Assembly: GCA_026129685.1 (NCBI GenBank)
Contig: JAHCHO010000005.1
Span: 124,001 to 188,000, forward strand
Reading direction: 5' to 3'
Source of the DNA: Fimbriimonadaceae bacterium
GTDB lineage: Bacteria; Armatimonadota; Fimbriimonadia; Fimbriimonadales; Fimbriimonadaceae
Length of the DNA stretch: 64,000 nt
Shown here: piece after piece, positions 1-64,000 of the stretch
Position numbering within the stretch: position 1 is the stretch's first letter
Layout: the number at the start of each line of letters is the position of its first letter
The notes under the pieces: generated by a model
Database searches by the model: none
What the model was told of the DNA's origin: nothing
What the model saw: only the letters and a program-made list of their open reading frames with translations
Position numbers and translations under genes: made by a program

Positions 1-421
1 TCTGGTTCTGGACGACGATGCGGATGATCTCGCCGAAGCCAAGGGTGACGATGGCGAGGTAGTCGCCCCGCAGACGCAGGGAGGGGAGTCCAACGATCAG
101 GCCGGCGACGGCGGCCATCAGCGCGCCGAGCGCCATCATGAGGATCATCCAGGGGAGCCCATCGATGCCCCACTTACCGTGGAAGGTGACGCTCAGGTAG
201 CCGGCGGTGTAAGCGCCGACCTGCCAGAAGGCGGCGTGCCCGATCGAGAACTGGCCCGTGATGCCGTTGATCAGGTTCAGGCTCACGCTGAGGATCACCC
301 AGATTCCGGCGAGGACGATGAGACGTCGGGCGTAGTCGTCCACCCCCCGGGCGAGCGCGTCGAGGAGGAAGCAACCCCCGACGGCGGCGAGGATGGAAGC
401 AAGGCGTACGGGCCAGTACAT
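1..421 (-). CDS. livM: Branched-chain amino acid ABC transporter permease LivM (N-terminal part, cut by window edge)
   Basis: This is the second permease subunit of a high-affinity branched-chain amino acid importer in the inner membrane. About 140 N-terminal residues are visible. They include the LivM signature NLINGITGQFSIGHAAF and, later, LPSLRLRGDYLAIVTLGFGEI. The gene continues past base 1 of the window. Its ATG (419-421) shares one base with the livH stop in a TGATG junction, so the two genes are almost certainly translationally coupled. The livG and livF ATPases are not visible and probably lie further left. The family call is firm; the substrate (Leu/Ile/Val, other amino acids, urea or an amide) cannot be decided from sequence. 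Confidence 0.93.
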   Translation of the reverse strand, partial: MYWPVRLASILAAVGGCFLLDALARGVDDYARRLIVLAGIWVILSVSLNLINGITGQFSIGHAAFWQVGAYTAGYLSVTFHGKWGIDGLPWMILMMALGALMAAVAGLIVGLPSLRLRGDYLAIVTLGFGEIIRIVVQNQ

Positions 422-1605
422 CAGACCTTCTCCACCTTGGCGCTTCCGAGCAGACCGCCGGGTCGGAACAAGAGGACGAGAATGAGGATGACGAAGGCGA
501 TGGCGTCCTTGTAGTCGCCGTAGCCCACCCAGACGACGAGGGTCTCGGCGATGCCCATCAGCAGTCCGCCGAGCACCGCGCCCGGGATGTTGCCGATACC
601 GCCCAGCACGGCCGCGACGAACGCCTTGACGCCGGGCTGCATCCCGAAGAAGGTCGTAAGCGGCGTGCCGAGGAAGGTGGCGTTCATCATGGCGCCCGCT
701 CCCGCGAGGGCGGAACCGATGGCGAAAGTGAGGGTGATGATGCGACCGACGTTGACCCCCATCAGGGACGCCGAGTCGTAATCGAGAGAGACCGCGCGCA
801 TCGCGCGGCCGGGAGCGGTGTTCATCACGACGTGGCGCAGGATCAGCATCAGGCCGATCGAGGTCAGGAACATGATGAGCTGGCCGTAGGGAATCCGCAG
901 GGAGAGGCCGCTCTGGTCGTACGCGTTTTGGGTGACCGTCGCTTTGGTGCGGGCGGCGTTGCGCGCGTCTCGGACCTTCTTGCCTTCGGGCGAAAGGTCG
1001 AACTCGCTCTTGATCCCTTCGGCGGCGACGGTGTCTTTAAGGGTGCGTTCGGCTTCGTCCAGCGCGACCTGGGCCTGCTTGGTTTGGGCGAGAAGATCGG
1101 CGCTCTTGGGTTTCAGCGGCACGTCGAGGACGTTCGCCCGGTAGGGGTTGACTTCTTCGCGGATCGGCACGGGAGGGCTGTTGGGCAGGAACAGGGCGCC
1201 CGCGTACTGCAACAGCAACGAGACGCCGATCGCGGTGATGAGGGACGCGATGCGCGGTTGGTTGCGCATCGGCCGGTAAGCGAAGAACTCGATGAACATG
1301 CCGACGGCGGCGCAGACCCCCATGCTCGCCACGAGCATGATGACCAAGTTCACCCAGTTCGACGTCTGGTCCGGCGAGACGGGACCGGGCCCGAACCCCA
1401 GCCCCCAGGCCACGAACAGCGAGACGTACGCCCCAAGCATGAACACCTCGCCGTGGGCGAAGTTGATCAGGCGCAGAACGCCATAGACCATCGTGTAGCC
1501 GAGCGCGATCAGGGCGTAGATCGAACCCAGCAGGATTCCGTTGACGACCTGCTGGGGGAGCAGACCGAAGTCCACCGCCCCCAGCAAGGAATGAGTCAAG
1601 TCCAT
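421..1605 (-). CDS. livH: Branched-chain amino acid ABC transporter permease LivH with an internal insertion
   Basis: First permease subunit of the Liv importer; it lies between livK and livM. The N-terminus (NGILLGSIYALIALGYTMVYG, then LRLINFAHGE) and the C-terminus (VLGGIGNIPGAVLGG, ending LLFRPGGLLG) are standard. At 394 residues it is roughly 90-100 longer than usual LivH proteins (about 290-310). The extra length is a hydrophilic, charged, probably helical segment at about residues 150-235, rich in Ala, Lys, Glu and Asp. It sits between two membrane segments where normal LivH has a short loop. The frame is intact through it and codon use does not change. ATG start at 1605, eleven bases after the livK stop. 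Confidence 0.93.
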   Translation of the reverse strand: MDLTHSLLGAVDFGLLPQQVVNGILLGSIYALIALGYTMVYGVLRLINFAHGEVFMLGAYVSLFVAWGLGFGPGPVSPDQTSNWVNLVIMLVASMGVCAAVGMFIEFFAYRPMRNQPRIASLITAIGVSLLLQYAGALFLPNSPPVPIREEVNPYRANVLDVPLKPKSADLLAQTKQAQVALDEAERTLKDTVAAEGIKSEFDLSPEGKKVRDARNAARTKATVTQNAYDQSGLSLRIPYGQLIMFLTSIGLMLILRHVVMNTAPGRAMRAVSLDYDSASLMGVNVGRIITLTFAIGSALAGAGAMMNATFLGTPLTTFFGMQPGVKAFVAAVLGGIGNIPGAVLGGLLMGIAETLVVWVGYGDYKDAIAFVILILVLLFRPGGLLGSAKVEKV

Positions 1606-1615
1606 GCGTGGGTTC

Positions 1616-2857
1616 TTAGAGGTCGGGGAAGTCCGTGACCTCGTAGGCCTTGCGGAAAACCTGACCGTCTTTTGTCAACTCGACGACGAGGGCGCGCTTC
1701 GGCGGGTTGCCGCCGTGGCCCTTGAAGGTGATGTCGCCCGACACGCCCCGGAATCCGTCCGTTTCGTGCAGGGCGGCGGCGAGGGTCTTGGACGAAACGT
1801 CGTCCGACGGGCATCGCTTGAGCGCGTCGATCACGACGGCGGCGGCGTCGAAGGCGAGGGCGCCCATCGTCGTGCCGGGGAGCCCGCCGTGCATGGCCTG
1901 GAACTTCTCGAGGAAGCTCTTGACCTCGGGGCGATCCTCCTTGTCGTTGTAGTGGTTGCAGAAGAAGCTGCCCTCGATGGCCTTGCCGCCGGTGGCGAGA
2001 ATCTCCTTGCTGTCCCAACCGTCGCCGCCCATGTACTTCACGTTCTTCAGGCCGACCTGGTCGGCTTGCTTGACGATCGGGCCGACCTCGTTGAAATAGC
2101 CGCTGAGGAAGATGCCGTCCGGATTCTTCGCCTTGAGGTTCGTGAGTTGGGCGTTGAACTGGGTCTGGCCGGATTCGTAGAACTGCTCGTCGATGATCTT
2201 GCCGCCCATCTTCTCAAAGTAGGCGCGGAAGGATCCGCTAAGGCCGGTCGAGTAGGGTTGCTTCTTGTCCGTCATCAGCGCGACGTTGCGCAGACCCAAC
2301 TCGTCGAACGCGAACTTCGCCATGACCGGGCCCTGCAATCGGTCCTGGTAGCAGACACGGAAGACGTTGGGGCCGATGTCGGTGATGTCGTCGCGGGTCG
2401 CGCCGATCGCGACGATGGGCACGCCCTTCTCGGTGCAGGCGTTCGCCATCTGCGCGGTGATGCCGCTCGCGACCTCGCCGAGGACGACGACCGCCCCCTG
2501 GGAGATCAGCTTCTCGGTTGCGCTCTTGCCCTGCTCGGGCGAGGAGTTGCTGTCTTCGACCATCAACTCGATCTTCTTGCCGTTGATGCCGCCCGCTTTG
2601 TTGATCTCGTCGACCGCGACCTTCACGCCCTTGTCGCTGTCAAGACCCCAGGGTCGTAGGTCACCGTTGAGACTGGCGACCAGTCCGACCTTGATGGTGT
2701 CGCCGGTGGCCTTGTTGCCTTCGGCGCCCGCCGGCGCCTCCGGTCCCTTGTTCGCGTTGTCGGTGCCGCCACCGGAGTTGCAGCCGACGACGAGGCCGCC
2801 CGCCAGCAGCGCGCCAAGCGCGAGAGAAAGGAAGCTTCTTCTATTGAGATTCGACAC
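1616..2857 (-). CDS. livK: Branched-chain amino acid ABC transporter substrate-binding lipoprotein LivK
   Basis: Periplasmic binding protein (Leu/Ile/Val type) that delivers substrate to LivHM. I place the start at a GTG (2855-2857) preceded by GCGAGG about eight bases upstream; 413 residues. The N-terminus reads NRRSFLSLALGALLAGG followed by the lipobox VVGC and a Gly-rich linker. It therefore resembles a Tat-type (RRxFL) signal joined to a lipoprotein cleavage site. The mature part has the family pattern (IKVGLVASLNGDLRPWG, GVKVAVDEINKAGGINGKKIEL, AVVVLGEVASGITAQMA). A longer start is open in frame but adds a non-signal sequence. First gene of the livKHM operon, with a TATACT promoter element about 70 bases upstream. 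Confidence 0.92.
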   Translation of the reverse strand: MSNLNRRSFLSLALGALLAGGLVVGCNSGGGTDNANKGPEAPAGAEGNKATGDTIKVGLVASLNGDLRPWGLDSDKGVKVAVDEINKAGGINGKKIELMVEDSNSSPEQGKSATEKLISQGAVVVLGEVASGITAQMANACTEKGVPIVAIGATRDDITDIGPNVFRVCYQDRLQGPVMAKFAFDELGLRNVALMTDKKQPYSTGLSGSFRAYFEKMGGKIIDEQFYESGQTQFNAQLTNLKAKNPDGIFLSGYFNEVGPIVKQADQVGLKNVKYMGGDGWDSKEILATGGKAIEGSFFCNHYNDKEDRPEVKSFLEKFQAMHGGLPGTTMGALAFDAAAVVIDALKRCPSDDVSSKTLAAALHETDGFRGVSGDITFKGHGGNPPKRALVVELTKDGQVFRKAYEVTDFPDL

Positions 2858-2925
2858 GTAAGTACCTCGCTCGAGTTCGGACAGTCGCCACGGACGGTCG
2901 TCCGGGTCGGTTCCTGGTGGGGGAC

Positions 2926-2931
2926 AGTATA
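2926..2931 (-). promoter_or_regulatory. -10 element for the livKHM operon
   Basis: TATACT on the minus strand, about 70 bases upstream of the livK GTG, in the short space between divergent livK and the gamma-glutamyltransferase gene. It is the best -10 match there. No convincing -35 element is visible. Confidence 0.5.
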
Positions 2932-2989
2932 CAGAACTCACCGGGCGATTGAACGTATCGGGAAGCAAGTTGGCGGGGTCGGGGATCGG

Positions 2990-2995
2990 TAAAGT
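2990..2995 (+). promoter_or_regulatory. -10 element, leaderless type, for the gamma-glutamyltransferase gene
   Basis: TAAAGT ends six bases before the GTG at 3002, so transcription should begin at or next to the start codon. No classical Shine-Dalgarno distance is possible here, although the spacer itself is a run of G. Confidence 0.5.
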
Positions 2996-3001
2996 GGGGG
3001 G

Positions 3002-4576
3002 GTGGAGTTCCCTTACCCGTCACAACGGATGCCCGTGTGCGCCCGGAACGTGGTCGCCGCCTCGCAACCGCTCGCCGCCCAGGCCGGTCTGGACCTGATG
3101 CGGCAAGGGGGGAACGCGGTGGACGCGGCGCTCGCGACGGCGATCTGCCTCACCGTGGTCGAGCCGACGAGCAACGGAATCGGGAGCGACGCGTTCGCCC
3201 TCGTATGGGACGGGACGCGTCTGCACGGGTTCAACGGATCGGGTCGCTCGCCCCAGGCTTGGCATCCGGGCCGGTTCGCGGGTCGCGCGACGATGCCGAC
3301 GGACGGGTGGGACGCGGTGACCGTGCCGGGCGCGGTGGACGCATGGGTGCGGGTCCATGCCCGGTTCGGGGCGATGCCCTTTGCCCGTCTCTTCGAGTCC
3401 GCGATTCGGTATGCCGAGGAGGGCTATGTGGTGTCGCCGATCACCGCGCGGGCCTGGGGCCTCTCCCGGACGCGCTTGGGCGCGCGCGCCGACTGGACGG
3501 CGGGTTTCACCGACGCGGGCCACACGCCGGAACCGGGGGAGTTGTGGCGCTTCCCCGACCAAGCGGAAACTCTGCGGACGATCGCGGCGACCCAGGGCGA
3601 GGCGTTCTACCGGGGAAACCTGGCGGAGAGGATCGTCGCGCACTCCCGATCCGAGGGCGGCGTCCTTGAGCTTCAGGACCTGGCCGCGCACGAAGGAGAG
3701 TGGGTCGAGCCGATCGGCCTGGACTACGCGGGGCACCGGCTCCACGAGATACCGCCGAACGGCCAAGGGATCGCTGCGCTGATGGCGCTGGGAATCCTCG
3801 AGCACACGCCGATCGTCGAGGCCCAAGCGGACTCGGTCGGATGGACGCACTGGCAGGTCGAAGCGATGAAACTCGCCTTGCAGGACGCGTTTGCGTCGGT
3901 CGCGGATCCCTCCGCGATGCGCAGAAGCGTATCGGAACTCCTCGATCCCGAGCGGTTGGCCGCTCGGGCGCGCCTCATTCGGCCGGATCGGGCGACGCCG
4001 GTGGCCCTGCGGGTGCCGCCCGGCCATGGGACCGTTTACCTCGCCGCCGCCGACCGGGAGGGGCGCATGGTGTCGTTCATCCAGTCCAATTACATGGGGT
4101 TTGGGTCGGGGGTGGTCGTGCCGGGGACCGGCATCAGCCTGCAAAACCGGGGCGCGGGCTTCGTCCTGACTCCGGGGCATCCCAACCAAGTGGGGGGCGG
4201 AAAGCGGCCGTTCCACACGATCATCCCCGCCTTCGCCACGCGCGGGTCCGAGGCGGCGATGAGCTTCGGGGTGATGGGCGGGCACATGCAGGCCCAGGGT
4301 CACGTCCAGATGATGCTGCGGGTGTTCGGGGCGGGGCAGAACCCGCAAGCCGCCTCGGACGCCCCGCGCTGGTACGTGAGCGAGGACGGGGGGATCCTGC
4401 ACCTGGAGCGAGGCTTCGATCCGTCGGTGGCGGACGCTTTGCGGGCGATGGGCCACCCGGTGCGGCGCGAAGAAGCGCCCGGGCACTTCGGCGGCGCGCA
4501 ACTCATCCTGCGGACGCCGACCGGCTACATCGCCGGTTCCGACCATCGAAAGGACGGCCAGGCGGTCGGCTTCTAG
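3002..4576 (+). CDS. Gamma-glutamyltransferase family protein (YwrD-like)
   Basis: Ntn-hydrolase of the gamma-glutamyltranspeptidase family, 524 residues. Such enzymes are made as a precursor that cleaves itself before a threonine, which becomes the nucleophile. Visible signatures are VVAASQPLAAQAGLDLMRQGGNA near the N-terminus, then EPTSNGIGSDAF. The cleavage region is GHGTVYLAAADREG followed by SFIQSNYMGFGSG and GTGISLQNRGAGF; the Thr of GTVYL is the likely nucleophile. This form of the motif belongs to the YwrD-like branch rather than the classical GGT branch. No signal peptide is seen, so a cytoplasmic role in gamma-glutamyl hydrolysis is more likely than periplasmic glutathione breakdown. 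It ends two bases from the convergent comF stop. Confidence 0.9.
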   Translation: MEFPYPSQRMPVCARNVVAASQPLAAQAGLDLMRQGGNAVDAALATAICLTVVEPTSNGIGSDAFALVWDGTRLHGFNGSGRSPQAWHPGRFAGRATMPTDGWDAVTVPGAVDAWVRVHARFGAMPFARLFESAIRYAEEGYVVSPITARAWGLSRTRLGARADWTAGFTDAGHTPEPGELWRFPDQAETLRTIAATQGEAFYRGNLAERIVAHSRSEGGVLELQDLAAHEGEWVEPIGLDYAGHRLHEIPPNGQGIAALMALGILEHTPIVEAQADSVGWTHWQVEAMKLALQDAFASVADPSAMRRSVSELLDPERLAARARLIRPDRATPVALRVPPGHGTVYLAAADREGRMVSFIQSNYMGFGSGVVVPGTGISLQNRGAGFVLTPGHPNQVGGGKRPFHTIIPAFATRGSEAAMSFGVMGGHMQAQGHVQMMLRVFGAGQNPQAASDAPRWYVSEDGGILHLERGFDPSVADALRAMGHPVRREEAPGHFGGAQLILRTPTGYIAGSDHRKDGQAVGF

Positions 4577-4578
4577 CG

Positions 4579-5217
4579 TCAGGGGCGGGCGAGCGCGAAG
4601 ACGATCAGTCCGATCTCGATCGCGCCCGCCCGCCGAAGCGCCTCCGCGCACTCGCGGGCGGTGGTGCCGCTCGTCACGACGTCGTCGATCAGCACCACGC
4701 GCCGACCCTCGACGGCGGCGTCCGCACGGAAGGCGTTGCGCAGGTTGGCCTCGCGCCTTTCCGGCGGGAGCGAGGCTTGGGGGCGCGTGTGGCGCCTTCG
4801 CCGAAGGACGTCGGGACGCACCTTCTCCGCGGGGAGTCGGGCGCAGAGGAGTTCGGACTGGTTGAATCCGCGGTCGCAACGACGGACCCAGTGGATGGGA
4901 ACGGGCACGAACAGGTCGAAGCGATCCGGCTCGAGTTCTTCCGCGACGGCGGCAACCCGTTCGGCCATCGGGTCTGCCAGCGACGTGACGCGGGCGTACT
5001 TGAGGCGAGTGACGGCCTGTCCGCCACGTCCGGCGTAGGCGACGGCGCCCGCCATCCAGGAGAGCGCCTCCGGACGCCGGAGTTTCATCGGAGTCTCGTG
5101 CACGCTTCCGAACTCCTCGGCGCACGCCTCGCAGATCGGCGGTTCGCCCAGCCGTTCGCACAGACCGCATCGCGGTGGGTAGAGCGCGTCGAGGAACGCT
5201 CTAGAACAGCTCTTGAT
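4579..5217 (-). CDS. comF: ComF family protein (zinc finger plus phosphoribosyltransferase domain); start codon not canonical
   Basis: ComF-type proteins support DNA uptake in competent bacteria. The C-terminal part carries the phosphoribosyltransferase signature VVLIDDVVTSGTTARECAEAL and the family block VPVPIHWVRRCDRGFNQSELL. Upstream and in the same frame is the expected zinc finger, PPRCGLCERLGEPPICEACAEEF. No ATG, GTG or TTG precedes that finger; the first canonical start is the GTG at 5103, which would remove it. I give the 5' end at an ATC codon (5215-5217), the only near-cognate codon nearby, as a hypothesis. The reading overlaps the end of the DUF1854 gene, so re-initiation after that stop is likely. 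Function is sure; the exact start is not. Confidence 0.85.
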   Translation of the reverse strand: MKSCSRAFLDALYPPRCGLCERLGEPPICEACAEEFGSVHETPMKLRRPEALSWMAGAVAYAGRGGQAVTRLKYARVTSLADPMAERVAAVAEELEPDRFDLFVPVPIHWVRRCDRGFNQSELLCARLPAEKVRPDVLRRRRHTRPQASLPPERREANLRNAFRADAAVEGRRVVLIDDVVTSGTTARECAEALRRAGAIEIGLIVFALARP

Positions 5218-5716
5218 ACAGGAGGTTCTGGCTGCGGCGATCGAGGGCCTCCAGTTGGGCGATCTCGAAGCGCTGCCCGTCCACGCTGAGGATGTGCCAG
5301 TTGCCGGGCATAACCTCGTGGGCGCTGTCGCGCCAGTTGCGGACGAAGTAGGTGGCGAACCCTCGATCGGTCTCCACCTCGAAGCGGAACATGCCGCTGT
5401 CGCGCTTGATCACCAGGATGCGTAGAATCTTGGGGGTGTAGTAGCGGCGGTCGAGTTCCTGCTCGATGATCTTGCGCGCATCGCCGTCCAGCCCATCGAG
5501 GTTCTTCAGGATGCCGATCTCGTGGTTGGCCCCGTCCTGAAGGGAGTAGAACTCGTTGGGATGGGAGTGCGGGAACACCCGCTTGAACCGGGCCTGCAAC
5601 ACGACGCGGTCGTCGCGAATCTCGACGCGAGGGTGGCTGGAGCCTTCGACGCGCCAGACCTTGAGGTCCGCGCCGTTGAGATACCGAATCTCGCGTTCGA
5701 CGGTCGACCCGTTCAT
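5201..5716 (-). CDS. DUF1854 family protein
   Basis: Cytosolic protein of 171 residues matching the DUF1854 pattern. It has a short lead with NGADLKVWRVEG, then VFPHSHPNEFYSLQDG and NHEIGILKNLDGLDGDARK. This is followed by QELDRRYYTPKILRILVIK, FEVETDRGFATYFVRNWRDS and a closing IAQLEALDRRSQNLLY. The biochemical role of this family is not established; members often sit near peptide or cyanophycin-related genes or ABC exporters. The ATG at 5716 lies six bases after a TACAAT element, so the mRNA is probably leaderless. The end overlaps the proposed start of comF, which suggests co-transcription and coupling. Confidence 0.8.
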   Translation of the reverse strand: MNGSTVEREIRYLNGADLKVWRVEGSSHPRVEIRDDRVVLQARFKRVFPHSHPNEFYSLQDGANHEIGILKNLDGLDGDARKIIEQELDRRYYTPKILRILVIKRDSGMFRFEVETDRGFATYFVRNWRDSAHEVMPGNWHILSVDGQRFEIAQLEALDRRSQNLLYQELF

Positions 5717-5722
5717 GGGGCC

Positions 5723-5728
5723 ATTGTA
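5723..5728 (-). promoter_or_regulatory. -10 element, leaderless type, for DUF1854-comF
   Basis: TACAAT on the minus strand, separated by six bases (GGCCCC) from the ATG at 5716. The distance is too short for a 5' leader. Confidence 0.6.
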
Positions 5729-5763
5729 ACCCTTCGGGGCCTCGTTGGTTGGGTCGCGTCCGA

Positions 5764-6423
5764 CTACTCGATCTCGAGAACGAGCGTTGGACGGAGGGCC
5801 GCCTCCGGCGCGTCTTTCGAGAAGACCTTGTAGATGAAGTCGCGTCCGTTCGCGGAAGGGTCGAACGCGCTCGTCAGCACGACCGCGAGCACCGAGTCTC
5901 CGGAGGCGAGTTTGTCGCCCAGGATCTTCGCAAAGCCACCCTTCCCGGCCAGAAGGTCGATGCGGATGGCGACGGGCTTGTCGTTCGCGGAGAAGGCGTC
6001 CATTTTGCCCACTCCGAGCAGCCCCTCCGGCCCCGCCTTGGGCTTGAGTTGGGCGAACTTGCCGTAGTCCCAAGTCTTCTCGTCCAGTTTGGCGTCGACG
6101 AACCGGACCTCGAGGGGGGTGGTCTCCGCGTCCTTGGCGCCGTAGCCAAAACCGGAGGCCTGAAAGAGGGTGAGGGTGGCCTTCGCGATTCTGGCGTTCT
6201 TCGGAAGGGCGGCCAGGTCGAACCGCAGGTAGCTGTAGGAGAAGGCTTCCAGTTCGTCGCCCGGCAATGCGACGCTCTTGCCGCCGTTGCCCCAGGCGCG
6301 CAAATACGGCTCCTTCGTGTCGGAAGCAAAGGAGTAAATCCAGAAGTCGTCGGTCGGGACGAGGCTGACCGTCTTCGGCTGAAGGCCGGCCAGGGAAGCG
6401 GCGAGCAAGAAGGAGGCGAGCAT
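5764..6423 (-). CDS. Secreted DNRLRE/CBM96-like domain protein
   Basis: Exported protein of 219 residues. A short signal peptide (MLASFLLAASLAGLQ) is followed by one beta-sandwich domain of the DNRLRE/CBM96 type. The marks are LVPTDDFWIYSF near the N-terminus, SYSYLRFDLAALPKNARIAKATLTLF in the core (the family's D-I-S-x-L-P pattern), VEVRFVD-like strands, and a final RPTLVLEIE. Such domains often occur in larger surface proteins and bind or present carbohydrate; here the domain stands alone. The genes on either side do not fix its role. The ATG at 6421-6423 is the natural start for the signal peptide. Confidence 0.75.
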   Translation of the reverse strand: MLASFLLAASLAGLQPKTVSLVPTDDFWIYSFASDTKEPYLRAWGNGGKSVALPGDELEAFSYSYLRFDLAALPKNARIAKATLTLFQASGFGYGAKDAETTPLEVRFVDAKLDEKTWDYGKFAQLKPKAGPEGLLGVGKMDAFSANDKPVAIRIDLLAGKGGFAKILGDKLASGDSVLAVVLTSAFDPSANGRDFIYKVFSKDAPEAALRPTLVLEIE

Positions 6424-6457
6424 CGCCTCCCCATGGTACCGCCGGTCGCCGGGGTGA

Positions 6458-7609
6458 CTACGGACCAGCCAGGGCCCGCTCGTACGCGTCGAACAGCTTC
6501 GCCTCCTGCGAACTCCACGATGCGTGGTCGGCGACCATGGTCGAGCCCAACGCGCCCAACCGGCGAAGTTCCTCGTCGCTCTTGCCAAGGACCATCGCCA
6601 GCCGTTCGGCGTAACCGGCCGGATCGAAGGGGGCGTAGAACAGCCCGTAGTCGTCGGCGGTGGCGGGCGGAAGGTCGCCATCGAGCTCGACCATCGGCGT
6701 GCTGACCGCCGGGAGCCCGGCCGCCAAGTACTCGAGCAGCTTGACGGCGATCGAGACGCGGAACTGCGGGGTATCGAGCAGCATGTTGATGCCCACCCGC
6801 GATCGGTGGAGATAGCCGACGACCTCGTGAGGCGGCACGGCGGGGACGACGGTCACCGACTCGCGGAGGTCCTCCGGCAACACGCTCTGGAAATGCTCGC
6901 CCACAACCTTCGACGCGCCCAGGAAGAGCCACTTCGTGCCGGGTCGAAGCTTGGCGGTTTCGCGGATTGTGTCGGCGAAGAGATCGCCGCGCATCATGGA
7001 GAGGGTGCCGACGTGGATCACGTCCCACTCGGTCGGGGTCCCGGCGGGCCGGTCTTTGGCGTAGTTGGCGAGGACCGGGTAGTTGCGGAGGATGACGACG
7101 TCCTTCGCGCCGAGGTCCTCGAAGTACTTCTTCAGGCCTTGGGTCACCGTCGTGATGCGGGCGCAATCCCTTGCCGCGCGCGCGCACAGCGCCTCGACCC
7201 GCCGCTTGAAGAACGGGCGAATCGGCTTGGGAAGCCAGTGCTTCGTGAGCATCACGTGAGGGTAGTTCTCGTGGCAGTCCCAGATCAACGGGATTCGGAG
7301 GCGGCTTGCCAGCCGAAACGCCTCGGGCAGAATCTCAGGGTCGTGGACGGCGATCAGGTCCGGCTTGTCCTGCGCGGCGCGGTTACAGAGGGCCCTACCG
7401 GACACCAGGACGCGCAGCCAGCGGCTCTTGACTTTGGGGAGCAGCACGACCCCCGCCGCGCCCGGGCGGGGCGCGGGTCCGTTGGTCGAGTACAGCGTCG
7501 TGTCGTACCGCTTGGCCAGGCTGTTCGCCTGTTTGTCGTAGATTCGGGTGTCGTGCGCGTGGTGGATCGTGAGGATCGCGATACGCTTTCTAGCGGTGGG
7601 GTTGCTCAT
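6458..7609 (-). CDS. Glycosyltransferase family 4 protein
   Basis: Probable GT-B, retaining glycosyltransferase of 383 residues. The N-terminal Rossmann domain starts KRIAILTIHHAHDTRIYDKQ. The C-terminal nucleotide-sugar domain contains WDVIHVGTLSMMRGD and SRVGINMLLDTPQFRVSIAVKLLEYLAAGLPAVST, which includes the donor-binding EYLAAGLP block. No membrane segment is visible, so it should act at the cytoplasmic face on a lipid- or glycan-linked acceptor. It is the last of four same-strand genes (CapK-like, ChbG, CapA, GT4) that look like a surface-polysaccharide group. Donor and acceptor cannot be read from sequence. Confidence 0.87.
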   Translation of the reverse strand: MSNPTARKRIAILTIHHAHDTRIYDKQANSLAKRYDTTLYSTNGPAPRPGAAGVVLLPKVKSRWLRVLVSGRALCNRAAQDKPDLIAVHDPEILPEAFRLASRLRIPLIWDCHENYPHVMLTKHWLPKPIRPFFKRRVEALCARAARDCARITTVTQGLKKYFEDLGAKDVVILRNYPVLANYAKDRPAGTPTEWDVIHVGTLSMMRGDLFADTIRETAKLRPGTKWLFLGASKVVGEHFQSVLPEDLRESVTVVPAVPPHEVVGYLHRSRVGINMLLDTPQFRVSIAVKLLEYLAAGLPAVSTPMVELDGDLPPATADDYGLFYAPFDPAGYAERLAMVLGKSDEELRRLGALGSTMVADHASWSSQEAKLFDAYERALAGP

Positions 7610-7621
7610 ATCGGTAGGGAA

Positions 7622-8722
7622 CTAACCTCGGGGGCGCCCGCGGGCGAGCAGCGCTTTCAGGATACGGGCGATCTTCGCCGGGTTGAGGCGGCGCGCGGTG
7701 CGCCAGACGGCTTTGAGGCCCCCCGCCCGGAAGTCCTTCTTCAAGCTGGCGATGACGCTGCCGCTCAGGTTCGCCCCGAGGGCGGACGAGTAGAGAGCGT
7801 CGGAACGCCCGGCGGCGATGGCCTCGCAGAGTTCGTGGACCCGAGCGCGCTCGGCGGCTTGCTCCGACCCGGCGAGGGGGCGCACCACGAGGTCATCGCC
7901 ACGCCCGACGTGGTGCACGGTTACGCTCGGAACACCCGTTTGGTCGATCGTGATTTCGGCCAGCAGCGCCCGGTCGCGACCGTCCTCGCGTTTGTCGAAC
8001 ACGAAGTCACCGAAAGAGTAGAACGCCAGGGACCCGTTGGTTTCCGTCCACCCTTGCACGACGTGGGGATGGTGGCCCAGCACGACGTGGGCACCCGCTT
8101 CGGTCAGGCGCTGGACGGTCTTGCGCGATTCGGGGCCCGGATGGTCGAAGTCGCCCTCGCCACCGTGGAAATGCACGATGACGACGCTTCCCTTCGCGCG
8201 AACTTCGCGGACAAGGGCCAGCGCCCGGTCGTTCGGTCGGGCGCAACGGTACTTCGAACGTCCCTCGTCAATGGTGCCGACGGAGGTCAGACCGAACACC
8301 GTGATGGGGAGACCGTGAACTTCGAACTCGGCCGGACGCAGGGCTTCCTCCTCCGAGGGGCCAACCCCGACGTGAGGGATTCCCCACGCCTCAAGGGCGG
8401 CGATCGTGTCGGCGATGCCCCGGTCCAGGAAGTCGTAGGTATGGTTGTTCGCCAGGTTCAAGCAGTGGAACCGGCGCAGCACCGGCTCCGCGAAGGACGC
8501 GCGCGCCTTGAAGTGGGAGTGAGAGTAGGGGCTGCGCTCGGTCGCCTCCGTCAGCAGACATTCCAGGTTGCCGGTCACGAGGTCGCCTTGCAGGAGCTCG
8601 AGCGTTTCGGGGGCCAGGGCGGACTCCGCCGACCGCCGTCCGTCGTCGAAGGCGCCGGTCACTCCTCGCCCGAACATGAGGTCGCCGACGGCGACGATTC
8701 GAGCGCGCGGAGATTCGGCCAT
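7622..8722 (-). CDS. CapA family protein (poly-gamma-glutamate/capsule metallophosphatase-like)
   Basis: Calcineurin-like metallophosphoesterase fold of the CapA/PgsA group, 366 residues. Visible motifs are AVGDLMFGRGV (first metal site), GDLVTGNLECLL, LNLANNHTYDFLDRGI and VLGHHPHVVQGW with a following YSFGDFVFD. These are the standard CapA blocks. CapA homologues take part in making or exporting poly-gamma-glutamate or other capsule polymers; their exact chemistry is debated. Unlike many CapA proteins it has no clear N-terminal membrane anchor. The ATG lies two bases after the ChbG-like stop, so the two are in one operon. Confidence 0.85.
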   Translation of the reverse strand: MAESPRARIVAVGDLMFGRGVTGAFDDGRRSAESALAPETLELLQGDLVTGNLECLLTEATERSPYSHSHFKARASFAEPVLRRFHCLNLANNHTYDFLDRGIADTIAALEAWGIPHVGVGPSEEEALRPAEFEVHGLPITVFGLTSVGTIDEGRSKYRCARPNDRALALVREVRAKGSVVIVHFHGGEGDFDHPGPESRKTVQRLTEAGAHVVLGHHPHVVQGWTETNGSLAFYSFGDFVFDKREDGRDRALLAEITIDQTGVPSVTVHHVGRGDDLVVRPLAGSEQAAERARVHELCEAIAAGRSDALYSSALGANLSGSVIASLKKDFRAGGLKAVWRTARRLNPAKIARILKALLARGRPRG

Positions 8723-8724
8723 GA

Positions 8725-9594
8725 TCAGAGCTCGAAGAAATTGATCAGGTTGATCTTCTTCTCTTTGTACAACTCGACCAAGGCCGGGTCGGTGAGGATC
8801 TTCATTTCCTCGAGGCGGGGCTCGGTGTACTTGGCGTTCGCACGGAGAAGGTCGTCGGGGATCGCGGGGTGGCAGTAGACCTCGGACGATCCCTCGGGCA
8901 AGGTTTCGGCGAGGGTTTCCCAGAACCGGCGATGGGACTTGTGGCTTGTGTCGGCGTAGCCGGGCGTGATCAGGCGGTCCGCCGCCTTGAACCCGGCGGC
9001 GAGGGCGGCGGCCGTTCGCTTGCGGCCGATGGTGTGGGTGGCGAACCGCACGGGGTTCTTAAGGTAGTACGCGATCAGCGCCCCTCCGGCGACCGGTCCC
9101 GAGTTCGTCCAGAGGGCTCGGTTGTGGCAACGGATGCCCCGGATGTTGAACTTCTTACCGACCTCGAGGCAGGCGTCGAAGTACACCGGGTAGAGGTGCT
9201 TGTTCTGGTGCCCGTCGAAATGGCTGATCGTGACCCCTTGGTCGGCCAGAATCGCGGCCTGGGCGGTCAGTTCCTTGACGCAGTCCTCGTGCCGGACGTG
9301 CTTGGCGCGGATTTTCTCGAGCAAGCGCGCGCCCCACATCATGCCCTTCTCGTCCACGAGCGTCGGCACGTCCTTGGGATCCGACAGGGGCTTTCCCACC
9401 GAGAGATTGAAGTGAATCCCGAAGGAAACCTGGGGAAACTCCTTGGCCACCTTCCCCGCGTCGCCGAGGTGCCCGAAGTTGGGGGTGCAACTTGTACTTG
9501 TCACCAACCCAGCTTTGAAAGTGGCGACGATGCCCTCGTTGACTCCGGGGGTGAACCCATAGCCGTCGGCGTTGTTAATGAGTCGGCGTTGCAT
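8725..9594 (-). CDS. ChbG/YdjC-family carbohydrate deacetylase
   Basis: Metal-dependent deacetylase-like protein of 289 residues. It begins with the diagnostic LINNADGYGFTPGVNEGI (Asp in the metal site). It continues with SFGIHFNLSVGKPLS and ISHFDGHQNKHLYPVYFD, which give the two metal-binding His regions, and ends with an EVYCHPA block. Known members remove acetyl groups from chitooligosaccharides or act on other acetylated glycans. In this context it may trim an acetylated surface sugar. A TATACT element lies 13 bases upstream of the ATG. Substrate is not deducible. Confidence 0.86.
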   Translation of the reverse strand: MQRRLINNADGYGFTPGVNEGIVATFKAGLVTSTSCTPNFGHLGDAGKVAKEFPQVSFGIHFNLSVGKPLSDPKDVPTLVDEKGMMWGARLLEKIRAKHVRHEDCVKELTAQAAILADQGVTISHFDGHQNKHLYPVYFDACLEVGKKFNIRGIRCHNRALWTNSGPVAGGALIAYYLKNPVRFATHTIGRKRTAAALAAGFKAADRLITPGYADTSHKSHRRFWETLAETLPEGSSEVYCHPAIPDDLLRANAKYTEPRLEEMKILTDPALVELYKEKKINLINFFEL

Positions 9595-9625
9595 CGTGGA
9601 AGTCGCCAGTATATCAGACCCGGCG

Positions 9626-10990
9626 TCAGGACTCCTTGATGACGGTTCGGTGCTTGCCGCCGGTGGTCATCGCCGCGCCGGGGTCCGCGTATTCGACGGT
9701 CACTCGCGCATCGGCGCCTACCCAGCGCTTGAGGCTCTGGACGGCGTGCGACTCCACCTCTTGACCGACCGTGGTCGCGCTGTAGAGGCGGATGGCGTAC
9801 GAACCCGGTTCGCGCTTTTGTACCACGCTGTAGGCGGGCAGATTCAACGAACCGGAGAAGTCGGTGCGAATCTGAACGGGCAGGACGATGCTCCCGTCGG
9901 TGGCGGTTATGGTGTGGTCGATGCGCCCGACGACCGAAGGCAACGACCGCCAGGTTCGCCCGCAAGCGCAGGGGTCCGGGCACCAATCCTCCGCAAGGTC
10001 GCTCGTCCGGTAGCGCAGAAACGGCATCGCGTCGTTGTCGAGGGCGGTGCCGACGATCTCATTCAGACCGGACGGGTGGGCCACGAGTTCGAAGTGCGTG
10101 GCGATCTCGTTCGCGTGGTAGCGTCCCTCCTCGCACGAACCCGCGATCGCGACCTGCTCGCCCTGGCCGTACGTCCCTTGGACCCGGCAGCCGAACGCCG
10201 CCACGATCCGGTCCCTTGTCTCATCGGTCAAGTTTTCGCCCGTGAAGCAGAACAAATCCAGCTTGGGGAGTTCGAGCCCGGCGCGCCCGGCGAGTTCGAC
10301 CAAAAGGCCGACGGCGGTCGGATGGCCCTGAATCCACTTCGGGCGTCGTCGCCAGAGCGCCCTAACCGCCCTTCCGACGGTCCGCTCGTTGAGCGAGTGC
10401 ACCCCGATCGCGAGTTGGCGCTCCGCCGGGTTCCAGAAGATCGCGCCGTCCTTGCGCACGCCGAGATACCGTCCGCCGAGGGTCAGACGCGTGTCGCGGG
10501 GTCGAATGCCGAACCACTCGGCGAACGTGTAGATGTGCGCCATTCGGACGTCCGTCACCAAGGCGGGTGGCAACCGGAAGTGCATCGGCTGGCCGGTGGT
10601 GCCGCTCGTCTTCCAGTCCACCGAGGTTGCGCGCGCCGCCGGAACGACCATGTCCTCGCCGCGATCCAGGACGGTGCGTTTGTCGATCGTCGGAAGGTTC
10701 GCGTAGTCGGCGAGGGTCTTGAGGTCGCCCGGTTCGAAGCCGACCGCCGTGTACGCTTCGCGGTAGTACGGGGTGTGTTCGAACGCCAGCTTCACGAGGG
10801 CCTGGACCTTCTGGAGGCGGTACGCCTCCAGACGCTCCTTCGTCCAGCGTTGGCTCTCGCGCTGGAGACCCATACGCGCCTCGAACGAGGGGGTGAAGAC
10901 TCGCCGGACCTGCCGGTACCCCCGGAACGCGATCAGCGCTTCGGCGACGAAATGCGGACCCTGGTCGAGAAGGCGCTTCTGAAAGGACAC
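9626..10990 (-). CDS. Phenylacetate-CoA ligase-like/CapK-type adenylating enzyme
   Basis: ANL-superfamily enzyme of 454 residues. It carries the AMP-binding loop DWKTSGTTGQPMHF, then KWIQGHPTAVGLLVEL, GENLTDETRDRIV and the YGQGEQVAIAGSCEEG block typical of the PaaK/CapK branch. This is followed by RYRTSDLAEDW and four cysteines, C-x3-C-A-C-G, characteristic of that branch. PaaK itself activates phenylacetate, but the branch found in polysaccharide clusters is only loosely characterised. The neighbours (deacetylase, CapA, GT4) favour a polysaccharide role. GTG start at 10990 with TAGACT six bases upstream; divergent from the acyltransferase gene at 11029. Confidence 0.82.
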   Translation of the reverse strand: MSFQKRLLDQGPHFVAEALIAFRGYRQVRRVFTPSFEARMGLQRESQRWTKERLEAYRLQKVQALVKLAFEHTPYYREAYTAVGFEPGDLKTLADYANLPTIDKRTVLDRGEDMVVPAARATSVDWKTSGTTGQPMHFRLPPALVTDVRMAHIYTFAEWFGIRPRDTRLTLGGRYLGVRKDGAIFWNPAERQLAIGVHSLNERTVGRAVRALWRRRPKWIQGHPTAVGLLVELAGRAGLELPKLDLFCFTGENLTDETRDRIVAAFGCRVQGTYGQGEQVAIAGSCEEGRYHANEIATHFELVAHPSGLNEIVGTALDNDAMPFLRYRTSDLAEDWCPDPCACGRTWRSLPSVVGRIDHTITATDGSIVLPVQIRTDFSGSLNLPAYSVVQKREPGSYAIRLYSATTVGQEVESHAVQSLKRWVGADARVTVEYADPGAAMTTGGKHRTVIKES

Positions 10991-10996
10991 GCGGCG

Positions 10997-11002
10997 AGTC
11001 TA
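10997..11002 (-). promoter_or_regulatory. -10 element, leaderless type, for the CapK-like operon
   Basis: TAGACT on the minus strand ends six bases before the GTG at 10990. It forms a divergent pair with the element at 11017-11022. Confidence 0.5.
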
Positions 11003-11016
11003 CCGATCGCGCCGGG

Positions 11017-11022
11017 TACCGT
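11017..11022 (+). promoter_or_regulatory. -10 element, leaderless type, for the acyltransferase gene
   Basis: TACCGT followed by six bases and the GTG at 11029. The G-rich spacer abuts the start codon too closely to act as a ribosome-binding site. Confidence 0.45.
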
Positions 11023-11028
11023 TGGGAG

Positions 11029-11676
11029 GTGAGCGAGTCCTCGTTCGGCGCCCCGCATCTGAACCCAGCGCGCGTCGTCCTGCTCGGGGCCGGTGGGCAC
11101 GCCAAGGTCGTTGCGGCGACGGTCATGGCGGCGGGCGGAGAGGTCGTCGCCATTCTGGACGACGACCCGGACCGGGCCGGCGAACGGATTCTTGGGGTGG
11201 CCGTCGGAGGGCCGATCGCGGTCGCTCCCGGCTATGGTCTTCCCTGCGTCGTGGCGATCGGGTCCAACGTCGCTCGCCGCCGGGTATCGGGCTTGGTGGC
11301 GGTGCCCTGGGCCACGATCGTGCACCCTACGGCGATCGTCCACCGATCGGTTCGGCTCGGCGAGGGCACGGTGGTGTTCGCGGGGAGCGTTCTTCAGCCG
11401 GACGTGACGGTCGGTCGACACGCCATCGTGAACACGTCGGCCTCCTTGGACCATGACGGTGTCCTCGGAGATTTCTCGCAAGTGGCGCCCGGCGCGCATC
11501 TCGGGGGAGACGTCAGTCTGGGCGAAGGCGCGTTCGTCGGGATCGGCGCCTCGGTCCATCAGGGCTCCCGTTTGGGGGCCGATGCGACGTTGGGCGGGGG
11601 GAGTTTCCTGCGGCGCGCCACGACGATCCCGCCAGGGGAAGTTTGGGGCGGCGTTCCCGCCAAGCGAGTTCGCTAG
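11029..11676 (+). CDS. NeuD/PglD-family sugar O- or N-acyltransferase
   Basis: Protein of 215 residues. A small Rossmann-like N-terminal domain (VVLLGAGGHAKVVAAT, then VAILDDDPDRAG) is followed by a left-handed beta-helix of hexapeptide repeats (for example FAGSVLQPDVTVGRHAIVNT, then GDFSQVAPGAHLGGDVSLGEG). This is the architecture of PglD/NeuD, which acetylate an amino-sugar nucleotide or sialic acid using acetyl-CoA. The His of SASLDHDGVLGDF occupies the usual catalytic position. It is transcribed away from the CapK-ChbG-CapA-GT4 group and probably modifies a sugar of the same surface polymer. Ends nine bases from the convergent J-like gene. Confidence 0.86.
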   Translation: MSESSFGAPHLNPARVVLLGAGGHAKVVAATVMAAGGEVVAILDDDPDRAGERILGVAVGGPIAVAPGYGLPCVVAIGSNVARRRVSGLVAVPWATIVHPTAIVHRSVRLGEGTVVFAGSVLQPDVTVGRHAIVNTSASLDHDGVLGDFSQVAPGAHLGGDVSLGEGAFVGIGASVHQGSRLGADATLGGGSFLRRATTIPPGEVWGGVPAKRVR

Positions 11677-11684
11677 CCGACTCC

Positions 11685-12098
11685 TTACTCCAGCTCGAGA
11701 TTGCGGAAGCGCTTTTCGGTCGGGTCCACTTCTTCCGTGAGCACGCCGTACGCCCAGTGGACCTTGCGATGAATCTCCGTCGCCTGGTTCCGCTCGGGCG
11801 AATTCTCGGGGAAGTTGGCGGGGTTGCTTCGGCGGCTGAGGCGCTCGAACGCCTGGCGGGTGTCCTGGTAACTCGCGCCCTCCTCGATGCCCAGAATGCC
11901 CAGGGCGATCTTGCGCTTCTCGGCGGGGTCGGTGACGGTGCGCTGGGTCACGGTGACGCTGGGTTCGACCGCCGTACCGGGGTTCACGGCGGCGTTCAAC
12001 TCGTCGTAGGCGTCCAAGGTGTCCAAGCCGCGCAGACGGTCCCACTCTTGGTTGAGGTGGCCCCGCATCAGGTCGTAGAAGCGCCGCCCGGTGCTCAA
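11685..12098 (-). CDS. Small J-domain-like protein lacking the HPD motif
   Basis: Protein of 137 residues, TTG start at 12096-12098. The C-terminal part resembles a J-domain: ILGIEEGASYQDTRQAFERLSRRSNP, then ERNQATEIHRKVHWAYGVLTEE. The His-Pro-Asp loop needed to stimulate DnaK is absent; the helix II/III junction reads LSRRSNPANFPENSPERN. The N-terminal part (STGRRFYDLMRGHLNQEWDRL) shows no family I recognise. A TATCCT element lies nine bases upstream. It may be a protein-interaction module rather than a co-chaperone. The regular spacing and clean gene boundaries make it a real gene; the function is open. Confidence 0.7.
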   Translation of the reverse strand: MSTGRRFYDLMRGHLNQEWDRLRGLDTLDAYDELNAAVNPGTAVEPSVTVTQRTVTDPAEKRKIALGILGIEEGASYQDTRQAFERLSRRSNPANFPENSPERNQATEIHRKVHWAYGVLTEEVDPTEKRFRNLELE

Positions 12099-12118
12099 TG
12101 TACGATGAGGATACCGGG

Positions 12119-13639
12119 CTAGTAGTCCATCTGCTCGCGGTATTGCACCGCCTCGCTCAGCTGTTGCTTCGCCACGCCTTCGGTTCCCGCCAAGTCGGCG
12201 ATGGTGCGCGCCACTTTCAGGATTCGGTCGAACACGCGGGCGGAGATGTTCAGCCGGTGGGCGACCGCCTTCATGAACTCGGCGCACTCTTCCGAGAGAG
12301 GCACCAACTCCCTTATCTCGCGGGGGCTCATGCGGGCGTTCAGCTTCGTTCGCCCGAGGCGAACGTGCTGGCGCTCCCGCGCGGCGACCACCCGTTCGCG
12401 AATGGCGGCGCTCGGTTCGCCGTCCGGTTTGTTCAGGAGTTCGTCCGGCTTCAGGCGCGGCACGCGGATGTGGAGGTCGATCCGGTCGAGCAACGGACCC
12501 GAGATACGGGAGGCGTAGCGGCCGCAGGTGGCGGGCGAACTCACGCAGTTCTGCTCGGGCAGACCCTTGTAGCCGCACGGACACGGGTTCATCGCGCCGA
12601 TCAGGATGCAATCGGCCGGGAAGGTGAGGGAGGCCTGGACGCGGGCCACCGTCACGACGCCGTCCTCGAGCGGCTGGCGGAGGGCCTCCAGGACGGCCCG
12701 GTCGTACTCGGGCATCTCGTCCAGGAAAAGCACCCCCTTGTGGCCGAGGCTGACCTCGCCGGGCTTGGGAATCTTGCCGCCGCCGACGATGGCGGCGTGG
12801 CTGGCCGAGTGGTGCGGCGAGCGGAACGGGCGTTCCCAGATGAGTCCCCGGTTGTTCTCGGCCAGCTTGCCGGCGGCGCTGTGGATGCGGGTGACCTCGA
12901 TCGCCTCGTCCAGGTTCAGGATCGGAAGGATGGTTGGGAAGCGGCGGGCCAGCATCGTCTTGCCGGAACCCGGCGGGCCGACCATCAGGATGTTGTGGCC
13001 GCCCGCCGCCGCGATCTCGAGGGCGCGGATGGCGTGGCGCTGGCCCTTGACGTCGTTGAAATCCACCCCGTACTCGGGATTCGCGCGGCGATCCTCTTCG
13101 GTGAATCGGTGCGGCTCAAGGTCGGTGTGGCCCATCAGCACGCCGATCAGGTCGGGCAATTCGCGCAGGCCCCAGACCTCGAGGGAGGTGACGACCGCCG
13201 CTTCGGGGGCGTTCGCTTCCGGGAGGATCAGGCGTCGGAATCCCTTCTCCGCGCACATGAGGGCGATACTGAGCGCGCCGTCGATGGGACGGAGTTTGCC
13301 GTCGAGGCCGAGTTCGCCGAGGATCATCGTGTCGTCGAGCGCCTCGTGGGGGATCATGCCGTCGAGGGCGAGCATCGCCGCCGCGATGGGGAGGTCGAGA
13401 ACCGGTCCCTCTTTGCGGATGTCGCCAGGGGCGAGGTTGCAGAGCACCTTGTTGAGCGGGAAGTCCATCCCGCAGTTCTTCATCGCGCTCCGCACGCGTT
13501 CGCGGCTTTCCTCGACCGCCTTGTCGGGCAGGCCCACGATGAGGAAACTCGGCGGCGGCTGTCCCCAGCGGTCCACCTCGACCACGATCGGCACGGCCTC
13601 GATGCCCACCAACGTCGCGGCGTGCACCTGTGAGACCAT
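12119..13639 (-). CDS. comM: YifB/ComM-family Mg-chelatase-like AAA+ ATPase
   Basis: Protein of 506 residues with the full ComM layout. The N-terminal domain (VHAATLVGIEAVPIVVEVD, FLIVGLPDKAVEESRERV) belongs to the ChlI/Lon-type fold. The AAA+ core has Walker A MVGPPGSGKTMLARRFP and Walker B GVLFLDEMPEYDRAVLEALRQP, with the Cys-containing loop NPCPCGYKG. The C-terminal helical domain has VAHRLNISARVFDRILKVARTIADL. In Vibrio and Haemophilus ComM is a hexameric helicase that drives branch migration during natural transformation. Together with comF and the ComEC-like gene it hints at DNA uptake ability. ATG at 13639. Confidence 0.93.
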   Translation of the reverse strand: MVSQVHAATLVGIEAVPIVVEVDRWGQPPPSFLIVGLPDKAVEESRERVRSAMKNCGMDFPLNKVLCNLAPGDIRKEGPVLDLPIAAAMLALDGMIPHEALDDTMILGELGLDGKLRPIDGALSIALMCAEKGFRRLILPEANAPEAAVVTSLEVWGLRELPDLIGVLMGHTDLEPHRFTEEDRRANPEYGVDFNDVKGQRHAIRALEIAAAGGHNILMVGPPGSGKTMLARRFPTILPILNLDEAIEVTRIHSAAGKLAENNRGLIWERPFRSPHHSASHAAIVGGGKIPKPGEVSLGHKGVLFLDEMPEYDRAVLEALRQPLEDGVVTVARVQASLTFPADCILIGAMNPCPCGYKGLPEQNCVSSPATCGRYASRISGPLLDRIDLHIRVPRLKPDELLNKPDGEPSAAIRERVVAARERQHVRLGRTKLNARMSPREIRELVPLSEECAEFMKAVAHRLNISARVFDRILKVARTIADLAGTEGVAKQQLSEAVQYREQMDY

Positions 13640-13713
13640 CAAGCGAAGAAGGTTTGACGCGCCTTGCCGGCTTCCTGCCTGGGGGCGCCGCCCCGCCCCC
13701 AAGCCTGACGGTT

Positions 13714-16700
13714 CTAGGGTTTGCCCGACCGTCCGAAGTTGGCGCGGAGGATCAGGAAGTCCTGGAGGTTCACGGACCCGTCGCGGTTGAGGTCGGCCAT
13801 CGGGTTCCAGTTGCCGGCCCCCTCCGACGAACCGAACGCCGCCCGCAATTGCAGGAAGTCCGCGATGTTCACCGCGTTGTCGCCGTTCACGTCGCCGTTC
13901 GGAAGCGAAAAGCTCAGGCTCACCGGGTTGGCCGCGTCGAACGTTCGCACGACGCGCAGCCAGTTCGCATCCTTGATCGCCACGTCGAACGGGGCGACGC
14001 GCAGGGCGTCGACCGAGAATCGCCCTTGGTTGTCCAAGTCGAGGAATCCGGTCGCGAGTTCGTTCGTCGTACCCGGTTCGCGGTAACTGACCGCCACCCG
14101 CCCGCCGGGGTCGGCCGACATGGCCAGACCCTCGCGGGTCACCTGGCCCGTGAGGAGGGCGAAGGTCAGCGGAACGGTGACGAAGGCGAAGGACTGCCCC
14201 TTCATCGCGTAGACCAGAACGTCGTCGCGTCCAAAGACCTCGCCGATGGTGACGGAGATCGTCGCCTCCTGCTGGCCCGGTGCGAACGTCACCGAGGACG
14301 GGACCGGACACGCCGCGTGGGAGGAGCCGAGTTGGATGTCCGAGTTGAAGGACGACGGCTTGCGCAGTCGCACCGTGAACTCGTAGGTCGAACCCGCGCG
14401 CAGGAGGGGGCTGTTGCAGGTGACGGACTCGATCTGGAGCGGAACGACCTCGATCCAGGCGTCGCGCTCGGTCTGGCCAAGGATCGCGACGATGCGCGCC
14501 CAGCGGTCCTCGAAGCCCTCGTCCGTCGTGTTCACCATGAAGTATCCGACGGTCTCGCCCTCGTTGAAGTCCACCGAGGGTGGGTTCACGGTCGCGACCG
14601 ACGGGTGATCCGAACGTAGACCGACCTTGAGACCGGGCGGCGCGGGGGCGGCGAGGAAAACCGTGCCGAGGGCGAGCGACCCGCCTTGAACGCTGTTCGG
14701 CTCCAAGGTCACGGTGAACTCGGTCGGGTCGATGCGGATGGTGACCTGCTCGGTGAATCCGCCGGTTTCCGCGTAGATCGTGACGGGCTCGGAGTGCCCT
14801 TCGGTGAACTGCGTCAGGATGTCGAACTCGAGTTCGGTCTTGCCGGGATCGAACGTCACCGTCTGCGGAAGGGTCACCATCTGCAGGTTCGAGGCGGACA
14901 GCCGGATGGGGACGGGTTCGTTCACCGGGTACGACAGGTAGAGGCGGGTCGGAATCTTGAGGCCGCCTTGGATGACAAGGGTCCGGGGTTCGATCCTCAA
15001 GAGCATGGGGCGGCCGAGCGGGATGCGCCAGATGCCGCGCCCCCAGGTCGCCGCGTTCAGATACCGGGTTCCCGGGACGTACTGAAGGTGGAACACGGCG
15101 ACGGGCGGCAGACCAAGCGGTTGGGTCCCGTTCGTCCAGGTGGCGCCGCCGTTGTTGGTCATGAAGACGCCGATGTCGGTGCCGACGTACCAGATGTTCG
15201 TCGGGTCCCAGGGGTCCCTTTCGATCGTGTTGACCTGCACGTCCGGCAAGCCGGAGGAACCGGTGCCCGACACGTTGGCCCAGGTGATCGAGTTGGCGAC
15301 AGGGTCCCAGGTGCCCTGCCAAAGGTGCGCCGCGCCGAATCCGCCCAGGCTGACGAGGAACGAGTTGGCGTCGGTCGGGTGGAACGAAAAGTCCGACACG
15401 ACCCGATCGGGGAGTTGCGTGCCGCCGGCGGGGTTGTCGATGCGGAATCGGTCGCTCGCGAAGGCCTGCTCGGAAAGCCACGTCTCGCCGTCCAACGCGC
15501 CGACGAGCACGTAGCCGGCATCGGAGGGCGAGGTGCAAACGGCGCGGATGTCCCCGGCCCCGGCGAGTTGCCAGTTGCCCACGCGGTTGGTCCACGTCCC
15601 CGCCGTCTGGTTCCAGCGGTAGAGGCGGGTGTTCGAGGCGGCCCAGACCAACTTGGGGTCGGTCTTCTGCATCTCGAGGACGGTGATGAAGGGGAACTGG
15701 TTGTTGTCGGTGCGGGTCCCGGTGATGCCGGGCAGCGTGTTGCGGTTCCAACTCGGGCCCCAGGAGTCGGTCGTGCGGAAGAGCCCGCCTCCCTGCACCG
15801 AGGCGTACTGGATGTTCGGGTTGTTCCAGTCGATCAGGGACCAGCCACCGTCGCCGCCGCCGACGTTGTTCCAGTTGTCGATGTCCCCGGTGCCGAAGGC
15901 GGCGGCGGTGGTCGGGGTGGCGTTGTCCTGGGTGCCGCCGATCATCTGGTCGCGGTCGGTCGGGTGGAACGAGGCGTGGTAGAAGTGGCTCGCGCTGAGG
16001 TTGAAGTTGAGGTTGTTGAAGGCGTGGAAGTTTAGCCGGTAGAGCCCGCCGTCGTTGCCGATCAGCATGTCGAAGCCGGTGGCGTCGCGGACGAACACGT
16101 GTTGGTCGTTGTGGGTCACCGCCGGACTGCCGGTAAGGGGGTTGGACCCGGTGCCGGCGCGGGCGGTCTGACCGAGGTCGGCCCAGACGAATCCGCTCGC
16201 CGCCTCGGGGTTGTCGAGCAGGAACACGCCGATAACGCCAACGTAGAGCAGGTCGTTACCCGGGTCCCACGGCTTCTTGAGGGCTTCGATCGTGTAGTTG
16301 TAGCTCGCCTGGCCCCACCAACCGTCCTGGAAGTCGGCGGCTCCGCCGGTGTTCGGGGTGAGGTTCACCCAGGTTCCGCCGGCGTCGTCGCTGCGCCAGA
16401 TCTCGCCCGGTACCGCCGCCACGCCGGGGGAGGCGGGGATCGCCGTGCAGTACATGATGAAAACGCGGTCGGCGACGTTGGGCGATGTCGTCACCGCCAT
16501 GAACGCGCCCGCACCGTGGGCTGGCAGGGCGACGTTCGTCCAGGTGCCCCCAAAATCACGCGAACGGGTCATGAAGTTGCCGTCGGCGACGGCATAGAGG
16601 TTTCGGCGATTGTCCGGTCGAGGAAGGCTGAGCGCCGCACCCGAAAAGTTGCCGGTACCGCCGAGGTTCCAGGTGGCACCGCTCGACGTCGAGCGCGCGA

Positions 16701-17514
16701 TGCCCCCAGTCTGAAGGGGACCTCGCCCGAGCGTCGCGACCACCTGGGTGGGATCCGCCGGGTTGAAGACGATGTCGCTGACGGTGCGTCCGGCCAGGTT
16801 CGTGCCCACCAGGTTCCAGGTTGTTCCGCCGTCGGTCGAGCGCATGATGCCGGGGGAAGAACCGAGCCACATGAGGTTCGTCGGCCAGTCGCCCATGCCG
16901 ACGAGAATGTGCTGGTTGTTGGTCGGATCGATCGCGACGCAGGTCGTTTCGAGCGTCGTCCAGGCGGGGGAGGTGGAGAGGTTGTTCCAGGTGACGCCAA
17001 AGTCGTCGGTGCGCCAGAGGCCGCCGTTGGGCAGGGCGGCGTAATAGCGGCCCGCGACCACCGGGTCGAAGGCGGCGCCGTTGATGCGACCGGACACGGG
17101 CGGCGGACCCCACCACCGTCGGTAGGGCACGTTCAGGTTCTTCGGGCCGACGAAGGACCAGTTGCCGTTGGGCACGAGGCTTCCGTCCTGGTGCGCCCCG
17201 ATCTGCGCCGGCGGAAGGTTGTCGCGGTGAGCGATCGCGCGCTCGACCGCGCCTTCCGGGATCGCGTCGTATGGGAACAGCCGTGCGGCGTTCAGGTACT
17301 TTTCCGCCTCCTTCCAACCGCCGGACAGGCTCTTGAACCGCTTGCGCCACTCCTTCGGCGGAAGCGGCTTCGCCGCCTTGGCCTCGCGGGCGGGCGCCCA
17401 ACGAGATTCGGAAAGGTCCCTGGGCGAACGCGGCCCCGGGCCGGTCTGGGCGGAGGCGAGAACGACGAGTCCCGCCAAGAGCGGGACACCAAGCGCCGGA
17501 AGCGTGCGTTTCAT
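13714..17514 (-). CDS. Large secreted beta-propeller (BNR/sortilin-like) protein with C-terminal dockerin-like repeats
   Basis: Exported protein of 1266 residues, ATG at 17512-17514, signal peptide MKRTLPALGVPLLAGLVVLA. About residues 110-860 hold repeated BNR/VPS10-type propeller blades (GGLWRTDDFGVTWNNLS, MRSTDGGTTWNLVG, IWRSDDAGGTWVNLTP, VFMTNNGGATWTNG). Beta-sandwich segments follow, then a carboxypeptidase-regulatory-like segment. The end has two calcium-loop repeats, DVNGDNAVNIADFLQLRAAF and DLNRDGSVNLQDFLILRANF, of dockerin type I style. No cohesin is seen, so a cellulosome is not implied; such tails may anchor or fold surface proteins. A TACAAT element lies about 43 bases upstream. 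Probable surface or matrix protein. Confidence 0.85.
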   Translation of the reverse strand: MKRTLPALGVPLLAGLVVLASAQTGPGPRSPRDLSESRWAPAREAKAAKPLPPKEWRKRFKSLSGGWKEAEKYLNAARLFPYDAIPEGAVERAIAHRDNLPPAQIGAHQDGSLVPNGNWSFVGPKNLNVPYRRWWGPPPVSGRINGAAFDPVVAGRYYAALPNGGLWRTDDFGVTWNNLSTSPAWTTLETTCVAIDPTNNQHILVGMGDWPTNLMWLGSSPGIMRSTDGGTTWNLVGTNLAGRTVSDIVFNPADPTQVVATLGRGPLQTGGIARSTSSGATWNLGGTGNFSGAALSLPRPDNRRNLYAVADGNFMTRSRDFGGTWTNVALPAHGAGAFMAVTTSPNVADRVFIMYCTAIPASPGVAAVPGEIWRSDDAGGTWVNLTPNTGGAADFQDGWWGQASYNYTIEALKKPWDPGNDLLYVGVIGVFLLDNPEAASGFVWADLGQTARAGTGSNPLTGSPAVTHNDQHVFVRDATGFDMLIGNDGGLYRLNFHAFNNLNFNLSASHFYHASFHPTDRDQMIGGTQDNATPTTAAAFGTGDIDNWNNVGGGDGGWSLIDWNNPNIQYASVQGGGLFRTTDSWGPSWNRNTLPGITGTRTDNNQFPFITVLEMQKTDPKLVWAASNTRLYRWNQTAGTWTNRVGNWQLAGAGDIRAVCTSPSDAGYVLVGALDGETWLSEQAFASDRFRIDNPAGGTQLPDRVVSDFSFHPTDANSFLVSLGGFGAAHLWQGTWDPVANSITWANVSGTGSSGLPDVQVNTIERDPWDPTNIWYVGTDIGVFMTNNGGATWTNGTQPLGLPPVAVFHLQYVPGTRYLNAATWGRGIWRIPLGRPMLLRIEPRTLVIQGGLKIPTRLYLSYPVNEPVPIRLSASNLQMVTLPQTVTFDPGKTELEFDILTQFTEGHSEPVTIYAETGGFTEQVTIRIDPTEFTVTLEPNSVQGGSLALGTVFLAAPAPPGLKVGLRSDHPSVATVNPPSVDFNEGETVGYFMVNTTDEGFEDRWARIVAILGQTERDAWIEVVPLQIESVTCNSPLLRAGSTYEFTVRLRKPSSFNSDIQLGSSHAACPVPSSVTFAPGQQEATISVTIGEVFGRDDVLVYAMKGQSFAFVTVPLTFALLTGQVTREGLAMSADPGGRVAVSYREPGTTNELATGFLDLDNQGRFSVDALRVAPFDVAIKDANWLRVVRTFDAANPVSLSFSLPNGDVNGDNAVNIADFLQLRAAFGSSEGAGNWNPMADLNRDGSVNLQDFLILRANFGRSGKP

Positions 17515-17556
17515 GGGTTGCGGAAGGGGATCGCGGTCGCGACCCGGCAGGTAGCC

Positions 17557-17562
17557 ATTGTA
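17557..17562 (-). promoter_or_regulatory. -10 element for the dockerin/propeller gene
   Basis: TACAAT on the minus strand, about 43 bases before the ATG at 17514, leaving room for a short leader. Confidence 0.45.
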
Positions 17563-17638
17563 AGGCATCCTGCGTCCGTTAGAAGAAGCGAATCGCGAAT
17601 TGTTCGCCGGGCACCGCTACAACCCTGGAAAGCCCCCG

Positions 17639-18589
17639 CTAGCTCGACGCTCGGGAGACGCGCCAGCGGTTGAGGGCGACGGCGGCGACGATGATGAGTC
17701 CGGTCACGATCTCCTGAACCCAGTTCGGCCAACCCCGGTGCGAGCCGCCCGCCGAGATCGTGCTCATGATGATCGCTCCGATCAGCGAGCCGAGAATGGT
17801 GCCCTCGCCACCCGTGAGGCTTCCGCCGCCGATAACGACCGCCGCGATCACCTGCAGCTCGAGGCCCTGCGCCACCGTCGGGTCGCCGACGGACAGCCGT
17901 GAGAACTGCATGAGTCCCGCCAGCCCCGCGCAGAAGCCGCCGATGGAGAACACGAGCGTCCGCGTGCGCTCGACGGGTACGCCGCACAGCCGCGCCGTAC
18001 TCTCGTTCGAACCCACCGCGACGACGTGTCGCCCAAAGGCGGTGAACTTCAAGGTCAGGGCGGCCAGCACCGCCAGAAGGATGACGAGCCAGACGCCGAT
18101 GGGAACGAGCATCCAGCGCTGTTCTCTCCCCAGCGAGGCGAGCAGATCGTTGAGCCACGTGAGGGGCGCGTCGATCTTCTTCTCGCCCGCGATGCCCTTC
18201 GCCGCTCCGCGCAGGATGGTGAGGCTGCCGAGGGTGACGATGAACGGGGTGATCTTCAGGCGGGTGGTCAGCCAACCGTTCGCGAACCCGCACCCTGTTC
18301 CCGCCGCGATGCCGCCGAGCGCGGAGACCAAAGGCGTCTGCCCCGCCTGCAGGAGCCAGGCCACCACGACCGTCACCAGCGCCACGAGCGACCCGACGGA
18401 CAGGTCGATTCCGCCCGCAATGATGATGTAGGTCATGCCGACCGCCGCGAAGCCGACGATGGCGGTCTGGCGCGCGATGGTCTCAAGATTGCGGACGGTC
18501 GGGAAGCTGGTGGGCGCGAGGTAGGAGAAGACCCCGAAAATCACGATCCAGGCAACGAACAGGCCGACAAGATTCGCATACCGCTTCAT
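17639..18589 (-). CDS. Sugar (ribose-type) ABC transporter permease
   Basis: RbsC-family inner-membrane permease of 316 residues. Family blocks are AAVGMTYIIIAGGIDLSVGS, GFANGWLTTRLKITPFIVTLG, FGRHVVAVGSNESTARLCGVPV and IGGGSLTGGEGTILGSLIGA. The ATG (18587-18589) overlaps the ATPase stop by four bases (ATGA), so the pair is coupled. No periplasmic binding protein or sugar kinase is nearby, so the substrate (ribose, galactose, inositol, autoinducer-2 or another pentose/hexose) is open. The binding protein must be encoded elsewhere. Confidence 0.9.
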   Translation of the reverse strand: MKRYANLVGLFVAWIVIFGVFSYLAPTSFPTVRNLETIARQTAIVGFAAVGMTYIIIAGGIDLSVGSLVALVTVVVAWLLQAGQTPLVSALGGIAAGTGCGFANGWLTTRLKITPFIVTLGSLTILRGAAKGIAGEKKIDAPLTWLNDLLASLGREQRWMLVPIGVWLVILLAVLAALTLKFTAFGRHVVAVGSNESTARLCGVPVERTRTLVFSIGGFCAGLAGLMQFSRLSVGDPTVAQGLELQVIAAVVIGGGSLTGGEGTILGSLIGAIIMSTISAGGSHRGWPNWVQEIVTGLIIVAAVALNRWRVSRASS

Positions 18590-20055
18590 TCGCCCGCCAC
18601 CATGCTCGCCAAGCGCGCTTCCGCCGTCGTGCGCGCGTCGATGGGGGGACCGAGCTCGCCCCGATGCATCACCGCGATGCGGTCGCAGACTCCCAGCAGT
18701 TCGGGAAGGTATCCGCTGACGATCACCACCGCCTTGCCCTCTTGCACCAGCCGATCGACGAGGGCGTAGATCTCGGCCTTGCTGCCGACGTCGATCCCAC
18801 GGGTGGGTTCGTCGAGCAAGAGTAGGTCCACTCCGTACGAGAGCAGGCGGCCAAGCGCCACCTTTTGCTGGTTGCCGCCACTGAGGGCGCCGACGGGCTG
18901 ATCCGGCCCTTGGCAACGGACGCGGAGCCGTTCCGCCCAGGTCGACGCGTCGGCTCGCATCCGAGCGGGAGACACCCAGAATCCTCGGTTGGTGTTGGCG
19001 AGCGTCACATTGTCCGATATCGATAGGTTCATCGCGAGGCCTTCGCCTTTTCGATCCTCGCTGAGCATGCCGATGCCCTGCCGCCAACGGCGCGCCGGTG
19101 ACGCGGGTCCGCCGTATGCGCCCACCGTCACGCGCCCTTGCCGGACGGCGTCGAGACCAAAGACGGCGCGCAACAGCTCGGTCCGACCGGAGGCGGTCAG
19201 GCCCGCGATCCCGAGGACCTCGCCTCTTCGGACGGTCAGCGAGGCGCGAGTCGGCTTGCTCGCCCCCGCCAAGTCTTCGACCCGTAGCAGCACGTCGCCG
19301 GGAACTCGCTCGGAGCGAGGGTACATCTCGTCCACCGCCCGTCCGACCATGAGGGTCACCATCCGGTCCCGCCCGATGTCGGCACGAGCGAACGTGCCCA
19401 CCTTCTCGCCGTCGCGCAGCACGCTCACCCGGTCCGCCACGCGCTCGATCTCGTCGAGAAAGTGCGAGATGTAAACGATCGCCTTGCCCTGCCCGCGCAG
19501 TTGGGCGACCACGGCGAAGAGCCGTTCCGCGTCGGACTGGGTAAGGCTGGAGGTGGGTTCGTCGAAGATCACCACGCGGGCGTCCGCCGCCAGGGCTCGC
19601 GCGATCTCCACGATTTGGCGCATCGCCACCGGCAGCCGTCCGACCTCCGTCCAGACATCGAGGTCGCCATGGCCGAGTTGCGCGAGCGCCTGACGAGCGG
19701 TCTGGGCCATGGTTCCTCGCGACAGGAGGAGGCGCACGGACGGTTCGGCCCCGAGGCACACGTTCTCCGCCACGCTCAGGTGCGCGCACACCGCCAGTTC
19801 TTGGTGGATGAGCGCGACGCCGTGCCGATGTGCATCCTGCGGCCCGGTCGGGCGGTAGGTCGAACCGTCCAGGCTCATGGAGCCTGCGTCGGGCGCCGTC
19901 TCGCCGCACAGGACCCGCATCAGGGTCGACTTGCCGGACCCGTTCTCCCCGACCAAGGCGTGAACCTCGCCCGGCTCGACGTCGAACGCCACGTCCTTGA
20001 GCGCGACGGTCGCTCCGAAACGCTTGCAGATTCCTTGGGCGGCGAAGAACGGCAT
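18586..20055 (-). CDS. Sugar ABC transporter ATP-binding protein (RbsA/MglA type, two ABC domains)
   Basis: Cytoplasmic ATPase of 489 residues with two fused nucleotide-binding domains. The first has Walker A GENGSGKST, Q-loop VALIHQELAV and Walker B VVIFDEPTSSL. The second has a degenerate Walker A (GIAGLTASGRTELL), the signature LSGGNQQKVALGR and Walker B LLLLDEPTRGIDVGSK. The degenerate second Walker A is normal for carbohydrate uptake (CUT2) ATPases. ATG at 20053-20055; a TTG 18 bases upstream is a weaker alternative. It forms an operon with the downstream permease. Confidence 0.9.
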   Translation of the reverse strand: MPFFAAQGICKRFGATVALKDVAFDVEPGEVHALVGENGSGKSTLMRVLCGETAPDAGSMSLDGSTYRPTGPQDAHRHGVALIHQELAVCAHLSVAENVCLGAEPSVRLLLSRGTMAQTARQALAQLGHGDLDVWTEVGRLPVAMRQIVEIARALAADARVVIFDEPTSSLTQSDAERLFAVVAQLRGQGKAIVYISHFLDEIERVADRVSVLRDGEKVGTFARADIGRDRMVTLMVGRAVDEMYPRSERVPGDVLLRVEDLAGASKPTRASLTVRRGEVLGIAGLTASGRTELLRAVFGLDAVRQGRVTVGAYGGPASPARRWRQGIGMLSEDRKGEGLAMNLSISDNVTLANTNRGFWVSPARMRADASTWAERLRVRCQGPDQPVGALSGGNQQKVALGRLLSYGVDLLLLDEPTRGIDVGSKAEIYALVDRLVQEGKAVVIVSGYLPELLGVCDRIAVMHRGELGPPIDARTTAEARLASMVAGE

Positions 20056-20115
20056 GGGACCGGCGAAAGCCAACCGGTCATTTCCGCATTCAGGTCGGGA
20101 TTCCTGCCGAAGGCG

Positions 20116-20364
20116 TCAGGCGGCGGCGTTGCCGGCTCGCTGGAGGACGACCCGGCGGGGCGTCTGGTGAATGCCGATCGTCAGCAGACAGGCTCGCTGG
20201 AGGTCGCGCGGGTCGGTGCGGGCTTCCTCGCAAACCGTGACGAGAGCGGCCAGTTGGGTTCCCGAATACGTCACCCGGGCGTCGAGAACGCCGGGCATCC
20301 CGGCGAGGAAACGCTCCGTCACGCGCGGGTTCACTTCGGTCGTATAGGTCAGAGCCTCGGCCAC
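20116..20364 (-). CDS. Small conserved-looking protein of unknown function
   Basis: Protein of 82 residues, GTG start at 20364, following holB on the same strand after about 60 bases. It has no signal peptide or membrane segment. The sequence is ordinary in composition (MAEALTYTTEVNPRV, TYSGTQLAALVTVCEEARTD, LLTIGIHQTPRRVVLQRAG) and its codon use matches the neighbours. I do not recognise a family. Its position behind darA-holB may indicate co-expression. An annotator could miss it because of its size and GTG start. Confidence 0.5.
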   Translation of the reverse strand: MAEALTYTTEVNPRVTERFLAGMPGVLDARVTYSGTQLAALVTVCEEARTDPRDLQRACLLTIGIHQTPRRVVLQRAGNAAA

Positions 20365-20424
20365 ATTCTGGATATCGGCACGCCCGCTTCGAAGCCAGAG
20401 GGTTCGGATCGAAACCGGCGAGGT

Positions 20425-21402
20425 TCAGGGGCTCTCGGCGAGAATGGCGGAGAAGAGCCCGTCGAGCACGACCGACGGGTTGCCGTTGCCGACGATCCGC
20501 CGGTGGGCCTCGACGACCGCTTGGGTGCGGGCCGCACCGAGGGCTGTCCGGACCGCCAGCGCCTCGCCAAGAATCTCGAGGGCCTTCGTGTTGGCGAACC
20601 TGGCCCCGGCGTTCATCGCTTTCTCGACTCGGGCGGCATGGGTGAGGAACTCCTCCGTCGCGGTCAGCGCGTGCGTCCGGGGACGACCCGGAAGGAGGGC
20701 GGCGAAGTCGAGAAGCGGACCGAAGGCCTCCGGGTTGGCCCGCATGACGGAAGCGATGGCGGGCGAGCGATGAGCGAAGGTCCGATGCGCTTCGCTCAGG
20801 TCCGGAAGCATCCGGTCGATCTGCTCGGCGCTCGGCATCTCGCACAGCACGCCGAGGCAACGCGATTGGATCGTCGGCAGGATGCGACCCAAGTGCCGCG
20901 TCGTGAGGACGAGTCGGGCATAGCGGGGAGGTTCCTCGAGCGTCTTGAGGAGGGCGTTCGCCGCCGAGGCGTTCATGCGGTCGGCGTCCTCGAAAGCGAC
21001 GACCTTGTTCCGCGACCCGAGCGGGGCGGTTCGGAAGTACTGGGTGACCGGGACGCACCGGTGGTCGTCGTCGTTCGGAACCGGGTAGATGGCGCTCGAT
21101 TTGATCCAGTTCGACGGTCCGACCGGCACAATCCGTTGGTAGTCCGCGCAACGCGCCCGCGAGAACGCTTGGCACGCCTGGCACGCGCCGCAGGCCCCTC
21201 CTTCCGAGGGGGTCTTGCACAGCCAGGACTGGGAGATCAGGTCGGCGAGGGTGGTCTTGCCCGAGCCTTCCGGGCCGTAGAGCAACACGGCGTGGATCGG
21301 GCTGTCCGGCACGACCAACTTGCGGACGATCCGCTTGGCCGACTCGAGTCCGATGAGGGCGTCGAGGCGCGCGACGGCGGTCTCGGCCGAATCCGGGCTC
21401 AG
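20425..21402 (-). CDS. holB: DNA polymerase III delta' subunit (clamp loader); probable CTG start
   Basis: Clamp-loader subunit of 325 residues. An AAA+ core shows Walker A LLYGPEGSGKTTLADLI and a zinc site C-x8-C-x2-C-x2-C (GACGACQACQAF). Helices ADRMNASAANALLKTLEEPP are the classic delta'/tau signature (sensor region RLVLTTRHLGRILPTIQSRC). The first canonical start (TTG at 21318) would delete helix ARLDALIGLESAKRIVRKLV, which delta' proteins normally have. No ATG, GTG or TTG exists upstream in frame. A CTG at 21400-21402 overlaps the darA stop as CTGA, mimicking the ATGA/GTGA junctions seen elsewhere in this window, so I take CTG as the start. An ATT just upstream is an alternative. Confidence 0.88.
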   Translation of the reverse strand: MSPDSAETAVARLDALIGLESAKRIVRKLVVPDSPIHAVLLYGPEGSGKTTLADLISQSWLCKTPSEGGACGACQACQAFSRARCADYQRIVPVGPSNWIKSSAIYPVPNDDDHRCVPVTQYFRTAPLGSRNKVVAFEDADRMNASAANALLKTLEEPPRYARLVLTTRHLGRILPTIQSRCLGVLCEMPSAEQIDRMLPDLSEAHRTFAHRSPAIASVMRANPEAFGPLLDFAALLPGRPRTHALTATEEFLTHAARVEKAMNAGARFANTKALEILGEALAVRTALGAARTQAVVEAHRRIVGNGNPSVVLDGLFSAILAESP

Positions 21403-21728
21403 AATCGCTCGAATCGCTCGACGTTGAGTACGAACACGACGGCGCCTCCGACGGGAACTTTGACCGGACTGGGAAGGAACGCGCCCGGCGGGCCGGCCTC
21501 GAACGGCATCACGTTCACCATCTGCTCGCGCGTCTTGCAGTTCTGCCCGATCAGGGCGGCGAGCGCATCGAGCTCAGCCTCTTCGACCCCAACGAGAATC
21601 GTCGTGTTGCCCTCGCGGAGGAAGCCCCCGGTCGAGCCGATCACCGTGAACTTGAACCCGTTCTTCACGAGCTCCTCGGTGATCTTGTTGCGATCGCGAC
21701 TGTGGACGATGCAGACGACGAGTTTCAC
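21399..21728 (-). CDS. darA: Cyclic-di-AMP receptor (DarA/PstA, DUF970)
   Basis: P-II-like signalling protein of 109 residues, the usual family length. The pattern is complete: MKLVVCIVHSRDRNKITEEL, FKFTVIGSTGGFLREGNTT (ligand-binding region) and ILVGVEEAELDALAALI, then VFVLNVERFERF at the end. DarA trimers bind c-di-AMP at subunit interfaces; the target is unknown. The order darA-holB matches Bacillus and relatives, where yaaQ (darA) and holB are near neighbours, so the linkage may be ancient. GTG start at 21726-21728; TATAAT element 15 bases upstream. Confidence 0.93.
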   Translation of the reverse strand: MKLVVCIVHSRDRNKITEELVKNGFKFTVIGSTGGFLREGNTTILVGVEEAELDALAALIGQNCKTREQMVNVMPFEAGPPGAFLPSPVKVPVGGAVVFVLNVERFERF

Positions 21729-21743
21729 GGCGGGCCTTGGGTG

Positions 21744-21749
21744 ATTATA
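21744..21749 (-). promoter_or_regulatory. -10 element for darA-holB
   Basis: Perfect TATAAT on the minus strand, 15 bases before the darA GTG, within the 38-base gap after the ComEC-like gene. The transcript would have only about eight bases of leader. Confidence 0.6.
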
Positions 21750-21766
21750 CGTCCCGGACGGGCCCC

Positions 21767-22672
21767 TCACTTCGGGTTGGCGGCCGATCGGTCGACGGCG
21801 AGGTACCGGCGCTCCCGGACGAAGCCGTTTTCGCCGGGCACGTACGACAGGTCGCCCTCCCGGTCCGTTCGGGCGACCGACGCTCCGGCCGAGCGGATCC
21901 GGTCGAGGGTGGCCTGGTTGGGGTGGCCGTAGGTGTTACCCGCGCCGCAGCTGATGATCACCTCGCGGGGCCGGATCGCCTCAAGGAACTCCTCGCTCGT
22001 CGAACTACGGCTACCGTGGTGGCCCGCCTTCAGAATCTGGGATCGCCAGCCGTTTTCGACCCTCCGGATCAACTCGGCCTCCTCGGCGAATCCCGCGTCC
22101 CCGGTGAACACCGCCGACGCCCGCCCGGCGGCGATCCGCATGAGGAGGGAACCATCGTTGTCCGGACTGCCCGGGTCGAAGGTCGGGATGCGCAGTTCAA
22201 CGGTGAAGGCGCCGATCCGACCCCGGAAATCCCCGTCGATCCACCAGACCTTCGACTCGTCCACCCGGGCCTCGCGCAGAATCTCGGTCAAGACCGGGTG
22301 CCCGCGAAAGTGGGCGGGGACCCCGACGCGCCCGATTCGGAACCGTCGGGCGACCGAGGGCAAACCCCCGATGTGATCGAGATCCGGGTGGGTGAGGAGA
22401 AGCAGGTCGATCGTGCGCGAACCGAGCCGCCCCAACCCGGGGGCGACGTAGCGCTTGCCCGCGTCGGTGTACGGGGTGCGGGGACCGACGTCGAGCACCA
22501 GGGTGCGGCCTTGGTGCTGGAACACCGCGCAGTCGCCCTGCCCAACGGAGAGGAAGGTGAGACGGGTTCCCTCGAATTCGGTCAGGCGCTCCGCCACGAA
22601 CCCGGAGGCCAGCGCCAAGAGCCCAACCCCTACGGTTGCCCATCGCCATCCCCGCGATCCCGAGCGTCGCAT
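21767..22672 (-). CDS. ComEC/Rec2-related MBL-fold hydrolase (single membrane anchor)
   Basis: Protein of 301 residues. An N-terminal membrane segment (WRWATVGVGLLALASGFVA) is followed by a metallo-beta-lactamase domain of the ComEC C-terminal type. Motifs are LTFLSVGQGDCAVF, LLLTHPDLDHIGG (HxDxDH metal site), FTGDAGFAEEAEL, LKAGHHGSRSS and SCGAGNTYGHPNQATLDRI. The competence channel domain of full ComEC is missing, so it is either a stand-alone nuclease-like partner or an unrelated exported hydrolase. TATACT lies eight bases before the ATG at 22672, again a leaderless arrangement. Confidence 0.85.
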   Translation of the reverse strand: MRRSGSRGWRWATVGVGLLALASGFVAERLTEFEGTRLTFLSVGQGDCAVFQHQGRTLVLDVGPRTPYTDAGKRYVAPGLGRLGSRTIDLLLLTHPDLDHIGGLPSVARRFRIGRVGVPAHFRGHPVLTEILREARVDESKVWWIDGDFRGRIGAFTVELRIPTFDPGSPDNDGSLLMRIAAGRASAVFTGDAGFAEEAELIRRVENGWRSQILKAGHHGSRSSTSEEFLEAIRPREVIISCGAGNTYGHPNQATLDRIRSAGASVARTDREGDLSYVPGENGFVRERRYLAVDRSAANPK

Positions 22673-22680
22673 GGACGACT

Positions 22681-22686
22681 AGTATA
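22681..22686 (-). promoter_or_regulatory. Promoter for the ComEC-like gene
   Basis: TATACT -10 element on the minus strand, eight bases from the ATG. A TTCCCA hexamer 17 bases further upstream is a plausible -35 element. Confidence 0.55.
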
Positions 22687-22827
22687 CGCGGTTCTACCAG
22701 AATTGGGAATGAGGGGTGCCGGCGAGTAGAAGAGCGGACGATCCGGCCGGCCGGAGGTGTCGCGATAGGCGTCCCGCATCCCGTTTCCTGCTTCCTCGGG
22801 CCCTGACCCCTGCCAAACTCCACGATC

Positions 22828-23958
22828 GTGAAACGCGCGATCGTGCTGGTGTTGGACGGAGTGGGCGCGGGGGCGGCACCGGACGCGGAGGCGTTCGGCG
22901 ACCCCGACGGCCCGAGCACCCTCCGCCACGTCTGGGATCGGGTCGGGGGCTTCGACGCGCCGAACCTGGCGGCGTGCGGTCTGCTGAGCGCGGGCGGCAT
23001 CGAACCGCGAAGCGCGGCGCCTTTGCCCCACGGTCTCTCCGCCGCGTGGGGCCGGCTGAAGCCCCTGTCCCAGGGTGGCAAAGATTCGGTCACCGGGCAC
23101 TGGGAGATGATGGGCGTCGTCATGGATCGCCGCTTCCCCACCTACCCGGACGGCTTCCCCATTCCCCTCCTGAAGGCGTTCGAGCGGGAGATCGGGGTCC
23201 AGACGCTGGGGAACCGGCCCGCGAGCGGGACCGAGATCATCGCTCGCCTCGGGGCGCTTCACGTCGAGACGGGTTTCCCGATCGTGTACACGAGCGCGGA
23301 CAGCGTGTTCCAGATCGCGTGCCACGAGGAGGTCGTGCCCGTCGAGTCGCTCTACCACTACTGCCGGACCGCGCGCGAACTCTGCGTCGCGCCGAACGAC
23401 GTTCAGCGGGTGATCGCCCGCCCGTTCTTGGGCGACGCGGCGAACGGCTTCAAGCGGACCGAGCGTCGGCAGGATTTCCCGGTGCCATCGCCGCCGAACC
23501 TAGTGGACCGGATCGGTGACGTGTACGGCATTGGCGTCGTGCCGCAGTTGTTCGGCGGGCGCGGCTTCCGCCCGGTGACGCGGACCCAGAACAACCGGGA
23601 ACACGTCGCCGAGCTCGAGCGCGCCCTCGCCTCCGACGCGCGCTTCGTGTTCGCCAATTTCGAGGACTTCGACATGCTGTACGGCCACCGGAACGACCCG
23701 GAGGGATTCGCGCGGTGCCTGGTGGAGTTCGACGGCACCCTCGGCGCGATCCTCGACCGCCTAGCCCCCGACGACCTGCTGATCTTGACCGCCGACCACG
23801 GCAACGACCCGACGGACGCCTCGACCGACCACTCGCGCGAGTACGCGCCCTTCTGCGCGATCGGGCGGGACGTTGAACCGGGGGCGATCGGGGACTTGGA
23901 GGGGTTCGAGCGGGTGGGAGAATGGGTCGCTCGCCACCTCGGGATCGGCCACGGCTAA
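22828..23958 (+). CDS. deoB: Phosphopentomutase
   Basis: Alkaline-phosphatase-superfamily enzyme of 376 residues that interconverts ribose 1-phosphate and ribose 5-phosphate (and the deoxy forms) in nucleoside salvage. Family blocks are IVLVLDGVGAGAAPDAEAFG, GKDSVTGHWEMMGV (with the phosphorylated Thr), LGNRPASGTEII, IVYTSADSVFQIACHEE, VIARPFLGDAANGFKRT, FANFEDFDMLYGHRND and LTADHGNDPTDASTDHSRE (metal ligands). GTG start at 22828, eight bases after a weak CAAACT element. It stands alone, without deoA, deoC or deoD beside it. Confidence 0.95.
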   Translation: MKRAIVLVLDGVGAGAAPDAEAFGDPDGPSTLRHVWDRVGGFDAPNLAACGLLSAGGIEPRSAAPLPHGLSAAWGRLKPLSQGGKDSVTGHWEMMGVVMDRRFPTYPDGFPIPLLKAFEREIGVQTLGNRPASGTEIIARLGALHVETGFPIVYTSADSVFQIACHEEVVPVESLYHYCRTARELCVAPNDVQRVIARPFLGDAANGFKRTERRQDFPVPSPPNLVDRIGDVYGIGVVPQLFGGRGFRPVTRTQNNREHVAELERALASDARFVFANFEDFDMLYGHRNDPEGFARCLVEFDGTLGAILDRLAPDDLLILTADHGNDPTDASTDHSREYAPFCAIGRDVEPGAIGDLEGFERVGEWVARHLGIGHG

Positions 23959-23982
23959 CGAGTCCTTAACCTGCCGATTGGT

Positions 23983-23988
23983 CACAAT
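23983..23988 (+). promoter_or_regulatory. -10 element, leaderless type, for the phytase gene
   Basis: CACAAT, then six bases, then the ATG at 23995. No Shine-Dalgarno position is available. Confidence 0.5.
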
Positions 23989-23994
23989 TCGGGG

Positions 23995-25113
23995 ATGTTT
24001 CGAGCCACCTTTGCCGCCCTGATCCTGTCCTTCGTCGTCTCGGGTTGCGCGAAGGCGCCCGGGGGACCGTCCGCCGCCGGGGCGGCCCAAGAGGCGGCAC
24101 GGACGCCCGAACCCGTCCACGTTCTTTCGCACCTTGCGACCGAATCGGTGGACGGCGACGCGGACGATCCCGCGATCTGGGTCCATCCGACCGACCCGAC
24201 GAAAAGCCTGATCCTCGGCACCGACAAGGGGCGGGACGCCCTCTTCGCGTTCGACCTGCAAGGCAAGCGGGTCCAACGGATCGGCGGAATCCAGCGCCCG
24301 AACAACGTGGACGTGGAGACCGACTTCGATCTGGGGGGCAAGCCGACCGACCTGGCGGTGGTCACCGAACGGGGCGCGAAGCGGCTACGGGTGTTCGCGA
24401 TCGACCCCGCCACCCGCAACCTGAGCGACGTGTCCGGGGCGACGGCGGTGTTCGAGGGTGAGCCGGGCGAGCGCGCCGCGCCGATGGGGATCGCCCTCTA
24501 TAGGCGCCCGACCGACGGCGCGGTGTTCGCCATCGTCAGCCGCAAGGAAGGTCCCAAGGAGGGCTATCTGTGGCAGTACCGGTTCGTTGCGAACGCGTCC
24601 GGCAAGGTGGACCTCGAAAAGGTGCGGGCATTTGGACTGTTCAGCGGTTCCGGCGAGATCGAGTCGGTTGTGGTGGACGACGAACTCGGCTACGTCTACT
24701 GCTCGGACGAGGCCGTCGGGGTACGCAAGTACCACGCCGACCCCGACAAGGGGAGCGAGGAACTGGCCCTCTTCGCGACCTACCCGTTCGCGGGGGATCG
24801 CGAAGGCATCGGCCTTTACCTCCTGCCGGAGGGCAAGGGTTACGTCGTGGTGACCGAGCAACTCGACGGCGACACCCGCTACCACGTGTTCCGCCGCGAG
24901 GGGGACGTCACGCCCCACGTCCACGCTCCGGTCAAGATTCTGGCGGGTGGGGCGGACGGGACGGACGGGATCGAGGTGAGTTCGGCCGCCCTCGGCCCGA
25001 CCTTCCCGGCGGGAATGCTCGTGGCGATGAACAGCGGGAAGAAGAACTTCCTGGTGTTCGACTGGAAGAACCTCGCCGACACCGGCTCGCCGAAGCTGGC
25101 TTCCACGCGGTAA
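23995..25113 (+). CDS. Beta-propeller phytase lipoprotein
   Basis: Protein of 372 residues with an N-terminal lipoprotein signal ending VVSGC. The rest is a six-bladed beta-propeller phytase, a calcium-dependent enzyme that releases phosphate from phytate outside the cell. Characteristic sequences are DADDPAIWVHPTDPTKSLIL, GGIQRPNNVDVETDF, GIALYRRPTDGAVFAIVSRK, VVVDDELGYVYCSDEAVGVR, YPFAGDREGIGLY and GTDGIEVSSAALGPTFPAGM; the acidic residues are the calcium ligands. The last residues (SPKLASTR) are encoded by a sequence that recurs around the IS element at 27.4/28.6 kb, so the C-terminus seems to come from a dispersed repeat. Confidence 0.9.
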   Translation: MFRATFAALILSFVVSGCAKAPGGPSAAGAAQEAARTPEPVHVLSHLATESVDGDADDPAIWVHPTDPTKSLILGTDKGRDALFAFDLQGKRVQRIGGIQRPNNVDVETDFDLGGKPTDLAVVTERGAKRLRVFAIDPATRNLSDVSGATAVFEGEPGERAAPMGIALYRRPTDGAVFAIVSRKEGPKEGYLWQYRFVANASGKVDLEKVRAFGLFSGSGEIESVVVDDELGYVYCSDEAVGVRKYHADPDKGSEELALFATYPFAGDREGIGLYLLPEGKGYVVVTEQLDGDTRYHVFRREGDVTPHVHAPVKILAGGADGTDGIEVSSAALGPTFPAGMLVAMNSGKKNFLVFDWKNLADTGSPKLASTR

Positions 25114-25117
25114 GAGG
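25084..25117 (+). repeat. Dispersed repeat copy A (end of the phytase gene)
   Basis: About 34 bases covering the last phytase codons and its TAA. They match, with only a few substitutions, the sequence split by the insertion element (27448-27467 joined to 28642 onward). The shared core is TCGCCGAAG, then TGGCTTCC, then CGGTAAGAGG. Confidence 0.6.
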
Positions 25118-25364
25118 GGGGTGCCCGCTGTCTCGCCCGGTCGTCCCAACCCCAAAGGTTCGTCCATCGAGCACCGGCGTCGCCGGTCGTTCTCCCAACC
25201 CTGGAGGAGTTGCCGGGGTTCGCGACGACACACAACGCGCACCCGGATAGGGCACCAGAGTCCCCGCCCCGCGTCTGGGTCCGGCGTCCGGGCCTTTCGC
25301 CCCAATCTCTACGCTCCCCTTAACAAGGGGGTCCCGGGGGGGGGGTAGGAACACGTCGTATTCG

Positions 25365-26621
25365 GTGGAGGGATCACGCTTGAGGCATCGTTTCGGGGCT
25401 TTGAAGGTCTTTCTGGCGGCGGTGGCCCTTGGGCTGGCCGCCCTCGGTTCGGCGATCACCGTCGCGCTCTGGGAGCGCGACTACTCCGACAACACCGCCG
25501 CGACGGATCGGGTCTGGTTCTACAAGAACCAGGACGGGAGCGCGCGGCCCGCGGGGGGCGGCCAGTACCCCGCCGTCGAGTGGACGACCACGACGTCCTT
25601 CCCGGTCGTGTACCAACGGGGGGACTCGACGACGATCGTCCTGAAGTTCTACAACCCGAACTACACGGCGGCGAGCGGAACGCTGACCTTCAACGGGGCA
25701 CGGCTCTACACGCCCCTCGGCCAGACGCGGTACTCCTCGCTGTCCGTCAGCGGTGGCGGGAGCATGACGGTCCCGGCCACGCAACTCTTCCCGTACTACA
25801 TCCCGGGCTACGCGACCAAGACGATCACGGTGAGCGGTCTGCCCGACGCCGTGACCTACGGCCAACTGCAGGTGGACGCGACGTTCGTCTCGAACGGCCA
25901 GACCGCCTGGACGACGGGCGGGTACCAGACCTGGGAATCCGTCTACGAGACGCAGAGCGCTCCGGTCGGGCTCCAGGCGATCCCCTGGACCGACCTGCTG
26001 GCGAAGGCGTGCGTTTGGGCCCAAGGCGAGGACGGGGACGACGCGGGCGTCCTGAAGGAACTCACCTACGGGCTGTTTTGGTCTGGTCAGTGGGTCTACA
26101 ACCCAAGCGGCGTCTACTACACTAGCTGGGAAGGGGGAGACGCGTGTTACGATCTGACCTCTGCGCTCGTGGTTACGAGCATGTACATGGATTGCCAAGA
26201 TGCCTCCGGTTTCGTGCATCTTTCGGCTGCCGCTCTTGGCATCAACTCCACCTTGACGCAGTTTCGATCGGACTACGTCTCGGACTATTACCCTGGTGCT
26301 TTCTGGACCAATCGTCTTTGCGGCCTTGGATTCGATGGGACGCTGGAGTGGCGATACGAGCACTATGCCTTCAACTTCCATCAAGCCGTTGTATCGAACG
26401 ATGCGGTCTACGACGGGGCCTGCGCCCAACTCGTTGACCTAGCGGGAGAAGACTACTTCAACCCTCCGGCGGGACCTGGGTGGACTCCGCTTGGCTTCTG
26501 GCAGACTGGAGATGAAGGCGTCTATTACGGACTGGCACGGTGTTACCCTGCCAGTCCTATGCCTGGAGCCGTAGAAGTCGGCGGCGCGACGGCGGGTGTC
26601 GCATTGGCCAAGGTGAAGTGA
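25365..26621 (+). CDS. Secreted transglutaminase-like protein (inferred), mosaic base composition
   Basis: Exported protein of 418 residues. A signal peptide (FLAAVALGLAALGSAI) precedes an N-terminal region of beta strands with Tyr/Gly/Thr-rich stretches. From about residue 205 it looks like a transglutaminase-type cysteine-peptidase fold: LLAKACVWAQGE, then MDCQDASGFVHLSAAALGIN (candidate Cys), NFHQAVVSNDAVYDGA (candidate His and Asp). This assignment rests on motif spacing only. From about base 26130 the third positions turn clearly AT-richer than in the first half or in the neighbours, suggesting that the C-terminal half was exchanged by recombination. GTG 25365 start; a TTG at 25380 is possible. 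Confidence 0.65.
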   Translation: MEGSRLRHRFGALKVFLAAVALGLAALGSAITVALWERDYSDNTAATDRVWFYKNQDGSARPAGGGQYPAVEWTTTTSFPVVYQRGDSTTIVLKFYNPNYTAASGTLTFNGARLYTPLGQTRYSSLSVSGGGSMTVPATQLFPYYIPGYATKTITVSGLPDAVTYGQLQVDATFVSNGQTAWTTGGYQTWESVYETQSAPVGLQAIPWTDLLAKACVWAQGEDGDDAGVLKELTYGLFWSGQWVYNPSGVYYTSWEGGDACYDLTSALVVTSMYMDCQDASGFVHLSAAALGINSTLTQFRSDYVSDYYPGAFWTNRLCGLGFDGTLEWRYEHYAFNFHQAVVSNDAVYDGACAQLVDLAGEDYFNPPAGPGWTPLGFWQTGDEGVYYGLARCYPASPMPGAVEVGGATAGVALAKVK

Positions 26622-26629
26622 GGCTTGCG

Positions 26630-27394
26630 ATGATGACCACTCTGATTCTGTCCGCCATTTCGGTTTCCTCGGCACTTGGCCAGGGAGCGAGTGATTGGGC
26701 GCCTCCCGAACTCAGGGATGGTGCTCGGTTCACTCTCCTCCGCGAGGCCGCCGGGGTCTTCACGGTCGAGCGGAAGTCCGACGGCGTTCGGCTTCACATC
26801 GTGGCGATGTCCGCCCGCCCCGAGACAGCCAAACGTCAGATTCTGCCGCAGGCCGTGGTCGAATTCCTGGATGCGGTGCCCTACTCGGGGATGCCGCTCG
26901 GTCGTTACCTCTTCTGCCCGAACCGTCCCGGCAATTTCGGGATCACGACGGCGGGTGACTGGGAGGCGATCCGACTGAACATCGATTCACCACTCGTTCG
27001 GAACGGACGGGACAGCTCGGCTCGGCCCGACGGCCTGGCGTCCGAGGGGCGGTGGGCGGAGGCGATCGCCCGGAAGGCGTTCGCCGCCTACGCCTCCCGG
27101 CGTCTCGGTCCCGCCGAGACGATCTCCGTGAACGGAAGGTCGGTCGCGAGCCGACGGGCGGAGAAGTCGAATGCCGACATGGTGGACCTGGGCGAATGGG
27201 CGTCGGCCGTTGGGGCGAGCCTGACCCGCGACCCGAACGGCGACGCTTGGACCTTCGTCCGGGGCGGCGCCTTGCACACTCTCGCGCTCGGCGCGGACAA
27301 GGTCAAGGTCGGCGGCGTTTGGAAACCGATGCCCGACGCGCCGATGCTCAAGGACGGTCGCGTCTTCGTCCCTCGCTCGGCGCTGCCGAACTGA
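26630..27394 (+). CDS. Secreted protein with copper-amine-oxidase-type stalk domain
   Basis: Exported protein of 254 residues, ATG at 26630 after TGAGG eight bases upstream; it begins nine bases behind the previous stop, so it is in the same operon. Signal peptide LILSAISVSSALG. The middle part is of unknown type. The C-terminal 85 residues fit the short stalk domain found in many secreted bacterial proteins: ISVNGRSVASRRAEK, VDLGEWASAVGASLTRDPNG and VKVGGVWKPMPDAPMLKDGR, then FVPRSAL. This domain contributes to wall or surface attachment rather than oxidase activity. Its operon partner suggests a joint extracellular function. Confidence 0.65.
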   Translation: MMTTLILSAISVSSALGQGASDWAPPELRDGARFTLLREAAGVFTVERKSDGVRLHIVAMSARPETAKRQILPQAVVEFLDAVPYSGMPLGRYLFCPNRPGNFGITTAGDWEAIRLNIDSPLVRNGRDSSARPDGLASEGRWAEAIARKAFAAYASRRLGPAETISVNGRSVASRRAEKSNADMVDLGEWASAVGASLTRDPNGDAWTFVRGGALHTLALGADKVKVGGVWKPMPDAPMLKDGRVFVPRSALPN

Positions 27395-27447
27395 GGCCAC
27401 GGACTCTGGCACCCTTCCAGGGCGCGGCCCGGGCGTCTGGGAACCCC

Positions 27448-27467
27448 GGGTCGCCGAAGTTGGCTTC
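27448..27467 (+). repeat. Dispersed repeat copy B, left part, interrupted by the IS element
   Basis: GGGTCGCCGAAGTTGGCTTC stands directly left of the IS. Joined to CCGCACGGTAAGAGG on the right side, it rebuilds a second copy of the repeat at 25084-25117. Confidence 0.6.
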
Positions 27468-27493
27468 TGACCGGTTCCCCGTAGTCTTTCCAC
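27468..27493 (+). repeat. Left terminal inverted repeat of the IS
   Basis: Begins TGACCGGTTCCCCG and ends TTTCCAC. It pairs imperfectly with 28617-28641. Confidence 0.8.
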
Positions 27494-27533
27494 CCGTGGA
27501 TCAGAGGATTCGGCTCCAGAATAGGAGACGAAC

Positions 27534-27803
27534 ATGGCAGAAAGGAAACGGTACACCGAGGAGCAGATCCTCAAGGTTTTGGGTGAGATCGACGCCGGTG
27601 CGAGCATCGCGTCGGTGTCCCGGTCTCACGGCATCAGCGATCAGACCATCTACGCGTGGCGCAAGCGCTTTGCGGGGATGAGCAGGAGCGAGCTTGCCGA
27701 GCTGAAGGCGATGCAGGAGGAGAACCGCAGGCTTCGGCACCTGGTTGCAGAGCTCTCGCTGGACAACGCGGCTCTCAAGGAGCTCCAAAGGGGAAAATGG
27801 TGA
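27534..27803 (+). CDS. IS3-family transposase OrfA
   Basis: DNA-binding subunit of 89 residues. The helix-turn-helix is visible in KRYTEEQILKVLGEIDAG and SHGISDQTIYAWRKRFAG. A leucine-rich coiled coil follows (ELKAMQEENRRLRHLVAELS), used for multimerisation with OrfAB. Its stop overlaps the start of orfB. The sequence GGGGAAAATGGTGA at the junction allows either direct initiation of orfB at the ATG (27797) or a -1 shift on the A run that would give a fused transposase. Confidence 0.9.
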   Translation: MAERKRYTEEQILKVLGEIDAGASIASVSRSHGISDQTIYAWRKRFAGMSRSELAELKAMQEENRRLRHLVAELSLDNAALKELQRGKW

Positions 27804-28615
27804 GCCCCGGCAGCAGGCGACGCGGCGTGCACTTCCTGCTGGACCGGGGCTTTCCCAGAACGTGTGCTTGCCGGGTGTGCGCGATCTCTCGACCGGCAAG
27901 CCGCCATGTGCCCAAGGAGCGCAGTCCGGGTCTGAGGGAGCGGGTTCTGGAGCTCTCGCGGGCGAACCCTCGGTACGGCTTCCGCAGGGTGCATGCGCTG
28001 CTTCCCGGGGTGAACCTCAAGGCGGTCCACCGCATCTGGAAGGAGGAGGGTCTGGGCATCCGGCATCGCAAGCGAGCCAGGCTCGCGGTTGCCAAAGCGG
28101 AAGGTCCACAGCTCACCGGCCCGAATCAGGCGTGGTGCCTGGACTTTGCGCACGAGCGGCTCGAGAACGGTCGCCATGCGCGCATCCTCGGCGTTCTGGA
28201 CTGCTTCACGCGGGAGTGCCTGCTGCTGAGGGCGGCAAGCTCGTTTCCGGCGTTCCAGGTCGAGAAAGAGCTCGAATGGCTGTTCCTGGTCCACGGCAAA
28301 CCTGCGGAGATCGTCTCGGACAACGGTCCGGAATTCCGGGCCATGACGCTTCCCGAGGGCGTCTCGAATCGCTTCGTCCAGCCGGGCAAGCCCTGGCAGA
28401 ACGGCTACATCGAGAGCTTCTTCGGAAAGCTCCGCGACGAACTCCTTTCCTGCGAACTCTTCGTGCGAGGCGCCGAACTGCAGACCGCACTCACTGACTT
28501 CCAGGACCACTACAACCACCACCGACCCCATCTAGGACTCGGTGGACTGACCCCCGCGAACTTCAAACTGAAGTCGCAAACGACAAACACGGAGGAACCG
28601 ATTCTCTATTCCTAG
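27797..28615 (+). CDS. IS3-family transposase OrfB (DDE integrase core)
   Basis: Catalytic part, 272 residues from the ATG at 27797. An HTH_21-like segment (SRANPRYGFRRVHALL) leads into the rve integrase core. The DDE residues sit in NQAWCLDFAHERLENGRH (first Asp), EIVSDNGPEFRA (second Asp) and GYIESFFGKLRDEL (Glu). It ends with the usual NHHRPHLGLGGLTPANF. All catalytic positions are present and the frame is intact, so activity is plausible. The stop codon lies immediately before the right inverted repeat. Confidence 0.92.
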   Translation: MVSPGSRRRGVHFLLDRGFPRTCACRVCAISRPASRHVPKERSPGLRERVLELSRANPRYGFRRVHALLPGVNLKAVHRIWKEEGLGIRHRKRARLAVAKAEGPQLTGPNQAWCLDFAHERLENGRHARILGVLDCFTRECLLLRAASSFPAFQVEKELEWLFLVHGKPAEIVSDNGPEFRAMTLPEGVSNRFVQPGKPWQNGYIESFFGKLRDELLSCELFVRGAELQTALTDFQDHYNHHRPHLGLGGLTPANFKLKSQTTNTEEPILYS

Positions 28616-28616
28616 A

Positions 28617-28641
28617 GTGGAAACTTATCGGGGACTGGTCA
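28617..28641 (-). repeat. Right terminal inverted repeat of the IS
   Basis: Read on the minus strand it begins TGACCAGTCCCCG and ends TTTCCAC, matching the left end apart from a few differences. Confidence 0.8.
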
Positions 28642-28686
28642 CTTCCGCACGGTAAGAGGCGAGCCTCACCTGCCGCCGCAAACCGT

Positions 28687-28760
28687 GTCATTCTGAGCCT
28701 GCGAGGAATCCCGAAAGGGAGCCCCCAGCCGCCCGGGAGTCCTTGATTCCTCAGGATGAC
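28687..28760. repeat. REP-like palindromic repeat, copy 1
   Basis: The outer arms GTCATTCTGAG and CTCAGGATGAC are near-perfect inverted repeats. Inside lies GAGGAATCCCG against CGGGAGTCCTTGATTCCTC. A transcript would fold into a long imperfect hairpin. A second copy follows 23 bases later. Confidence 0.75.
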
Positions 28761-28783
28761 AGCCTTTGAGGGCTCCAAACCTC

Positions 28784-28857
28784 GTCATTCTGAGCCTGCG
28801 AAGAATCCCGATAGGTCGTCCCAACCGACCGGGATCCCTCACTGCGTCCAGGATGAC
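28784..28857. repeat. REP-like palindromic repeat, copy 2
   Basis: Same 5' arm as copy 1 (GTCATTCTGAGCCTGCGA) and the same closing GGATGAC. The loop differs more than the arms, which suggests that the paired structure is what is conserved. The 237-base gap 28642-28878 holds only these two repeats and the end of the split repeat B; no gene is seen in it. Confidence 0.75.
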
Positions 28858-28878
28858 AAAGGGGGTACTTCGTGAGCC

Positions 28879-30024
28879 CTAAGCCAAGGCGCGCTTGACC
28901 GCGTCGGCGACGACCTTCTGCGTTTCGTAGTCGAGTTGCGGCCAGATCGGCAGGCTGAGGACCTGGCGGCTGAGGACCTCGTTCGTCTCGTAGGTCGGGT
29001 ACTGGCCGAGGTAGACGGGCAGTCGGTCCTGGGGCACCGGATAGTAGAGCATGGAACTCACACCCATCTCCTGCAGCTTGCTCTGAACGGCGTCGCGGTC
29101 CCCCTTCGTGATCCGTACGGTGTACTGGTGGAACACGTGGCCGGGAACGACCTCGGGGGTGACGACGCCCTCGACGCCGGCGAGGAGATCGCGGTAGTTC
29201 TGGGCGATCTTGCGCCGCGCCTCGTTGTAGGCCTTGATGTGGGGCAACTTGACGCGAAGGATGGCGGCCTGCACCGAATCGAGCCGGGAGTTGTAGCCCA
29301 GTATCTCGTTCATGTACTTCTTCTTCGAGCCGTGCGCGCGCAACATCCGGCAAAGGTCGGCGACCTCGTCGCTGTCCGTCGTGATGAGGCCACCGTCGCC
29401 GTAACAACCGAGGTTCTTGGTCGGGAAGAAGGAGAAGCAACCGACGTCGCCGATGGTGCCCGTCTGCTTGCCGACGAGGGCGGGGTTGGCCGTCCCGCAG
29501 GTCGGCTCGTAGGTCGAGCCGAACGACTGGGCGCAGTCCTCGATGATCTTGAGGTCGTGCTTCTTGGCCAGATCGGTGATCGTGGTCATCGCGCAGGCGC
29601 GCCCAAAAAGGTGAACGGGCATGATCGCCTTCGTTCGTTCGGTGATCGCCGCCTCGATGAGGTCGGCGTTGATGTTCATCGAGTCGAGTTCAACGTCCAC
29701 GAACACGGGTTTCGCGCCGACGTTGCTGATGGACTCGGCGGTGGCGAAGAACGAGAAGGGGGTGGTGATCACTTCGTCCCCGGGGCCGATGCCGAGGGCG
29801 CGCAGGCCGATGACGAGGGCGTCGGTCCCGGAGTTCACGCCGATGGCGTGCTTCGCGCCGAGCCATTCGCCGGCTTCCTTCTCGAAGTTCTTGGTCTCGG
29901 GGCCGAGGATGAACTGGCCGCTGCGGATAACGCGCTCGAGCGCGGCGGAGATTTCGGGCCACAGGTTTTCGACTTCGGGGCCAAGGTCGAGAATGGGAAT
30001 CGCTTTCATGGGAGTGGTCGCCAT
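28879..30024 (-). CDS. DegT/DnrJ/EryC1/StrS-family sugar aminotransferase
   Basis: PLP-dependent aminotransferase of 381 residues that adds an amino group to a keto-sugar nucleotide. Typical blocks are [54 protein letters not shown] and [11 protein letters not shown]. Then come [12 protein letters not shown] (PLP-ring Asp), [17 protein letters not shown] (catalytic Lys after PT) and [19 protein letters not shown]. All key residues are present. The product probably feeds a surface glycan, but no companion sugar-nucleotide genes adjoin it. Start ATG at 30024; an inner ATG at 30009 is possible. Confidence 0.92.
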
Positions 30025-30044
30025 CGGGTTTACCGTCGGGGGCG

Positions 30045-30050
30045 ATTGTA
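30045..30050 (-). promoter_or_regulatory. -10 element for the aminotransferase gene
   Basis: TACAAT on the minus strand, 20 bases before the ATG at 30024. It leaves a short leader without an obvious ribosome-binding site. Confidence 0.5.
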
Positions 30051-30091
30051 CCAGCGAGGTTCTCGGCGGCCCCAGGACAGATTCGGCTAGG

Positions 30092-30097
30092 TATCCT
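30092..30097 (+). promoter_or_regulatory. -10 element, leaderless type, for mnmG
   Basis: TATCCT ends seven bases before a CTG at 30105 that is in frame with mnmG. This is the same geometry as at ATG- and GTG-started genes in the window. Confidence 0.5.
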
Positions 30098-30104
30098 TCG
30101 CACC

Positions 30105-31991
<1,887 letters not shown>

Positions 31992-31994
31992 GCG

Positions 31995-33401
31995 TCACAC
32001 CAGGTCGAGCCGCTGTGCCAGCCCGCTCGTGAGGAGGGCGTCGGGGTCGTAGCGCGCCTTGACCTCTCGGAATCGGGCAAGGGCCTCCTCCCCCAGGAAA
32101 GCGCTAGCGTCCTGCGGTCGGAGCGTGCTGTCCTTGGCAAAGTAGAAGCGACCCCCCGCCTCCAGCACCAAATCGTTCATGCGGTGGCACAGATTCCACA
32201 GCCGCTCCCGGTTGCCGCGCGTGACCTTGAAATCGAGCGCGAGAGAGTAGCCGTCCACCGCGTGGCGGAAGAGGAAACGATCCGGGCGATGCCGTTTGAG
32301 CACGCCCAAGTAGGACTCGAGCCGCGCCTCCTGCTGAAGGCGGACCTGGGCGGCGAACACGCGGGGCGCCTGCTCACGGGGAACGAAGCTCTGGTACTGG
32401 ATGAACCCGTACGGTTCGTACGCCTTCTGCCAGTTGGGGACGAAGTCGAGCAGGAAGGAGAAGGCGACCAGGCTCTGGTGGAGCGGCTTGCCGTCCCCGA
32501 GGACGGTGCCCGCTTTGTATTTCGCCCAGTTCAGGAAGTGCATCCCGGTGCGGTTGTTGAGCTTGCGCAACACGCGCCACACCACCGATTTGGGGAAGAA
32601 GCCGAGGATGGTGTCCGGAAGTTCTTGGTGGTCGAGACGCAGGGTGGCGGCGGCGCTCGCGTCGTCGGCCAGGTACCAGGCGGCGTGAAACGACCCGCGC
32701 CCCGCCTGCTTGCCCCGCCCGAAGCAGTCCACCCAACTCACCATGTAGTCCGCGTCCGGCTCGTACTCCTCGAAGGTGCGGAACTGCTCGTCCCAATTCC
32801 GACAGGCGACGGGCAACACCCGCACATCGCCCGAATGGACCTCCTTGAGCTTGATCCGCACGCGCACGATCGCCCCTAACAGACCCGCACCGGACACCAC
32901 CGCGTAGAAGTCGTCGTCGTCGGGCGTCAGGGTGAGGAGATCGCCGGCCGGAGTCAGCACGTCCAGATCGAGCACCTGGTCGCCCAGGGTCCCGACTCGG
33001 TAAGCGTTCTTGCCGTGGATGTTCATCCCGAGCGCGCCGCCGAGGGTCGGGGCCATCGTACCGCTCACGACCGGGGGCCAGTAGCCGTCCTCCAGGCCGA
33101 TCTTCCAGAGGTCCTGGATCGTCGCCCCCGCCTCGACGTCCAGCACTCCCGACGCGGGGTCCCAGGAGAGGACCCGCCGCATCCGTTGGCAATCGAGCAC
33201 GAGCGCCTCCGCCCCGATGTTGGCGTCGCCGTAGCTCCGGCCCGCCCCGCGCAACACCACGTGCCGACCCGTTTCTCGGGCGAGTTCGAACACCCGGCGG
33301 ACTTCGTCGACGGAGGTCGGGCGGTAGACGTAACCGTCGGCCGAAGCGGTAAAGCCAAAGCCGGAGACGCGCGCGATCCGGGCGGGATCGAGGACGGTCA
33401 C
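31995..33401 (-). CDS. dprE1: DprE1-like decaprenylphosphoryl-beta-D-ribose 2'-oxidase (FAD)
   Basis: FAD-dependent oxidase of 468 residues in the VAO/PCMH family. With DprE2 it epimerises polyprenyl-phosphoryl ribose to the arabinose form. Visible: GYVYRPTSVDEVRRVFELAR, HVVLRGAGRSYGDANIG, SGTMAPTLGGALGMNIHGKN (the HGKN block of DprE1) and FVPNWQKAYEPYGFIQYQSF, and near the end LALDFKVTRGN and FYFAKDSTLRPQ. GTG start overlaps the dprE2-like stop as GTGA. It is the third gene of ubiA-dprE2-dprE1. Fusion to other oxidases of this family is not seen. The pathway call rests on all three neighbours together. Confidence 0.87.
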   Translation of the reverse strand: MTVLDPARIARVSGFGFTASADGYVYRPTSVDEVRRVFELARETGRHVVLRGAGRSYGDANIGAEALVLDCQRMRRVLSWDPASGVLDVEAGATIQDLWKIGLEDGYWPPVVSGTMAPTLGGALGMNIHGKNAYRVGTLGDQVLDLDVLTPAGDLLTLTPDDDDFYAVVSGAGLLGAIVRVRIKLKEVHSGDVRVLPVACRNWDEQFRTFEEYEPDADYMVSWVDCFGRGKQAGRGSFHAAWYLADDASAAATLRLDHQELPDTILGFFPKSVVWRVLRKLNNRTGMHFLNWAKYKAGTVLGDGKPLHQSLVAFSFLLDFVPNWQKAYEPYGFIQYQSFVPREQAPRVFAAQVRLQQEARLESYLGVLKRHRPDRFLFRHAVDGYSLALDFKVTRGNRERLWNLCHRMNDLVLEAGGRFYFAKDSTLRPQDASAFLGEEALARFREVKARYDPDALLTSGLAQRLDLV

Positions 33402-34126
33402 ACCTTCAGCCTCCGAAAGATCGGCGATGGTATCCGCTTGATGATGTAAAAGGCGACGCGGTGGCCGAGCTTCAGGTAGTGCTCGCCCGTCTTGCCCGAC
33501 TTGGCGAGGATGCGCCGGGCGGCCTCGGCGGCGGGCATCGCACCCTTGAGGTGCAGGTGCGCCGTCATCTCCGACTGCACCGGCCCCGGCTTGATGGTCA
33601 CTACCCGCACCCCGTGCCGGGCCAAGCGGTTCCGGAGCGCCTCGAGATAGGTGGCCAGGCACGCCTTGCTCGCGTTGTACACGGGCTGGCCGCATCGGCC
33701 TCGGTCGCCCGCGACGCTGCCGATGCCCACGATCGTGCCCCGCTTCGTGTTCTCGAACCGGATCGCGGCCTGGTTCAACCAGGCGATCGCCCCCAGCACG
33801 TTGACCTCGATCATCGGGCGATCCTTGGCGAAGTCGTACTCGTGAGCGCCGACCTCGGGCATCGCGCCGCTCGCGTAGACCACGAGGTCCAAGCCGCCCA
33901 ACCGGTGGGCGATCTCCTGGAACAGCCCCGGTACGGCGTCGTAGTCGGTGACGTCGTGGGAGAACGCGAGGATGCGGTCGGGGTCTTCCGCCGCCAATTC
34001 GGCCAAACGATCGGCGCGGCGGGCGACGGCGGCGACCCGGCACCCCCGGGCGGCGAGTTGGCGGACGATCTCGCGGCCGATTCCAGAGGAGGCGCCGACG
34101 ACGATCGCGGCCCGATACTCGGTCAT
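33398..34126 (-). CDS. dprE2: DprE2-like short-chain dehydrogenase
   Basis: NAD(P)H-dependent SDR of 242 residues, expected to reduce the keto intermediate from DprE1 to polyprenyl-phosphoryl arabinose. It has the cofactor motif VVGASSGIGREIVRQLA, the NNAG-equivalent VVYASGAMPEV, catalytic Ser in IVGIGSVAGDRGR and the YxxxK motif in QPVYNASKACLATYLEAL. Further on it has VVTIKPGPVQSEM. The C-terminal amphipathic stretch (HRVAFYIIKRIPSPIFRRL) could contact the membrane, as suits a lipid-linked substrate. ATG overlaps the ubiA stop (ATGA). The operon context, not the SDR fold alone, gives the name. Confidence 0.83.
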   Translation of the reverse strand: MTEYRAAIVVGASSGIGREIVRQLAARGCRVAAVARRADRLAELAAEDPDRILAFSHDVTDYDAVPGLFQEIAHRLGGLDLVVYASGAMPEVGAHEYDFAKDRPMIEVNVLGAIAWLNQAAIRFENTKRGTIVGIGSVAGDRGRCGQPVYNASKACLATYLEALRNRLARHGVRVVTIKPGPVQSEMTAHLHLKGAMPAAEAARRILAKSGKTGEHYLKLGHRVAFYIIKRIPSPIFRRLKV

Positions 34127-35022
34127 AGCTTCTGGTACCCGTCCAGGATGGGGATGCGTAGGCCCAAAAGGGCCAGCACGGCGGTGAGGAGGAAGCCGAG
34201 GACGCTGAAAACCATGTGCGGGTCCGTGAACAAGAGGGTTTCCGGCTCGCCCCCCTCGTCGTTCGAGAACGCGAGGAACACGTAGCGGCTCACCCCGTAG
34301 AAGACGAACAGCGACGTCACGAAGAGTCCCGGGTGGGTGCGGGCGGTGTCGCTCAGGATGCTGTAGATTCCGTAGAACAGGGCTGCGCCGCAGGCCGACA
34401 TGACGACGAGCGCGTCGAGGGAGGCCCGGGAGTAGGCCTTGAGCGTCGCCCGACTCTCTTCCACCCGATCCCCCTGCAGGATGAGTTCGTGACGGCGCTT
34501 CGAGAAGCCGAGTTGGAGGGCGAGCGCCCCTGTGCAGAACAGCAGCCAGGGCGAAATGAGGGCCACGATCGCCGCCGCCCCGACCGCCGCGCGCAACACG
34601 AATCCGACGCTGATCGTGAACACGTCGGCGATCGGTAGGTGCTTCAACCGGACGTTGTACGCCAGTTGCAGAACAAGGTAGGTCGCGACGATGACGAACG
34701 TCGTCCGGTTCAGCAGGGCCGCCAACCCCAACCCTCCCGCAAGGCAGACGATCCCAACGACGACCGCGACGGGCAGTCCCAGTTGCCCGGAGGCGAGGGG
34801 CCTCTTGCGCTTAACCGGGTGCGCCCGGTCCCGCTCGATGTCCAGGACGTCGTTCAGGACGTAGACCGAGGAACTGGCCAGGCACATCGCCGCGAAGCAC
34901 AGGAGGGCGGCTTGGACCGAGGCGGGCTCCCGAAAGCGGATGGCGAACAAGAGGGCGGCGAAGACCAAGAAGTTCTTGGTCCACTGCTTCGGCCGCATCA
35001 GCCTCAGGATCGCGACGCCCAT
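34123..35022 (-). CDS. Polyprenyl-phosphate phosphoribosyltransferase (UbiA family, Rv3806c-like)
   Basis: Integral membrane prenyltransferase-fold protein of 299 residues with about eight to nine membrane segments. It should join phosphoribosyl pyrophosphate to polyprenyl phosphate, the first committed step of arabinofuranose donor synthesis. The subfamily marks are MRPKQWTKNFLVFAALLF, then YVLNDVLDIERDRAHPVKRK (first Asp-rich motif with HP-x-K-R), RPLASGQL, and the second motif region LKHLPIADVFTISVGFVLRA. These distinguish it from menaquinone or haem UbiA enzymes. First gene of the three-gene operon; CATAAT lies seven bases before the ATG. Confidence 0.88.
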   Translation of the reverse strand: MGVAILRLMRPKQWTKNFLVFAALLFAIRFREPASVQAALLCFAAMCLASSSVYVLNDVLDIERDRAHPVKRKRPLASGQLGLPVAVVVGIVCLAGGLGLAALLNRTTFVIVATYLVLQLAYNVRLKHLPIADVFTISVGFVLRAAVGAAAIVALISPWLLFCTGALALQLGFSKRRHELILQGDRVEESRATLKAYSRASLDALVVMSACGAALFYGIYSILSDTARTHPGLFVTSLFVFYGVSRYVFLAFSNDEGGEPETLLFTDPHMVFSVLGFLLTAVLALLGLRIPILDGYQKL

Positions 35023-35029
35023 CTCCGCG

Positions 35030-35035
35030 ATTATG
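35030..35035 (-). promoter_or_regulatory. -10 element, leaderless type, for ubiA-dprE2-dprE1
   Basis: CATAAT on the minus strand, seven bases (CGCGGAG) before the ATG at 35022. Confidence 0.55.
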
Positions 35036-35116
35036 CGCGGGCGAGCCGACCCCGCGTCAGGGACGCAAACCCTGGGGTCGGAATCGGAGGCGCGACCGCT
35101 CGCGTGGCCGATCGAC

Positions 35117-36088
35117 CTAGGCGGAATCGCCGGAAGCCGGGGATACCGCTTTGGGTACGGCCCCTTGGTCGCGAACCGGGGTGGGGCGGGTCGCGCCGAA
35201 AACGACGATGCCGACGGCGAGCAACGCCACCACCAGGGTGGCCCACTTCTCGTCGCGGCTGAGCCGGAACTCGCGCAGGTTGGTCAGCATCACGCAGAAC
35301 CCGATCGGCACGAGGGCGGGAAGGGCGCCGAGGGCGACGCCGCCGATGCGGACGCTTCCGAACAGCACCACCGTCAGCAGGTAGACGATCAGGGTGGGGA
35401 CCATCCAATAGAACGCCCGCTTGGTCTGCATTTGGAACCGGAACAGGGCGATGAAGAACGCGCCTAGGAAGAGAAAGTCGGCGGGTCCGATGTACGCGAG
35501 AGGGGCGGCGGTGCCGACGCTTGGAACTTGGTACGCGACGGCCTGCAGAATCTCGGGTCGGTTCTCGACGACGTACTTCGTCGGACCGGCGGGGGTGAGG
35601 ACCAGGAAGATGTCGAAGCCGGCGAGGAAGATCGCGATCGGCAGAAGCATGTTCTTCTCGCGAATCATCGTCGCGAGGAGTCCGCCGAGGCCGAGGCACC
35701 AGGTCAGGAGACCCGCCTGGGCGAAGGCGGTGAGGAAGGCGGCGACGGGACCCTCGTTGCGAAGCAGCCCTTGGGCGGCAAAGCCGAGTCCAACGTGGAC
35801 GAGGACGCCGCCCGCGAGCAGGCCCGTGGCGAGGCGGGGCGTCCAAGCGTGGCCGGCGACCCGGAAGAGGGCGACAATCGGCACAAACACGAAGAACATC
35901 GTGACCAGCAGGCTCGCGGCGGGCACCCAGCCGAGCGGCACGGGAACCAATCCGAGGACGACGCGCAGGACCGCCAACATCGCCAGCACGCTGAAGAAGA
36001 GGGCCAAGCGACGGGTGTCGGCGTGCGACCGAGACGAATGATAGGGATCGATGCCGATTACCTCAAAGGACGGCGACCCGCCCTTCAC
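35117..36088 (-). CDS. Presenilin/signal-peptide-peptidase-like membrane protein (candidate A22 aspartyl protease)
   Basis: Polytopic membrane protein of about 323 residues with roughly nine hydrophobic segments. Three short motifs appear in the order and spacing known from presenilin-like proteases. An Asp in LPIAIFLAGFDIFLVLTP corresponds to the YD motif. About 45 residues later an Asp in LAYIGPADFLFLGAFF corresponds to GxGD (here GPAD). Then PAL appears in LGALPALVPIGFC. The last Gly of GxGD is Ala, so activity is uncertain. This is inference from motifs; no substrate is visible. I chose the GTG at 36086-36088, which overlaps the end of the GT4 gene by 26 bases; an ATG at 36142 would add 18 residues. 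Confidence 0.5.
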   Translation of the reverse strand: MKGGSPSFEVIGIDPYHSSRSHADTRRLALFFSVLAMLAVLRVVLGLVPVPLGWVPAASLLVTMFFVFVPIVALFRVAGHAWTPRLATGLLAGGVLVHVGLGFAAQGLLRNEGPVAAFLTAFAQAGLLTWCLGLGGLLATMIREKNMLLPIAIFLAGFDIFLVLTPAGPTKYVVENRPEILQAVAYQVPSVGTAAPLAYIGPADFLFLGAFFIALFRFQMQTKRAFYWMVPTLIVYLLTVVLFGSVRIGGVALGALPALVPIGFCVMLTNLREFRLSRDEKWATLVVALLAVGIVVFGATRPTPVRDQGAVPKAVSPASGDSA

Positions 36089-37253
36089 GTAGCGCAGCCG
36101 CTTTCCGCTCCAGAACCAAACGATAGACGTCCACAACAGCATGGGTCATACCCGCAATAGTGCTAGTGGATCGTACAGACCGGGCGGCGGCCTCGGAAGT
36201 CCTCGTATATAGGGATTCGTCGTTCAGGAGGCGGAGGGCGTGTTCGGCAAGATCGCTCGGTTCGTTCTTGGTCACAAAGCCGTTGACCTCGTTTACGACG
36301 TTCGCGCTCGCCCCTCCCCCGGCGGCGACGACGGCGGGCAAGCCGTAGGTCATCGCCTCTTGCACGACGAGGCCCTGAGTCTCCGTGATCGAGGCGAACA
36401 CGAACAGGTCGGCGGCCGCGTAATAGCGGTCCACCTCGGCGCGGGGGACGAAGCCGACGAATCGAACCCGATCGCCGATGCCCATCTCGCGCGCGAGCGT
36501 GGAGCATTCCGCGTAGTAAGGGCCGTCGCCGACGAGCCAGAGCCGCAGATTGGGGTCCTGGCGGAAAGCGATGGCGGCCGCTTCGAGCAGGGTGTCGAGG
36601 TTCTTCTCGCGGGCGATACGGCCGACGTAGAGCAGGATGCGCTGCTCGGGAGGAATTCCAAGGTCGCGGCGGGCCTCGCTCCGAACGAGGAGTTTGCGGG
36701 GCGGGGTGCCGGTCGGAATCACGGTAACGGGGGTGCTCACCGAGTGACGTTGGAGCCAGCGCTTGGCGGCTTCGCTCGGCGTGATGGCGTGGTCGCAACG
36801 GTTGTAGTAGAAGTTGGTGTGCTTGGCGATCTTGTAGCGGACGTACCGGCGCGGGAAGTACGGTATGTAGTGGGCGTAGCGGTCGTAAAGCGTGTGGTAG
36901 GTGGAGACGAGCGGGATCTCGTGCGACTGGGCCCACCGCAGGCCGACGAAGCCGATCGTGTACGGCGTATGGGTGTGGATCACATCGAACGCGTGCTTGC
37001 GGAACTTGCGAAGCATGCCGAGGAAGGGAGGAAAGGCGAGGGGGTAGCCCTTCGTCCACGGGGTCTCCATCGCCCAGAACCGATAGGTGTTCGGGTCGTT
37101 GTCGCGGTGGCCAGGGAAACCGGCGGTGAAGAGGTGGACACTGTGGCCCTGGTTCCTGAGTTCGGCGACGAGGGCGTCGATGCTGATACTCACCCCATTG
37201 AGGATGGGGAGGGCGCTGTCCGAGAACATCGCGATCCGGAGGCGCTCGCTCAC
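36063..37253 (-). CDS. Glycosyltransferase family 4 protein (lipid glycosyltransferase-like)
   Basis: GT-B glycosyltransferase of 396 residues. The N-terminal acceptor domain has RIAMFSDSALPILNGVSISI and FDVIHTHTPYTIGFVGLRWA, then PLVSTYHTLYDRYAHYIPY. This resembles enzymes that glycosylate diacylglycerol or phosphatidylinositol. The donor domain has LLYVGRIAREKNLDTLLEA, LWLVGDGPYYAEC, FVGFVPRAEVDRYYAAADLF and the E-x7-E motif ASITETQGLVVQEAMTYGLP. It is likely membrane-associated and adds a sugar to a lipid. It sits between the BldC-like regulator (12 bases upstream) and the presenilin-like gene (overlapping), so the three probably form one operon. Confidence 0.88.
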   Translation of the reverse strand: MSERLRIAMFSDSALPILNGVSISIDALVAELRNQGHSVHLFTAGFPGHRDNDPNTYRFWAMETPWTKGYPLAFPPFLGMLRKFRKHAFDVIHTHTPYTIGFVGLRWAQSHEIPLVSTYHTLYDRYAHYIPYFPRRYVRYKIAKHTNFYYNRCDHAITPSEAAKRWLQRHSVSTPVTVIPTGTPPRKLLVRSEARRDLGIPPEQRILLYVGRIAREKNLDTLLEAAAIAFRQDPNLRLWLVGDGPYYAECSTLAREMGIGDRVRFVGFVPRAEVDRYYAAADLFVFASITETQGLVVQEAMTYGLPAVVAAGGGASANVVNEVNGFVTKNEPSDLAEHALRLLNDESLYTRTSEAAARSVRSTSTIAGMTHAVVDVYRLVLERKAAALREGRVAVL

Positions 37254-37265
37254 CGCTTCAGAGAG

Positions 37266-37808
37266 TTACTCCTCCGGGAGTCGTCCGTGCTTGTCCACGA
37301 AGGCGATCACGTCGGTAAGGCGGAAACGCCGTTGCCCGCCGTGGGTTCGGTGGTGCGCGAGCCATCCCCGGTTCGTGTAACGTCGGATCGTGGCGGGGCA
37401 GACTCCGAGCAACCGGCTCGTCTCCTCCAAGCTCAGTTCGGGGTCGAGAAGGCGCTTGATGAGGTCGTTGCGACTCTCCTTGAACTCGCCGCCGTAGTAG
37501 TTCGAGGTCACGTCGTCGTCAAAGTAGGAGACGAGGAACTCGATGTGCCGGGGGAGGGCCTCCCACATCGTGCGGAGCTCCGGGTCGATCGGGTTGTTGA
37601 CCGCCGATTCGCGCGCGCGGCGCGGGCGAGGCGCGCTCATCTCGGTCTTTCGGAACTTGCCGCGCTTCTCGGTGGGCAGGGCCATCCGGCGCGTCTTCTT
37701 GGCGACGACGGGATCGGCGTCGGCGGGGGCGTCTTTGGGCGCGGCAGCGGGAATGTCGAGAAACGCGCTCTCGATGTACGCGATCGGGTCGAACTTCGTG
37801 TTCTTCAA
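37266..37808 (-). CDS. BldC-like MerR-type helix-turn-helix regulator with disordered N-terminus
   Basis: Protein of 180 residues. The C-terminal 60 form a MerR/BldC-type DNA-binding domain: LSLEETSRLLGVCPATIRRY, then TNRGWLAHHRTHGGQRRFRL and DVIAFVDKHGRLPEE. No effector-binding domain follows, as in BldC. The N-terminal two thirds are rich in Ala, Pro, Lys and Arg with a charged patch (KKTRRMALPTEKRGKFRK). I place the start at a TTG (37806-37808) with GAGGACAGG just upstream; it begins KNTKFDPIAYIESAFLD. It precedes the GT4 and presenilin-like genes and may control them or be co-regulated. Confidence 0.72.
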   Translation of the reverse strand: MKNTKFDPIAYIESAFLDIPAAAPKDAPADADPVVAKKTRRMALPTEKRGKFRKTEMSAPRPRRARESAVNNPIDPELRTMWEALPRHIEFLVSYFDDDVTSNYYGGEFKESRNDLIKRLLDPELSLEETSRLLGVCPATIRRYTNRGWLAHHRTHGGQRRFRLTDVIAFVDKHGRLPEE

Positions 37809-37926
37809 GCCTGTCCTCAAGGGCGTGTTCGATGCGGCGCGCTCGCACCGCTTCCCGGGTCGTGGACGAAGCACGGGAGAGGCCGCCGCAACCCCAATGC
37901 GGGCCGGCCCATCGAAGACGGGTCTG

Positions 37927-37932
37927 ATTGTA
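37927..37932 (-). promoter_or_regulatory. -10 element for the regulator-GT4-membrane protein operon
   Basis: TACAAT on the minus strand, about 118 bases before the TTG at 37808, leaving a longer leader than at most genes here. Confidence 0.4.
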
Positions 37933-37966
37933 CAGCCATCGGGCCCGGTTTAGGATAGGTTTTGCG

Positions 37967-38983
37967 TCAAAGGATGAGCATTGAGTCGCCGAAGCTCAGG
38001 AATCGGTATTCCCGGTTCAACGCCTCATGGTAGGCGTCGAGAAGGCGCTCGCGCCCGACCATCGCGGCGAGCATGACGAGCATCGAGGTGCGCGGCATGT
38101 GGAAGTTGGTGAACATGCCGTCCACGACCCGGAACGCGAACCCCGGACGGATGAACAGCCGGCTCTCCATCGTGCCCGACGCGAGACGGCGCGGGCCGGC
38201 GGCGAACGACTCGAGGGTCCGGACGGTCGTCGTTCCGACGGCGACGATCCGTCCCCGGCAGCCGGCGACCGCTTCGGCGGTCTCTTCGGGAACGGAACAG
38301 GTCTCCCCGTGCATCTGATGGTGGGCAAGGTCGTCGGCCTGGATCGGGCGAAATGTGTCAAGCCCGACCTCGAGCCGGACCCTCGCGGCCTCAACCCCTT
38401 TGGCCGAAAGCCGGGCAAGGAGTTCGGGGGTGAAGTGGAGGCCGGCGGTGGGGGCGGCGGAGCTCTGGCCGTCCGCCGCGTACACCGTCTGGTAGCGCGA
38501 GGCGTCGCGGAGTTGCGGGCCGATGTAAGGGGGGAGGGGGGCGAACGAAGCCGATTCCAAAGCGCTCGGATCGAGCGGCGCGCCGAAGTTCAGCACGCGC
38601 CGCCCGCCTCCGAGATGGCTCTCCACCGCCGCCACCAAGCCCTGCTCGAATCGAACGCGCGTCCCGTCCGGCAGCTTCCGCCCGGGCTTGACAAGGGCTT
38701 CGAAGCGGCCCTCGCCCAGGTCCTTGAGAAGCAGGGCCTCGACCCTGGCGCCGGTCTCCTTGTGGCCGAAGAGACGGCGGGCGGCGACACGGGTGTCGTT
38801 CAAGACGAGAAGGTCGCCGGGTGCAAGGATTTCGAGGACGTCGCGAAAGGTGCGGTGAAGGGGCTGGCCGCCGACGCGCGGTAGCCAGAGGAGCCGCGAC
38901 GCCGCCCGGTCCTCGAGGGGGTACTGGGCGATGCGGGCCTTCGGGAGGTCGTAGTCGTAGGCGTCGAGACGTTCGTCGGTCAC
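37967..38983 (-). CDS. queA: S-adenosylmethionine:tRNA ribosyltransferase-isomerase
   Basis: Makes epoxyqueuosine in tRNA by transferring and rearranging the ribose of S-adenosylmethionine onto 7-aminomethyl-7-deazaguanine. 338 residues, the family norm. Blocks: YDYDLPKARIAQYPLEDRAA, LVLNDTRVAARRLFGHKETG, SSAAPTAGLHFTPELLARL, VGTTTVRTLESFA and TNFHMPRTSMLVMLAAMVGR. All are typical. The GTG at 38981-38983 lies eight bases after CACAAT. No other queuosine gene adjoins it. With mnmG it is one of two tRNA-modification genes in the window. Confidence 0.95.
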   Translation of the reverse strand: MTDERLDAYDYDLPKARIAQYPLEDRAASRLLWLPRVGGQPLHRTFRDVLEILAPGDLLVLNDTRVAARRLFGHKETGARVEALLLKDLGEGRFEALVKPGRKLPDGTRVRFEQGLVAAVESHLGGGRRVLNFGAPLDPSALESASFAPLPPYIGPQLRDASRYQTVYAADGQSSAAPTAGLHFTPELLARLSAKGVEAARVRLEVGLDTFRPIQADDLAHHQMHGETCSVPEETAEAVAGCRGRIVAVGTTTVRTLESFAAGPRRLASGTMESRLFIRPGFAFRVVDGMFTNFHMPRTSMLVMLAAMVGRERLLDAYHEALNREYRFLSFGDSMLIL

Positions 38984-38991
38984 CGGCTAGG

Positions 38992-38997
38992 ATTGTG
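38992..38997 (-). promoter_or_regulatory. -10 element, leaderless type, for queA
   Basis: CACAAT on the minus strand, eight bases before the GTG at 38983. Confidence 0.45.
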
Positions 38998-39053
38998 GCC
39001 CGGCACGCGAAACGGGAGAAAGGAGCTAGGAACGCCCGAGGAAGCCGAACCGT

Positions 39054-39887
39054 TCACCGCCGGTTGAAGCCCTGGGAGCACAACCACTCCAGGAGCACCT
39101 CGCGGCCGGTCAGGTGGTAGTCGTCGGCGCGCTTGCCGGAACGCATCGACCACGTGACGTCGCCCTTCATGCGCTGGCTCTCGTAAAACGAGCGCATCCG
39201 CGCGTCGTACTCGGCGGTGCGCGGAGTTCGGTCGTAGGTTTCGCGGAACCAGACGGCCTCTTGGGAGAGTCGCGGCTTGATCTCGGCCGGGCGTTCGGGG
39301 TCGGGATACCCGAGGCAGAGGCCGAACAGGCCGAACACCCCCTCCGGAAGCTCGAGCAGTTCCTTGACGCCGGCGGGGTTGTTTCGCAGGGCGCCGATGT
39401 AGCAGATTCCGATCCCGAGCGACTCGGCGGCGCACACGAGGCGCTCGCCGGCAAGGGCGGCGTCGATCGCCGCCATCAGGAAGAACTCGGTGTAGTCGAG
39501 TCCGGTGGGGTTCTCCCCCACCGCCAAAGCCGCCTGTCGCAACCGGTGATGGTCGGCCAAAAATGCGAGGAACCAAGGGGCGGCGAGAACCTGCTTCTGG
39601 TTATCGCAGAGTTGGGCAAGGGCGGCGCGTCGATCTGCGTCCTGGACGCTGATCACCGACCAGAGCTGGAGGTTGCTGCTCGTGGCGGCGCTCTGGGCGG
39701 CGGCGATCAGCGCGGCGACCGTCTCCTCCGCGATCGGGCGATCCGCGTAGCGCCGGACGCTTCGGTGCGTGAGGAAGCGCTCGACCTCGTTGAGGGTAAA
39801 GGCGGGGGCGACGCCGTAGCGCCGCTCCCACGATTCCGCGAAGCCCTCGTCGAACAGGGCTACAGTCCGACCCCCTTGGCCGCCCAC
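39054..39887 (-). CDS. Nitroreductase family (NfsA-like) FMN oxidoreductase
   Basis: Flavoprotein of about 277 residues. It has the FMN-binding N-terminus VERFLTHRSVRRYADRPI, then ALIAAAQSAATSSNLQLWSV. The NfsA-type centre includes FFLMAAIDAALAGERLVCAAESLGIGICYIGALRNNP and GLFGLCLGYPDPERPAEIKPRLS. Such enzymes use NAD(P)H to reduce nitro, quinone or flavin substrates; the physiological substrate is unknown. The GTG at 39885-39887 overlaps the ThuA stop by about 28 bases. A CTG two codons after the ThuA stop would be the only closer alternative. Confidence 0.87.
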   Translation of the reverse strand: MGGQGGRTVALFDEGFAESWERRYGVAPAFTLNEVERFLTHRSVRRYADRPIAEETVAALIAAAQSAATSSNLQLWSVISVQDADRRAALAQLCDNQKQVLAAPWFLAFLADHHRLRQAALAVGENPTGLDYTEFFLMAAIDAALAGERLVCAAESLGIGICYIGALRNNPAGVKELLELPEGVFGLFGLCLGYPDPERPAEIKPRLSQEAVWFRETYDRTPRTAEYDARMRSFYESQRMKGDVTWSMRSGKRADDYHLTGREVLLEWLCSQGFNRR

Positions 39888-40540
39888 AGAAACCCTCGTC
39901 GCATCGTCTCGAGCGGGATCGGCGCCTCCAGAACGTCCGCGTGGTGGCCGAGGGCGTTGTAGTAGACGCGGCCCTTGCCGTACGTCTTGGTCCAGATCGT
40001 GGGCATCCGGCAAGGATTGCCGACGTGCGGCCCGTCCGCACCGGGGGTGGGGAAGTCGCAGGTGGCGAGCACGTTGTTGCCCGGGTCCGTGTGAAGGTAG
40101 TACTGCTCGCTCGTGACCTCGAAGTCGGCGAGTCCTTCGGTGATCGGGTGGGGGTTCGAACGGTCGAACTTCACGGCGTAGCGAACGCCGTCGTTGCCGG
40201 GGTGGGCCACCCACTGGCCGCCCGTCATGAACTGCCATTCGGTATGGGAACGGAAGGCGTCGCACATGCCGCCGTGGCAACCGGCGAGGCCGACGCCGTG
40301 GTCGCGCACCGCTTCGAAGACGGGGTTGGCTTGAACGTCCTTGATCTCGCCCATCGTCCAGATCGGGACGATCAGGCTGAGGTCGGCGAGTTTGGCGGCG
40401 TCGGCGAAGGCGTCGAGCGTGTCGGAAACTTCGACGGCGAACCCCTCGCCCTTGAGGATGCGCTCGAAAAGAGCGGCGACCTTGTCGGGCTCGTGGCCGT
40501 CCCAACCGCCGAAAACGATAAGGGCACTGCGATCTGCCAT
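39860..40540 (-). CDS. ThuA-like domain protein
   Basis: Cytosolic protein of 226 residues with the class I glutamine-amidotransferase-like ThuA fold. Marks are ALIVFGGWDGHEPDKVAALF, IVPIWTMGEIKDVQANPVF, GLAGCHGGMCDAFRSHTEWQ, HPITEGLADFEVTSEQYYLH and VYYNALGHHADVLEAP. ThuA family members occur in trehalose and other sugar catabolic clusters, though a catalytic activity is not settled. Here no sugar-catabolic gene is adjacent; the nitroreductase overlaps its end. ATG at 40538-40540 with TAACCT seven bases upstream. Confidence 0.88.
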   Translation of the reverse strand: MADRSALIVFGGWDGHEPDKVAALFERILKGEGFAVEVSDTLDAFADAAKLADLSLIVPIWTMGEIKDVQANPVFEAVRDHGVGLAGCHGGMCDAFRSHTEWQFMTGGQWVAHPGNDGVRYAVKFDRSNPHPITEGLADFEVTSEQYYLHTDPGNNVLATCDFPTPGADGPHVGNPCRMPTIWTKTYGKGRVYYNALGHHADVLEAPIPLETMRRGFLWAAKGVGL

Positions 40541-40547
40541 GCTCGGC

Positions 40548-40553
40548 AGGTTA
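40548..40553 (-). promoter_or_regulatory. -10 element, leaderless type, for ThuA-nitroreductase
   Basis: TAACCT on the minus strand, seven bases before the ATG at 40540. Confidence 0.45.
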
Positions 40554-40636
40554 CCGTTGGGGTCGGGGTCGGTCTGGCCCTTTGGACCGGTGGGTCACGC
40601 TCGCTCCGCTCCGTCGCCGGCAGCGCAGACTTCCTC

Positions 40637-40665
40637 TTGCGGCAACCCCTCGGTCACTGTACAAT
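40637..40665 (+). promoter_or_regulatory. Promoter with -35 and -10 for the accessory gene block
   Basis: TTGCGG and TACAAT (40660-40665) are separated by exactly 17 bases. The ATG follows 15 bases after the -10 element, so a short leader exists. It is one of the few places where both elements are clear. Confidence 0.65.
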
Positions 40666-40680
40666 GACCTCGGAACTGAG

Positions 40681-40971
40681 ATGGATAACGAGAAGATCGT
40701 AAGAATGGTGGTGGAATGGAACGAGACGGCTCTCGACGCGGTCCCTGTTTCGTTCGTCAACCATGCCGAGGTTCGGATGGGAGCCGACCACGTCCAGGTC
40801 ATGTTCGGATTCCGCAGCGACTTTGGCGTGACCCTCGACGATCACGGAGCAAAGGCAGTGGCCAAACCATGCGGCGTTCTCTGTATGACCGAGGAGCACG
40901 CTCTTCGGCTTGCGCACGCGCTCACGAACACGGTGCTCGGACGCAAGAAACTGACGGAAGCAGAGAAGTGA
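40681..40971 (+). CDS. DUF3467-like small protein
   Basis: Soluble protein of 96 residues, ATG at 40681. The layout, VPVSFVNHAEVRMGADHVQV, then FGFRSDFGVTLDD and a closing MTEEHALRLAHALTNTV, fits the DUF3467 pattern. In that pattern an N-containing first strand is followed by strands and then by a helix that begins M-S/T-x-E-H-A. No function is established for this group. Its stop overlaps the next start (GTGA), so it heads a three-gene block that is less GC-rich than its surroundings. Confidence 0.6.
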   Translation: MDNEKIVRMVVEWNETALDAVPVSFVNHAEVRMGADHVQVMFGFRSDFGVTLDDHGAKAVAKPCGVLCMTEEHALRLAHALTNTVLGRKKLTEAEK

Positions 40972-41447
40972 ACAGGTACTTGACGACGGCCTTCGCGATC
41001 ACGGCGTTTTCCCAGGGGAGTCTGGCCCAACCTCTCGACACTGCCGAACCAGGGCCGCCCCGGTTCGCCCTGTGCCGGGCATCAACGGACACTGGCATCG
41101 GGATTGCGCGCAACATTGGGCATGCCCACGGGTCGCTGGCTGAGAAGGCCGAGTTGTTCTCCCAGGAGTTTGACGAGGAGTTGCCGGACCGATCGTATGA
41201 CCTTGCGCTCGAAGGGTTGGCCTCGATTCACGAAGTGGCGGTCGCTCACCCCGATCTGCAAGTAGACTTTACGATCGACGACAACGGGGCTCCGTCCTTG
41301 GTCCTCGACCTGAATGGCGACACTCTCACGTGCCGGCTGGCCGAGGGGGGATCGTCGTTCGGTTATGGGGTGAGGCCGTTCGTCCGTTTTGGCAAGCTCG
41401 ATGAAGGGGTCGCATGGTTGCTCGAGAACATGAACTCGCTTGGCTGA
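40968..41447 (+). CDS. Hypothetical protein of the accessory block
   Basis: Protein of 159 residues, GTG start overlapping the previous stop by four bases. The N-terminus (NRYLTTAFAITAFSQGSLAQ) could be a weak signal peptide, but the remainder is acidic, with a helical part (ARNIGHAHGSLAEKAELFSQ) and a strand-rich part (LQVDFTIDDNGAPSLVLDLN). I do not recognise a family. Coupling to the DUF3467-like gene suggests the two products act together. The gene end overlaps the third gene by 34 bases. Confidence 0.5.
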   Translation: MNRYLTTAFAITAFSQGSLAQPLDTAEPGPPRFALCRASTDTGIGIARNIGHAHGSLAEKAELFSQEFDEELPDRSYDLALEGLASIHEVAVAHPDLQVDFTIDDNGAPSLVLDLNGDTLTCRLAEGGSSFGYGVRPFVRFGKLDEGVAWLLENMNSLG

Positions 41448-41809
41448 GGCGGTTCACGAAGGCGCAAGGATGGGCGAACGGCAAGCTCCACTCGGATGCC
41501 TTCAAGTGCCGAGGGCCAAGGGCCGATCGTCCCGCTGAGTCGGGCGTTTCTTACACGGAACTCTCCCCGCCGGTTGACACTCGCGAGGGTCAAGAAGCCT
41601 ACTTGGCACATTTCGAAGCGTTCGCAAAGCGACCGCTCGGACTCTGTCGCGTGGACTCTGATGCGTTCGGCGGCACGCGTGTCGGGACACCAATCCCCGA
41701 CCGGACTCCGGATATGCCATATGGCGACCTCCACTCATCCACACCGTGTCCCGACGACGAGGATGCGAGCAAGATTCTGCAGCGTGCGACCCTCATCAGG
41801 GGACTCTGA
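41414..41809 (+). CDS. Hypothetical protein, third gene of the accessory block
   Basis: Protein of 131 residues, ATG at 41414 inside the end of the previous gene. It has no signal or membrane segment. The sequence LAWLRRFTKAQGWANGKLHS, then AFKCR, ESGVSYTEL and LHSSTPCPDDEDASKILQRA recalls a widespread family of small proteins. These proteins have a W-x5-H-S-D-A-F-K-like start and a C-terminal H-x-x-T/P-C-P stretch, and are often found beside other small accessory genes. The match is from memory of the pattern only. Base composition matches the other two genes. Confidence 0.5.
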   Translation: MVAREHELAWLRRFTKAQGWANGKLHSDAFKCRGPRADRPAESGVSYTELSPPVDTREGQEAYLAHFEAFAKRPLGLCRVDSDAFGGTRVGTPIPDRTPDMPYGDLHSSTPCPDDEDASKILQRATLIRGL

Positions 41810-41888
41810 GCGATGGTGGGGTGGCGCCAGGGTACGCAAAAGCAACCTGCAGAACCCCGTCCCATGCTCAACCTGCGGACCCTCGAAG

Positions 41889-41894
41889 TACAAT
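41889..41894 (+). promoter_or_regulatory. -10 element for the PhyH-like gene
   Basis: TACAAT twelve bases before the ATG at 41907. Confidence 0.5.
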
Positions 41895-41906
41895 CGCGAG
41901 CCGGAC

Positions 41907-42647
41907 ATGCCCACCGTCACGATCGCCCCCGAACAACGCGCCGCCATGAAAACGCAGGGCTTCTGCGTTCTCGAAAACCTCTTCTCGGTCCCCGAGATGG
42001 AGCGTCTCGCGACCCTGATCGAACGGTTCCAGCGCAAGCACCAGGAGGAGATCGCAGCGGCGGGGGGCACCGAGGGCATCTCCCGTGCGAACGAGATCAC
42101 CTTCACCGCCTACCTGGCGGAGAACGACCCGGAGATCTTGGCCTTCTGCCGTCGAAGGGAGTTCGTGGACGTCACCACGGCGTTCCTCGGGCCGGACGTG
42201 GACCTCTATTGGAACCAGGCGGTCTACAAGATGCCGGAGGGCGAGAAGCAGTTCCCGTGGCATCAGGACGACGCCTACACCCCGGTGGACCCGTCGCCGT
42301 ACTTGACGCTGTGGCTCGCCCTCAACGATGCGACCGTGGAAAACGGGTGCGTGTGGGCGTTGCCCGGTTCGCACGCGGGCGGCCTGATCGAGCACGCCCA
42401 GACGCCCCTCGGATGGGCCTGCCACTCCACGGACGACCCGGACCAGGGGGTACCGATTCCGGTTTCGGCGGGTTCGATGGCGGTGTTCTGGTCGCTCACC
42501 GTCCACAAGAGCGGGGCGAACCGGTCGGACGGAACGCGCAAGGCCTACATCGTGCAGTACGCGGTCGCCGGACTCCGGAATCGGGCGACGGGCGAGGCGA
42601 TCGCACACCTGATCCCGGTGGCCCGAAACGGCGGGCCGGTGGCGTGA
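41907..42647 (+). CDS. Phytanoyl-CoA dioxygenase (PhyH) family protein
   Basis: Probable Fe(II)/2-oxoglutarate-dependent oxygenase of 246 residues. The double-stranded beta-helix carries the metal triad: His and Asp in FPWHQDDAYTPVDPSPYLTL and His in SLTVHKSGANRSDGTRKAY, where the Arg should bind 2-oxoglutarate. The N-terminal substrate domain begins AAMKTQGFCVLENLFSVPEM. This family hydroxylates very different small molecules, so the substrate is open. It is not part of the lower-GC block that precedes it and may share a promoter region with the esterase downstream (36-base gap). Confidence 0.87.
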   Translation: MPTVTIAPEQRAAMKTQGFCVLENLFSVPEMERLATLIERFQRKHQEEIAAAGGTEGISRANEITFTAYLAENDPEILAFCRRREFVDVTTAFLGPDVDLYWNQAVYKMPEGEKQFPWHQDDAYTPVDPSPYLTLWLALNDATVENGCVWALPGSHAGGLIEHAQTPLGWACHSTDDPDQGVPIPVSAGSMAVFWSLTVHKSGANRSDGTRKAYIVQYAVAGLRNRATGEAIAHLIPVARNGGPVA

Positions 42648-42683
42648 CCCGAGCCCGACCTCTCGCGGTAACCTTGGGACGCG

Positions 42684-43346
42684 ATGAAGGTTCAGGCGGG
42701 GTTCCTCGAGAAGGACGTCACGGTCGGAGAAGCGGTCCGTCGCTACGTCGTGTACGTCCCGCGCGAGTACGACGGAGAGAACCCGTTCCCGACGATCGTC
42801 TTCCTTCACGGGAGCGGCGAGAGTGCGAGTGACGGGCTGTTCCAGCTCTTCAACGGACTTCCCCCGGCCATCCTGCGGAAGCGCGCGGAATGGCCGTTCC
42901 TCGTCGTCGCGCCCCAGAAGCCGAACACGCGCCTCCTGTGGCCGACCGAGATCGAGTACCTGAACGCCGTTTTGCGCGAGGTCGAGCGAGAGTACCGGCC
43001 CCACCCGCACCGTCGGTACTTGACCGGGCTGTCGCAAGGCGGCCACGGCACGATGGCCCTCTGCCGCAAGACAGTATGGGACTTCGCAGCGATCGCCCCG
43101 GTTTGCGGATGGGCGGACGACCCGGTGGCGACCGCAAAGGAGATTGCCGACCTGCCGTTCTGGGCGTTTCACGGCGAGAAGGACCAGGCGGTGGCGGTGA
43201 ACGGCTCGAAGGACGTCGTCGCCCAACTGGAAGAGGCGGGACGCGCCCCGAAACTCACCCTCTATCCCGAATTGGGGCACAACTGCTGGGACGAGGCGTA
43301 CCGCAATGCCGGGCTCGGCGCTTGGCTCCTCGAACACTCCCTCTAG
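42684..43346 (+). CDS. Alpha/beta-hydrolase esterase (phospholipase/carboxylesterase-like)
   Basis: Cytoplasmic esterase of 220 residues. The oxyanion-hole strand reads FPTIVFLHGSGESASDGLF. The nucleophile elbow is YLTGLSQGGHGTMAL (Ser). The Asp lies in FWAFHGEKDQAVAVNGSKD and the His in YPELGHNCWDEAY. These complete the catalytic triad in standard order. The type is that of predicted peptidases and poly(3-hydroxybutyrate)-depolymerase-like esterases; no signal peptide is seen. A TAACCT element nine bases before the ATG suggests its own leaderless transcript. It ends in a CTAG shared with the convergent kinase-like gene. Confidence 0.85.
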   Translation: MKVQAGFLEKDVTVGEAVRRYVVYVPREYDGENPFPTIVFLHGSGESASDGLFQLFNGLPPAILRKRAEWPFLVVAPQKPNTRLLWPTEIEYLNAVLREVEREYRPHPHRRYLTGLSQGGHGTMALCRKTVWDFAAIAPVCGWADDPVATAKEIADLPFWAFHGEKDQAVAVNGSKDVVAQLEEAGRAPKLTLYPELGHNCWDEAYRNAGLGAWLLEHSL

Positions 43347-45535
43347 CGGCTCAGCCGCGCCGCCAAGTCCTGAGCGTCGAGGCGAAGGGTTCTTGGTCCG
43401 GACATCATGTCGGCGGTGAACTCGAGCGGGGCAATCTCGAACTCCACGATCGCGTCCTCACCCTTGAGGGTCAGCAGGAGCGAATCATGATCGGCGCGGG
43501 CGGCCTCGACCGCGTCGGTCGGAACCCTCCACTTGCGGAGCAGTCCCCCGAACGAGACCTCGTCCTTGGTCACGAGGAGGTTTCCCTTGTGGCGGGACGC
43601 CTCGCCGTCGGCGGACTCCTCGATACGCTCCGCCTCGCCGCGCCACAAAACCTCCGGTCTGCGCGAGTCGAACGGCAGGTCGCCGCGCCGGAGGGCGGCT
43701 CGGATGCCCTGGTCGAGGGCGTCCAGCAGTTCGGCCTCGTGCCCTCGACGGGGCAGCCCGTGCGCGAGGCGGTGCCAATCCTCCAGCGTCTCCAATCGAC
43801 CCGCGAACCGGGCGAGGGCGGGAAGCTCGGTATGGACGAGGCGGAGGTAGCCGCTTTCCTCGTCGAACTCCGTGGTTCCGGAGGAAGACACCAATCCGGG
43901 ATTGCCGGACTCTTTGCCCGCTCCGATCCAGCACAGATCGTCCCAGGTGTGGAGCCGGCCGGCGTGGCGGGCGAAGAACCCGTAGGGATCCCACGTCGCG
44001 TCGAGGGCGGTGACCTGATCCCCGTCTACGAAGAAGTCCGCCTTGCAGGCGTTGCAGACGGCGTTGCCGCACTCGGGATCAAGGCCGGCGGCGATGCGCG
44101 ACCACTCGTCCGGGTGTCGGGATTGGTCTCGGGACGGATGGTCGGCGAGGTGGCGACGGTTGCCGGAGGGCTCGTCGACGAAACGCGTCCCGCACCCGTC
44201 GCAGCGCAGGAGGGGGCGCCCCAGTGAAGCGCGCGCGAGCCATTCGTCCCACGTGGCGCTTGATCCGGGAGCGTGCGCGTGGGGCGCGTGGCCGGGGCCG
44301 GAGAGGACGAGCGCCTCGGGCTTTCCCGTGAAGGCGGCGCCGCAGGCGTCGCAGTCGAAGTGCTTGACCCGTTTCAGCAACGAAGGGGTGTGGGCGTGGA
44401 GGGTCCCGGTTCGGCAACACGGGCAAGAGCCTCCGTTCGGCTTGTTCGGTGCCGGGTGGAGGACGCCGACCCGGCACGCGGGACACAGACGCGGGCTCAA
44501 CTCGCGGAGGAGGACCGCGCCCTTGCGGCACACCGGGCAAACGCCCCGCTTCAGCGGCTTCGGACGATCCAGGATGCCGCCGCCGGGACACTCCATCGGC
44601 CGGAATCGGAGGGTCTTGAGGCGGAGGGCACGGTCGTCGAGTTCGGCGAGGCTTGGGCCGGGCCGGGCGGCGCTGGGCCGACGAGTCAGGAGGTCGCGAA
44701 ACTCGGCGACGGTTTGAGGGCGGTCCGCATAGGCCAGGGCGAGGCCACGCTCGAGAGCGGCGACGAGGATGCGGTGCGAATCGTCGAAGAAGCCGGGCGC
44801 CGGAAGGAGGGGCCGGTTCGGATCGCGTTCCGGTGGCGGGGTCGGCGGAACGCCGTAGAGCATCGCGTGAGCGGTCGCGGCGAGGCCGTACACGTCGGTC
44901 GCCGGTCCGCGAAAGCCGCGGGGCTGCAGTTGCTCGGGGGCGGCCAAGGCGAGCGACGTCAGCATCGCCGGGTGGTGGGTCGCGTCCAGAAGCCACTCGC
45001 GGACCCCGCCGAAGTCCACGAGCGCCGCGTCGCCGGAAGAGGCGAGCAGGATGTTGGCGGGCTTCAGGTTCCGGTGCAGACGGCGCAGGCGGTGGGCGCG
45101 CTCCAGTGTCTCCGTCAGTTGGAGGAGCACATCGAGGATCGCCTCCACCGGGAGCGGCCCTTGGTGGCCGATCAGCGTCTGCAGTGGGTCGGAGCCGGGC
45201 ACCGAGGCACGGGCGACAAAGGCGGTGCCTAGGCCCTGGAAGGCGGCGCGAGGGGTCGGAACGCGGGGGAGGCGGGCGGTGCGCAGGGATTCGGCGTCCT
45301 CCACGAAGACCCGGCGGAGGTGGCCTGCCTTGACTTCGCCGTAGTCGGGCCACTCGAGCCTGCCGTCGGGAGCCCGCCGAGAACCTAGCGGAGCGAGTTC
45401 TTTGACGACCGCCTCGTCGCCGACGTCGAGGTCCTGTGCCCGGTAGACGATCCCGAGGCTCCCCTGACCCAGAACCGAAAGCAACCGGAATCGGCGCGCC
45501 AGGAGGGTATCGGGGGGAAGCGGTTCGGGAGTCAT
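43343..45535 (-). CDS. Kinase-like (probable pseudokinase) protein with tandem zinc ribbons and C-terminal PH/GRAM-like domain
   Basis: Protein of 730 residues. Residues about 13-265 are a Ser/Thr-kinase fold: glycine loop VLGQGSLGIVYRAQD, Lys in DEAVVKELAP and the DFG motif in ALVDFGGVREWL. The catalytic loop reads RRLHRNLKPANILL, with Asn in place of the catalytic Asp of HRD, so phosphotransfer is doubtful. About residues 310-480 hold several C-x2-C knuckles (CPVCRKGAVLL, CPACRVGVLH, CPCCRTGTLH, CDACGAAF, CDGCGTRF). The last 80 residues (GNLLVTKDEVSFGGLLRKWR) suggest a PH/GRAM-like barrel. No membrane segment is visible. It is probably a scaffold or sensor. Confidence 0.78.
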   Translation of the reverse strand: MTPEPLPPDTLLARRFRLLSVLGQGSLGIVYRAQDLDVGDEAVVKELAPLGSRRAPDGRLEWPDYGEVKAGHLRRVFVEDAESLRTARLPRVPTPRAAFQGLGTAFVARASVPGSDPLQTLIGHQGPLPVEAILDVLLQLTETLERAHRLRRLHRNLKPANILLASSGDAALVDFGGVREWLLDATHHPAMLTSLALAAPEQLQPRGFRGPATDVYGLAATAHAMLYGVPPTPPPERDPNRPLLPAPGFFDDSHRILVAALERGLALAYADRPQTVAEFRDLLTRRPSAARPGPSLAELDDRALRLKTLRFRPMECPGGGILDRPKPLKRGVCPVCRKGAVLLRELSPRLCPACRVGVLHPAPNKPNGGSCPCCRTGTLHAHTPSLLKRVKHFDCDACGAAFTGKPEALVLSGPGHAPHAHAPGSSATWDEWLARASLGRPLLRCDGCGTRFVDEPSGNRRHLADHPSRDQSRHPDEWSRIAAGLDPECGNAVCNACKADFFVDGDQVTALDATWDPYGFFARHAGRLHTWDDLCWIGAGKESGNPGLVSSSGTTEFDEESGYLRLVHTELPALARFAGRLETLEDWHRLAHGLPRRGHEAELLDALDQGIRAALRRGDLPFDSRRPEVLWRGEAERIEESADGEASRHKGNLLVTKDEVSFGGLLRKWRVPTDAVEAARADHDSLLLTLKGEDAIVEFEIAPLEFTADMMSGPRTLRLDAQDLAARLSR

Positions 45536-45671
45536 CGCGAGGCCCATCCTACGGACGACCCGGCGCGCCGTTCGGTGCCAACCAAGGAGGGCAACCCGGG
45601 CTTGCGACGGCCCCCTGGTCCGGGACGACATCCCAGACTCGCGTCCTCCGTCGGGTAAACCTGTCCCGCCG

Positions 45672-46523
45672 ATGATCGAAGCGCACGTCCAAGGCGAGAT
45701 TCTCAACCAGGCCCTCCCATACATCCAGCGGTTTCGCGGCGAAACCTTCGTCATCAAGTACGGCGGGAGCGCAATGCGGGACCCGCGCCACCTGCGGCTC
45801 GTCACGCGGAACGTGTTGTTGCTGCAACTTGTGGGGATTCGGCCGATCCTCGTCCACGGCGGAGGACCGGAGATCGACAAGTGGCTCCAGCGGTTGGGCA
45901 TCGCCAAGCGGACGGTGAACGGTCTGCGGGTGACCGACGACGAAACGATGGAGGTCGTCGAGATGGCCCTGGCGGGGCGGGCGAACAAAGCGCTCGTGGC
46001 GGAGATCCAGCAGGCGGGCGGTCAGGCGATCGGGCTGTCGGGGCGGGACGGGGCGTTGCTCGTCGCCGAGCCGATCTCCGAAGAACTGGGACGGGTTGGG
46101 CGCGTCGCCAAGGTGAACACCTCGGTGTTGGCGACGGCGCTGGACGGCGGCTTCGTGCCGGTGGTCTGTTCGGTCGCATCGGACCACCAGGGAGGGGCGA
46201 TGAACGTGAACGCGGACAGCGCGGCGGCGGCGATCGCGGGAGCGCTCCATGCGGCGAAACTGGTGCTGATGCTCGACACCGACGGGGTGCTCGGGGACAA
46301 GGAGGCCCCGGCCTCGCTCATCAGTCGGCTCGGCGCCGATCAGGCGCGGCAGATGATCGCGAACGGCCGCGCGAGCGACGGCATGATCCCCAAGCTCGAG
46401 GCGGCGCTGGCGGCGGTGGAGGACGGGGTTGGAGGCGTCCACTTTCTCAACGGCTCGACCGCGAACTCGCTCTTGATCGAGATCTTCACGGATCAGGGGA
46501 TCGGCACGATGATGACGCGGTAG
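45672..46523 (+). CDS. argB: Acetylglutamate kinase
   Basis: Second enzyme of arginine synthesis, phosphorylating N-acetylglutamate; 283 residues. It has the amino-acid kinase motifs ETFVIKYGGSAM, IRPILVHGGGPEIDKWLQRL (with GGGPEI), VNVNADSAAAAIAGALHAAK, LMLDTDGVLGD and ASDGMIPKLEAALAAVEDGV. The N-terminal extension HVQGEILNQALPYIQRF matches forms that are often arginine-sensitive hexamers. No other arg gene is adjacent. ATG at 45672. Assignment is secure. Confidence 0.95.
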   Translation: MIEAHVQGEILNQALPYIQRFRGETFVIKYGGSAMRDPRHLRLVTRNVLLLQLVGIRPILVHGGGPEIDKWLQRLGIAKRTVNGLRVTDDETMEVVEMALAGRANKALVAEIQQAGGQAIGLSGRDGALLVAEPISEELGRVGRVAKVNTSVLATALDGGFVPVVCSVASDHQGGAMNVNADSAAAAIAGALHAAKLVLMLDTDGVLGDKEAPASLISRLGADQARQMIANGRASDGMIPKLEAALAAVEDGVGGVHFLNGSTANSLLIEIFTDQGIGTMMTR

Positions 46524-46537
46524 CCGGGCGCGGCGGC

Positions 46538-46543
46538 TAAACT
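46538..46543 (+). promoter_or_regulatory. -10 element, leaderless type, for the M14 peptidase gene
   Basis: TAAACT followed by seven bases and the ATG at 46551. Confidence 0.5.
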
Positions 46544-46550
46544 AGCGCGC

Positions 46551-49097
46551 ATGGTCGCCCTCGTCTTTGGCCTCGCGTTGCTGCAACCGGAGCCGCTCGA
46601 CTTCTTCCGTTACGGTCCGTACGACGGAGGCGTCCCGAAGCCCGACGCGCTGCTCGGCTACGGCCCCGGCGAACGGCACACGACCTATCACGACCAAGAC
46701 CGGGTGGTGAGAGCGATCGCGGACGGGGAGAAGGGTCGCCTCAAGGTGATCGAATACGGTAAGTCCACCGAAGGAAGACCGTTACGAATCGTGGTATGCG
46801 CGTCTCCGGAAAACCTCAAGCGACTCGACGCGATTCGATCCGACGCGGCGAAACTGGCGAACCCGGTGGACGGAGTGGACACCGCCGCGATCCAGAAGCG
46901 CATGCCGGCGATCGTCTGGATCAACGAGTGCATCCACGGGAGCGAGACCGCTTCGTTCGAGTCGGCGATGTGGCTTCTGTACAACCTTGGCGCTTCGCGC
47001 CATCCCGATATCGAGGGGATGTTGAAGGACACGGTGGTGATCGTCAACCCGGCCTACAACCCGGACGGCCACGAAAGGCACGTCGTTTGGTACAACTCGG
47101 TCGCGACGGGGAGCGACGACCCGAACGCCTTTGAGCGGCGGTCGCCAGGGATCGTGTACGGTCGGGTCAACAAGTATCGCTTCGACATGAACCGAGACCG
47201 GGTGGCGATGTCCCAAGACGAGACCCGCGCCGAGGTCGCCGAGTTCCTGCGCTGGAACCCGCAGGTTTACGTGGACCAGCACGGGCAGACGAGCAACTAC
47301 TTCTTCCCGCCGAACCCGATGGCGGTCAACGTCAACATCGGACGAAACCGACTGGACAAGTGGACCCACCTGTTCGGACGGGAGATCGGCAAGGCGTTCG
47401 ACGCGCAGGGCTGGCTTTACTTCGTCAAGGAGGAGTTCGACATGTACTACGCGGGCTACCTCGACAGTTGGGCCACCCTCTCCGGGGCGATCGGCATGAC
47501 CTACGAGACCGACGGGGGCGCCTTCTTGCGGGTTCGACGCGACGATGGATCGTTGCTCACGCTACGGGACGGGGTGGAGAAACACTTCGTCAGCGCCATC
47601 ACCACGGCTCGGGCCGCGTCCGCCCACCGCGCGGACTTGCTTCGATCGTTCACCGACTTCAAGCGGTCGGCGGTGACGGGCGCCCATGCCGGCAAGTTCC
47701 AGCGGGTGGTGGCGACGGCGGACGATCCGCGCACCTTGGTGGACCTTCAGACGCACCTGGCGCGGCACGGGGTCGCGGCGACCTTCGCGGCGAAGGGGTT
47801 CGACCTGGCGGACGCGCACGACTATTGGAGCGACAAGACGGGGTCCGTGCCGATCCCGCCAAACTCCCTGGTGATCGACATGGCGCAGGCGCAGGGGCCG
47901 GTCGCGAAGGCGATGCTGGAACCCGGCTCGGACTTCGAGCCGGAGTTCGTCAAGCGCCAGAAGGAGCGACGGAAGGGCGTCCCGGAGGGGGAGGAGTACC
48001 CCGGCCCGGACGGGAGCGAGTTCTACGACGCGACCGGTTGGTCGCTGATCTACGCCTACGGGGTGCGAGCGTGGTGGAGCGAGCACCGGCCCTCGTTCGA
48101 AGCGGGGCCGATCCCCAAAGCCGAAGTGCCGCGACCCCCGAAGGCCAAGGTGGGTTGGGCGCTACGGTACTCCGACGAGGCGGACATTCTGGCGATCGCG
48201 GAGGCGATGCGCCAAGGGGTGCGGGTCCACCAGGCGGATCGGCCCCTGAAGGTCGAGGGCAAGACCTACGCGGCGGGCACGTTCCTCGTGCTGAAGGCGA
48301 GGCAGGAGGACGACCCGCTGGAACGTTTGGCGGAGATCGGACGCCGCTTCGGGGTCTCTTTCGAGGCGATCAACGGGGGCTTTCCCGACTCCGACCGATA
48401 CGGCCCGGGTTCGGCGAGCAACCGGCCACTCAAGAACCCGAGGATCGCGGTGGTCTTTGGAAGCGACTCGAATCCCACCGACTTCGGTTCGCTGTGGTAC
48501 CTGATGGATCGGCGGTTCAAGCTACCCTTCACCCCGATCCGGTCGTCCGCTTTGGAGGGCGACCTGACGGCGTACAGCGCGATCGTGTTCCCTTCGGGCT
48601 ACTCGGGCCGAGCGTCGGACAACTTGAAGCGCTGGATGCGGGCGGGCGGTTGTGCGGTCGTGCTGGGCGAGCCGAAGTGGGCGCTGGGCTCGGACGGTCT
48701 CGTCTCGCTCGAACCGAAGAAACTCGACGGCGACGTGGACGACTTGCCCGGTTCGTTGTTCCGGGCGGAACTGGACGCCCGCTCGTTCCTGGCGTACGGA
48801 TATCCGGTGCGCGATGGCAAGGTCGAACTGGCGATCCAGGTGTCCGGGAGCACGTTCTTTGCCCCCCGTAAGGAGGGAGGGAGCGTCCTTCGCGTTCCAT
48901 CTTCGGGCACGAACCTGCTGAGTGGGTGGGCTTGGGACGAAACCGAGAAGCAAGTTGCGGGAACCGTCTGGGCGCACGAACAGCCGTTCGGCCAGGGCCG
49001 GGTGGTCGTGTTCGCGGACGACCCGACGTTTCGGGCGATGTGGAACGGGCAGTGGAAGATGCTGCTGAACGCGATGCTCCTCGGGCCGAGTCCGTAG
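46551..49097 (+). CDS. M14 family zinc carboxypeptidase
   Basis: Exported metallopeptidase of 848 residues. A short hydrophobic N-terminus (VALVFGLALLQ) is probably a signal peptide. The M14 domain spans about 50-330 and has the first metal motif in IVWINECIHGSETASFESAMW (HxxE), VVIVNPAYNPDGHERH, DMNRDR and the third ligand in YVDQHGQTSNYFFPPNP. The catalytic Glu is in GAIGMTYETDGG. The remaining 500 residues include a region like a glutamine-amidotransferase fold (IAVVFGSDSNPTDFGSLWYL, IVFPSGYSGRASDNLKRWM) seen in the large secreted M14 group. It likely degrades peptides outside the cytoplasm. Confidence 0.88.
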   Translation: MVALVFGLALLQPEPLDFFRYGPYDGGVPKPDALLGYGPGERHTTYHDQDRVVRAIADGEKGRLKVIEYGKSTEGRPLRIVVCASPENLKRLDAIRSDAAKLANPVDGVDTAAIQKRMPAIVWINECIHGSETASFESAMWLLYNLGASRHPDIEGMLKDTVVIVNPAYNPDGHERHVVWYNSVATGSDDPNAFERRSPGIVYGRVNKYRFDMNRDRVAMSQDETRAEVAEFLRWNPQVYVDQHGQTSNYFFPPNPMAVNVNIGRNRLDKWTHLFGREIGKAFDAQGWLYFVKEEFDMYYAGYLDSWATLSGAIGMTYETDGGAFLRVRRDDGSLLTLRDGVEKHFVSAITTARAASAHRADLLRSFTDFKRSAVTGAHAGKFQRVVATADDPRTLVDLQTHLARHGVAATFAAKGFDLADAHDYWSDKTGSVPIPPNSLVIDMAQAQGPVAKAMLEPGSDFEPEFVKRQKERRKGVPEGEEYPGPDGSEFYDATGWSLIYAYGVRAWWSEHRPSFEAGPIPKAEVPRPPKAKVGWALRYSDEADILAIAEAMRQGVRVHQADRPLKVEGKTYAAGTFLVLKARQEDDPLERLAEIGRRFGVSFEAINGGFPDSDRYGPGSASNRPLKNPRIAVVFGSDSNPTDFGSLWYLMDRRFKLPFTPIRSSALEGDLTAYSAIVFPSGYSGRASDNLKRWMRAGGCAVVLGEPKWALGSDGLVSLEPKKLDGDVDDLPGSLFRAELDARSFLAYGYPVRDGKVELAIQVSGSTFFAPRKEGGSVLRVPSSGTNLLSGWAWDETEKQVAGTVWAHEQPFGQGRVVVFADDPTFRAMWNGQWKMLLNAMLLGPSP

Positions 49098-49172
49098 GCC
49101 CCTGAGGGCGCCCATACCGACTTCCCGCGTTTTCGTCGCATAATCAGGGTGCCGTTCGTGGGGTGTCGACTC

Positions 49173-50150
49173 GTGTTTCGCTCAGTAGTGACCGTCGCTC
49201 TTTGTTCATTGGCCGTGCTCGGGTTCTCGCAGGGCTCGGGCCTGCTCGGGGTGACCGACGACCCGTCGGCACGCGAGGCCGTCATCGTGCGCTCGAGCGA
49301 CGCGGTGCTGAAGCCGGGGGAGACGATCATTGCGATCAAGGTTCCGGGCGGCTCCTACCAGGTCGTGAAGACGTGGGCGGAGGTCGCGGCGTTCGTTCGC
49401 GGCAACGCCTCGCCCCGCTTCGTGGTGAGCGTGCGGCGGGTGGATGGGGCGATCGCGGAGGCCCTTGTCTCGGCGGACCGGGCCTCGCTCGAGACCGCTC
49501 CGGCGACCGATCCCGGGCGAACCGACAGCCCTCCGGTTACGACGACGGGTGCGCCGACGGGCGGCGTCCGATTCGACACCGGGGCGGGTGCGACCGCTCC
49601 GGTCACGAACCTTACGCCCGTGTCGCCCGCACCGGCAACCCCTGCGACCGAGCGGCCGGTGGCGCCCCCGAGCGGGGTGCCCGAGCGCGGGCCGGCGGTC
49701 GAGGTCCCGAAAGCGCCGATCTCGCTGACCGTCGGTCCGTTTTGGCTGGCGGACACCGACCTCCGCCGGAGCCAACGAAACCAAGGCTACGTCGAACTCG
49801 GCTTCGCGATCAACGCCACCCCGACGCGCGACCACGAGGACCGGCTGTTTCTGGCGTTCTTGGGCTATGAAGGCGACCGCGACTGGGGCAAGGCGAAGGT
49901 GAACCACTGGATCGCCGGGTACCAGCACCTCTTCGGCTTTGGGCAAATGTATCTCGGCCTGGGGGTGGCTTCCGTCAACACCGAAGTGGACTACGGATGG
50001 ACCAAGTTCTGGGGCTGGAACGGGGCGGCGATCGGTCGGCTCGGGGCGTATTTCAACCGCGACAAGACCTTCGGGGCAGAGATCCTGTGGCTCCAGGGTC
50101 GGAGCGACAGCGTCTCGGGCGGGTCGGCGAACCTCACCATCCGGTTCTGA
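49173..50150 (+). CDS. Secreted protein with proline/threonine-rich linker and C-terminal barrel-like domain
   Basis: Exported protein of 325 residues. I use a GTG at 49173 that directly starts the signal peptide (FRSVVTVALCSLAVLGFSQG); a GTG at 49149 would sit only four bases after a CATAAT element, too close to be transcribed. The N-terminal part (AREAVIVRSSDAVLKPGETI) resembles a PDZ-like module. A long linker rich in Pro, Thr and Ala follows. The last 130 residues alternate hydrophobic and polar residues and end in Phe (SANLTIRF), as outer-membrane barrels do. Function unknown; the barrel is inference. Confidence 0.65.
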   Translation: MFRSVVTVALCSLAVLGFSQGSGLLGVTDDPSAREAVIVRSSDAVLKPGETIIAIKVPGGSYQVVKTWAEVAAFVRGNASPRFVVSVRRVDGAIAEALVSADRASLETAPATDPGRTDSPPVTTTGAPTGGVRFDTGAGATAPVTNLTPVSPAPATPATERPVAPPSGVPERGPAVEVPKAPISLTVGPFWLADTDLRRSQRNQGYVELGFAINATPTRDHEDRLFLAFLGYEGDRDWGKAKVNHWIAGYQHLFGFGQMYLGLGVASVNTEVDYGWTKFWGWNGAAIGRLGAYFNRDKTFGAEILWLQGRSDSVSGGSANLTIRF

Positions 50151-50196
50151 CCTCTGCCGATCGGTTCCCGCTCCCGTTGGGGTAGCGTTACGAACC

Positions 50197-50781
50197 ATGC
50201 TCGCTCTTGTGTTCGCGTTGTGGGTCGGCGCGACCCCCGTCCAGTCCGACACGGAGGCCAGAAAACTGGCGACGGTGGCGGTCGCCCGGATGGGCTACGC
50301 CACGCCCGATGCCGAAATGAAGGTGCGCCGGGCGAGGTCCGCGCCGGATCGTCCTTTCTGGCTCGTCGAGTGGGCGGGCTTTCGCTTGGAGATACTGGAC
50401 TCCGGGGTCCTTCGCTACTTCAAGCGTGAGAGCGGCGCGTACCGGCTATCCGGAGCGCCGACACGGTACGAGGACGTCGAGTCCGCGCGGGTCGGTCTGA
50501 CCCGTCTTGCCAAGAGCCTCGGGGCGGACCCCGGCGCGAACGCCGAATTCGTCGTCTGGACGCGCAAGGATGGTCGCAAGCCCGCCCAACTCGCGGCCGG
50601 CGAGCGCGGGTTTCGGCGCGCCGAGCTCGCCGAACTTAGCGCATCGCTGACCAGAATCGGCGACGATGGGACAAAGCGCGTGCGCGCGTCCATTTTCGTC
50701 AACGCGGAAGACGGGGTGGTCAACGCCTATTGGCTCGATCCGGCGTTCGGAATCGCGGGCGCGAAGCCTCTGGGGGGTTAG
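50197..50781 (+). CDS. Hypothetical secreted protein
   Basis: Protein of 194 residues, ATG at 50197 eight bases after TAGCGT. A short signal peptide (LALVFALWVGATPVQS) precedes a soluble domain with alternating helices and strands (TEARKLATVAVARMGYATPD, RFKLEILD-like strands, ASIFVNAEDGVVNAYWLDPA). The arrangement of repeated helix-strand units recalls PepSY-type domains, but I cannot assign it. It ends overlapping the stop of the convergent gene at 50778. Neighbours are other exported proteins of unknown role. Confidence 0.6.
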   Translation: MLALVFALWVGATPVQSDTEARKLATVAVARMGYATPDAEMKVRRARSAPDRPFWLVEWAGFRLEILDSGVLRYFKRESGAYRLSGAPTRYEDVESARVGLTRLAKSLGADPGANAEFVVWTRKDGRKPAQLAAGERGFRRAELAELSASLTRIGDDGTKRVRASIFVNAEDGVVNAYWLDPAFGIAGAKPLGG

Positions 50782-51593
50782 CCGGATTCGGCCGCTTGCG
50801 AGGGCTGCCTCGGGTTTGGGACGCGCTCGAAGGTGCCGACCCGGAACACCCGCATCGGTCGCCCGGAGCCGCCCATGGTGACGGCGACCGACTCGTAGAG
50901 GGTGGCGAGTTCGATGCGGTTCGTCTTCTTGGCGAGCCAGATCTCGCCCCAGAAGTCGGAGGTTCCGTCCACTTTGACGGTCCCCATGTTGTACACGAAC
51001 CGATTCAGGAACGCACGGTAGCGGAGGAGGGCGCACGCCTGGCCGTTCAGGGCCGAGCTTCCGATCCAGGTGAGGTCGATCGAGCGGTTGTAGAAGGAGC
51101 CCGACTCGGCGAGGGGCCACTCCTGATCCTTGTCGATCACGAACGGCACGTTCAGGCGGAGCTTGTCCAAATGGGTATGGGCGTAGCTCTCGAACATGTG
51201 GGCGTCCCAGAGGAGGTTGCGGACCTCGGCCGTCATCGCGGGGATCTTCTTGAACGCCTCCGACTTGCCGATCTCCTTTGTGTCCTCCCAAGCATAGGAG
51301 AGCCCGTCGAGGACGGCGATGGGACGGCGGGGGGCGTTCGTCGCATCGGGGCCAACGGCGGTGGCGACGGACCCGTCCCGCCAGGCAAGCCGACCCTTGG
51401 GCCGATCGGTGTCGTACGTGGCGGCGAAGCGTCGGGTGGAGATGGGATCGCCACGAGCGTCGAGGGTCCAGTAATCGCACACGAACCGGTAGGTGCGCGG
51501 GTTGGCGTCCCTCTTCGCGGCCACTTCCTTGCTCAACAGGGGAGCCGACGCCGTTTGGGTCAGCAACAACAGGGCGATCGCGGCGCCGCTCAT
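50778..51593 (-). CDS. Hypothetical secreted protein (possible LolA/lipoprotein-carrier-like)
   Basis: Protein of 271 residues with signal peptide SGAAIALLLLTQTASA. The body is strand-rich and has the general look of outer-membrane lipoprotein-sorting proteins: NPRTYRFVCDYWTLDARGDP, FAATYDTDRPKGRLAWRDG and TSDFWGEIWLAKKTNRIELA. I see no decisive motif, so the family link is tentative. TACAAC lies six bases before the ATG at 51593, again leaderless. Convergent with 50197-50781, sharing four bases at the stops. Confidence 0.6.
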   Translation of the reverse strand: MSGAAIALLLLTQTASAPLLSKEVAAKRDANPRTYRFVCDYWTLDARGDPISTRRFAATYDTDRPKGRLAWRDGSVATAVGPDATNAPRRPIAVLDGLSYAWEDTKEIGKSEAFKKIPAMTAEVRNLLWDAHMFESYAHTHLDKLRLNVPFVIDKDQEWPLAESGSFYNRSIDLTWIGSSALNGQACALLRYRAFLNRFVYNMGTVKVDGTSDFWGEIWLAKKTNRIELATLYESVAVTMGGSGRPMRVFRVGTFERVPNPRQPSQAAESG

Positions 51594-51715
51594 GGCCGGG
51601 TTGTACCGTCGCGACCGGGCGCCCGCCCCGCCATCGGTCCCGTTCCCGCTCCGCGCCACCGAAGCCCCACGGACCTGGGTCGTCAGACCCCCTGCGGCAA
51701 CGGAAGGACAGTCCT

Positions 51716-53143
51716 GTGCGTACGCGGGGCATGCTTGCACGGGTTCTCTTGCCGGTGGTCGTTCTGCTAGGGGTGGCGGCGTGCCAGCCGGGCGGAGTTC
51801 CGCCCGTTCCCGCGTTCGTTCCGTTTCCGTCGCCGGGCGCGCGGCCGTTGGAGGTGTCGCGCGTCGGCGGAGATGGCCTCGGCGCGTACCTCGTTTCGCC
51901 ACGCTCCGGCCCTGCCACGTTGGCGACGTCGGGGGTGGCGGCCAAGGTCACCGGCGACGCCAAAGCGGGCTGGCGGATCGAGCCGGAGGCGACGGGCGAG
52001 ATGCGCCTGTCGGTGGACGAGAACGGAAAGAAGACGGAATCGGTGCTGCTAGTGTTCGCCTTGGTGGGCGAGGCGTGGGGGGCTCCGATGGCACAGCCGG
52101 GTCCGATGGTGAACACCGCCGCCTGGGAGGACGGCCTCTCGCTCTCTCCGGACGCGAACACGCTGTTCGTCCACTACGTGCCGATCACCATCAGCGGGTT
52201 CTTCGTGGGCGATTCGAAGCACCCTTGGGCCGAGCGGACGCGAGGACCTTACGGCGCGCCGGAACGTCCCGACTTCCCCGCCAAGCGCATCTCGGCGGAG
52301 GGTCGCATCACCCCCGGCTTCGCCCTGTACGAAGCCAAGGACGTCGGGCGACCGTGGCCGCCGACCGCTCTCTTCGCGTTTCGGCGCCAAAAGGACGGAT
52401 CGTTCGGCGAACCCCACCTCATCGGTCCGCAGGACGACGGCGACGGATCCCTCGGCGCGTTCGGTCCGTGTATCCCCACCGGGCCAGAGGGCAAAGGCCG
52501 TTTCGTGCTGGCGTTCAACGATCCGGCGACGATGGGGGCGGAGGACACCGAGTCCGACATCTACGCCTTCGCCTTCGACCCGGCCAAGCCGACGACGTTC
52601 GGCCGTTTCCACCGGGCCGGTGGGCAGATTCGCTCGGAGGGCTGGACGGGGGTGCGCATCGGACCCGATCCGAAGGGCCACCAGGGCAACCCGCATCTGC
52701 ACACGAGCAAGGGAGGGAGGCTCAGCCTGTTCGTGGACAACGAGGCGATCGCCGAGAAGGACCTGTTCGTGGCGGAAGGCCAAGGGCCGGTGACGAGCGC
52801 GACGTGGTATGCCGGATGGGAGCCTTTGCCCTCGCCGATCTCGGAACCGAACGTTGAGGAGGTCCAGCCGTTCTTCGACGGAAAGCGGCTGGTCGCGCGC
52901 AAGGACAACACGATCTCGGCGTGGGATCACCTCGGCGGGCCGTTCGCGTCGGCCTCGAGTTGGGGGCCTCGGCAGAAGTGGCTGGTGCCGGGGAGCGACA
53001 CGAAGGCGGGCTCCCTGTTCGTCGTCGGCGAGCCGACGGTGGGGCGGGACGCGCGGGGCGAGATTCTGTCGTTCGTCTACGGGATCATGCGGGAGGACGG
53101 GAGCATTGACCTCAACGCGGGCTACGTTCGCCGCCGGACTTAA
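51716..53143 (+). CDS. Putative lipoprotein with beta-propeller-like body
   Basis: Protein of 475 residues. The GTG at 51716 has a good ribosome-binding site (GGAAGGA seven bases upstream), unlike most genes here. Lipoprotein signal LARVLLPVVVLLGVAAC. The body contains propeller-like stretches with repeated ends of blades (GLSLSPDANTLFVHYVPITI, TALFAFRRQKDGSFGEPHLI, DIYAFAFDPAKPTTFG, GGRLSLFVDNEAIAEKDLFV). It may be a surface-exposed binding protein. No catalytic motif is recognised. It ends overlapping the convergent GNAT gene. Confidence 0.65.
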   Translation: MRTRGMLARVLLPVVVLLGVAACQPGGVPPVPAFVPFPSPGARPLEVSRVGGDGLGAYLVSPRSGPATLATSGVAAKVTGDAKAGWRIEPEATGEMRLSVDENGKKTESVLLVFALVGEAWGAPMAQPGPMVNTAAWEDGLSLSPDANTLFVHYVPITISGFFVGDSKHPWAERTRGPYGAPERPDFPAKRISAEGRITPGFALYEAKDVGRPWPPTALFAFRRQKDGSFGEPHLIGPQDDGDGSLGAFGPCIPTGPEGKGRFVLAFNDPATMGAEDTESDIYAFAFDPAKPTTFGRFHRAGGQIRSEGWTGVRIGPDPKGHQGNPHLHTSKGGRLSLFVDNEAIAEKDLFVAEGQGPVTSATWYAGWEPLPSPISEPNVEEVQPFFDGKRLVARKDNTISAWDHLGGPFASASSWGPRQKWLVPGSDTKAGSLFVVGEPTVGRDARGEILSFVYGIMREDGSIDLNAGYVRRRT

Positions 53144-53634
53144 GGCTCCGGCGCGAGCAGATCGAATACGCACTCCTCGGGCGAGTCGCCCGGAACACGC
53201 ACGAATCCGAGACGCTCGAGCAGGCGGATGGAGCGCGGGTTGTCGCTTCGGGTGCCCGTGTGGAACGCCGCCGTTCCGTTTGCGAAGTCGTGGGCGAGGA
53301 CGAGCCGACACGACTCGAAGGCGAGCCCTTGACCCCAGAAAAGCGAGTCGAACACGAACCCGAGGTTACGGACGATGCCGGGGCGGTCGCCGCGCAACCC
53401 GTGGTGCAGATGTCCGACCAACTCGTTCGACCCTATCAGCCGAACCGCCAAGTAGTCCTCCGAGGACGCAAAGAACTCGGCCAGCCGTCGGCAACCTTCC
53501 GGATCGGTGGGGTATCCCGGCTCGAACTCGACGACCTCGGGTTTGGAGACGTAACGGCGGATCGCGTCGCCGTCGGCGACCTCGAAAGGCGTGAGGATCA
53601 CCCGCGGGCCGGTGAGAAGAGGTTCGACGGCCAA
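53140..53634 (-). CDS. GNAT family N-acetyltransferase
   Basis: Acetyl-CoA-dependent transferase of 164 residues of the RimJ/RimL-like type. It begins LTGPRVILTPFEVADGDAIR, contains YLAVRLIGSNELVGHLHHGL and the acetyl-CoA loop LFWGQGLAFESCRLVLAHDF, then SDNPRSIRLLERLGFVRV at the end. All are typical. Substrate (ribosomal protein, antibiotic or small amine) is unknown. TTG start at 53634; no better start lies in frame. It is transcribed from just downstream of the tRNA on the same strand. Confidence 0.86.
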   Translation of the reverse strand: MAVEPLLTGPRVILTPFEVADGDAIRRYVSKPEVVEFEPGYPTDPEGCRRLAEFFASSEDYLAVRLIGSNELVGHLHHGLRGDRPGIVRNLGFVFDSLFWGQGLAFESCRLVLAHDFANGTAAFHTGTRSDNPRSIRLLERLGFVRVPGDSPEECVFDLLAPEP

Positions 53635-53666
53635 CTCGGCACCTGCGCGGCAGAGCCGCTGCTTCC

Positions 53667-53741
53667 TGGTGGGCGGTACTGGATTTGAACCAGTGACCCC
53701 TTCGGTGTGAACGAAGTGCTCTACCGCTGAGCTAACCGCCC
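53667..53741 (-). tRNA. tRNA-Val (anticodon CAC)
   Basis: A complete cloverleaf is visible on the minus strand. The acceptor stem GGGCGGT pairs with ACCGCCC. The D arm contains TAGCTCAGCGGTAGAGC. The anticodon stem CTTCG/CGAAG encloses TTCACAC with anticodon CAC, reading GTG. The T arm CTGGTTCAAATCCAG carries GGTTCAAATCC. Discriminator A is followed by an encoded CCA. No second tRNA lies beside it. Confidence 0.95.
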
Positions 53742-53924
53742 GGGGAGGGTTTGCGGGCCGAGCCCGCTCGGCTCAGGATACCACAGCTTCGATTCCAGGG
53801 GGATCTCGGGCCGCCGATACCGAACGACGTCCTGGAACGGCAATGGGTCCGTCTCGCACGGTCGCCCAGAACGCGATTCGGAGGTGATTCGCCCAGGGTG
53901 GGTCACCCCGGCGGAGCGGGCAGG

Positions 53925-54833
53925 CTAACCGACGGTCGCGTCCCTGCAACCCAGGTCGGCGAGCGTAGCGAGCCAGCCGCTGATGTCCGCGGGGCCGGCC
54001 GACTCGGTCGGGAGGCCCTGCTGCGTCATCCCGACGCGCGCTGCTTTGTCACGACCGAGCGCGTGGAAGGGCATGATGTCCAGGCCGTCGAGTTCGGGCA
54101 TCGTGCGGGCCAGGTCGGCAAGGCGCGCCAAGTGCGCGTCGGAGTCGTTCAGGCCGGGGACGAGCGGGCAGCGAAGACGGATGCGCGCGCCGGAGGCATA
54201 GAGGGCGCGCAGATTGCGCTCGATCCGTTTATCGTCGACGCCCGTCAGCCTCGCGTGCGCCTCCCCGGTCGCCTTGACGTCCCAGAGGAACAGGTCCACC
54301 CAGGGAGCCACGTCCAGGTAGTCGGCGAGGGGCGCATGGCCGCATGTGTCGAGGCAGGTATGAAGACCTTCGCGCTTGGCCAGCCGCAAGGTCTCCCGTA
54401 GGGCCTCGAACTGGGCCATCGGCTCGCCGCCGGAGATCGTCAGCCCGCCCCCGGACCGCTCGTAGTAGCGGCGGTCGCGCAACGCCAGCGACACGATTTC
54501 CTCGGGCCGCCACCAACGCCCCACGAGTTTGAGGGCGTCGGTCGGGCAATCGGACGCGCACCGTCCGCAGGCCAGGCAGAGGCGTCGTTCGAGCCGATGC
54601 GTCCCCGCTTCGACCCGATGGACGCCCTGGTCGCAGGTTTCCTCGCAACGTCCGCAGAAGGCGCAACGCTCCGCGTCGAACGAGAGTTCGGGTAGGGGAC
54701 GCTGGCTCTCCGGGTTGTGGCACCAGCGGCACTTGAGAGGGCATCCCTTCGTGAACACCGTCGTGCGGACGCCGGGGCCGTCGTTCAGGCCGGCGCGAAG
54801 GACGTCCATCACAAGGAGGCGAGCCTCAGGCAT
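53925..54833 (-). CDS. Glycyl-radical enzyme activating protein (radical SAM)
   Basis: Radical SAM activase of 302 residues that installs the glycyl radical on its partner. The S-adenosylmethionine cluster motif is Cys31-x3-Cys35-x2-Cys38 in FTKGCPLKCRWCHNPES. Between it and the barrel lie two ferredoxin-like cysteine groups (CAFCGRCEETCDQGVHR and CLACGRCASDCPTDALK). These mark the class with extra 4Fe-4S clusters, unlike the minimal PflA. GGLTISGGEPMAQFEAL is the conserved GGEP region. It is divergent from the enzyme gene at 54891 with only 57 bases between, so both are probably controlled together under anaerobic conditions. Confidence 0.93.
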   Translation of the reverse strand: MPEARLLVMDVLRAGLNDGPGVRTTVFTKGCPLKCRWCHNPESQRPLPELSFDAERCAFCGRCEETCDQGVHRVEAGTHRLERRLCLACGRCASDCPTDALKLVGRWWRPEEIVSLALRDRRYYERSGGGLTISGGEPMAQFEALRETLRLAKREGLHTCLDTCGHAPLADYLDVAPWVDLFLWDVKATGEAHARLTGVDDKRIERNLRALYASGARIRLRCPLVPGLNDSDAHLARLADLARTMPELDGLDIMPFHALGRDKAARVGMTQQGLPTESAGPADISGWLATLADLGCRDATVG

Positions 54834-54890
54834 CGAACCGAGTCTTGCAGATACCCGCGCGAACGTGCAACCGCACACCGAGGGACACCC

Positions 54891-57119
54891 ATGAGCGCCA
54901 CCGTTGCTCCCGCCCTTTCCCCTATCGTCGCTCAGGCGGTCTCCTTCACCGCCGCTTTCCGCGAGTTCGAGGACGCGCCGACGCCGATCCGCGAGGCGAT
55001 GTGTCTCCGGGCGCAGTATCCCGCCCGGATGGGCGATCTCCGGCCCGGTGATTCCTTCGCCGGACGCATGGCGTCGGGACGTTTGGCCTACGTTGGGACG
55101 ATCTGGTGGGCCGCTCCGCCGCGAACGGACCGTGGCGAGTACGCGCCCTGCAAGCAAGGCGGCTTCTGTTTTGGCTTCGGCCTGGCGGCCCGGTTGGCAG
55201 AGGACCCAATCCAGCGCGAAGCGGTCGAGGAACTCGCGGCGTTCTGGCGCGACCGATGCACGTGGTCCCGCTTCGAACGGTCGCTCGCCTCCGACGTGCG
55301 GGGGGCGGTCGCCCAGGAGGGGATGGTGCCCAGCGGCTCGAACGGCTTCTGCGTCGCGGTGAACGTGGACCGGCTGATCCGGTTGGGTTTGCCCGGACTG
55401 CGGGCCGAGGTCGCCGGCCGTCGGCGAACCGGAGCCGACCCTGCGTTCTACGAGGGGCTGTTGCTCGCTCTGGACGTGGTCGAGGAGGTGGTTCGGCACC
55501 ATCGGGACCAGGCGCGGGACATGGCCGAGCGGGATGCGGCCTTCCACCCGGTCGCAGAGACGCTGCAACAGAACCTGGAACGGGCGCCGGCGACTTTCCG
55601 CGAAGCGCTCCAACTGTTCTGGCTTTACACGCACCTCGTCTCGGGGCACCACCCGGAGGCGCACCGGCTGGACCAAGCCTTGGGCGACTTGTACGCGCGG
55701 GACGTGGACTCGGGGCGGTTGAGCGAGGAGGAAGCGGTCGGTCTGCTCGTCGCGCTCTGGCGCATGTTCAGCGAGAACGGCGCGGACGCCCTCTGCCGCA
55801 TCGTGATCGGGGGAATGGGGCGACGCAACGAGGCGAACGCGGACCGCTTCGCGCTCGCCGCGATGGAAGCGACCCGTAGGCACCGGGGGGTGACCCCGCA
55901 GTTGACCCTGCGCTGTTACGAGGGCCTGAACCCCAAACTGCTGGAGAAGGCGTTCGACTGCATCGCGGAGGGCTGCTGCTACCCGATGCTCTACAACGAC
56001 GAGGCGATCATCCCGGGCGTCATGCGCTCCATGCACCTTGACGAGGCGGCCGCGAGCCACTACTATCCCCTCGGTTGCGGCGAGTACATGGTGGGATGGG
56101 CCGGACCGAGCGTGCTTTGTTGCGGTTGGAACCTCGGCAAGACCCTCGACGCCGCTCTGCATCAAGGACGGTCCTCGGGGTTGGCGATCGGTCCCCCCAC
56201 GCCATCGGTCGAAGCGATGCCGACGTTTGAGGATCTCTACGCGGCGCTGATGGTCCACGTGCGCTTCGCCGCCGACGCCACCGCGCGGTACTACGCGACG
56301 GTGTTCGAAACGGTCCCCAAAGAGACGCCGTTCCTCCTGGCCAGCCTGCTCACGGACGGCTGCCTCGAGCGTGGCAAGGGCATCCTCGAGGGAGCGGACC
56401 ATCTGGGCGCCTGCGTGATGGGCCATGGCTTGACCAACGTGGCCGACGCGCTGGCCGCGATTCGGCGCGTCGTCTACCAGAAGGGCCTTTGCCCTCTGGG
56501 CGAACTGGTCCGGGCGCTCGACGCCGATTTCGAGGGCTACGCGGATCTGCGCGCCGCCTTACTTGCCGCCCCCAAGTTCGGCAACGACGAGGACGAAGTC
56601 GACGAGCTCCTGGTGCGCCTTTGGGACGACATCAACGAAGCCGCCGATGACGCCGGCCGCCGCGCGGGTCTCGGCTTCTTCACCGTCAGCAGCGTGAACC
56701 CCGGGGGCTACGCGATGGGAGAGGCGTGTCCGGCAACGGCGGACGGGCGGCGAGCCGGCCGACCCTTCGCCATCGGCCACGCGCCGACCGCCGGGATGGA
56801 CCGTAACGGGATCACGGCCCTGCTGAATTCGGTCGCCAAGGCCGGCCCGGCGAACGGTGGTGCGACGACGAACGTGAAGGTCAGCCGTGAGATGTTCGCC
56901 CACGCTCGGCCCAAGGTCGAGGCCGTTTTCGACGCGTACTTCGCCGCCGGCGGGCAAGAGGCCACGATCACCGTCGTGAGTCGGAACGATCTCGAGGAAG
57001 CCATGCGCGAACCGGAGAGGTTCCCCCACCTCCTGGTGCGCCTCGGCGGCTGGTGCGCGCGGTTCGTCGAACTGAGCCGCGACGTCCAGGAGGAGATCGT
57101 TCGGCGGACGCTCTACTGA
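54891..57119 (+). CDS. Glycyl radical enzyme of unassigned class (PFL-like)
   Basis: Protein of 742 residues of the pyruvate formate-lyase/diol-dehydratase superfamily. The radical loop near the C-terminus reads LVRLGGWCARFVELSRD; Gly720 should carry the radical (canonical form R-V-S-G-Y). The active-site loop is YYPLGCGEYMVGW with Cys396 and Glu398, i.e. GCGE rather than the GCVE of dehydratases and decarboxylases or the adjacent Cys-Cys of pyruvate formate-lyase. The sequence GCGEY is seen in an uncharacterised group of such enzymes. The reaction is therefore unknown. ATG at 54891 with GAGGGACA upstream. No microcompartment genes are seen. The activase is divergent at 54833. Confidence 0.9.
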   Translation: MSATVAPALSPIVAQAVSFTAAFREFEDAPTPIREAMCLRAQYPARMGDLRPGDSFAGRMASGRLAYVGTIWWAAPPRTDRGEYAPCKQGGFCFGFGLAARLAEDPIQREAVEELAAFWRDRCTWSRFERSLASDVRGAVAQEGMVPSGSNGFCVAVNVDRLIRLGLPGLRAEVAGRRRTGADPAFYEGLLLALDVVEEVVRHHRDQARDMAERDAAFHPVAETLQQNLERAPATFREALQLFWLYTHLVSGHHPEAHRLDQALGDLYARDVDSGRLSEEEAVGLLVALWRMFSENGADALCRIVIGGMGRRNEANADRFALAAMEATRRHRGVTPQLTLRCYEGLNPKLLEKAFDCIAEGCCYPMLYNDEAIIPGVMRSMHLDEAAASHYYPLGCGEYMVGWAGPSVLCCGWNLGKTLDAALHQGRSSGLAIGPPTPSVEAMPTFEDLYAALMVHVRFAADATARYYATVFETVPKETPFLLASLLTDGCLERGKGILEGADHLGACVMGHGLTNVADALAAIRRVVYQKGLCPLGELVRALDADFEGYADLRAALLAAPKFGNDEDEVDELLVRLWDDINEAADDAGRRAGLGFFTVSSVNPGGYAMGEACPATADGRRAGRPFAIGHAPTAGMDRNGITALLNSVAKAGPANGGATTNVKVSREMFAHARPKVEAVFDAYFAAGGQEATITVVSRNDLEEAMREPERFPHLLVRLGGWCARFVELSRDVQEEIVRRTLY

Positions 57120-57186
57120 CGCGTCGAGGGTGCTCGTCGGCGTTCGCCGAGACGGGATCGCCTCCGGCCATCGGCCATTCCGCTCC

Positions 57187-58752
57187 CTATCCGCCGACGC
57201 GACGGATTCGGCCCTCGAGTTTGGCGTCGAGGGGGGAGTGGGCGCGTAGGTACTCGATGAGCGCATCCACGTCGAGGAGGCCGGTGTCCAGGCGGTAGCC
57301 CTTGGCGGCTTTGAGAACGTCGTGGAAGTCGCCGCCTCCGGCGGTGAAGCTGTTCGTGCAGACGCGGTAGATCGCGGTGGCAGACCATGGCTTCCCGGCC
57401 ACGATCAACTCGGTGATCCGGTCTCCCGCCGGTCGATTGGAGTCGAACACCAGGCGAGTGCCCGACGATACGTGCAAGAACGCTCCGTCGTAGGTGGGAT
57501 GTTTCGAGAGTCCGTGCTCCAGCGCCGCCTTCAGTTCGGCGCCCGTCAGGTCGAGGAGGGTGAGGGTGTTGTTGAATGGCTGGACGCCGATCGCCATCCC
57601 GTAGGTGATCTCGCCCGGTTCAATGGCCGCGCGGACGCCGCCCGCGTTCATGAACGCCATGACCGCGCCCGACTTCTTGGTCGCCTCCAGCATCGCGTCG
57701 GCGATCGCGTTGCCCATCAGGCTTTCGCCCTGTTCGCCCCGGTCGCGGGACAGGCCGGAGGTCGTGCGACCGATCACCTCGGAGGACTTGGCGGCGATCG
57801 GTTTCAGGAAGGCGGCCACCATCGTCGAGACGAGGGGGTCCTCGGCGACCGATTCGTCCACGATGACGGGTTGCGAACCGGCCCAATTCGTCACGCGACC
57901 CTTCTCGTCGAAGCGCACCTTCAGCTTGCCGACCGTCTTGCCCCACTCGTGGGCCTGCACGATCAGGACGGTTTCGCCCGCCGCGTCCTTGGCGACGGTC
58001 GGGTAGGGACCGGCCGGGGGGGCGAGACCCTCGACGGCGGGGCCGAGGAGGGAGTGACTGTGGCCGCCGACGATCACGTCCACGCCGCGCAACTTCGGAG
58101 CAAGGGCGACGTCCTCCTCGTAGCCGATGTGGGAGAGGAGGACGATCTTGTCGATCCCTTGCGCCTCGAGCGCCGCGACCTGTCGCCGCACCGAGTCCTC
58201 GACCGGCCGGAACCCCACGTTGTCGCCGGGGGAACTGATGTTCGCCGCGTCGGGCGTGGTGAGGCCGATCACGCCGACCTTCTGACCACCGACCTCAAGG
58301 ATGGTGGACGGCTGAATCAGGTCCTTCAGAAGGGGCTCCCGCTCGAGATCCAGATTGGCGGAGACGATGGGAAACCGGGCCATCTTGGCGAAGTCGGCGA
58401 GCGGTTTGGGTCCACGGTCGAACTCGTGGTTGCCGACGGTCATGGCGTCGTAGCCGATCGCGTTCATGATCGCAAGGTCCGCCAAACCCACGTACACGTT
58501 AAAGAAGAGCGTGCCTTGGAAGGTGTCGCCCGCGTTCAGGAGGATGGTGTTCTTGTCCGTGCGGCGAATCTCCCGGATCACCGTCGCGGTACGGGCGTAA
58601 CCGCCGAACGACTTGTCGCGCCGCTTGGTCGCCTCGAGGTGGGCGTGCAGGTCGTTGGTGTGGACGATGGTGAGGTCGAAGGGCTGGGCGAGCGCGAGAA
58701 GGCCGAGCGACCATAGGCCCAAGACGACGGGGACGCGGACGAACGGGGGCAT
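57187..58752 (-). CDS. Secreted 5'-nucleotidase/2',3'-cyclic phosphodiesterase family protein
   Basis: Exported metallophosphatase of 521 residues. Signal peptide VPVVLGLWSLGLLALA. The N-terminal catalytic domain has metal sites LTIVHTNDLHAHLEATKR, ILLNAGDTFQGTLF, DAMTVGNHEFDRGPKPLA, IVLLSHIGYEEDV and VIVGGHSHSLLGP. The C-terminal substrate domain has AFMNAGGVRAAIEPGEITYG, PFNNTLTLLDLTGAELK and TNSFTAGGGDFHDVL. All are typical of UshA-like enzymes that free nucleosides and phosphate in the periplasm. With the phytase it points to scavenging of organic phosphate. ATG 58752, 37 bases after fabF. Confidence 0.92.
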   Translation of the reverse strand: MPPFVRVPVVLGLWSLGLLALAQPFDLTIVHTNDLHAHLEATKRRDKSFGGYARTATVIREIRRTDKNTILLNAGDTFQGTLFFNVYVGLADLAIMNAIGYDAMTVGNHEFDRGPKPLADFAKMARFPIVSANLDLEREPLLKDLIQPSTILEVGGQKVGVIGLTTPDAANISSPGDNVGFRPVEDSVRRQVAALEAQGIDKIVLLSHIGYEEDVALAPKLRGVDVIVGGHSHSLLGPAVEGLAPPAGPYPTVAKDAAGETVLIVQAHEWGKTVGKLKVRFDEKGRVTNWAGSQPVIVDESVAEDPLVSTMVAAFLKPIAAKSSEVIGRTTSGLSRDRGEQGESLMGNAIADAMLEATKKSGAVMAFMNAGGVRAAIEPGEITYGMAIGVQPFNNTLTLLDLTGAELKAALEHGLSKHPTYDGAFLHVSSGTRLVFDSNRPAGDRITELIVAGKPWSATAIYRVCTNSFTAGGGDFHDVLKAAKGYRLDTGLLDVDALIEYLRAHSPLDAKLEGRIRRVGG

Positions 58753-58789
58753 GCCGATGCTAGCTGTACCCGATTTCCCGCCGCCGACG

Positions 58790-60043
58790 TCAGTCGACAC
58801 GAACGAGCAGGAGGGTGGCGTTGTGCCCGCCGAACCCGAACGAGTTCGAGAGGGCGGCCTTGAGTTCGACTTTCCGAGCGACGTTTGGGACGTAGTCGAG
58901 GTCGCAGTCCGGGTCGGGCGTCGTGTAGTTGATCGTCGGCGGCACGATCTGATCGCGGAGGGCAAGGATGCAGATCAGCGCCTCGACCGCGCCCGCCGCA
59001 CCGAGCAGATGGCCGACCATGGACTTCGTGCTGCTGACCGCCAGCTTGGCCGCGTGGTCGCCGAACACCTTCTTGATCGCCATCGTTTCGAGGCGGTCGT
59101 TGTAAGGGGTGGAAGTGCCGTGGGCGTTGATGTAGCCGACGTCGGTCGGGTCGATTCCGGCCTGGTGGACGGCCTTGCGCATCGATCGGGAGGAGCCGAG
59201 GGCCTCGGCATCGGGTTGGGTGATGTGGAAGGCGTCGCCCGTCATGCCATAGCCGACGATTTCGGCGTACATCTTCGCGCCGCGCGCCTTGGCGAAGGCG
59301 TAGTCCTCAAGGATGAGCACCCCCGCTCCCTCCCCCATCACGAATCCGTCGCGATCCTTGTCGAACGGCCGGGAGGCGTGGGTGGGGTCGTCGTTGCGGT
59401 TGCTCATCGCCCGGGCGGAGCAGAAGCCGGCCATCGCGATCTCGTTGATCGGGGCCTCGGTGCCGCCGGCGACCATGGCCACGGCGTCCCCGCGCTTGAT
59501 GATGTGGTAGGCGTCGCCGATACTGTTCGCGCCGGTCGCGCAGGCGGTGACGACGCAGGTGTTCGGGCCGCGCAGACCGTGCTCGATCGAAACCCAGCCG
59601 GACGCCATGTCCGGGATCATGTAAGGCACGAGGAAGGGCGAAACCTTGGAGGGGCCACCCTCGTACAGTCGCCGAAACTGCTCACCCATGAAGGTGAGAC
59701 CGCCGATGCCGGACCCGATGAGGACGCCCGTTTCGAGGCGCACCTCGGGGTCGTCGGGGAAGCGGGCGTCGGTCAAGGCCATGCGGGCGGCGGCGACGGC
59801 GAAGGCGATGAACCGATCGATCCGGCGCGCTTCCTTCTTGTCCAGCCAGTCGGCGGCGTCAAAATCCTTGACCTCGGCCGCCATTCGCGTCGTGAACTCG
59901 GAAACATCGAGGTGAGAGATACGGTCGATCCCGTTTTCGCCCGCCAAGAGCCGGGGCCAAAAAACATCGATCCCCGTACCCAGTGGAGTCACGGCGCCGA
60001 GACCGGTCACCACGACCCGCCCGGACGGGCGGAAGGGACTCAT
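58790..60043 (-). CDS. fabF: Beta-ketoacyl-ACP synthase II
   Basis: Condensing enzyme of fatty-acid elongation, 417 residues. Catalytic Cys is in [17 protein letters not shown]. The two His are in [14 protein letters not shown] and [19 protein letters not shown]. The N-terminus [20 protein letters not shown] and the last block [15 protein letters not shown] fit FabF. The ATG overlaps the acpP stop by four bases (ATGA), so the two are coupled. No other fab gene is in the window. The 5'-nucleotidase gene follows closely on the same strand. Confidence 0.96.
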
Positions 60044-60276
60044 CGCTTATCGGCGATGTACCGCACGGCATCGCCGACGGTCTTCATGTTTCCGACGTCG
60101 TCGTCCGGGATGTCGATGCTGAATTCGTCTTCCAGCGCCATGACGAGTTCGACGACGTCGAGCGAGTCCGCACCAAGGTCTTCCGTGAAGGAGGCCGACT
60201 CAACGACCTCTTCGGGCTTGACGCCCAACTGTTCGACGGTGACCTTCTTGACTCTCTCGAGAGTGTCCGCTGACAT
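60040..60276 (-). CDS. acpP: Acyl carrier protein
   Basis: Acidic protein of 78 residues that carries growing acyl chains on a phosphopantetheine arm attached to Ser38 in [19 protein letters not shown]. Other typical parts are [19 protein letters not shown] and a C-terminal [19 protein letters not shown]. It precedes fabF with an ATGA overlap. TATCGT ends seven bases before the ATG at 60276, so even this highly expressed gene seems to be leaderless. Confidence 0.96.
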
Positions 60277-60283
60277 GGCGTGA

Positions 60284-60289
60284 ACGATA
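60284..60289 (-). promoter_or_regulatory. -10 element, leaderless type, for acpP-fabF
   Basis: TATCGT on the minus strand, seven bases before the ATG at 60276. Confidence 0.5.
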
Positions 60290-60547
60290 CCACGGAAAGC
60301 ACTTTTCGACAAGGGGGATTCGGGCGCAGTGCGCCGATTTTCATACGCGCGCGAACGGAGAGCGGGCTGCGTCCCGCGCCTCTCCGAACCCCGGGGGACG
60401 GCCCTGCCGGAACTGGAAGGGCGACGGCTTCTCGACCCGCCCGAAGTCCCGGTTCGGGCCAATGCGGACGCGATCGGCAGGAATCGTTCCCGACGAGGCG
60501 AAGGAAGCACCGTGGACCAGGCAACGGCGCCGACGCCCCACACCGCC

Positions 60548-63067
60548 ATGCGACCGACCCGCATCGTCCTCGTCCTGCTGAACGTCCTGCTCGGTTCCTT
60601 GTGCGCCTTGGCGCAGAACGCCCCGCCCGACCCGGACCTCCTGAATCCGAAGAGCGAGGCGGCGCGCAAGTTGCGCGACTCGATGGCGACCCCCACGAAC
60701 GATTGGCCGGGCTACCTACCCGTGTCGGAAGAGGACAAGAAGCGGCCGAAGGTCAATCTGCGGTTCGTCGTGTGGGACGGCGAGGAGGGGCGCCCGGTGC
60801 TGCAGAAGGCGGTGCGCGAGTTCGAGAAGCACTACCCCTGGATCAAGGTGAAGTTCGAGGGGGTCAGCCAGAACTTCCAGGAGAAACTCCTGAACCAGGT
60901 CGCGGGGGAGTGCGCACCGGACGTGGCGATGATGGACATGAACGGCTTCAACCGTCTGGCCAAGCGTAACGCCATCTACGGGCTGAACGAGTTCATCGCG
61001 AAAACGCCAGGTTTTAACCTGAAGGGCTACTACAAACCGCTGGTAGACGCCCATAGCTTTCGGGGCGAGGTCTACGTTCTGCCGCGAGACATCGCCCCGA
61101 TCGGCATCATCTACTACAACAAGGAGCTGTTCCGCAAGGCGGGAATCCCGTATCCGGACGGCACCTGGACCTGGGACTTCAAGCCGCGCCCGGAGTTGCG
61201 CGAGAAGTGCTTCACCTGGGTGATGCAGCAGCTCACCAAAAAGGACAAGAACGGCAAGGTCCTGCAGTACGGGTTCGCGTCGGGCTGGCCGGGCGCGTTC
61301 CTCGATACCCTCGTGTTCTCGCAGGGCGCGCGCTACGCGGACGACCCCGAAGAGCCGACCAAGGTGCTGTTCGACGACCCCCGCGTGGTCAACGCGGTGC
61401 AGTTTATGCAGGACATCATGCTCAAGGAGAAGTGGTTCCCCTCTCCGACCGAGCTGAGGTCCGGCTTGCAGGCGAGCGCGCACCTCCTGTTCGCGCAGGG
61501 GCGGCTGGCGATGTACGAAGTCGGCATCTGGGAGGTCCCGGCCTTTCGGCGCGAACTGGTTCCGGGCAAGCCGGAGTTCTTTGAGTGGGACATCGCCCTC
61601 GCCCCCGCCTACAAGGACGGCGGACGCGGCGCGCCCACGGGTGGGTCCGGCTACTCGATCCTGAAGCAGACGAAGCACCCCTGGGAGGCTTGGTTGCTGA
61701 CGATGTGGATGGCGGGTCCGCCGGGGATGGCGGCGATGGCGAACGCGGGGATCGCCCAGCCGGGCATTCGGGCGCAGGCGCTTCAAGAGCCGTGGACGCC
61801 CGGCCCCAACACGCCGAAAGAACAGGCCTATCCACCCAGCCGGATCGTCACCGACGAAGCGGTGCCGTACGTCGTTTTCAACCCGACCTCCGACCTTTGG
61901 CCGGAGGTCGTCTCGCACTTCAACAGCCAGCAGGACTCGGTTTGGCTCGGAATCATCGACGCGAAAGAGGCGATGAGAATCGCGACGGAGCGCTCACAAG
62001 CCCGCCTCGACGTGTTGCGCGCCGAACAGCGCCTGCCCAGGGCCAACTGGCTTCTCGGCGGGGCGATCGGGCTGGCGCTCGTCGGCGGAATCCTCGCTTG
62101 GGTCTACTTGCCGGAGCGAAAGGTCCGACGCACCGCGAAGGAGAAGCACGAAAGCCGGATCGCCTATGGCTTCCTCATGCCTTGGTTGCTCGGGATGCTG
62201 TTCTTCACCCTCGGCCCGATGATCCTCAGCTTGCTGATGAGCTTCATGGACTGGGACGCGATCACGCCGGCGATGTACCGGGGAGTGAAGAACTACGTCG
62301 AGCTCGGCACGGTGGACCCCTGGTTCTGGAAGTCGCTCCTCGTGACCTCCATTTACACGGTGGTCGCGGTTCCGCTCGGACTGGTGATCTCGCTGGCCCT
62401 CGCCCTTCTTCTCAACGTGAAAGTGGCGGGGATGCCGCTCTACCGGACCTTCTACTATCTGCCGTCGCTGGCGAGCGGCGTCGCGTCGGCGCTCATCTGG
62501 CGGCGGGTGTTCCAACCGGAAGGGGGTCTCCTTAACACGCTGATCTACGGCCCGGACGGGAACTGGAACTTCCTCGGCATCGCCTCCCTGCTCAAGACGG
62601 TTTCGCCGGACGGCCCGGTGAACTGGCTCGGCAACGAAAAGACGGCCTTGGCCGCATTGATCCTGATGTCGGTCTGGGGAGCGGGGGGCGCGATGCTCAT
62701 CCTGTTGGCGGGCCTGCAGGGCATCCCCCAGCATTACTACGAAGCGGCGACGATCGACGGTGCCGGTCCCTGGACGCGGTTCAAGTCGGTCACGATCCCG
62801 CTCCTGTCGCCCTCGCTTCTGTTCTGCCTGATCACCGGCTTTATCGGCAGCTTCCAGGTGTTCACCCAGTCCTTCATCATGACGAGCGGCGGACCGAACG
62901 GGGCCACCCTCTTCTACATGCTCCATCTCTACAACCAGGCCTTTATGAGCATCCGCATGGGCTACGCGAGCGCGATGGCCTGGGTGCTGTTCTTCGTGAT
63001 CCTGATCTTCACCGTGATCCAACTGCGCCTGACCAAGTACGTGTACTACGAAGCGGAGGCGAAATGA
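60548..63067 (+). CDS. Sugar ABC transporter: substrate-binding protein fused to MalF-type permease
   Basis: A single chain of 839 residues combines two usual subunits. After a signal peptide ([18 protein letters not shown]) residues about 55-490 form a solute-binding protein of the maltose/oligosaccharide type ([58 protein letters not shown]). A membrane segment ([20 protein letters not shown]) leads to a MalF-like permease with [40 protein letters not shown] and the EAA loop [20 protein letters not shown]. The binding domain is thus tethered on the outer face. A GTG at 60512 with AAGGAAG upstream is an alternative start. It forms an operon with the MalG-type gene. Confidence 0.93.
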
Positions 63068-63948
63068 ACGCCCCCGTCACCGCCAAGGAATACGATCGCG
63101 TCGCCAAGCGATCGACCCGTGTCGGCGTCGTGATCAAGACGATCGTGCTCGCGATCCTGTTCGCCGGGGCGGTCAGCTTCATGGTGCCGTTCTGGGTGAT
63201 GCTCGTGATGAGCTTCAAATCGCCCGGCGAAATCGTGGTCTCGAGCGCGTGGTCCTGGCCGAAGGCGTTCACCTGGGACAACTTCAACCAGGTTCTCACC
63301 AGCCCGAACGTCAACTTCCTGCTGTTCTTCCGGAACTCGCTGTTCGTGACGACGTGCGTCACGGTGGGGGTGACGGGTTCCTCGGCGGTGGTGGCCTACG
63401 CCTTTGCTCGCCTCAAATTCGCGGGCCGCGATCGCCTGTTCCTCATCCTGCTGTCCACGATGATGCTGCCGGGGGTCGTGACGATGATCCCGAGCTACGT
63501 CATGTTCGCGAAGCTGCACTGGGTCAACACGTTCCTGCCGCTCACCGTGCCGGCGTTCTTCGGGGGCGGGGCCTTCAACATCTTCCTCCTCCGCCAGTTC
63601 TATATGGGGATTCCGCGTGAACTCGACGAGGCGGCCCTGCTTGATGGGGCGACGCACTGGCACATCTTCAGCCGTGTGATCCTGCCCCTCTCGGGCCCCG
63701 CCTTGGCCACCGTCGGCGTGTTTTGCGTGATCGGCACCTGGCGCGACTTCATGGGGCCGTTGCTCTACCTGAACGATCCCGATCTCCAGACGCTGGAACT
63801 GGGCCTGCAGACCTTCCGTGCCCTCAACGACGAGCGGTGGAACCTGCTGATGGCGGGGTCGGTCCTCGTTTCGATCCCCTTGATCCTGATCTTCTTCGTC
63901 GGACAGCGCTTCTTCGTGAAGGGCATCCAGATGACGGGGGGCAAGTAG
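63064..63948 (+). CDS. Sugar ABC transporter permease (MalG type)
   Basis: Second permease subunit, 294 residues with six membrane segments. Typical parts: VPFWVMLVMSFKSPGEIVVS, YAFARLKFAGRDRLFLILLS and MIPSYVMFAKLHWVNTFLPL. The EAA loop is GIPRELDEAALLDGATHWHI, which contacts the ATPase. Its ATG overlaps the preceding stop (ATGA). The ATPase is not in view; many such systems share one MsmK/MalK-type ATPase encoded elsewhere. The substrate is probably an oligosaccharide or glycoside. Confidence 0.94.
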   Translation: MNAPVTAKEYDRVAKRSTRVGVVIKTIVLAILFAGAVSFMVPFWVMLVMSFKSPGEIVVSSAWSWPKAFTWDNFNQVLTSPNVNFLLFFRNSLFVTTCVTVGVTGSSAVVAYAFARLKFAGRDRLFLILLSTMMLPGVVTMIPSYVMFAKLHWVNTFLPLTVPAFFGGGAFNIFLLRQFYMGIPRELDEAALLDGATHWHIFSRVILPLSGPALATVGVFCVIGTWRDFMGPLLYLNDPDLQTLELGLQTFRALNDERWNLLMAGSVLVSIPLILIFFVGQRFFVKGIQMTGGK

Positions 63949-63949
63949 C

Positions 63950-64000
63950 GTGATCGTCTCGCATCCGTCCGGCCCCTTCGATCCCGAATGGCCTTCCTTG
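63950..64000 (+). CDS. Start of a further gene of the sugar-transport operon (truncated by window edge)
   Basis: A GTG one base after the permease stop opens a frame of 17 codons to the end of the window (IVSHPSGPFDPEWPSL). It is too short to identify. The position suggests a glycoside hydrolase or other sugar-processing enzyme, but that is a guess from context. Confidence 0.4.
   Translation, partial: MIVSHPSGPFDPEWPSL

Follow-up and report, generated by a model that had tools for sequence, protein, structure and literature searches.

The stretch of DNA analysed here (64,000 nucleotides; hereafter the window) carries, at 35117-36142 on the minus strand, a gene for a membrane protein that very likely represents a divergent bacterial branch of the presenilin/SPP (GxGD) fold. 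A sequence-only reading had proposed a bacterial presenilin/SPP-like protein, and this core claim is supported by an Asp pair that is invariant (100/100) and by fold searches. The family, its invariant residues and a presenilin-like predicted fold come from computation; activity, orientation and substrate class we infer. Judged by its conserved residues, the protein is probably an active protease. Our preferred reading, which we regard as likely, is a divergent bacterial GxGD branch whose members would most likely be active aspartyl intramembrane proteases, oriented like SPP and cleaving N-in/C-out helices.

Reading frame and conserved residues

The proposed reading frame of 341 amino acids was recovered on the minus strand, and GFDIF, GPAD and LPALVP occurred in the order claimed, with spacings of 45 and 53 residues. 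The features of the gene are:

35117-36142 (-): presenilin/SPP-like membrane protein, 341 aa from ATG 36142; the start is possibly GTG 36088 or TTG 36007
35177-36028 (-): nine-helix conserved core, residues 39-322 (AlphaFold model and family alignment)
35597-35656 (-): helix 163-182, equivalent to presenilin TM6, bearing D177 (model and alignments)
35612-35614 (-): D177, first putative catalytic Asp (invariant, 100/100)
35438-35485 (-): helix 220-235, equivalent to presenilin TM7, beginning at the GxGD-like motif (model and profile alignment)
35477-35488 (-): GPAD (GxGD-like), G219-D222, with D222 the second putative catalytic Asp (G219 and D222 100/100)
35306-35323 (-): LPALVP (PAL motif), residues 274-279 (P275 97/100)
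35279-35281 (-): N288, just past the PAL helix, on the predicted cytoplasmic side (conserved 95/100)
35249-35251 (-): E298, at the start of the last helix, on the predicted cytoplasmic side (invariant, 100/100)

The nine membrane segments anticipated from the sequence correspond to nine long helices in the AlphaFold model (residues 39-65, 70-96, 102-126, 132-159, 163-182, 220-235, 240-261, 277-287 and 296-318). The annotated N-terminus, comprising the first ∼ 38 residues of the 341-residue frame, is poorly supported, because most relatives start nearer residue 40 (8-35 residues ahead of window residue 51) and residues 1-38 were modelled at low confidence (pLDDT 48-58). Candidate start codons are ATG 36142, GTG 36088 and TTG 36007. 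The peptide MLLWTSIVWFW, common to the genus, falls inside the overlap with the adjoining glycosyltransferase (GT4) gene.

The window comes from an Armatimonadota genome, and the close relatives of its locus are Fimbriimonadaceae and other Armatimonadota. Conservation was assessed in 100 homologues, 50 from the window's order and 50 from the remaining phylum. D177, G219, D222 and E298 were invariant throughout, so that neither Asp was replaced in any relative, and the Pro of PAL was kept in 97 of 100. The A22 motif reading made from the sequence holds. Among the 49 most divergent members (set A4), invariance was confined to four columns: both Asp, the Glu and the leading Gly of GxGD. D177 and D222 lie in neighbouring helices of the predicted model (163-182 and 220-235), as in the superfamily, and PAL sits in the helix after next from the second Asp, as in presenilin and SPP. 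The Tyr of the YD motif before the first Asp is absent; of the 100 homologues, position 176 was V in 36, F in 27 (as in the window protein), I in 15, A in 10 and L in 4. This and the window's GPAD speak against the superfamily assignment. E298 varies no more than the catalytic Asp residues do and has no known counterpart among presenilin motifs.

It had been suggested that GPAD could mean a loss of activity. At position 221, 53 of the 100 homologues had Ala (GxAD) and the other 47 Gly (GxGD), and Ala occupied the second Gly of GxGD throughout the window's own family. Since the tree requires only three Ala/Gly switches at this position, GxAD is an old clade trait rather than scattered decay. 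Many independent origins of GPAD were considered and rejected on the same tree. Gly-to-Ala changes in MCMJR1 (G219A), SPPL2b and presenilin give slower enzymes that keep their activity (PMC2947513), and the PSEN1 mutation G384A, known from the clinic, goes with a strong rise in Abeta42 (PMC2405781). Decay through GPAD is therefore unlikely. Because the family admits only Gly or Ala at position 221, the restriction would fit a working GxGD site. The Ala common to the window's GPAD clade could also be read as the mark of an inactive pseudoprotease, retained as a membrane chaperone or scaffold. We consider this quite improbable, however, since none of the 100 sequences has lost the Asp pair and MCMJR1, SPPL2b and presenilin remain active, if slower, with the substitution (PMC2947513; PMC2405781).

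Sequence links and predicted fold

Single sequences gave no significant link to known families. A phmmer search of the PDB with the window protein found no match, and hmmsearch of profile A1 (a 47-row alignment) against the PDB gave weak, unrelated matches only. The window protein scored 10.4 bits against PF01080 (Presenilin), below the gathering cut-off of 34.3; every Pfam score of single family members was below cut-off, PF04258 was unmatched and an NCBIfam scan of the window protein returned nothing over cut-off. PF06550 (archaeal SPP/PSH) was found in 0/291 Armatimonadota genomes, with Haloferax and Methanosarcina controls positive. The models of A24 prepilin peptidases were unmatched in 96 members (Pfam scans, 47 + 49). 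The family is thus formally outside every existing Pfam family of the presenilin/SPP group. One EXS match in Pfam (17.5 of 25 bits) was discarded: it covered residues 1-112 only, was below cut-off and occurred in 1/47 members.

The profile of the divergent set, A4, gave a single match among PDB sequences up to E 10, which was presenilin-1 (E 0.0047), with GxGD and PAL(P) in register; none of 2000 shuffles scored as high. With profiles A1 and all-100, the whole-sequence score against PSEN1 was no better than that of shuffles, and the best local alignments fell on the same motifs. With a PSEN1 query identical to 5a63_B, hhalign placed D177 on D257 in an alignment of 29 residues at 34% identity, scoring 28.7 where the best of 30 shuffles reached 20.4. 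D177 is followed by a presenilin-like P-x-G-P-x-[KR]-x3-E.

The AlphaFold2 model of the window protein, built with the A1 alignment, had a pLDDT of 88.5 and a pTM of 0.84. Foldseek ranks 1-10 in the PDB were all presenilin-1 chains (probability 0.95-1.00), with E-values of 0.016-0.11 that miss 0.001 and low TM-scores (0.36). VIA-align superposed the model on PSEN1 (6idf) over 187 residues (rmsd 2.7 Å, 20% identity), and a second, truncated model (A3), of a divergent GxGD member from another family, gave Foldseek ranks 1-6 for presenilin-1 and only GxGD proteases at VIA ranks 1-20; the Z-scores, 13.5 for the window model and up to 10.4 for the second, are close to the level that the tool flags for helical bundles. 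For the window model, SPPL2a followed at Z 12.0 and archaeal PSH (4y6k) at Z 9.7; rows 1-19 held GxGD proteases throughout, and the best unrelated chain had a Z of 7.9 over 59 residues. Presenilin-1, SPPL2a and archaeal PSH outrank everything else, and the second, divergent member agrees. Both models share the presenilin fold in the core helices only, and the helix complement differs. In both, the aligned range starts where the second bacterial helix meets PSEN1 TM1. The family thus appears, on these models, to place two helices, where presenilin has four, between the TM1 counterpart and the Asp helix, and to carry an additional helix at either end; this follows from alignment ranges, which are not a residue-level superposition.

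The lack of a significant Pfam or PDB match in single-sequence searches might be taken to mean that the motifs arose by chance in an ordinary membrane protein, or that this is a GxGD enzyme of the prepilin-peptidase type (A24). Such readings are hardly credible in view of the invariant Asp residues, the two independent models that match presenilin, the only profile match in the PDB being presenilin, and the 0/96 scanned members that match A24 models.

Distribution, gene neighbourhood and orientation

A single-protein search found a homologue in 59/61 close genomes. Profile A1 matched 268/291 Armatimonadota genomes and 186/194 of those of good quality, with best E-values within the phylum down to 6e-117. 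Five near-complete genomes, G030, G159 (1.5 Mb, 97% complete) and G205-G207, showed no gene with profile A1, and are possibly reduced lineages; G205 gave only E 0.001 with profile A4. Duplications were also seen, as a tandem pair in G081 (G081:C1:5630803-5632596) and as two copies on separate contigs in each of G067 and G063. No plasmid homologues were found by tblastn. Outside Armatimonadota, about 106 genomes were sampled, and homologues were real in two of these (G304 and G305), with GLGD or GMGD and PGIP/PALP. The outside-phylum loci bearing canonical GLGD/GMGD are L175 and L178 (G304, G397) and L176 (G305); in the phylum of G304 the gene was present in 3/3 genomes examined. The sole Pfam match of the G305 protein was Presenilin (PF01080; 17.2 bits, E 0.0024, under cut-off). 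A weak match in G387 (E 0.006) was a false positive, the sequence being a polysaccharide polymerase-like protein.

The overlap with a GT4 gene lying behind an HTH gene, noted in the earlier reading, was confirmed. The neighbours are:

36063-37253 (-): GT4-family glycosyltransferase, directly upstream, frames overlapping (Pfam PF00534/PF13439; 27/37 loci)
37266-37874 (-): HTH_17/MerR-like (BldC-like) DNA-binding protein, a conserved neighbour (25/37 loci)
37967-38983 (-): QueA-like gene, named from sequence alone, at the upstream end of the conserved run (23/37 loci)

The run QueA-like gene, HTH gene, GT4 gene and presenilin-like gene (clusters in 23, 25, 27 and 37 of 37 loci) is conserved in most Fimbriimonadaceae. 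In another family of the order (L130, L133 and L135) the presenilin-like gene is retained among different neighbours, and the glycosyltransferase linkage is therefore not the core function. Of the proposed BldC-like regulator, the HTH gene stands, and the NCBIfam BldC match lies below cut-off (30.3 vs 77 bits). The suggestion of a regulated lipid or surface system is weakened: HTH-GT4 linkage holds in Fimbriimonadaceae only, and the match of the GT4 protein to a lipid-acceptor model lies below cut-off (167.8 vs 400 bits). On the other side, at 31995-35022 (-), three adjacent genes suggest an arabinose-lipid precursor pathway, each with a match below its equivalog cut-off: one for a DprE1-like oxidase (270.5 vs 500 bits, NCBIfam), one for an SDR resembling DprE2 (99 vs 250 bits) and one like UbiA/decaprenyl-phosphate phosphoribosyltransferase (218 vs 234 bits).

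The neighbourhood allows for an enzyme of presenilin fold with another chemistry, whose substrate might be, for instance, a lipid or glycolipid product of the GT4 protein and which would use both Asp residues, Glu298 and Asn288. E298 and N288 are conserved outside the known presenilin motifs, and the GT4 overlap in Fimbriimonadaceae would suit it. We judge it improbable, however, because the Gly/Ala restriction in GxGD and the conservation of PAL are specific to the protease site, and GT4 linkage is not phylum-wide.

Other membrane proteases were also surveyed. SppA (S49) over cut-off was found in 0/31 close relatives (controls 10/14) and in 110/291 genomes of the phylum, usually alongside the presenilin-like gene. 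Though common in the rest of the phylum, it is missing from nearly all of Fimbriimonadales; the exceptions are G130, G131 and G143, which belong to a single genus. M50 proteases were present in 31/31 close relatives. A simple replacement of SppA by the presenilin-like gene is unsupported, as the two co-occur in much of the phylum.

Membrane orientation was judged from the number of K+R residues per loop over 70 sequences. Loops B-C (1.91), D-E (2.01), F-G (2.81) and H-I (2.97) were richer than the opposite loops A-B (0.46), C-D (1.14) and G-H (0.46). By the positive-inside rule this pattern favours a predicted topology in which the N-terminus is inside and the Asp loop outside, the arrangement of SPP and the reverse of presenilin's; the call is not clean, given that the long Asp loop E-F carries 2.99 K+R over 42 residues and is thus not charge-poor. 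A presenilin orientation would keep the same fold and chemistry with the site facing the cytoplasm, and would imply type I cleavage and signalling linked to the regulator and the GT4 protein. Although it accords with the presenilin-like sequence after D177 and with the HTH-GT4 linkage kept in Fimbriimonadaceae, we think it unlikely: the charges of the short loops favour N-in with the Asp loop outside, and beyond Fimbriimonadaceae the linkage is lost and the gene retained.

In the SPP-like orientation that we prefer, D177 and D222 would hold a water molecule between their neighbouring helices within the membrane, and a substrate helix would enter beside the PAL loop and then be cut. The extra N-terminal helix, with a cytoplasmic N-terminus, would turn the core round relative to presenilin, and, as in SPP, the active site would open to the periplasmic side. 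SPP has the reverse orientation to presenilin, and its substrates are type II proteins (PMC7768045). An enzyme in the same orientation may therefore act on type II (N-in/C-out) helices, possibly leftover signal peptides and short membrane anchors, in a housekeeping role. More tentatively, the details may combine into a further presenilin/SPP branch, fixed in the phylum and present in at least two neighbouring bacterial lineages, with SPP orientation, a smaller number of helices separating TM1 from the Asp helix and a GxAD clade (equivalent to G384A), that serves as a housekeeping signal-peptide peptidase.

Comparison with known systems

Presenilin and SPP have been described as eukaryotic and archaeal (PMC2947513, PMC9282858). 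We found neither a bacterial presenilin family nor a mention of Armatimonadota with presenilin in the literature searched, which did not extend to subscription papers or MEROPS, so that prior notice is possible. The "bacterial polytopic aspartyl proteases" of Steiner 2000 are reportedly prepilin peptidases.

Presenilin (MEROPS A22A; human PSEN1, gamma-secretase) is the best structural match (Z 13.5), with GxGD and PAL in register and the D177 region 34% identical to that of D257. Unlike presenilin, the bacterial family is predicted to be inverted, has no Tyr before the first Asp and gives no indication of the long endoproteolysis loop that joins TM6 and TM7. A bacterial branch that belongs to the core genome is relevant to how gamma-secretase arose. 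With SPP/SPPL (A22B) the family has in common the fold (SPPL2a Z 12.0) and the predicted orientation, and PF04258 is unmatched. We take the sequence after the first Asp to be nearer presenilin than SPP. Archaeal PSH/MCMJR1 (PF06550) is likewise a prokaryotic GxGD protease of similar size (Z 9.7 to 4y6k), from which the bacterial family differs as a separate, far more divergent branch. The MCMJR1 G219A mutant, slower but active, mimics the natural GxAD of the family (PMC2947513). Because Gly and Ala vary naturally at a familial-Alzheimer site (G384A), the effects of that change could be examined in enzymes adapted to it by evolution. The family also offers small enzymes without known partner subunits, a possible bacterial model for intramembrane protein cutting. 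Finally, it raises the question of what role a signal-peptide peptidase other than SppA plays in bacteria. Bacterial SppA (S49) and RseP (M50) would share with the family an overlapping job, the clearing of signal-peptide remnants, with unrelated folds and chemistry.

Follow-up and report, generated by a model that had tools for sequence, protein, structure and literature searches.

Glycyl radical enzymes (GREs) perform hard anaerobic chemistry, and their functions diverge at roughly 40 to 50% identity (PMC11528403). The 64,000-nucleotide stretch of Fimbriimonadaceae DNA analyzed here (hereafter the window) encodes an oxygen-sensitive GRE, P0002, with a GCGE catalytic loop and a Trp next to the radical Gly. 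A first-pass annotation read these features as signs of novelty and held that none of the known reactions was implied. We asked where in the superfamily this enzyme belongs, and which reaction it may catalyze.

An intact GRE-activase gene pair

The P0002 gene is free of internal stops, and its product matches the Pfam families PFL-like (291 bits) and Gly_radical (65 bits; cut-off, 22). A genome-wide search revealed it as the sole PFL-like/GRE gene of the 3.94-Mb genome. As in other members of the superfamily, a radical-SAM activase (P0001) is encoded nearby and scores above the TIGR02494 cut-off (Table 1). The annotation of this locus as a GRE-activase pair was thus borne out by the intact reading frame, the Pfam matches, the motifs, and TIGR02494. 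The pair is far beyond chance, with a closest relative 59% identical over the full length and motifs kept in dozens of relatives. The annotation had also taken the 57-base divergent spacing as evidence of a dedicated pair. Spacing alone is insufficient for this, and the pairing stands instead on adjacency conserved across relatives: an activase is present at 65 of the 83 relatives' loci with usable flanks, at a median distance of 18 bases.

Table 1. Features of the GRE locus (window coordinates)
Feature	Position	Strand	Basis
Cognate radical-SAM GRE activase P0001, 302 aa	53925..54833	-	TIGR02494, 281 bits (cut-off, 174)
Ferredoxin-type insert of activase, two auxiliary 4Fe-4S motifs	54528..54677	-	Fer4/Fer4_21 matches
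CX3CX2C of activase (SAM-binding 4Fe-4S cluster)	54720..54743	-	Translation
Divergent intergenic region between activase and GRE, 57 bases	54834..54890	.	
GRE P0002, 742 aa	54891..57119	+	ORF, Pfam, NCBIfam; AlphaFold2 pLDDT 92.2, pTM 0.92
Arg303, clade-diagnostic (GDH Asn341 position)	55797..55799	+	R in 47/47 clade rows; N or T in 8/8 references
Cys loop G395-C396-G397-E398 (thiyl Cys and Glu of C-X-E)	56073..56084	+	Aligned with GDH C433/E435
Gly loop R717-L718-G719-G720-W721 (G720, predicted radical site)	57039..57053	+	Aligned with GDH G763

The pair is flanked in the window by genes for tRNA-Val, a GNAT acetyltransferase, a 5′-nucleotidase, FabF, and ACP, the last two identified by eye from their translations. 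A sugar-type ABC transporter is encoded at ∼60.3 to 63.9 kb, 3.2 kb from the GRE gene, with opposite-strand genes in between. None of these neighbors names a pathway. The transporter corrects one detail of the earlier statement that no microcompartment, dehydrogenase, or transporter sits beside the enzyme. A PF00936 search found no bacterial microcompartment (BMC) shell gene in the whole genome. Within the transporter locus, the ORF at 60329-63067 (+) combines an ABC solute-binding domain (PF01547) with a permease domain (PF00528) in an apparent fusion, followed by a second permease gene at 63064-63948.

Catalytic motifs of the GRE and its activase

The Cys loop of P0002 reads YYPLGCGEYMVGW, and its C396 (codon 56076-56078) is the conserved thiyl Cys of the barrel fold, as indicated by alignment with C433 of glycerol dehydratase (GDH) and by the fold match. 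C, G, and E of this loop are invariant in 47/47 clade sequences of the active-site alignment. C396-G397-E398 conforms to C-X-E, the conserved feature of GRE eliminases (PMC8473560). GCGE is therefore an ordinary eliminase loop with Gly as X, rather than the sign of novelty it had been taken for. The inactivity of the IslA E470Q mutant (PMC8473560) supports the role of the C-X-E Glu. In the Gly loop, RLGGWCARF, G720 (codon 57048-57050) precedes W721. The radical Gly is invariant in all rows of the active-site alignment, and Trp follows it in 7/7 subclade rows. Since the accepted GRE fingerprint is RVXG[FWY] (PMC11528403), RLGGW deviates only by Leu for Val, and Trp in place of Tyr falls within published variation. 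Trp at this position also occurs in unrelated GREs (L161, L164, and L021). We considered and rejected the idea that GCGE or Trp is unique to the window GRE; they are signatures of a clade and of a subclade, respectively.

The two extra 4Fe-4S sites noted earlier in the activase are indeed present, but they do not argue for novelty, since most GRE activases carry auxiliary Fe-S clusters (PMC11528403). The ferredoxin-type insert is shortened or devoid of cysteines in 7 of 65 GCGE-clade activases (L051, L052, L063, L069, L098, L109, and L128), and the auxiliary clusters of this clade were apparently lost several times independently.

The GCGE clade and its Trp subclade

Scanning of genome contigs with an alignment of five relatives yielded 80 loci. 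All but one of these (L092) have the GCGE loop, and the 79 are distributed over about a dozen phyla that include Bacteroidota, Bacillota, Ignavibacteriota, Spirochaetota, Verrucomicrobiota, and Planctomycetota. In an IQ-TREE phylogeny of 39 proteins, the GCGE sequences form a clade with 100/100 support, subtended by a branch of 1.13 changes per site; CutC, HypD, YbiW, PflD, pyruvate formate-lyase (PFL), and GDH all fall outside it. A larger FastTree phylogeny, built without GDH, agrees with this placement and brings two Clostridia GREs into the clade, one of them with a GCTE loop. P0002 displays the full clade signature, i.e., GCGE together with Arg303, Gln337, Asn603, and Gly719.

The R[LV]GGW motif of the window enzyme occurs at six loci, which share 59% (L055, Planctomycetota), 54% (L056, Lentisphaerota), 51% (L057 and L058, Paenibacillaceae), 47% (L059, Verrucomicrobiota), and 46% (L060, Verrucomicrobiota) identity with it. 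This Trp subclade is also supported at 100/100, on a branch of 0.47 changes per site. Nearly all clade loci without Trp have R[VI]GGF, and another genome of the window's own phylum (G218) carries a copy, split across two contigs and 45 to 55% identical to the window enzyme, that reads RVGGFTARF. GCGE is thus diagnostic of the clade, within which the Trp motif singles out a rare subclade. Around Paenibacillus YN15, the Trp form was detected in 2 of 147 genomes, which added only one close member (93%) to the subclade, and there was one more distant match. A search of the open literature, i.e., outside subscription journals, for GREs with GH130, anhydrofructose, or polysaccharide-utilization loci retrieved no description of this clade. 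The GCGE clade is distinct, and we found no biochemical characterization of it; its fold and superfamily are already known.

Comparison with characterized GRE classes

P0002 is 20 to 27% identical to the CutC, HypD, YbiW, PflD, GDH, and PFL references. As the one clade member compared with the NCBIfam equivalogs, it scored far below every GRE cut-off, with 180 bits for CutC (TIGR04394; cut-off, 1050) and 193 bits for HypD (NF043068; cut-off, 1100), and it also failed the HpsG and HpfG equivalogs. Reference proteins run likewise passed their own cut-offs (CutC, 1683; HypD, 1450; PflD, 1311; and PFL, 1244 bits). GDH, propanediol dehydratase, benzylsuccinate synthase, and isethionate lyase had no NCBIfam equivalog among the matches and were compared through PDB sequences and folds, with GDH alone among the four placed in a tree. 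YbiW and PflD, 27% and 25% identical to P0002, lie outside the 100/100 clade. The clustering check proposed with the annotation, run here with the tree, NCBIfam, and PDB, therefore places P0002 in none of the characterized classes tested.

Searching the PDB with the clade profile gave the highest scores for GDH (454 bits), CutC (436 bits), and propanediol dehydratase (428 bits), followed by arylacetate decarboxylase (346 bits), hydroxyphenylacetate decarboxylase (HPAD; 248 bits), and PFL (136 bits). Taken together with the C-X-E loop, these scores argue for an eliminase-type reaction, so that the claim that no known reaction is implied was too strong. In a phmmer search of the PDB with P0002 itself, YbiW-type sequences were the best single-sequence matches (E 5e-60; 27% identity). 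YbiW as the closest enzyme was set aside, however, because the profile and fold searches favor GDH with others tied. We thus name no single closest characterized enzyme.

Predicted fold and active site

The AlphaFold2 model of P0002, computed with 47 clade sequences (Table 1), was searched with Foldseek and aligned with VIA-align. GDH ranked top (Z 37.2; rmsd 2.3 over 697 residues), followed by propanediol dehydratase (Z 36.9), with CutC, PflD, HypD, and YbiW also within about 2 Z units of the top. Active-site geometry was judged from alignment alone, at positions that we take, from the GDH structure 1r8w, to be those of the active site. C433, E435, G763, and the radical-loop Arg of GDH are retained across the clade. 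Clade-wide changes are V434 to G397, N341 to R303, P641 to N603, Ser/Asn to Q337, and Ala to G719. The pair His164/Asp447 of GDH is replaced by Cys154 and Leu409 in P0002, and the clade has mostly G/S/C (one E and one D) at the first position and P/L at the second. CutC has Asp at the GDH 164 position.

The B12-independent glycerol and 1,2-propanediol dehydratases (1r8w, 5i2g, and 9rco) thus resemble P0002 in fold (Z about 37), C-X-E loop, and glycyl radical domain, but differ from it in overall sequence (23 to 26% identity), in the residues just described, and in the genomic setting, which in the case of P0002 lacks BMC shell genes. YbiW and PflD cleave C-O bonds of anhydro-hexitol phosphates, which are sugar-derived ethers (PMC12441222); the PDB titles of 8id7 and 8id0 fit this activity. 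These ring-opening enzymes of 1,5-anhydroglucitol-6-P and 1,5-anhydromannitol-6-P share the C-X-E loop and a likely carbohydrate substrate with P0002. However, they keep His at the GDH 164 position and occupy a separate branch of the tree, and neither PTS nor FsaA genes were seen next to the P0002 gene. CutC (choline TMA-lyase) and HypD (trans-4-hydroxyproline dehydratase) have the eliminase class and C-X-E loop in common with P0002, at 24% identity.

Residues found only in the Trp subclade are W721, H254, H512, S407, M510, and G606. H254 falls in the loop that bears H281-S282 in GDH, and pairwise alignment with YbiW pairs SGHH of the window enzyme with NGHS. The subclade may have acid/base residues of its own. 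Loss of the His164/Asp447 pair, as judged from the alignment, speaks against an eliminase in so far as it would leave protonation of the leaving group without explanation.

Gene neighborhoods of the relatives

At nine loci in three phyla (Planctomycetota, Verrucomicrobiota, and Bacteroidota), a GH130 gene lies 50 to 300 bp upstream of the GRE gene on the same strand, and a divergent AraC regulator is encoded within 263 bp of it at 28 loci. ABC sugar transporters, SSF symporters, Gfo/Idh/MocA proteins, GH92, GH38, GH42, sulfatases (named by eye), and AraC/LacI regulators are recurrent neighbors. Within the Trp subclade, a secreted GDSL-GH16 protein is encoded directly upstream of the GRE gene at the two verrucomicrobial loci (L059 and L060), a GH16 gene separates GRE and activase in Lentisphaerota (L056), and a Paenibacillaceae locus contains an ABC sugar transporter and a heparinase-like gene. 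In successive 2.5-kb bins within 10 kb of the GRE genes, the density of carbohydrate genes was 13.6, 18.2, 15.0, and 11.3%. Because this trend is weak, with no clear fall with distance, the association may be partly genome background, and the carbohydrate context is moderate evidence for the substrate class. Other genes near GCGE GREs are ADP-ribosylglycohydrolase-like (L075, L103, and L052; PF03747 in L075) or, at seven other loci, nucleoside-hydrolase-like.

Proposed function and alternatives

On balance, we somewhat favor the reading of P0002 as a radical β-eliminase of a sugar, polyol (sugar alcohol), or small glycoside. Two observations suggest a carbohydrate-type substrate: relatives sit in carbohydrate-catabolic operons, and the pocket is unlike that of the diol, choline, or hydroxyproline enzymes. 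Following the steps usual for GREs, the activase would use SAM and its 4Fe-4S cluster under anoxia to place a radical on G720, which would transfer to C396. The resulting thiyl would abstract a hydrogen from a substrate C-H bond, and E398 would deprotonate the neighboring hydroxyl. The β-substituent would then be expelled and the hydrogen returned; the leaving group is most probably a hydroxyl or an ether oxygen. More tentatively, and with doubt prevailing, the Trp subclade could be a distinct family whose radical elimination cleaves a C-O bond in a sugar or glycoside derived from polysaccharide. Its pocket would dispense with the His/Asp pair of the diol dehydratases and carry Arg303 and the subclade-specific His254 and His512 instead. 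If true, this would be a step of radical carbohydrate catabolism not yet described.

The strongest competitor, which we still regard as unlikely, is an eliminase whose substrate is a small molecule other than a carbohydrate, such as an amino-acid derivative, an amine, a sulfonate, or a simple diol, with the carbohydrate neighbors of relatives being incidental. The C-X-E loop and profile features fit this chemistry equally, no carbohydrate operon surrounds the window GRE, and the distance control is weak. Like the Arg residues of IslA (PMC8473560), the clade-wide Arg303 could also serve to bind a substrate that is anionic. It is, however, at odds with the tight same-strand adjacency of GH130 and GRE genes over three phyla, with the GH16-type genes adjoining the GRE within the window's own subclade, and with the failure of P0002 at the CutC, HypD, HpsG, and HpfG equivalogs.

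That the pair is a horizontally acquired relic, out of use in an aerobic host, is improbable. Such a view would accommodate the haem-copper oxidase encoded in the genome and the occurrence of the GRE gene in this genome only among the three of the genus. Both genes are intact, nevertheless, every catalytic residue is conserved, and GC and GC3 of the pair match those of the host neighbors.

Still less probable is a decarboxylase akin to those of arylacetate, indoleacetate (IAD), or hydroxyphenylacetate. These enzymes have a C-X-E loop too and share the superfamily fold, and the HPAD and IAD models match the C-terminal part of P0002 weakly. Yet the scores, 122 bits (NF033715; cut-off, 1150) and 162 bits (NF033718; cut-off, 1100), are far too low, the profile scores lie well under those of the eliminases, and no small-subunit gene accompanies the GRE. 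A PFL or a fumarate-adding synthase of the benzylsuccinate synthase type, for which superfamily membership alone speaks, is hardly conceivable given the single Cys with no adjacent Cys-Cys pair, 20% identity to Escherichia coli PFL, 70 bits for TIGR01255 (cut-off, 994), and neighboring genes among which no accessory subunit was seen.

Interest attaches to the clade as a whole, which spans those dozen or so phyla and is often encoded beside glycoside-catabolism genes. None of the solved structures searched is a close member of it. Characterizing one member (cultured strains include Paenibacillus and Clostridium asparagiforme) might uncover a radical step that is common in anaerobic sugar use.

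Distribution and origin

Beyond the genus, where one of three genomes has the gene, distant GCGE copies (about 36% identity) are found in two other genomes of the family. So patchy a distribution, and the fact that the best matches lie in other phyla, suggest that the GRE gene was transferred horizontally. No empty site is demonstrable in the two congeners, because their 5′-nucleotidase gene lies in a different context, without tRNA-Val, GNAT, or FabF genes alongside. The tRNA-Val (cac) gene at 53667-53741 (-) lies beside the activase gene, in an arrangement that the congeners do not share, and is a possible integration site. Between 25 and 33 first-look GRE candidates came from each of some other genomes in the window's phylum (e.g., G106, G128, and G275), which suggests large, unstudied GRE sets there.
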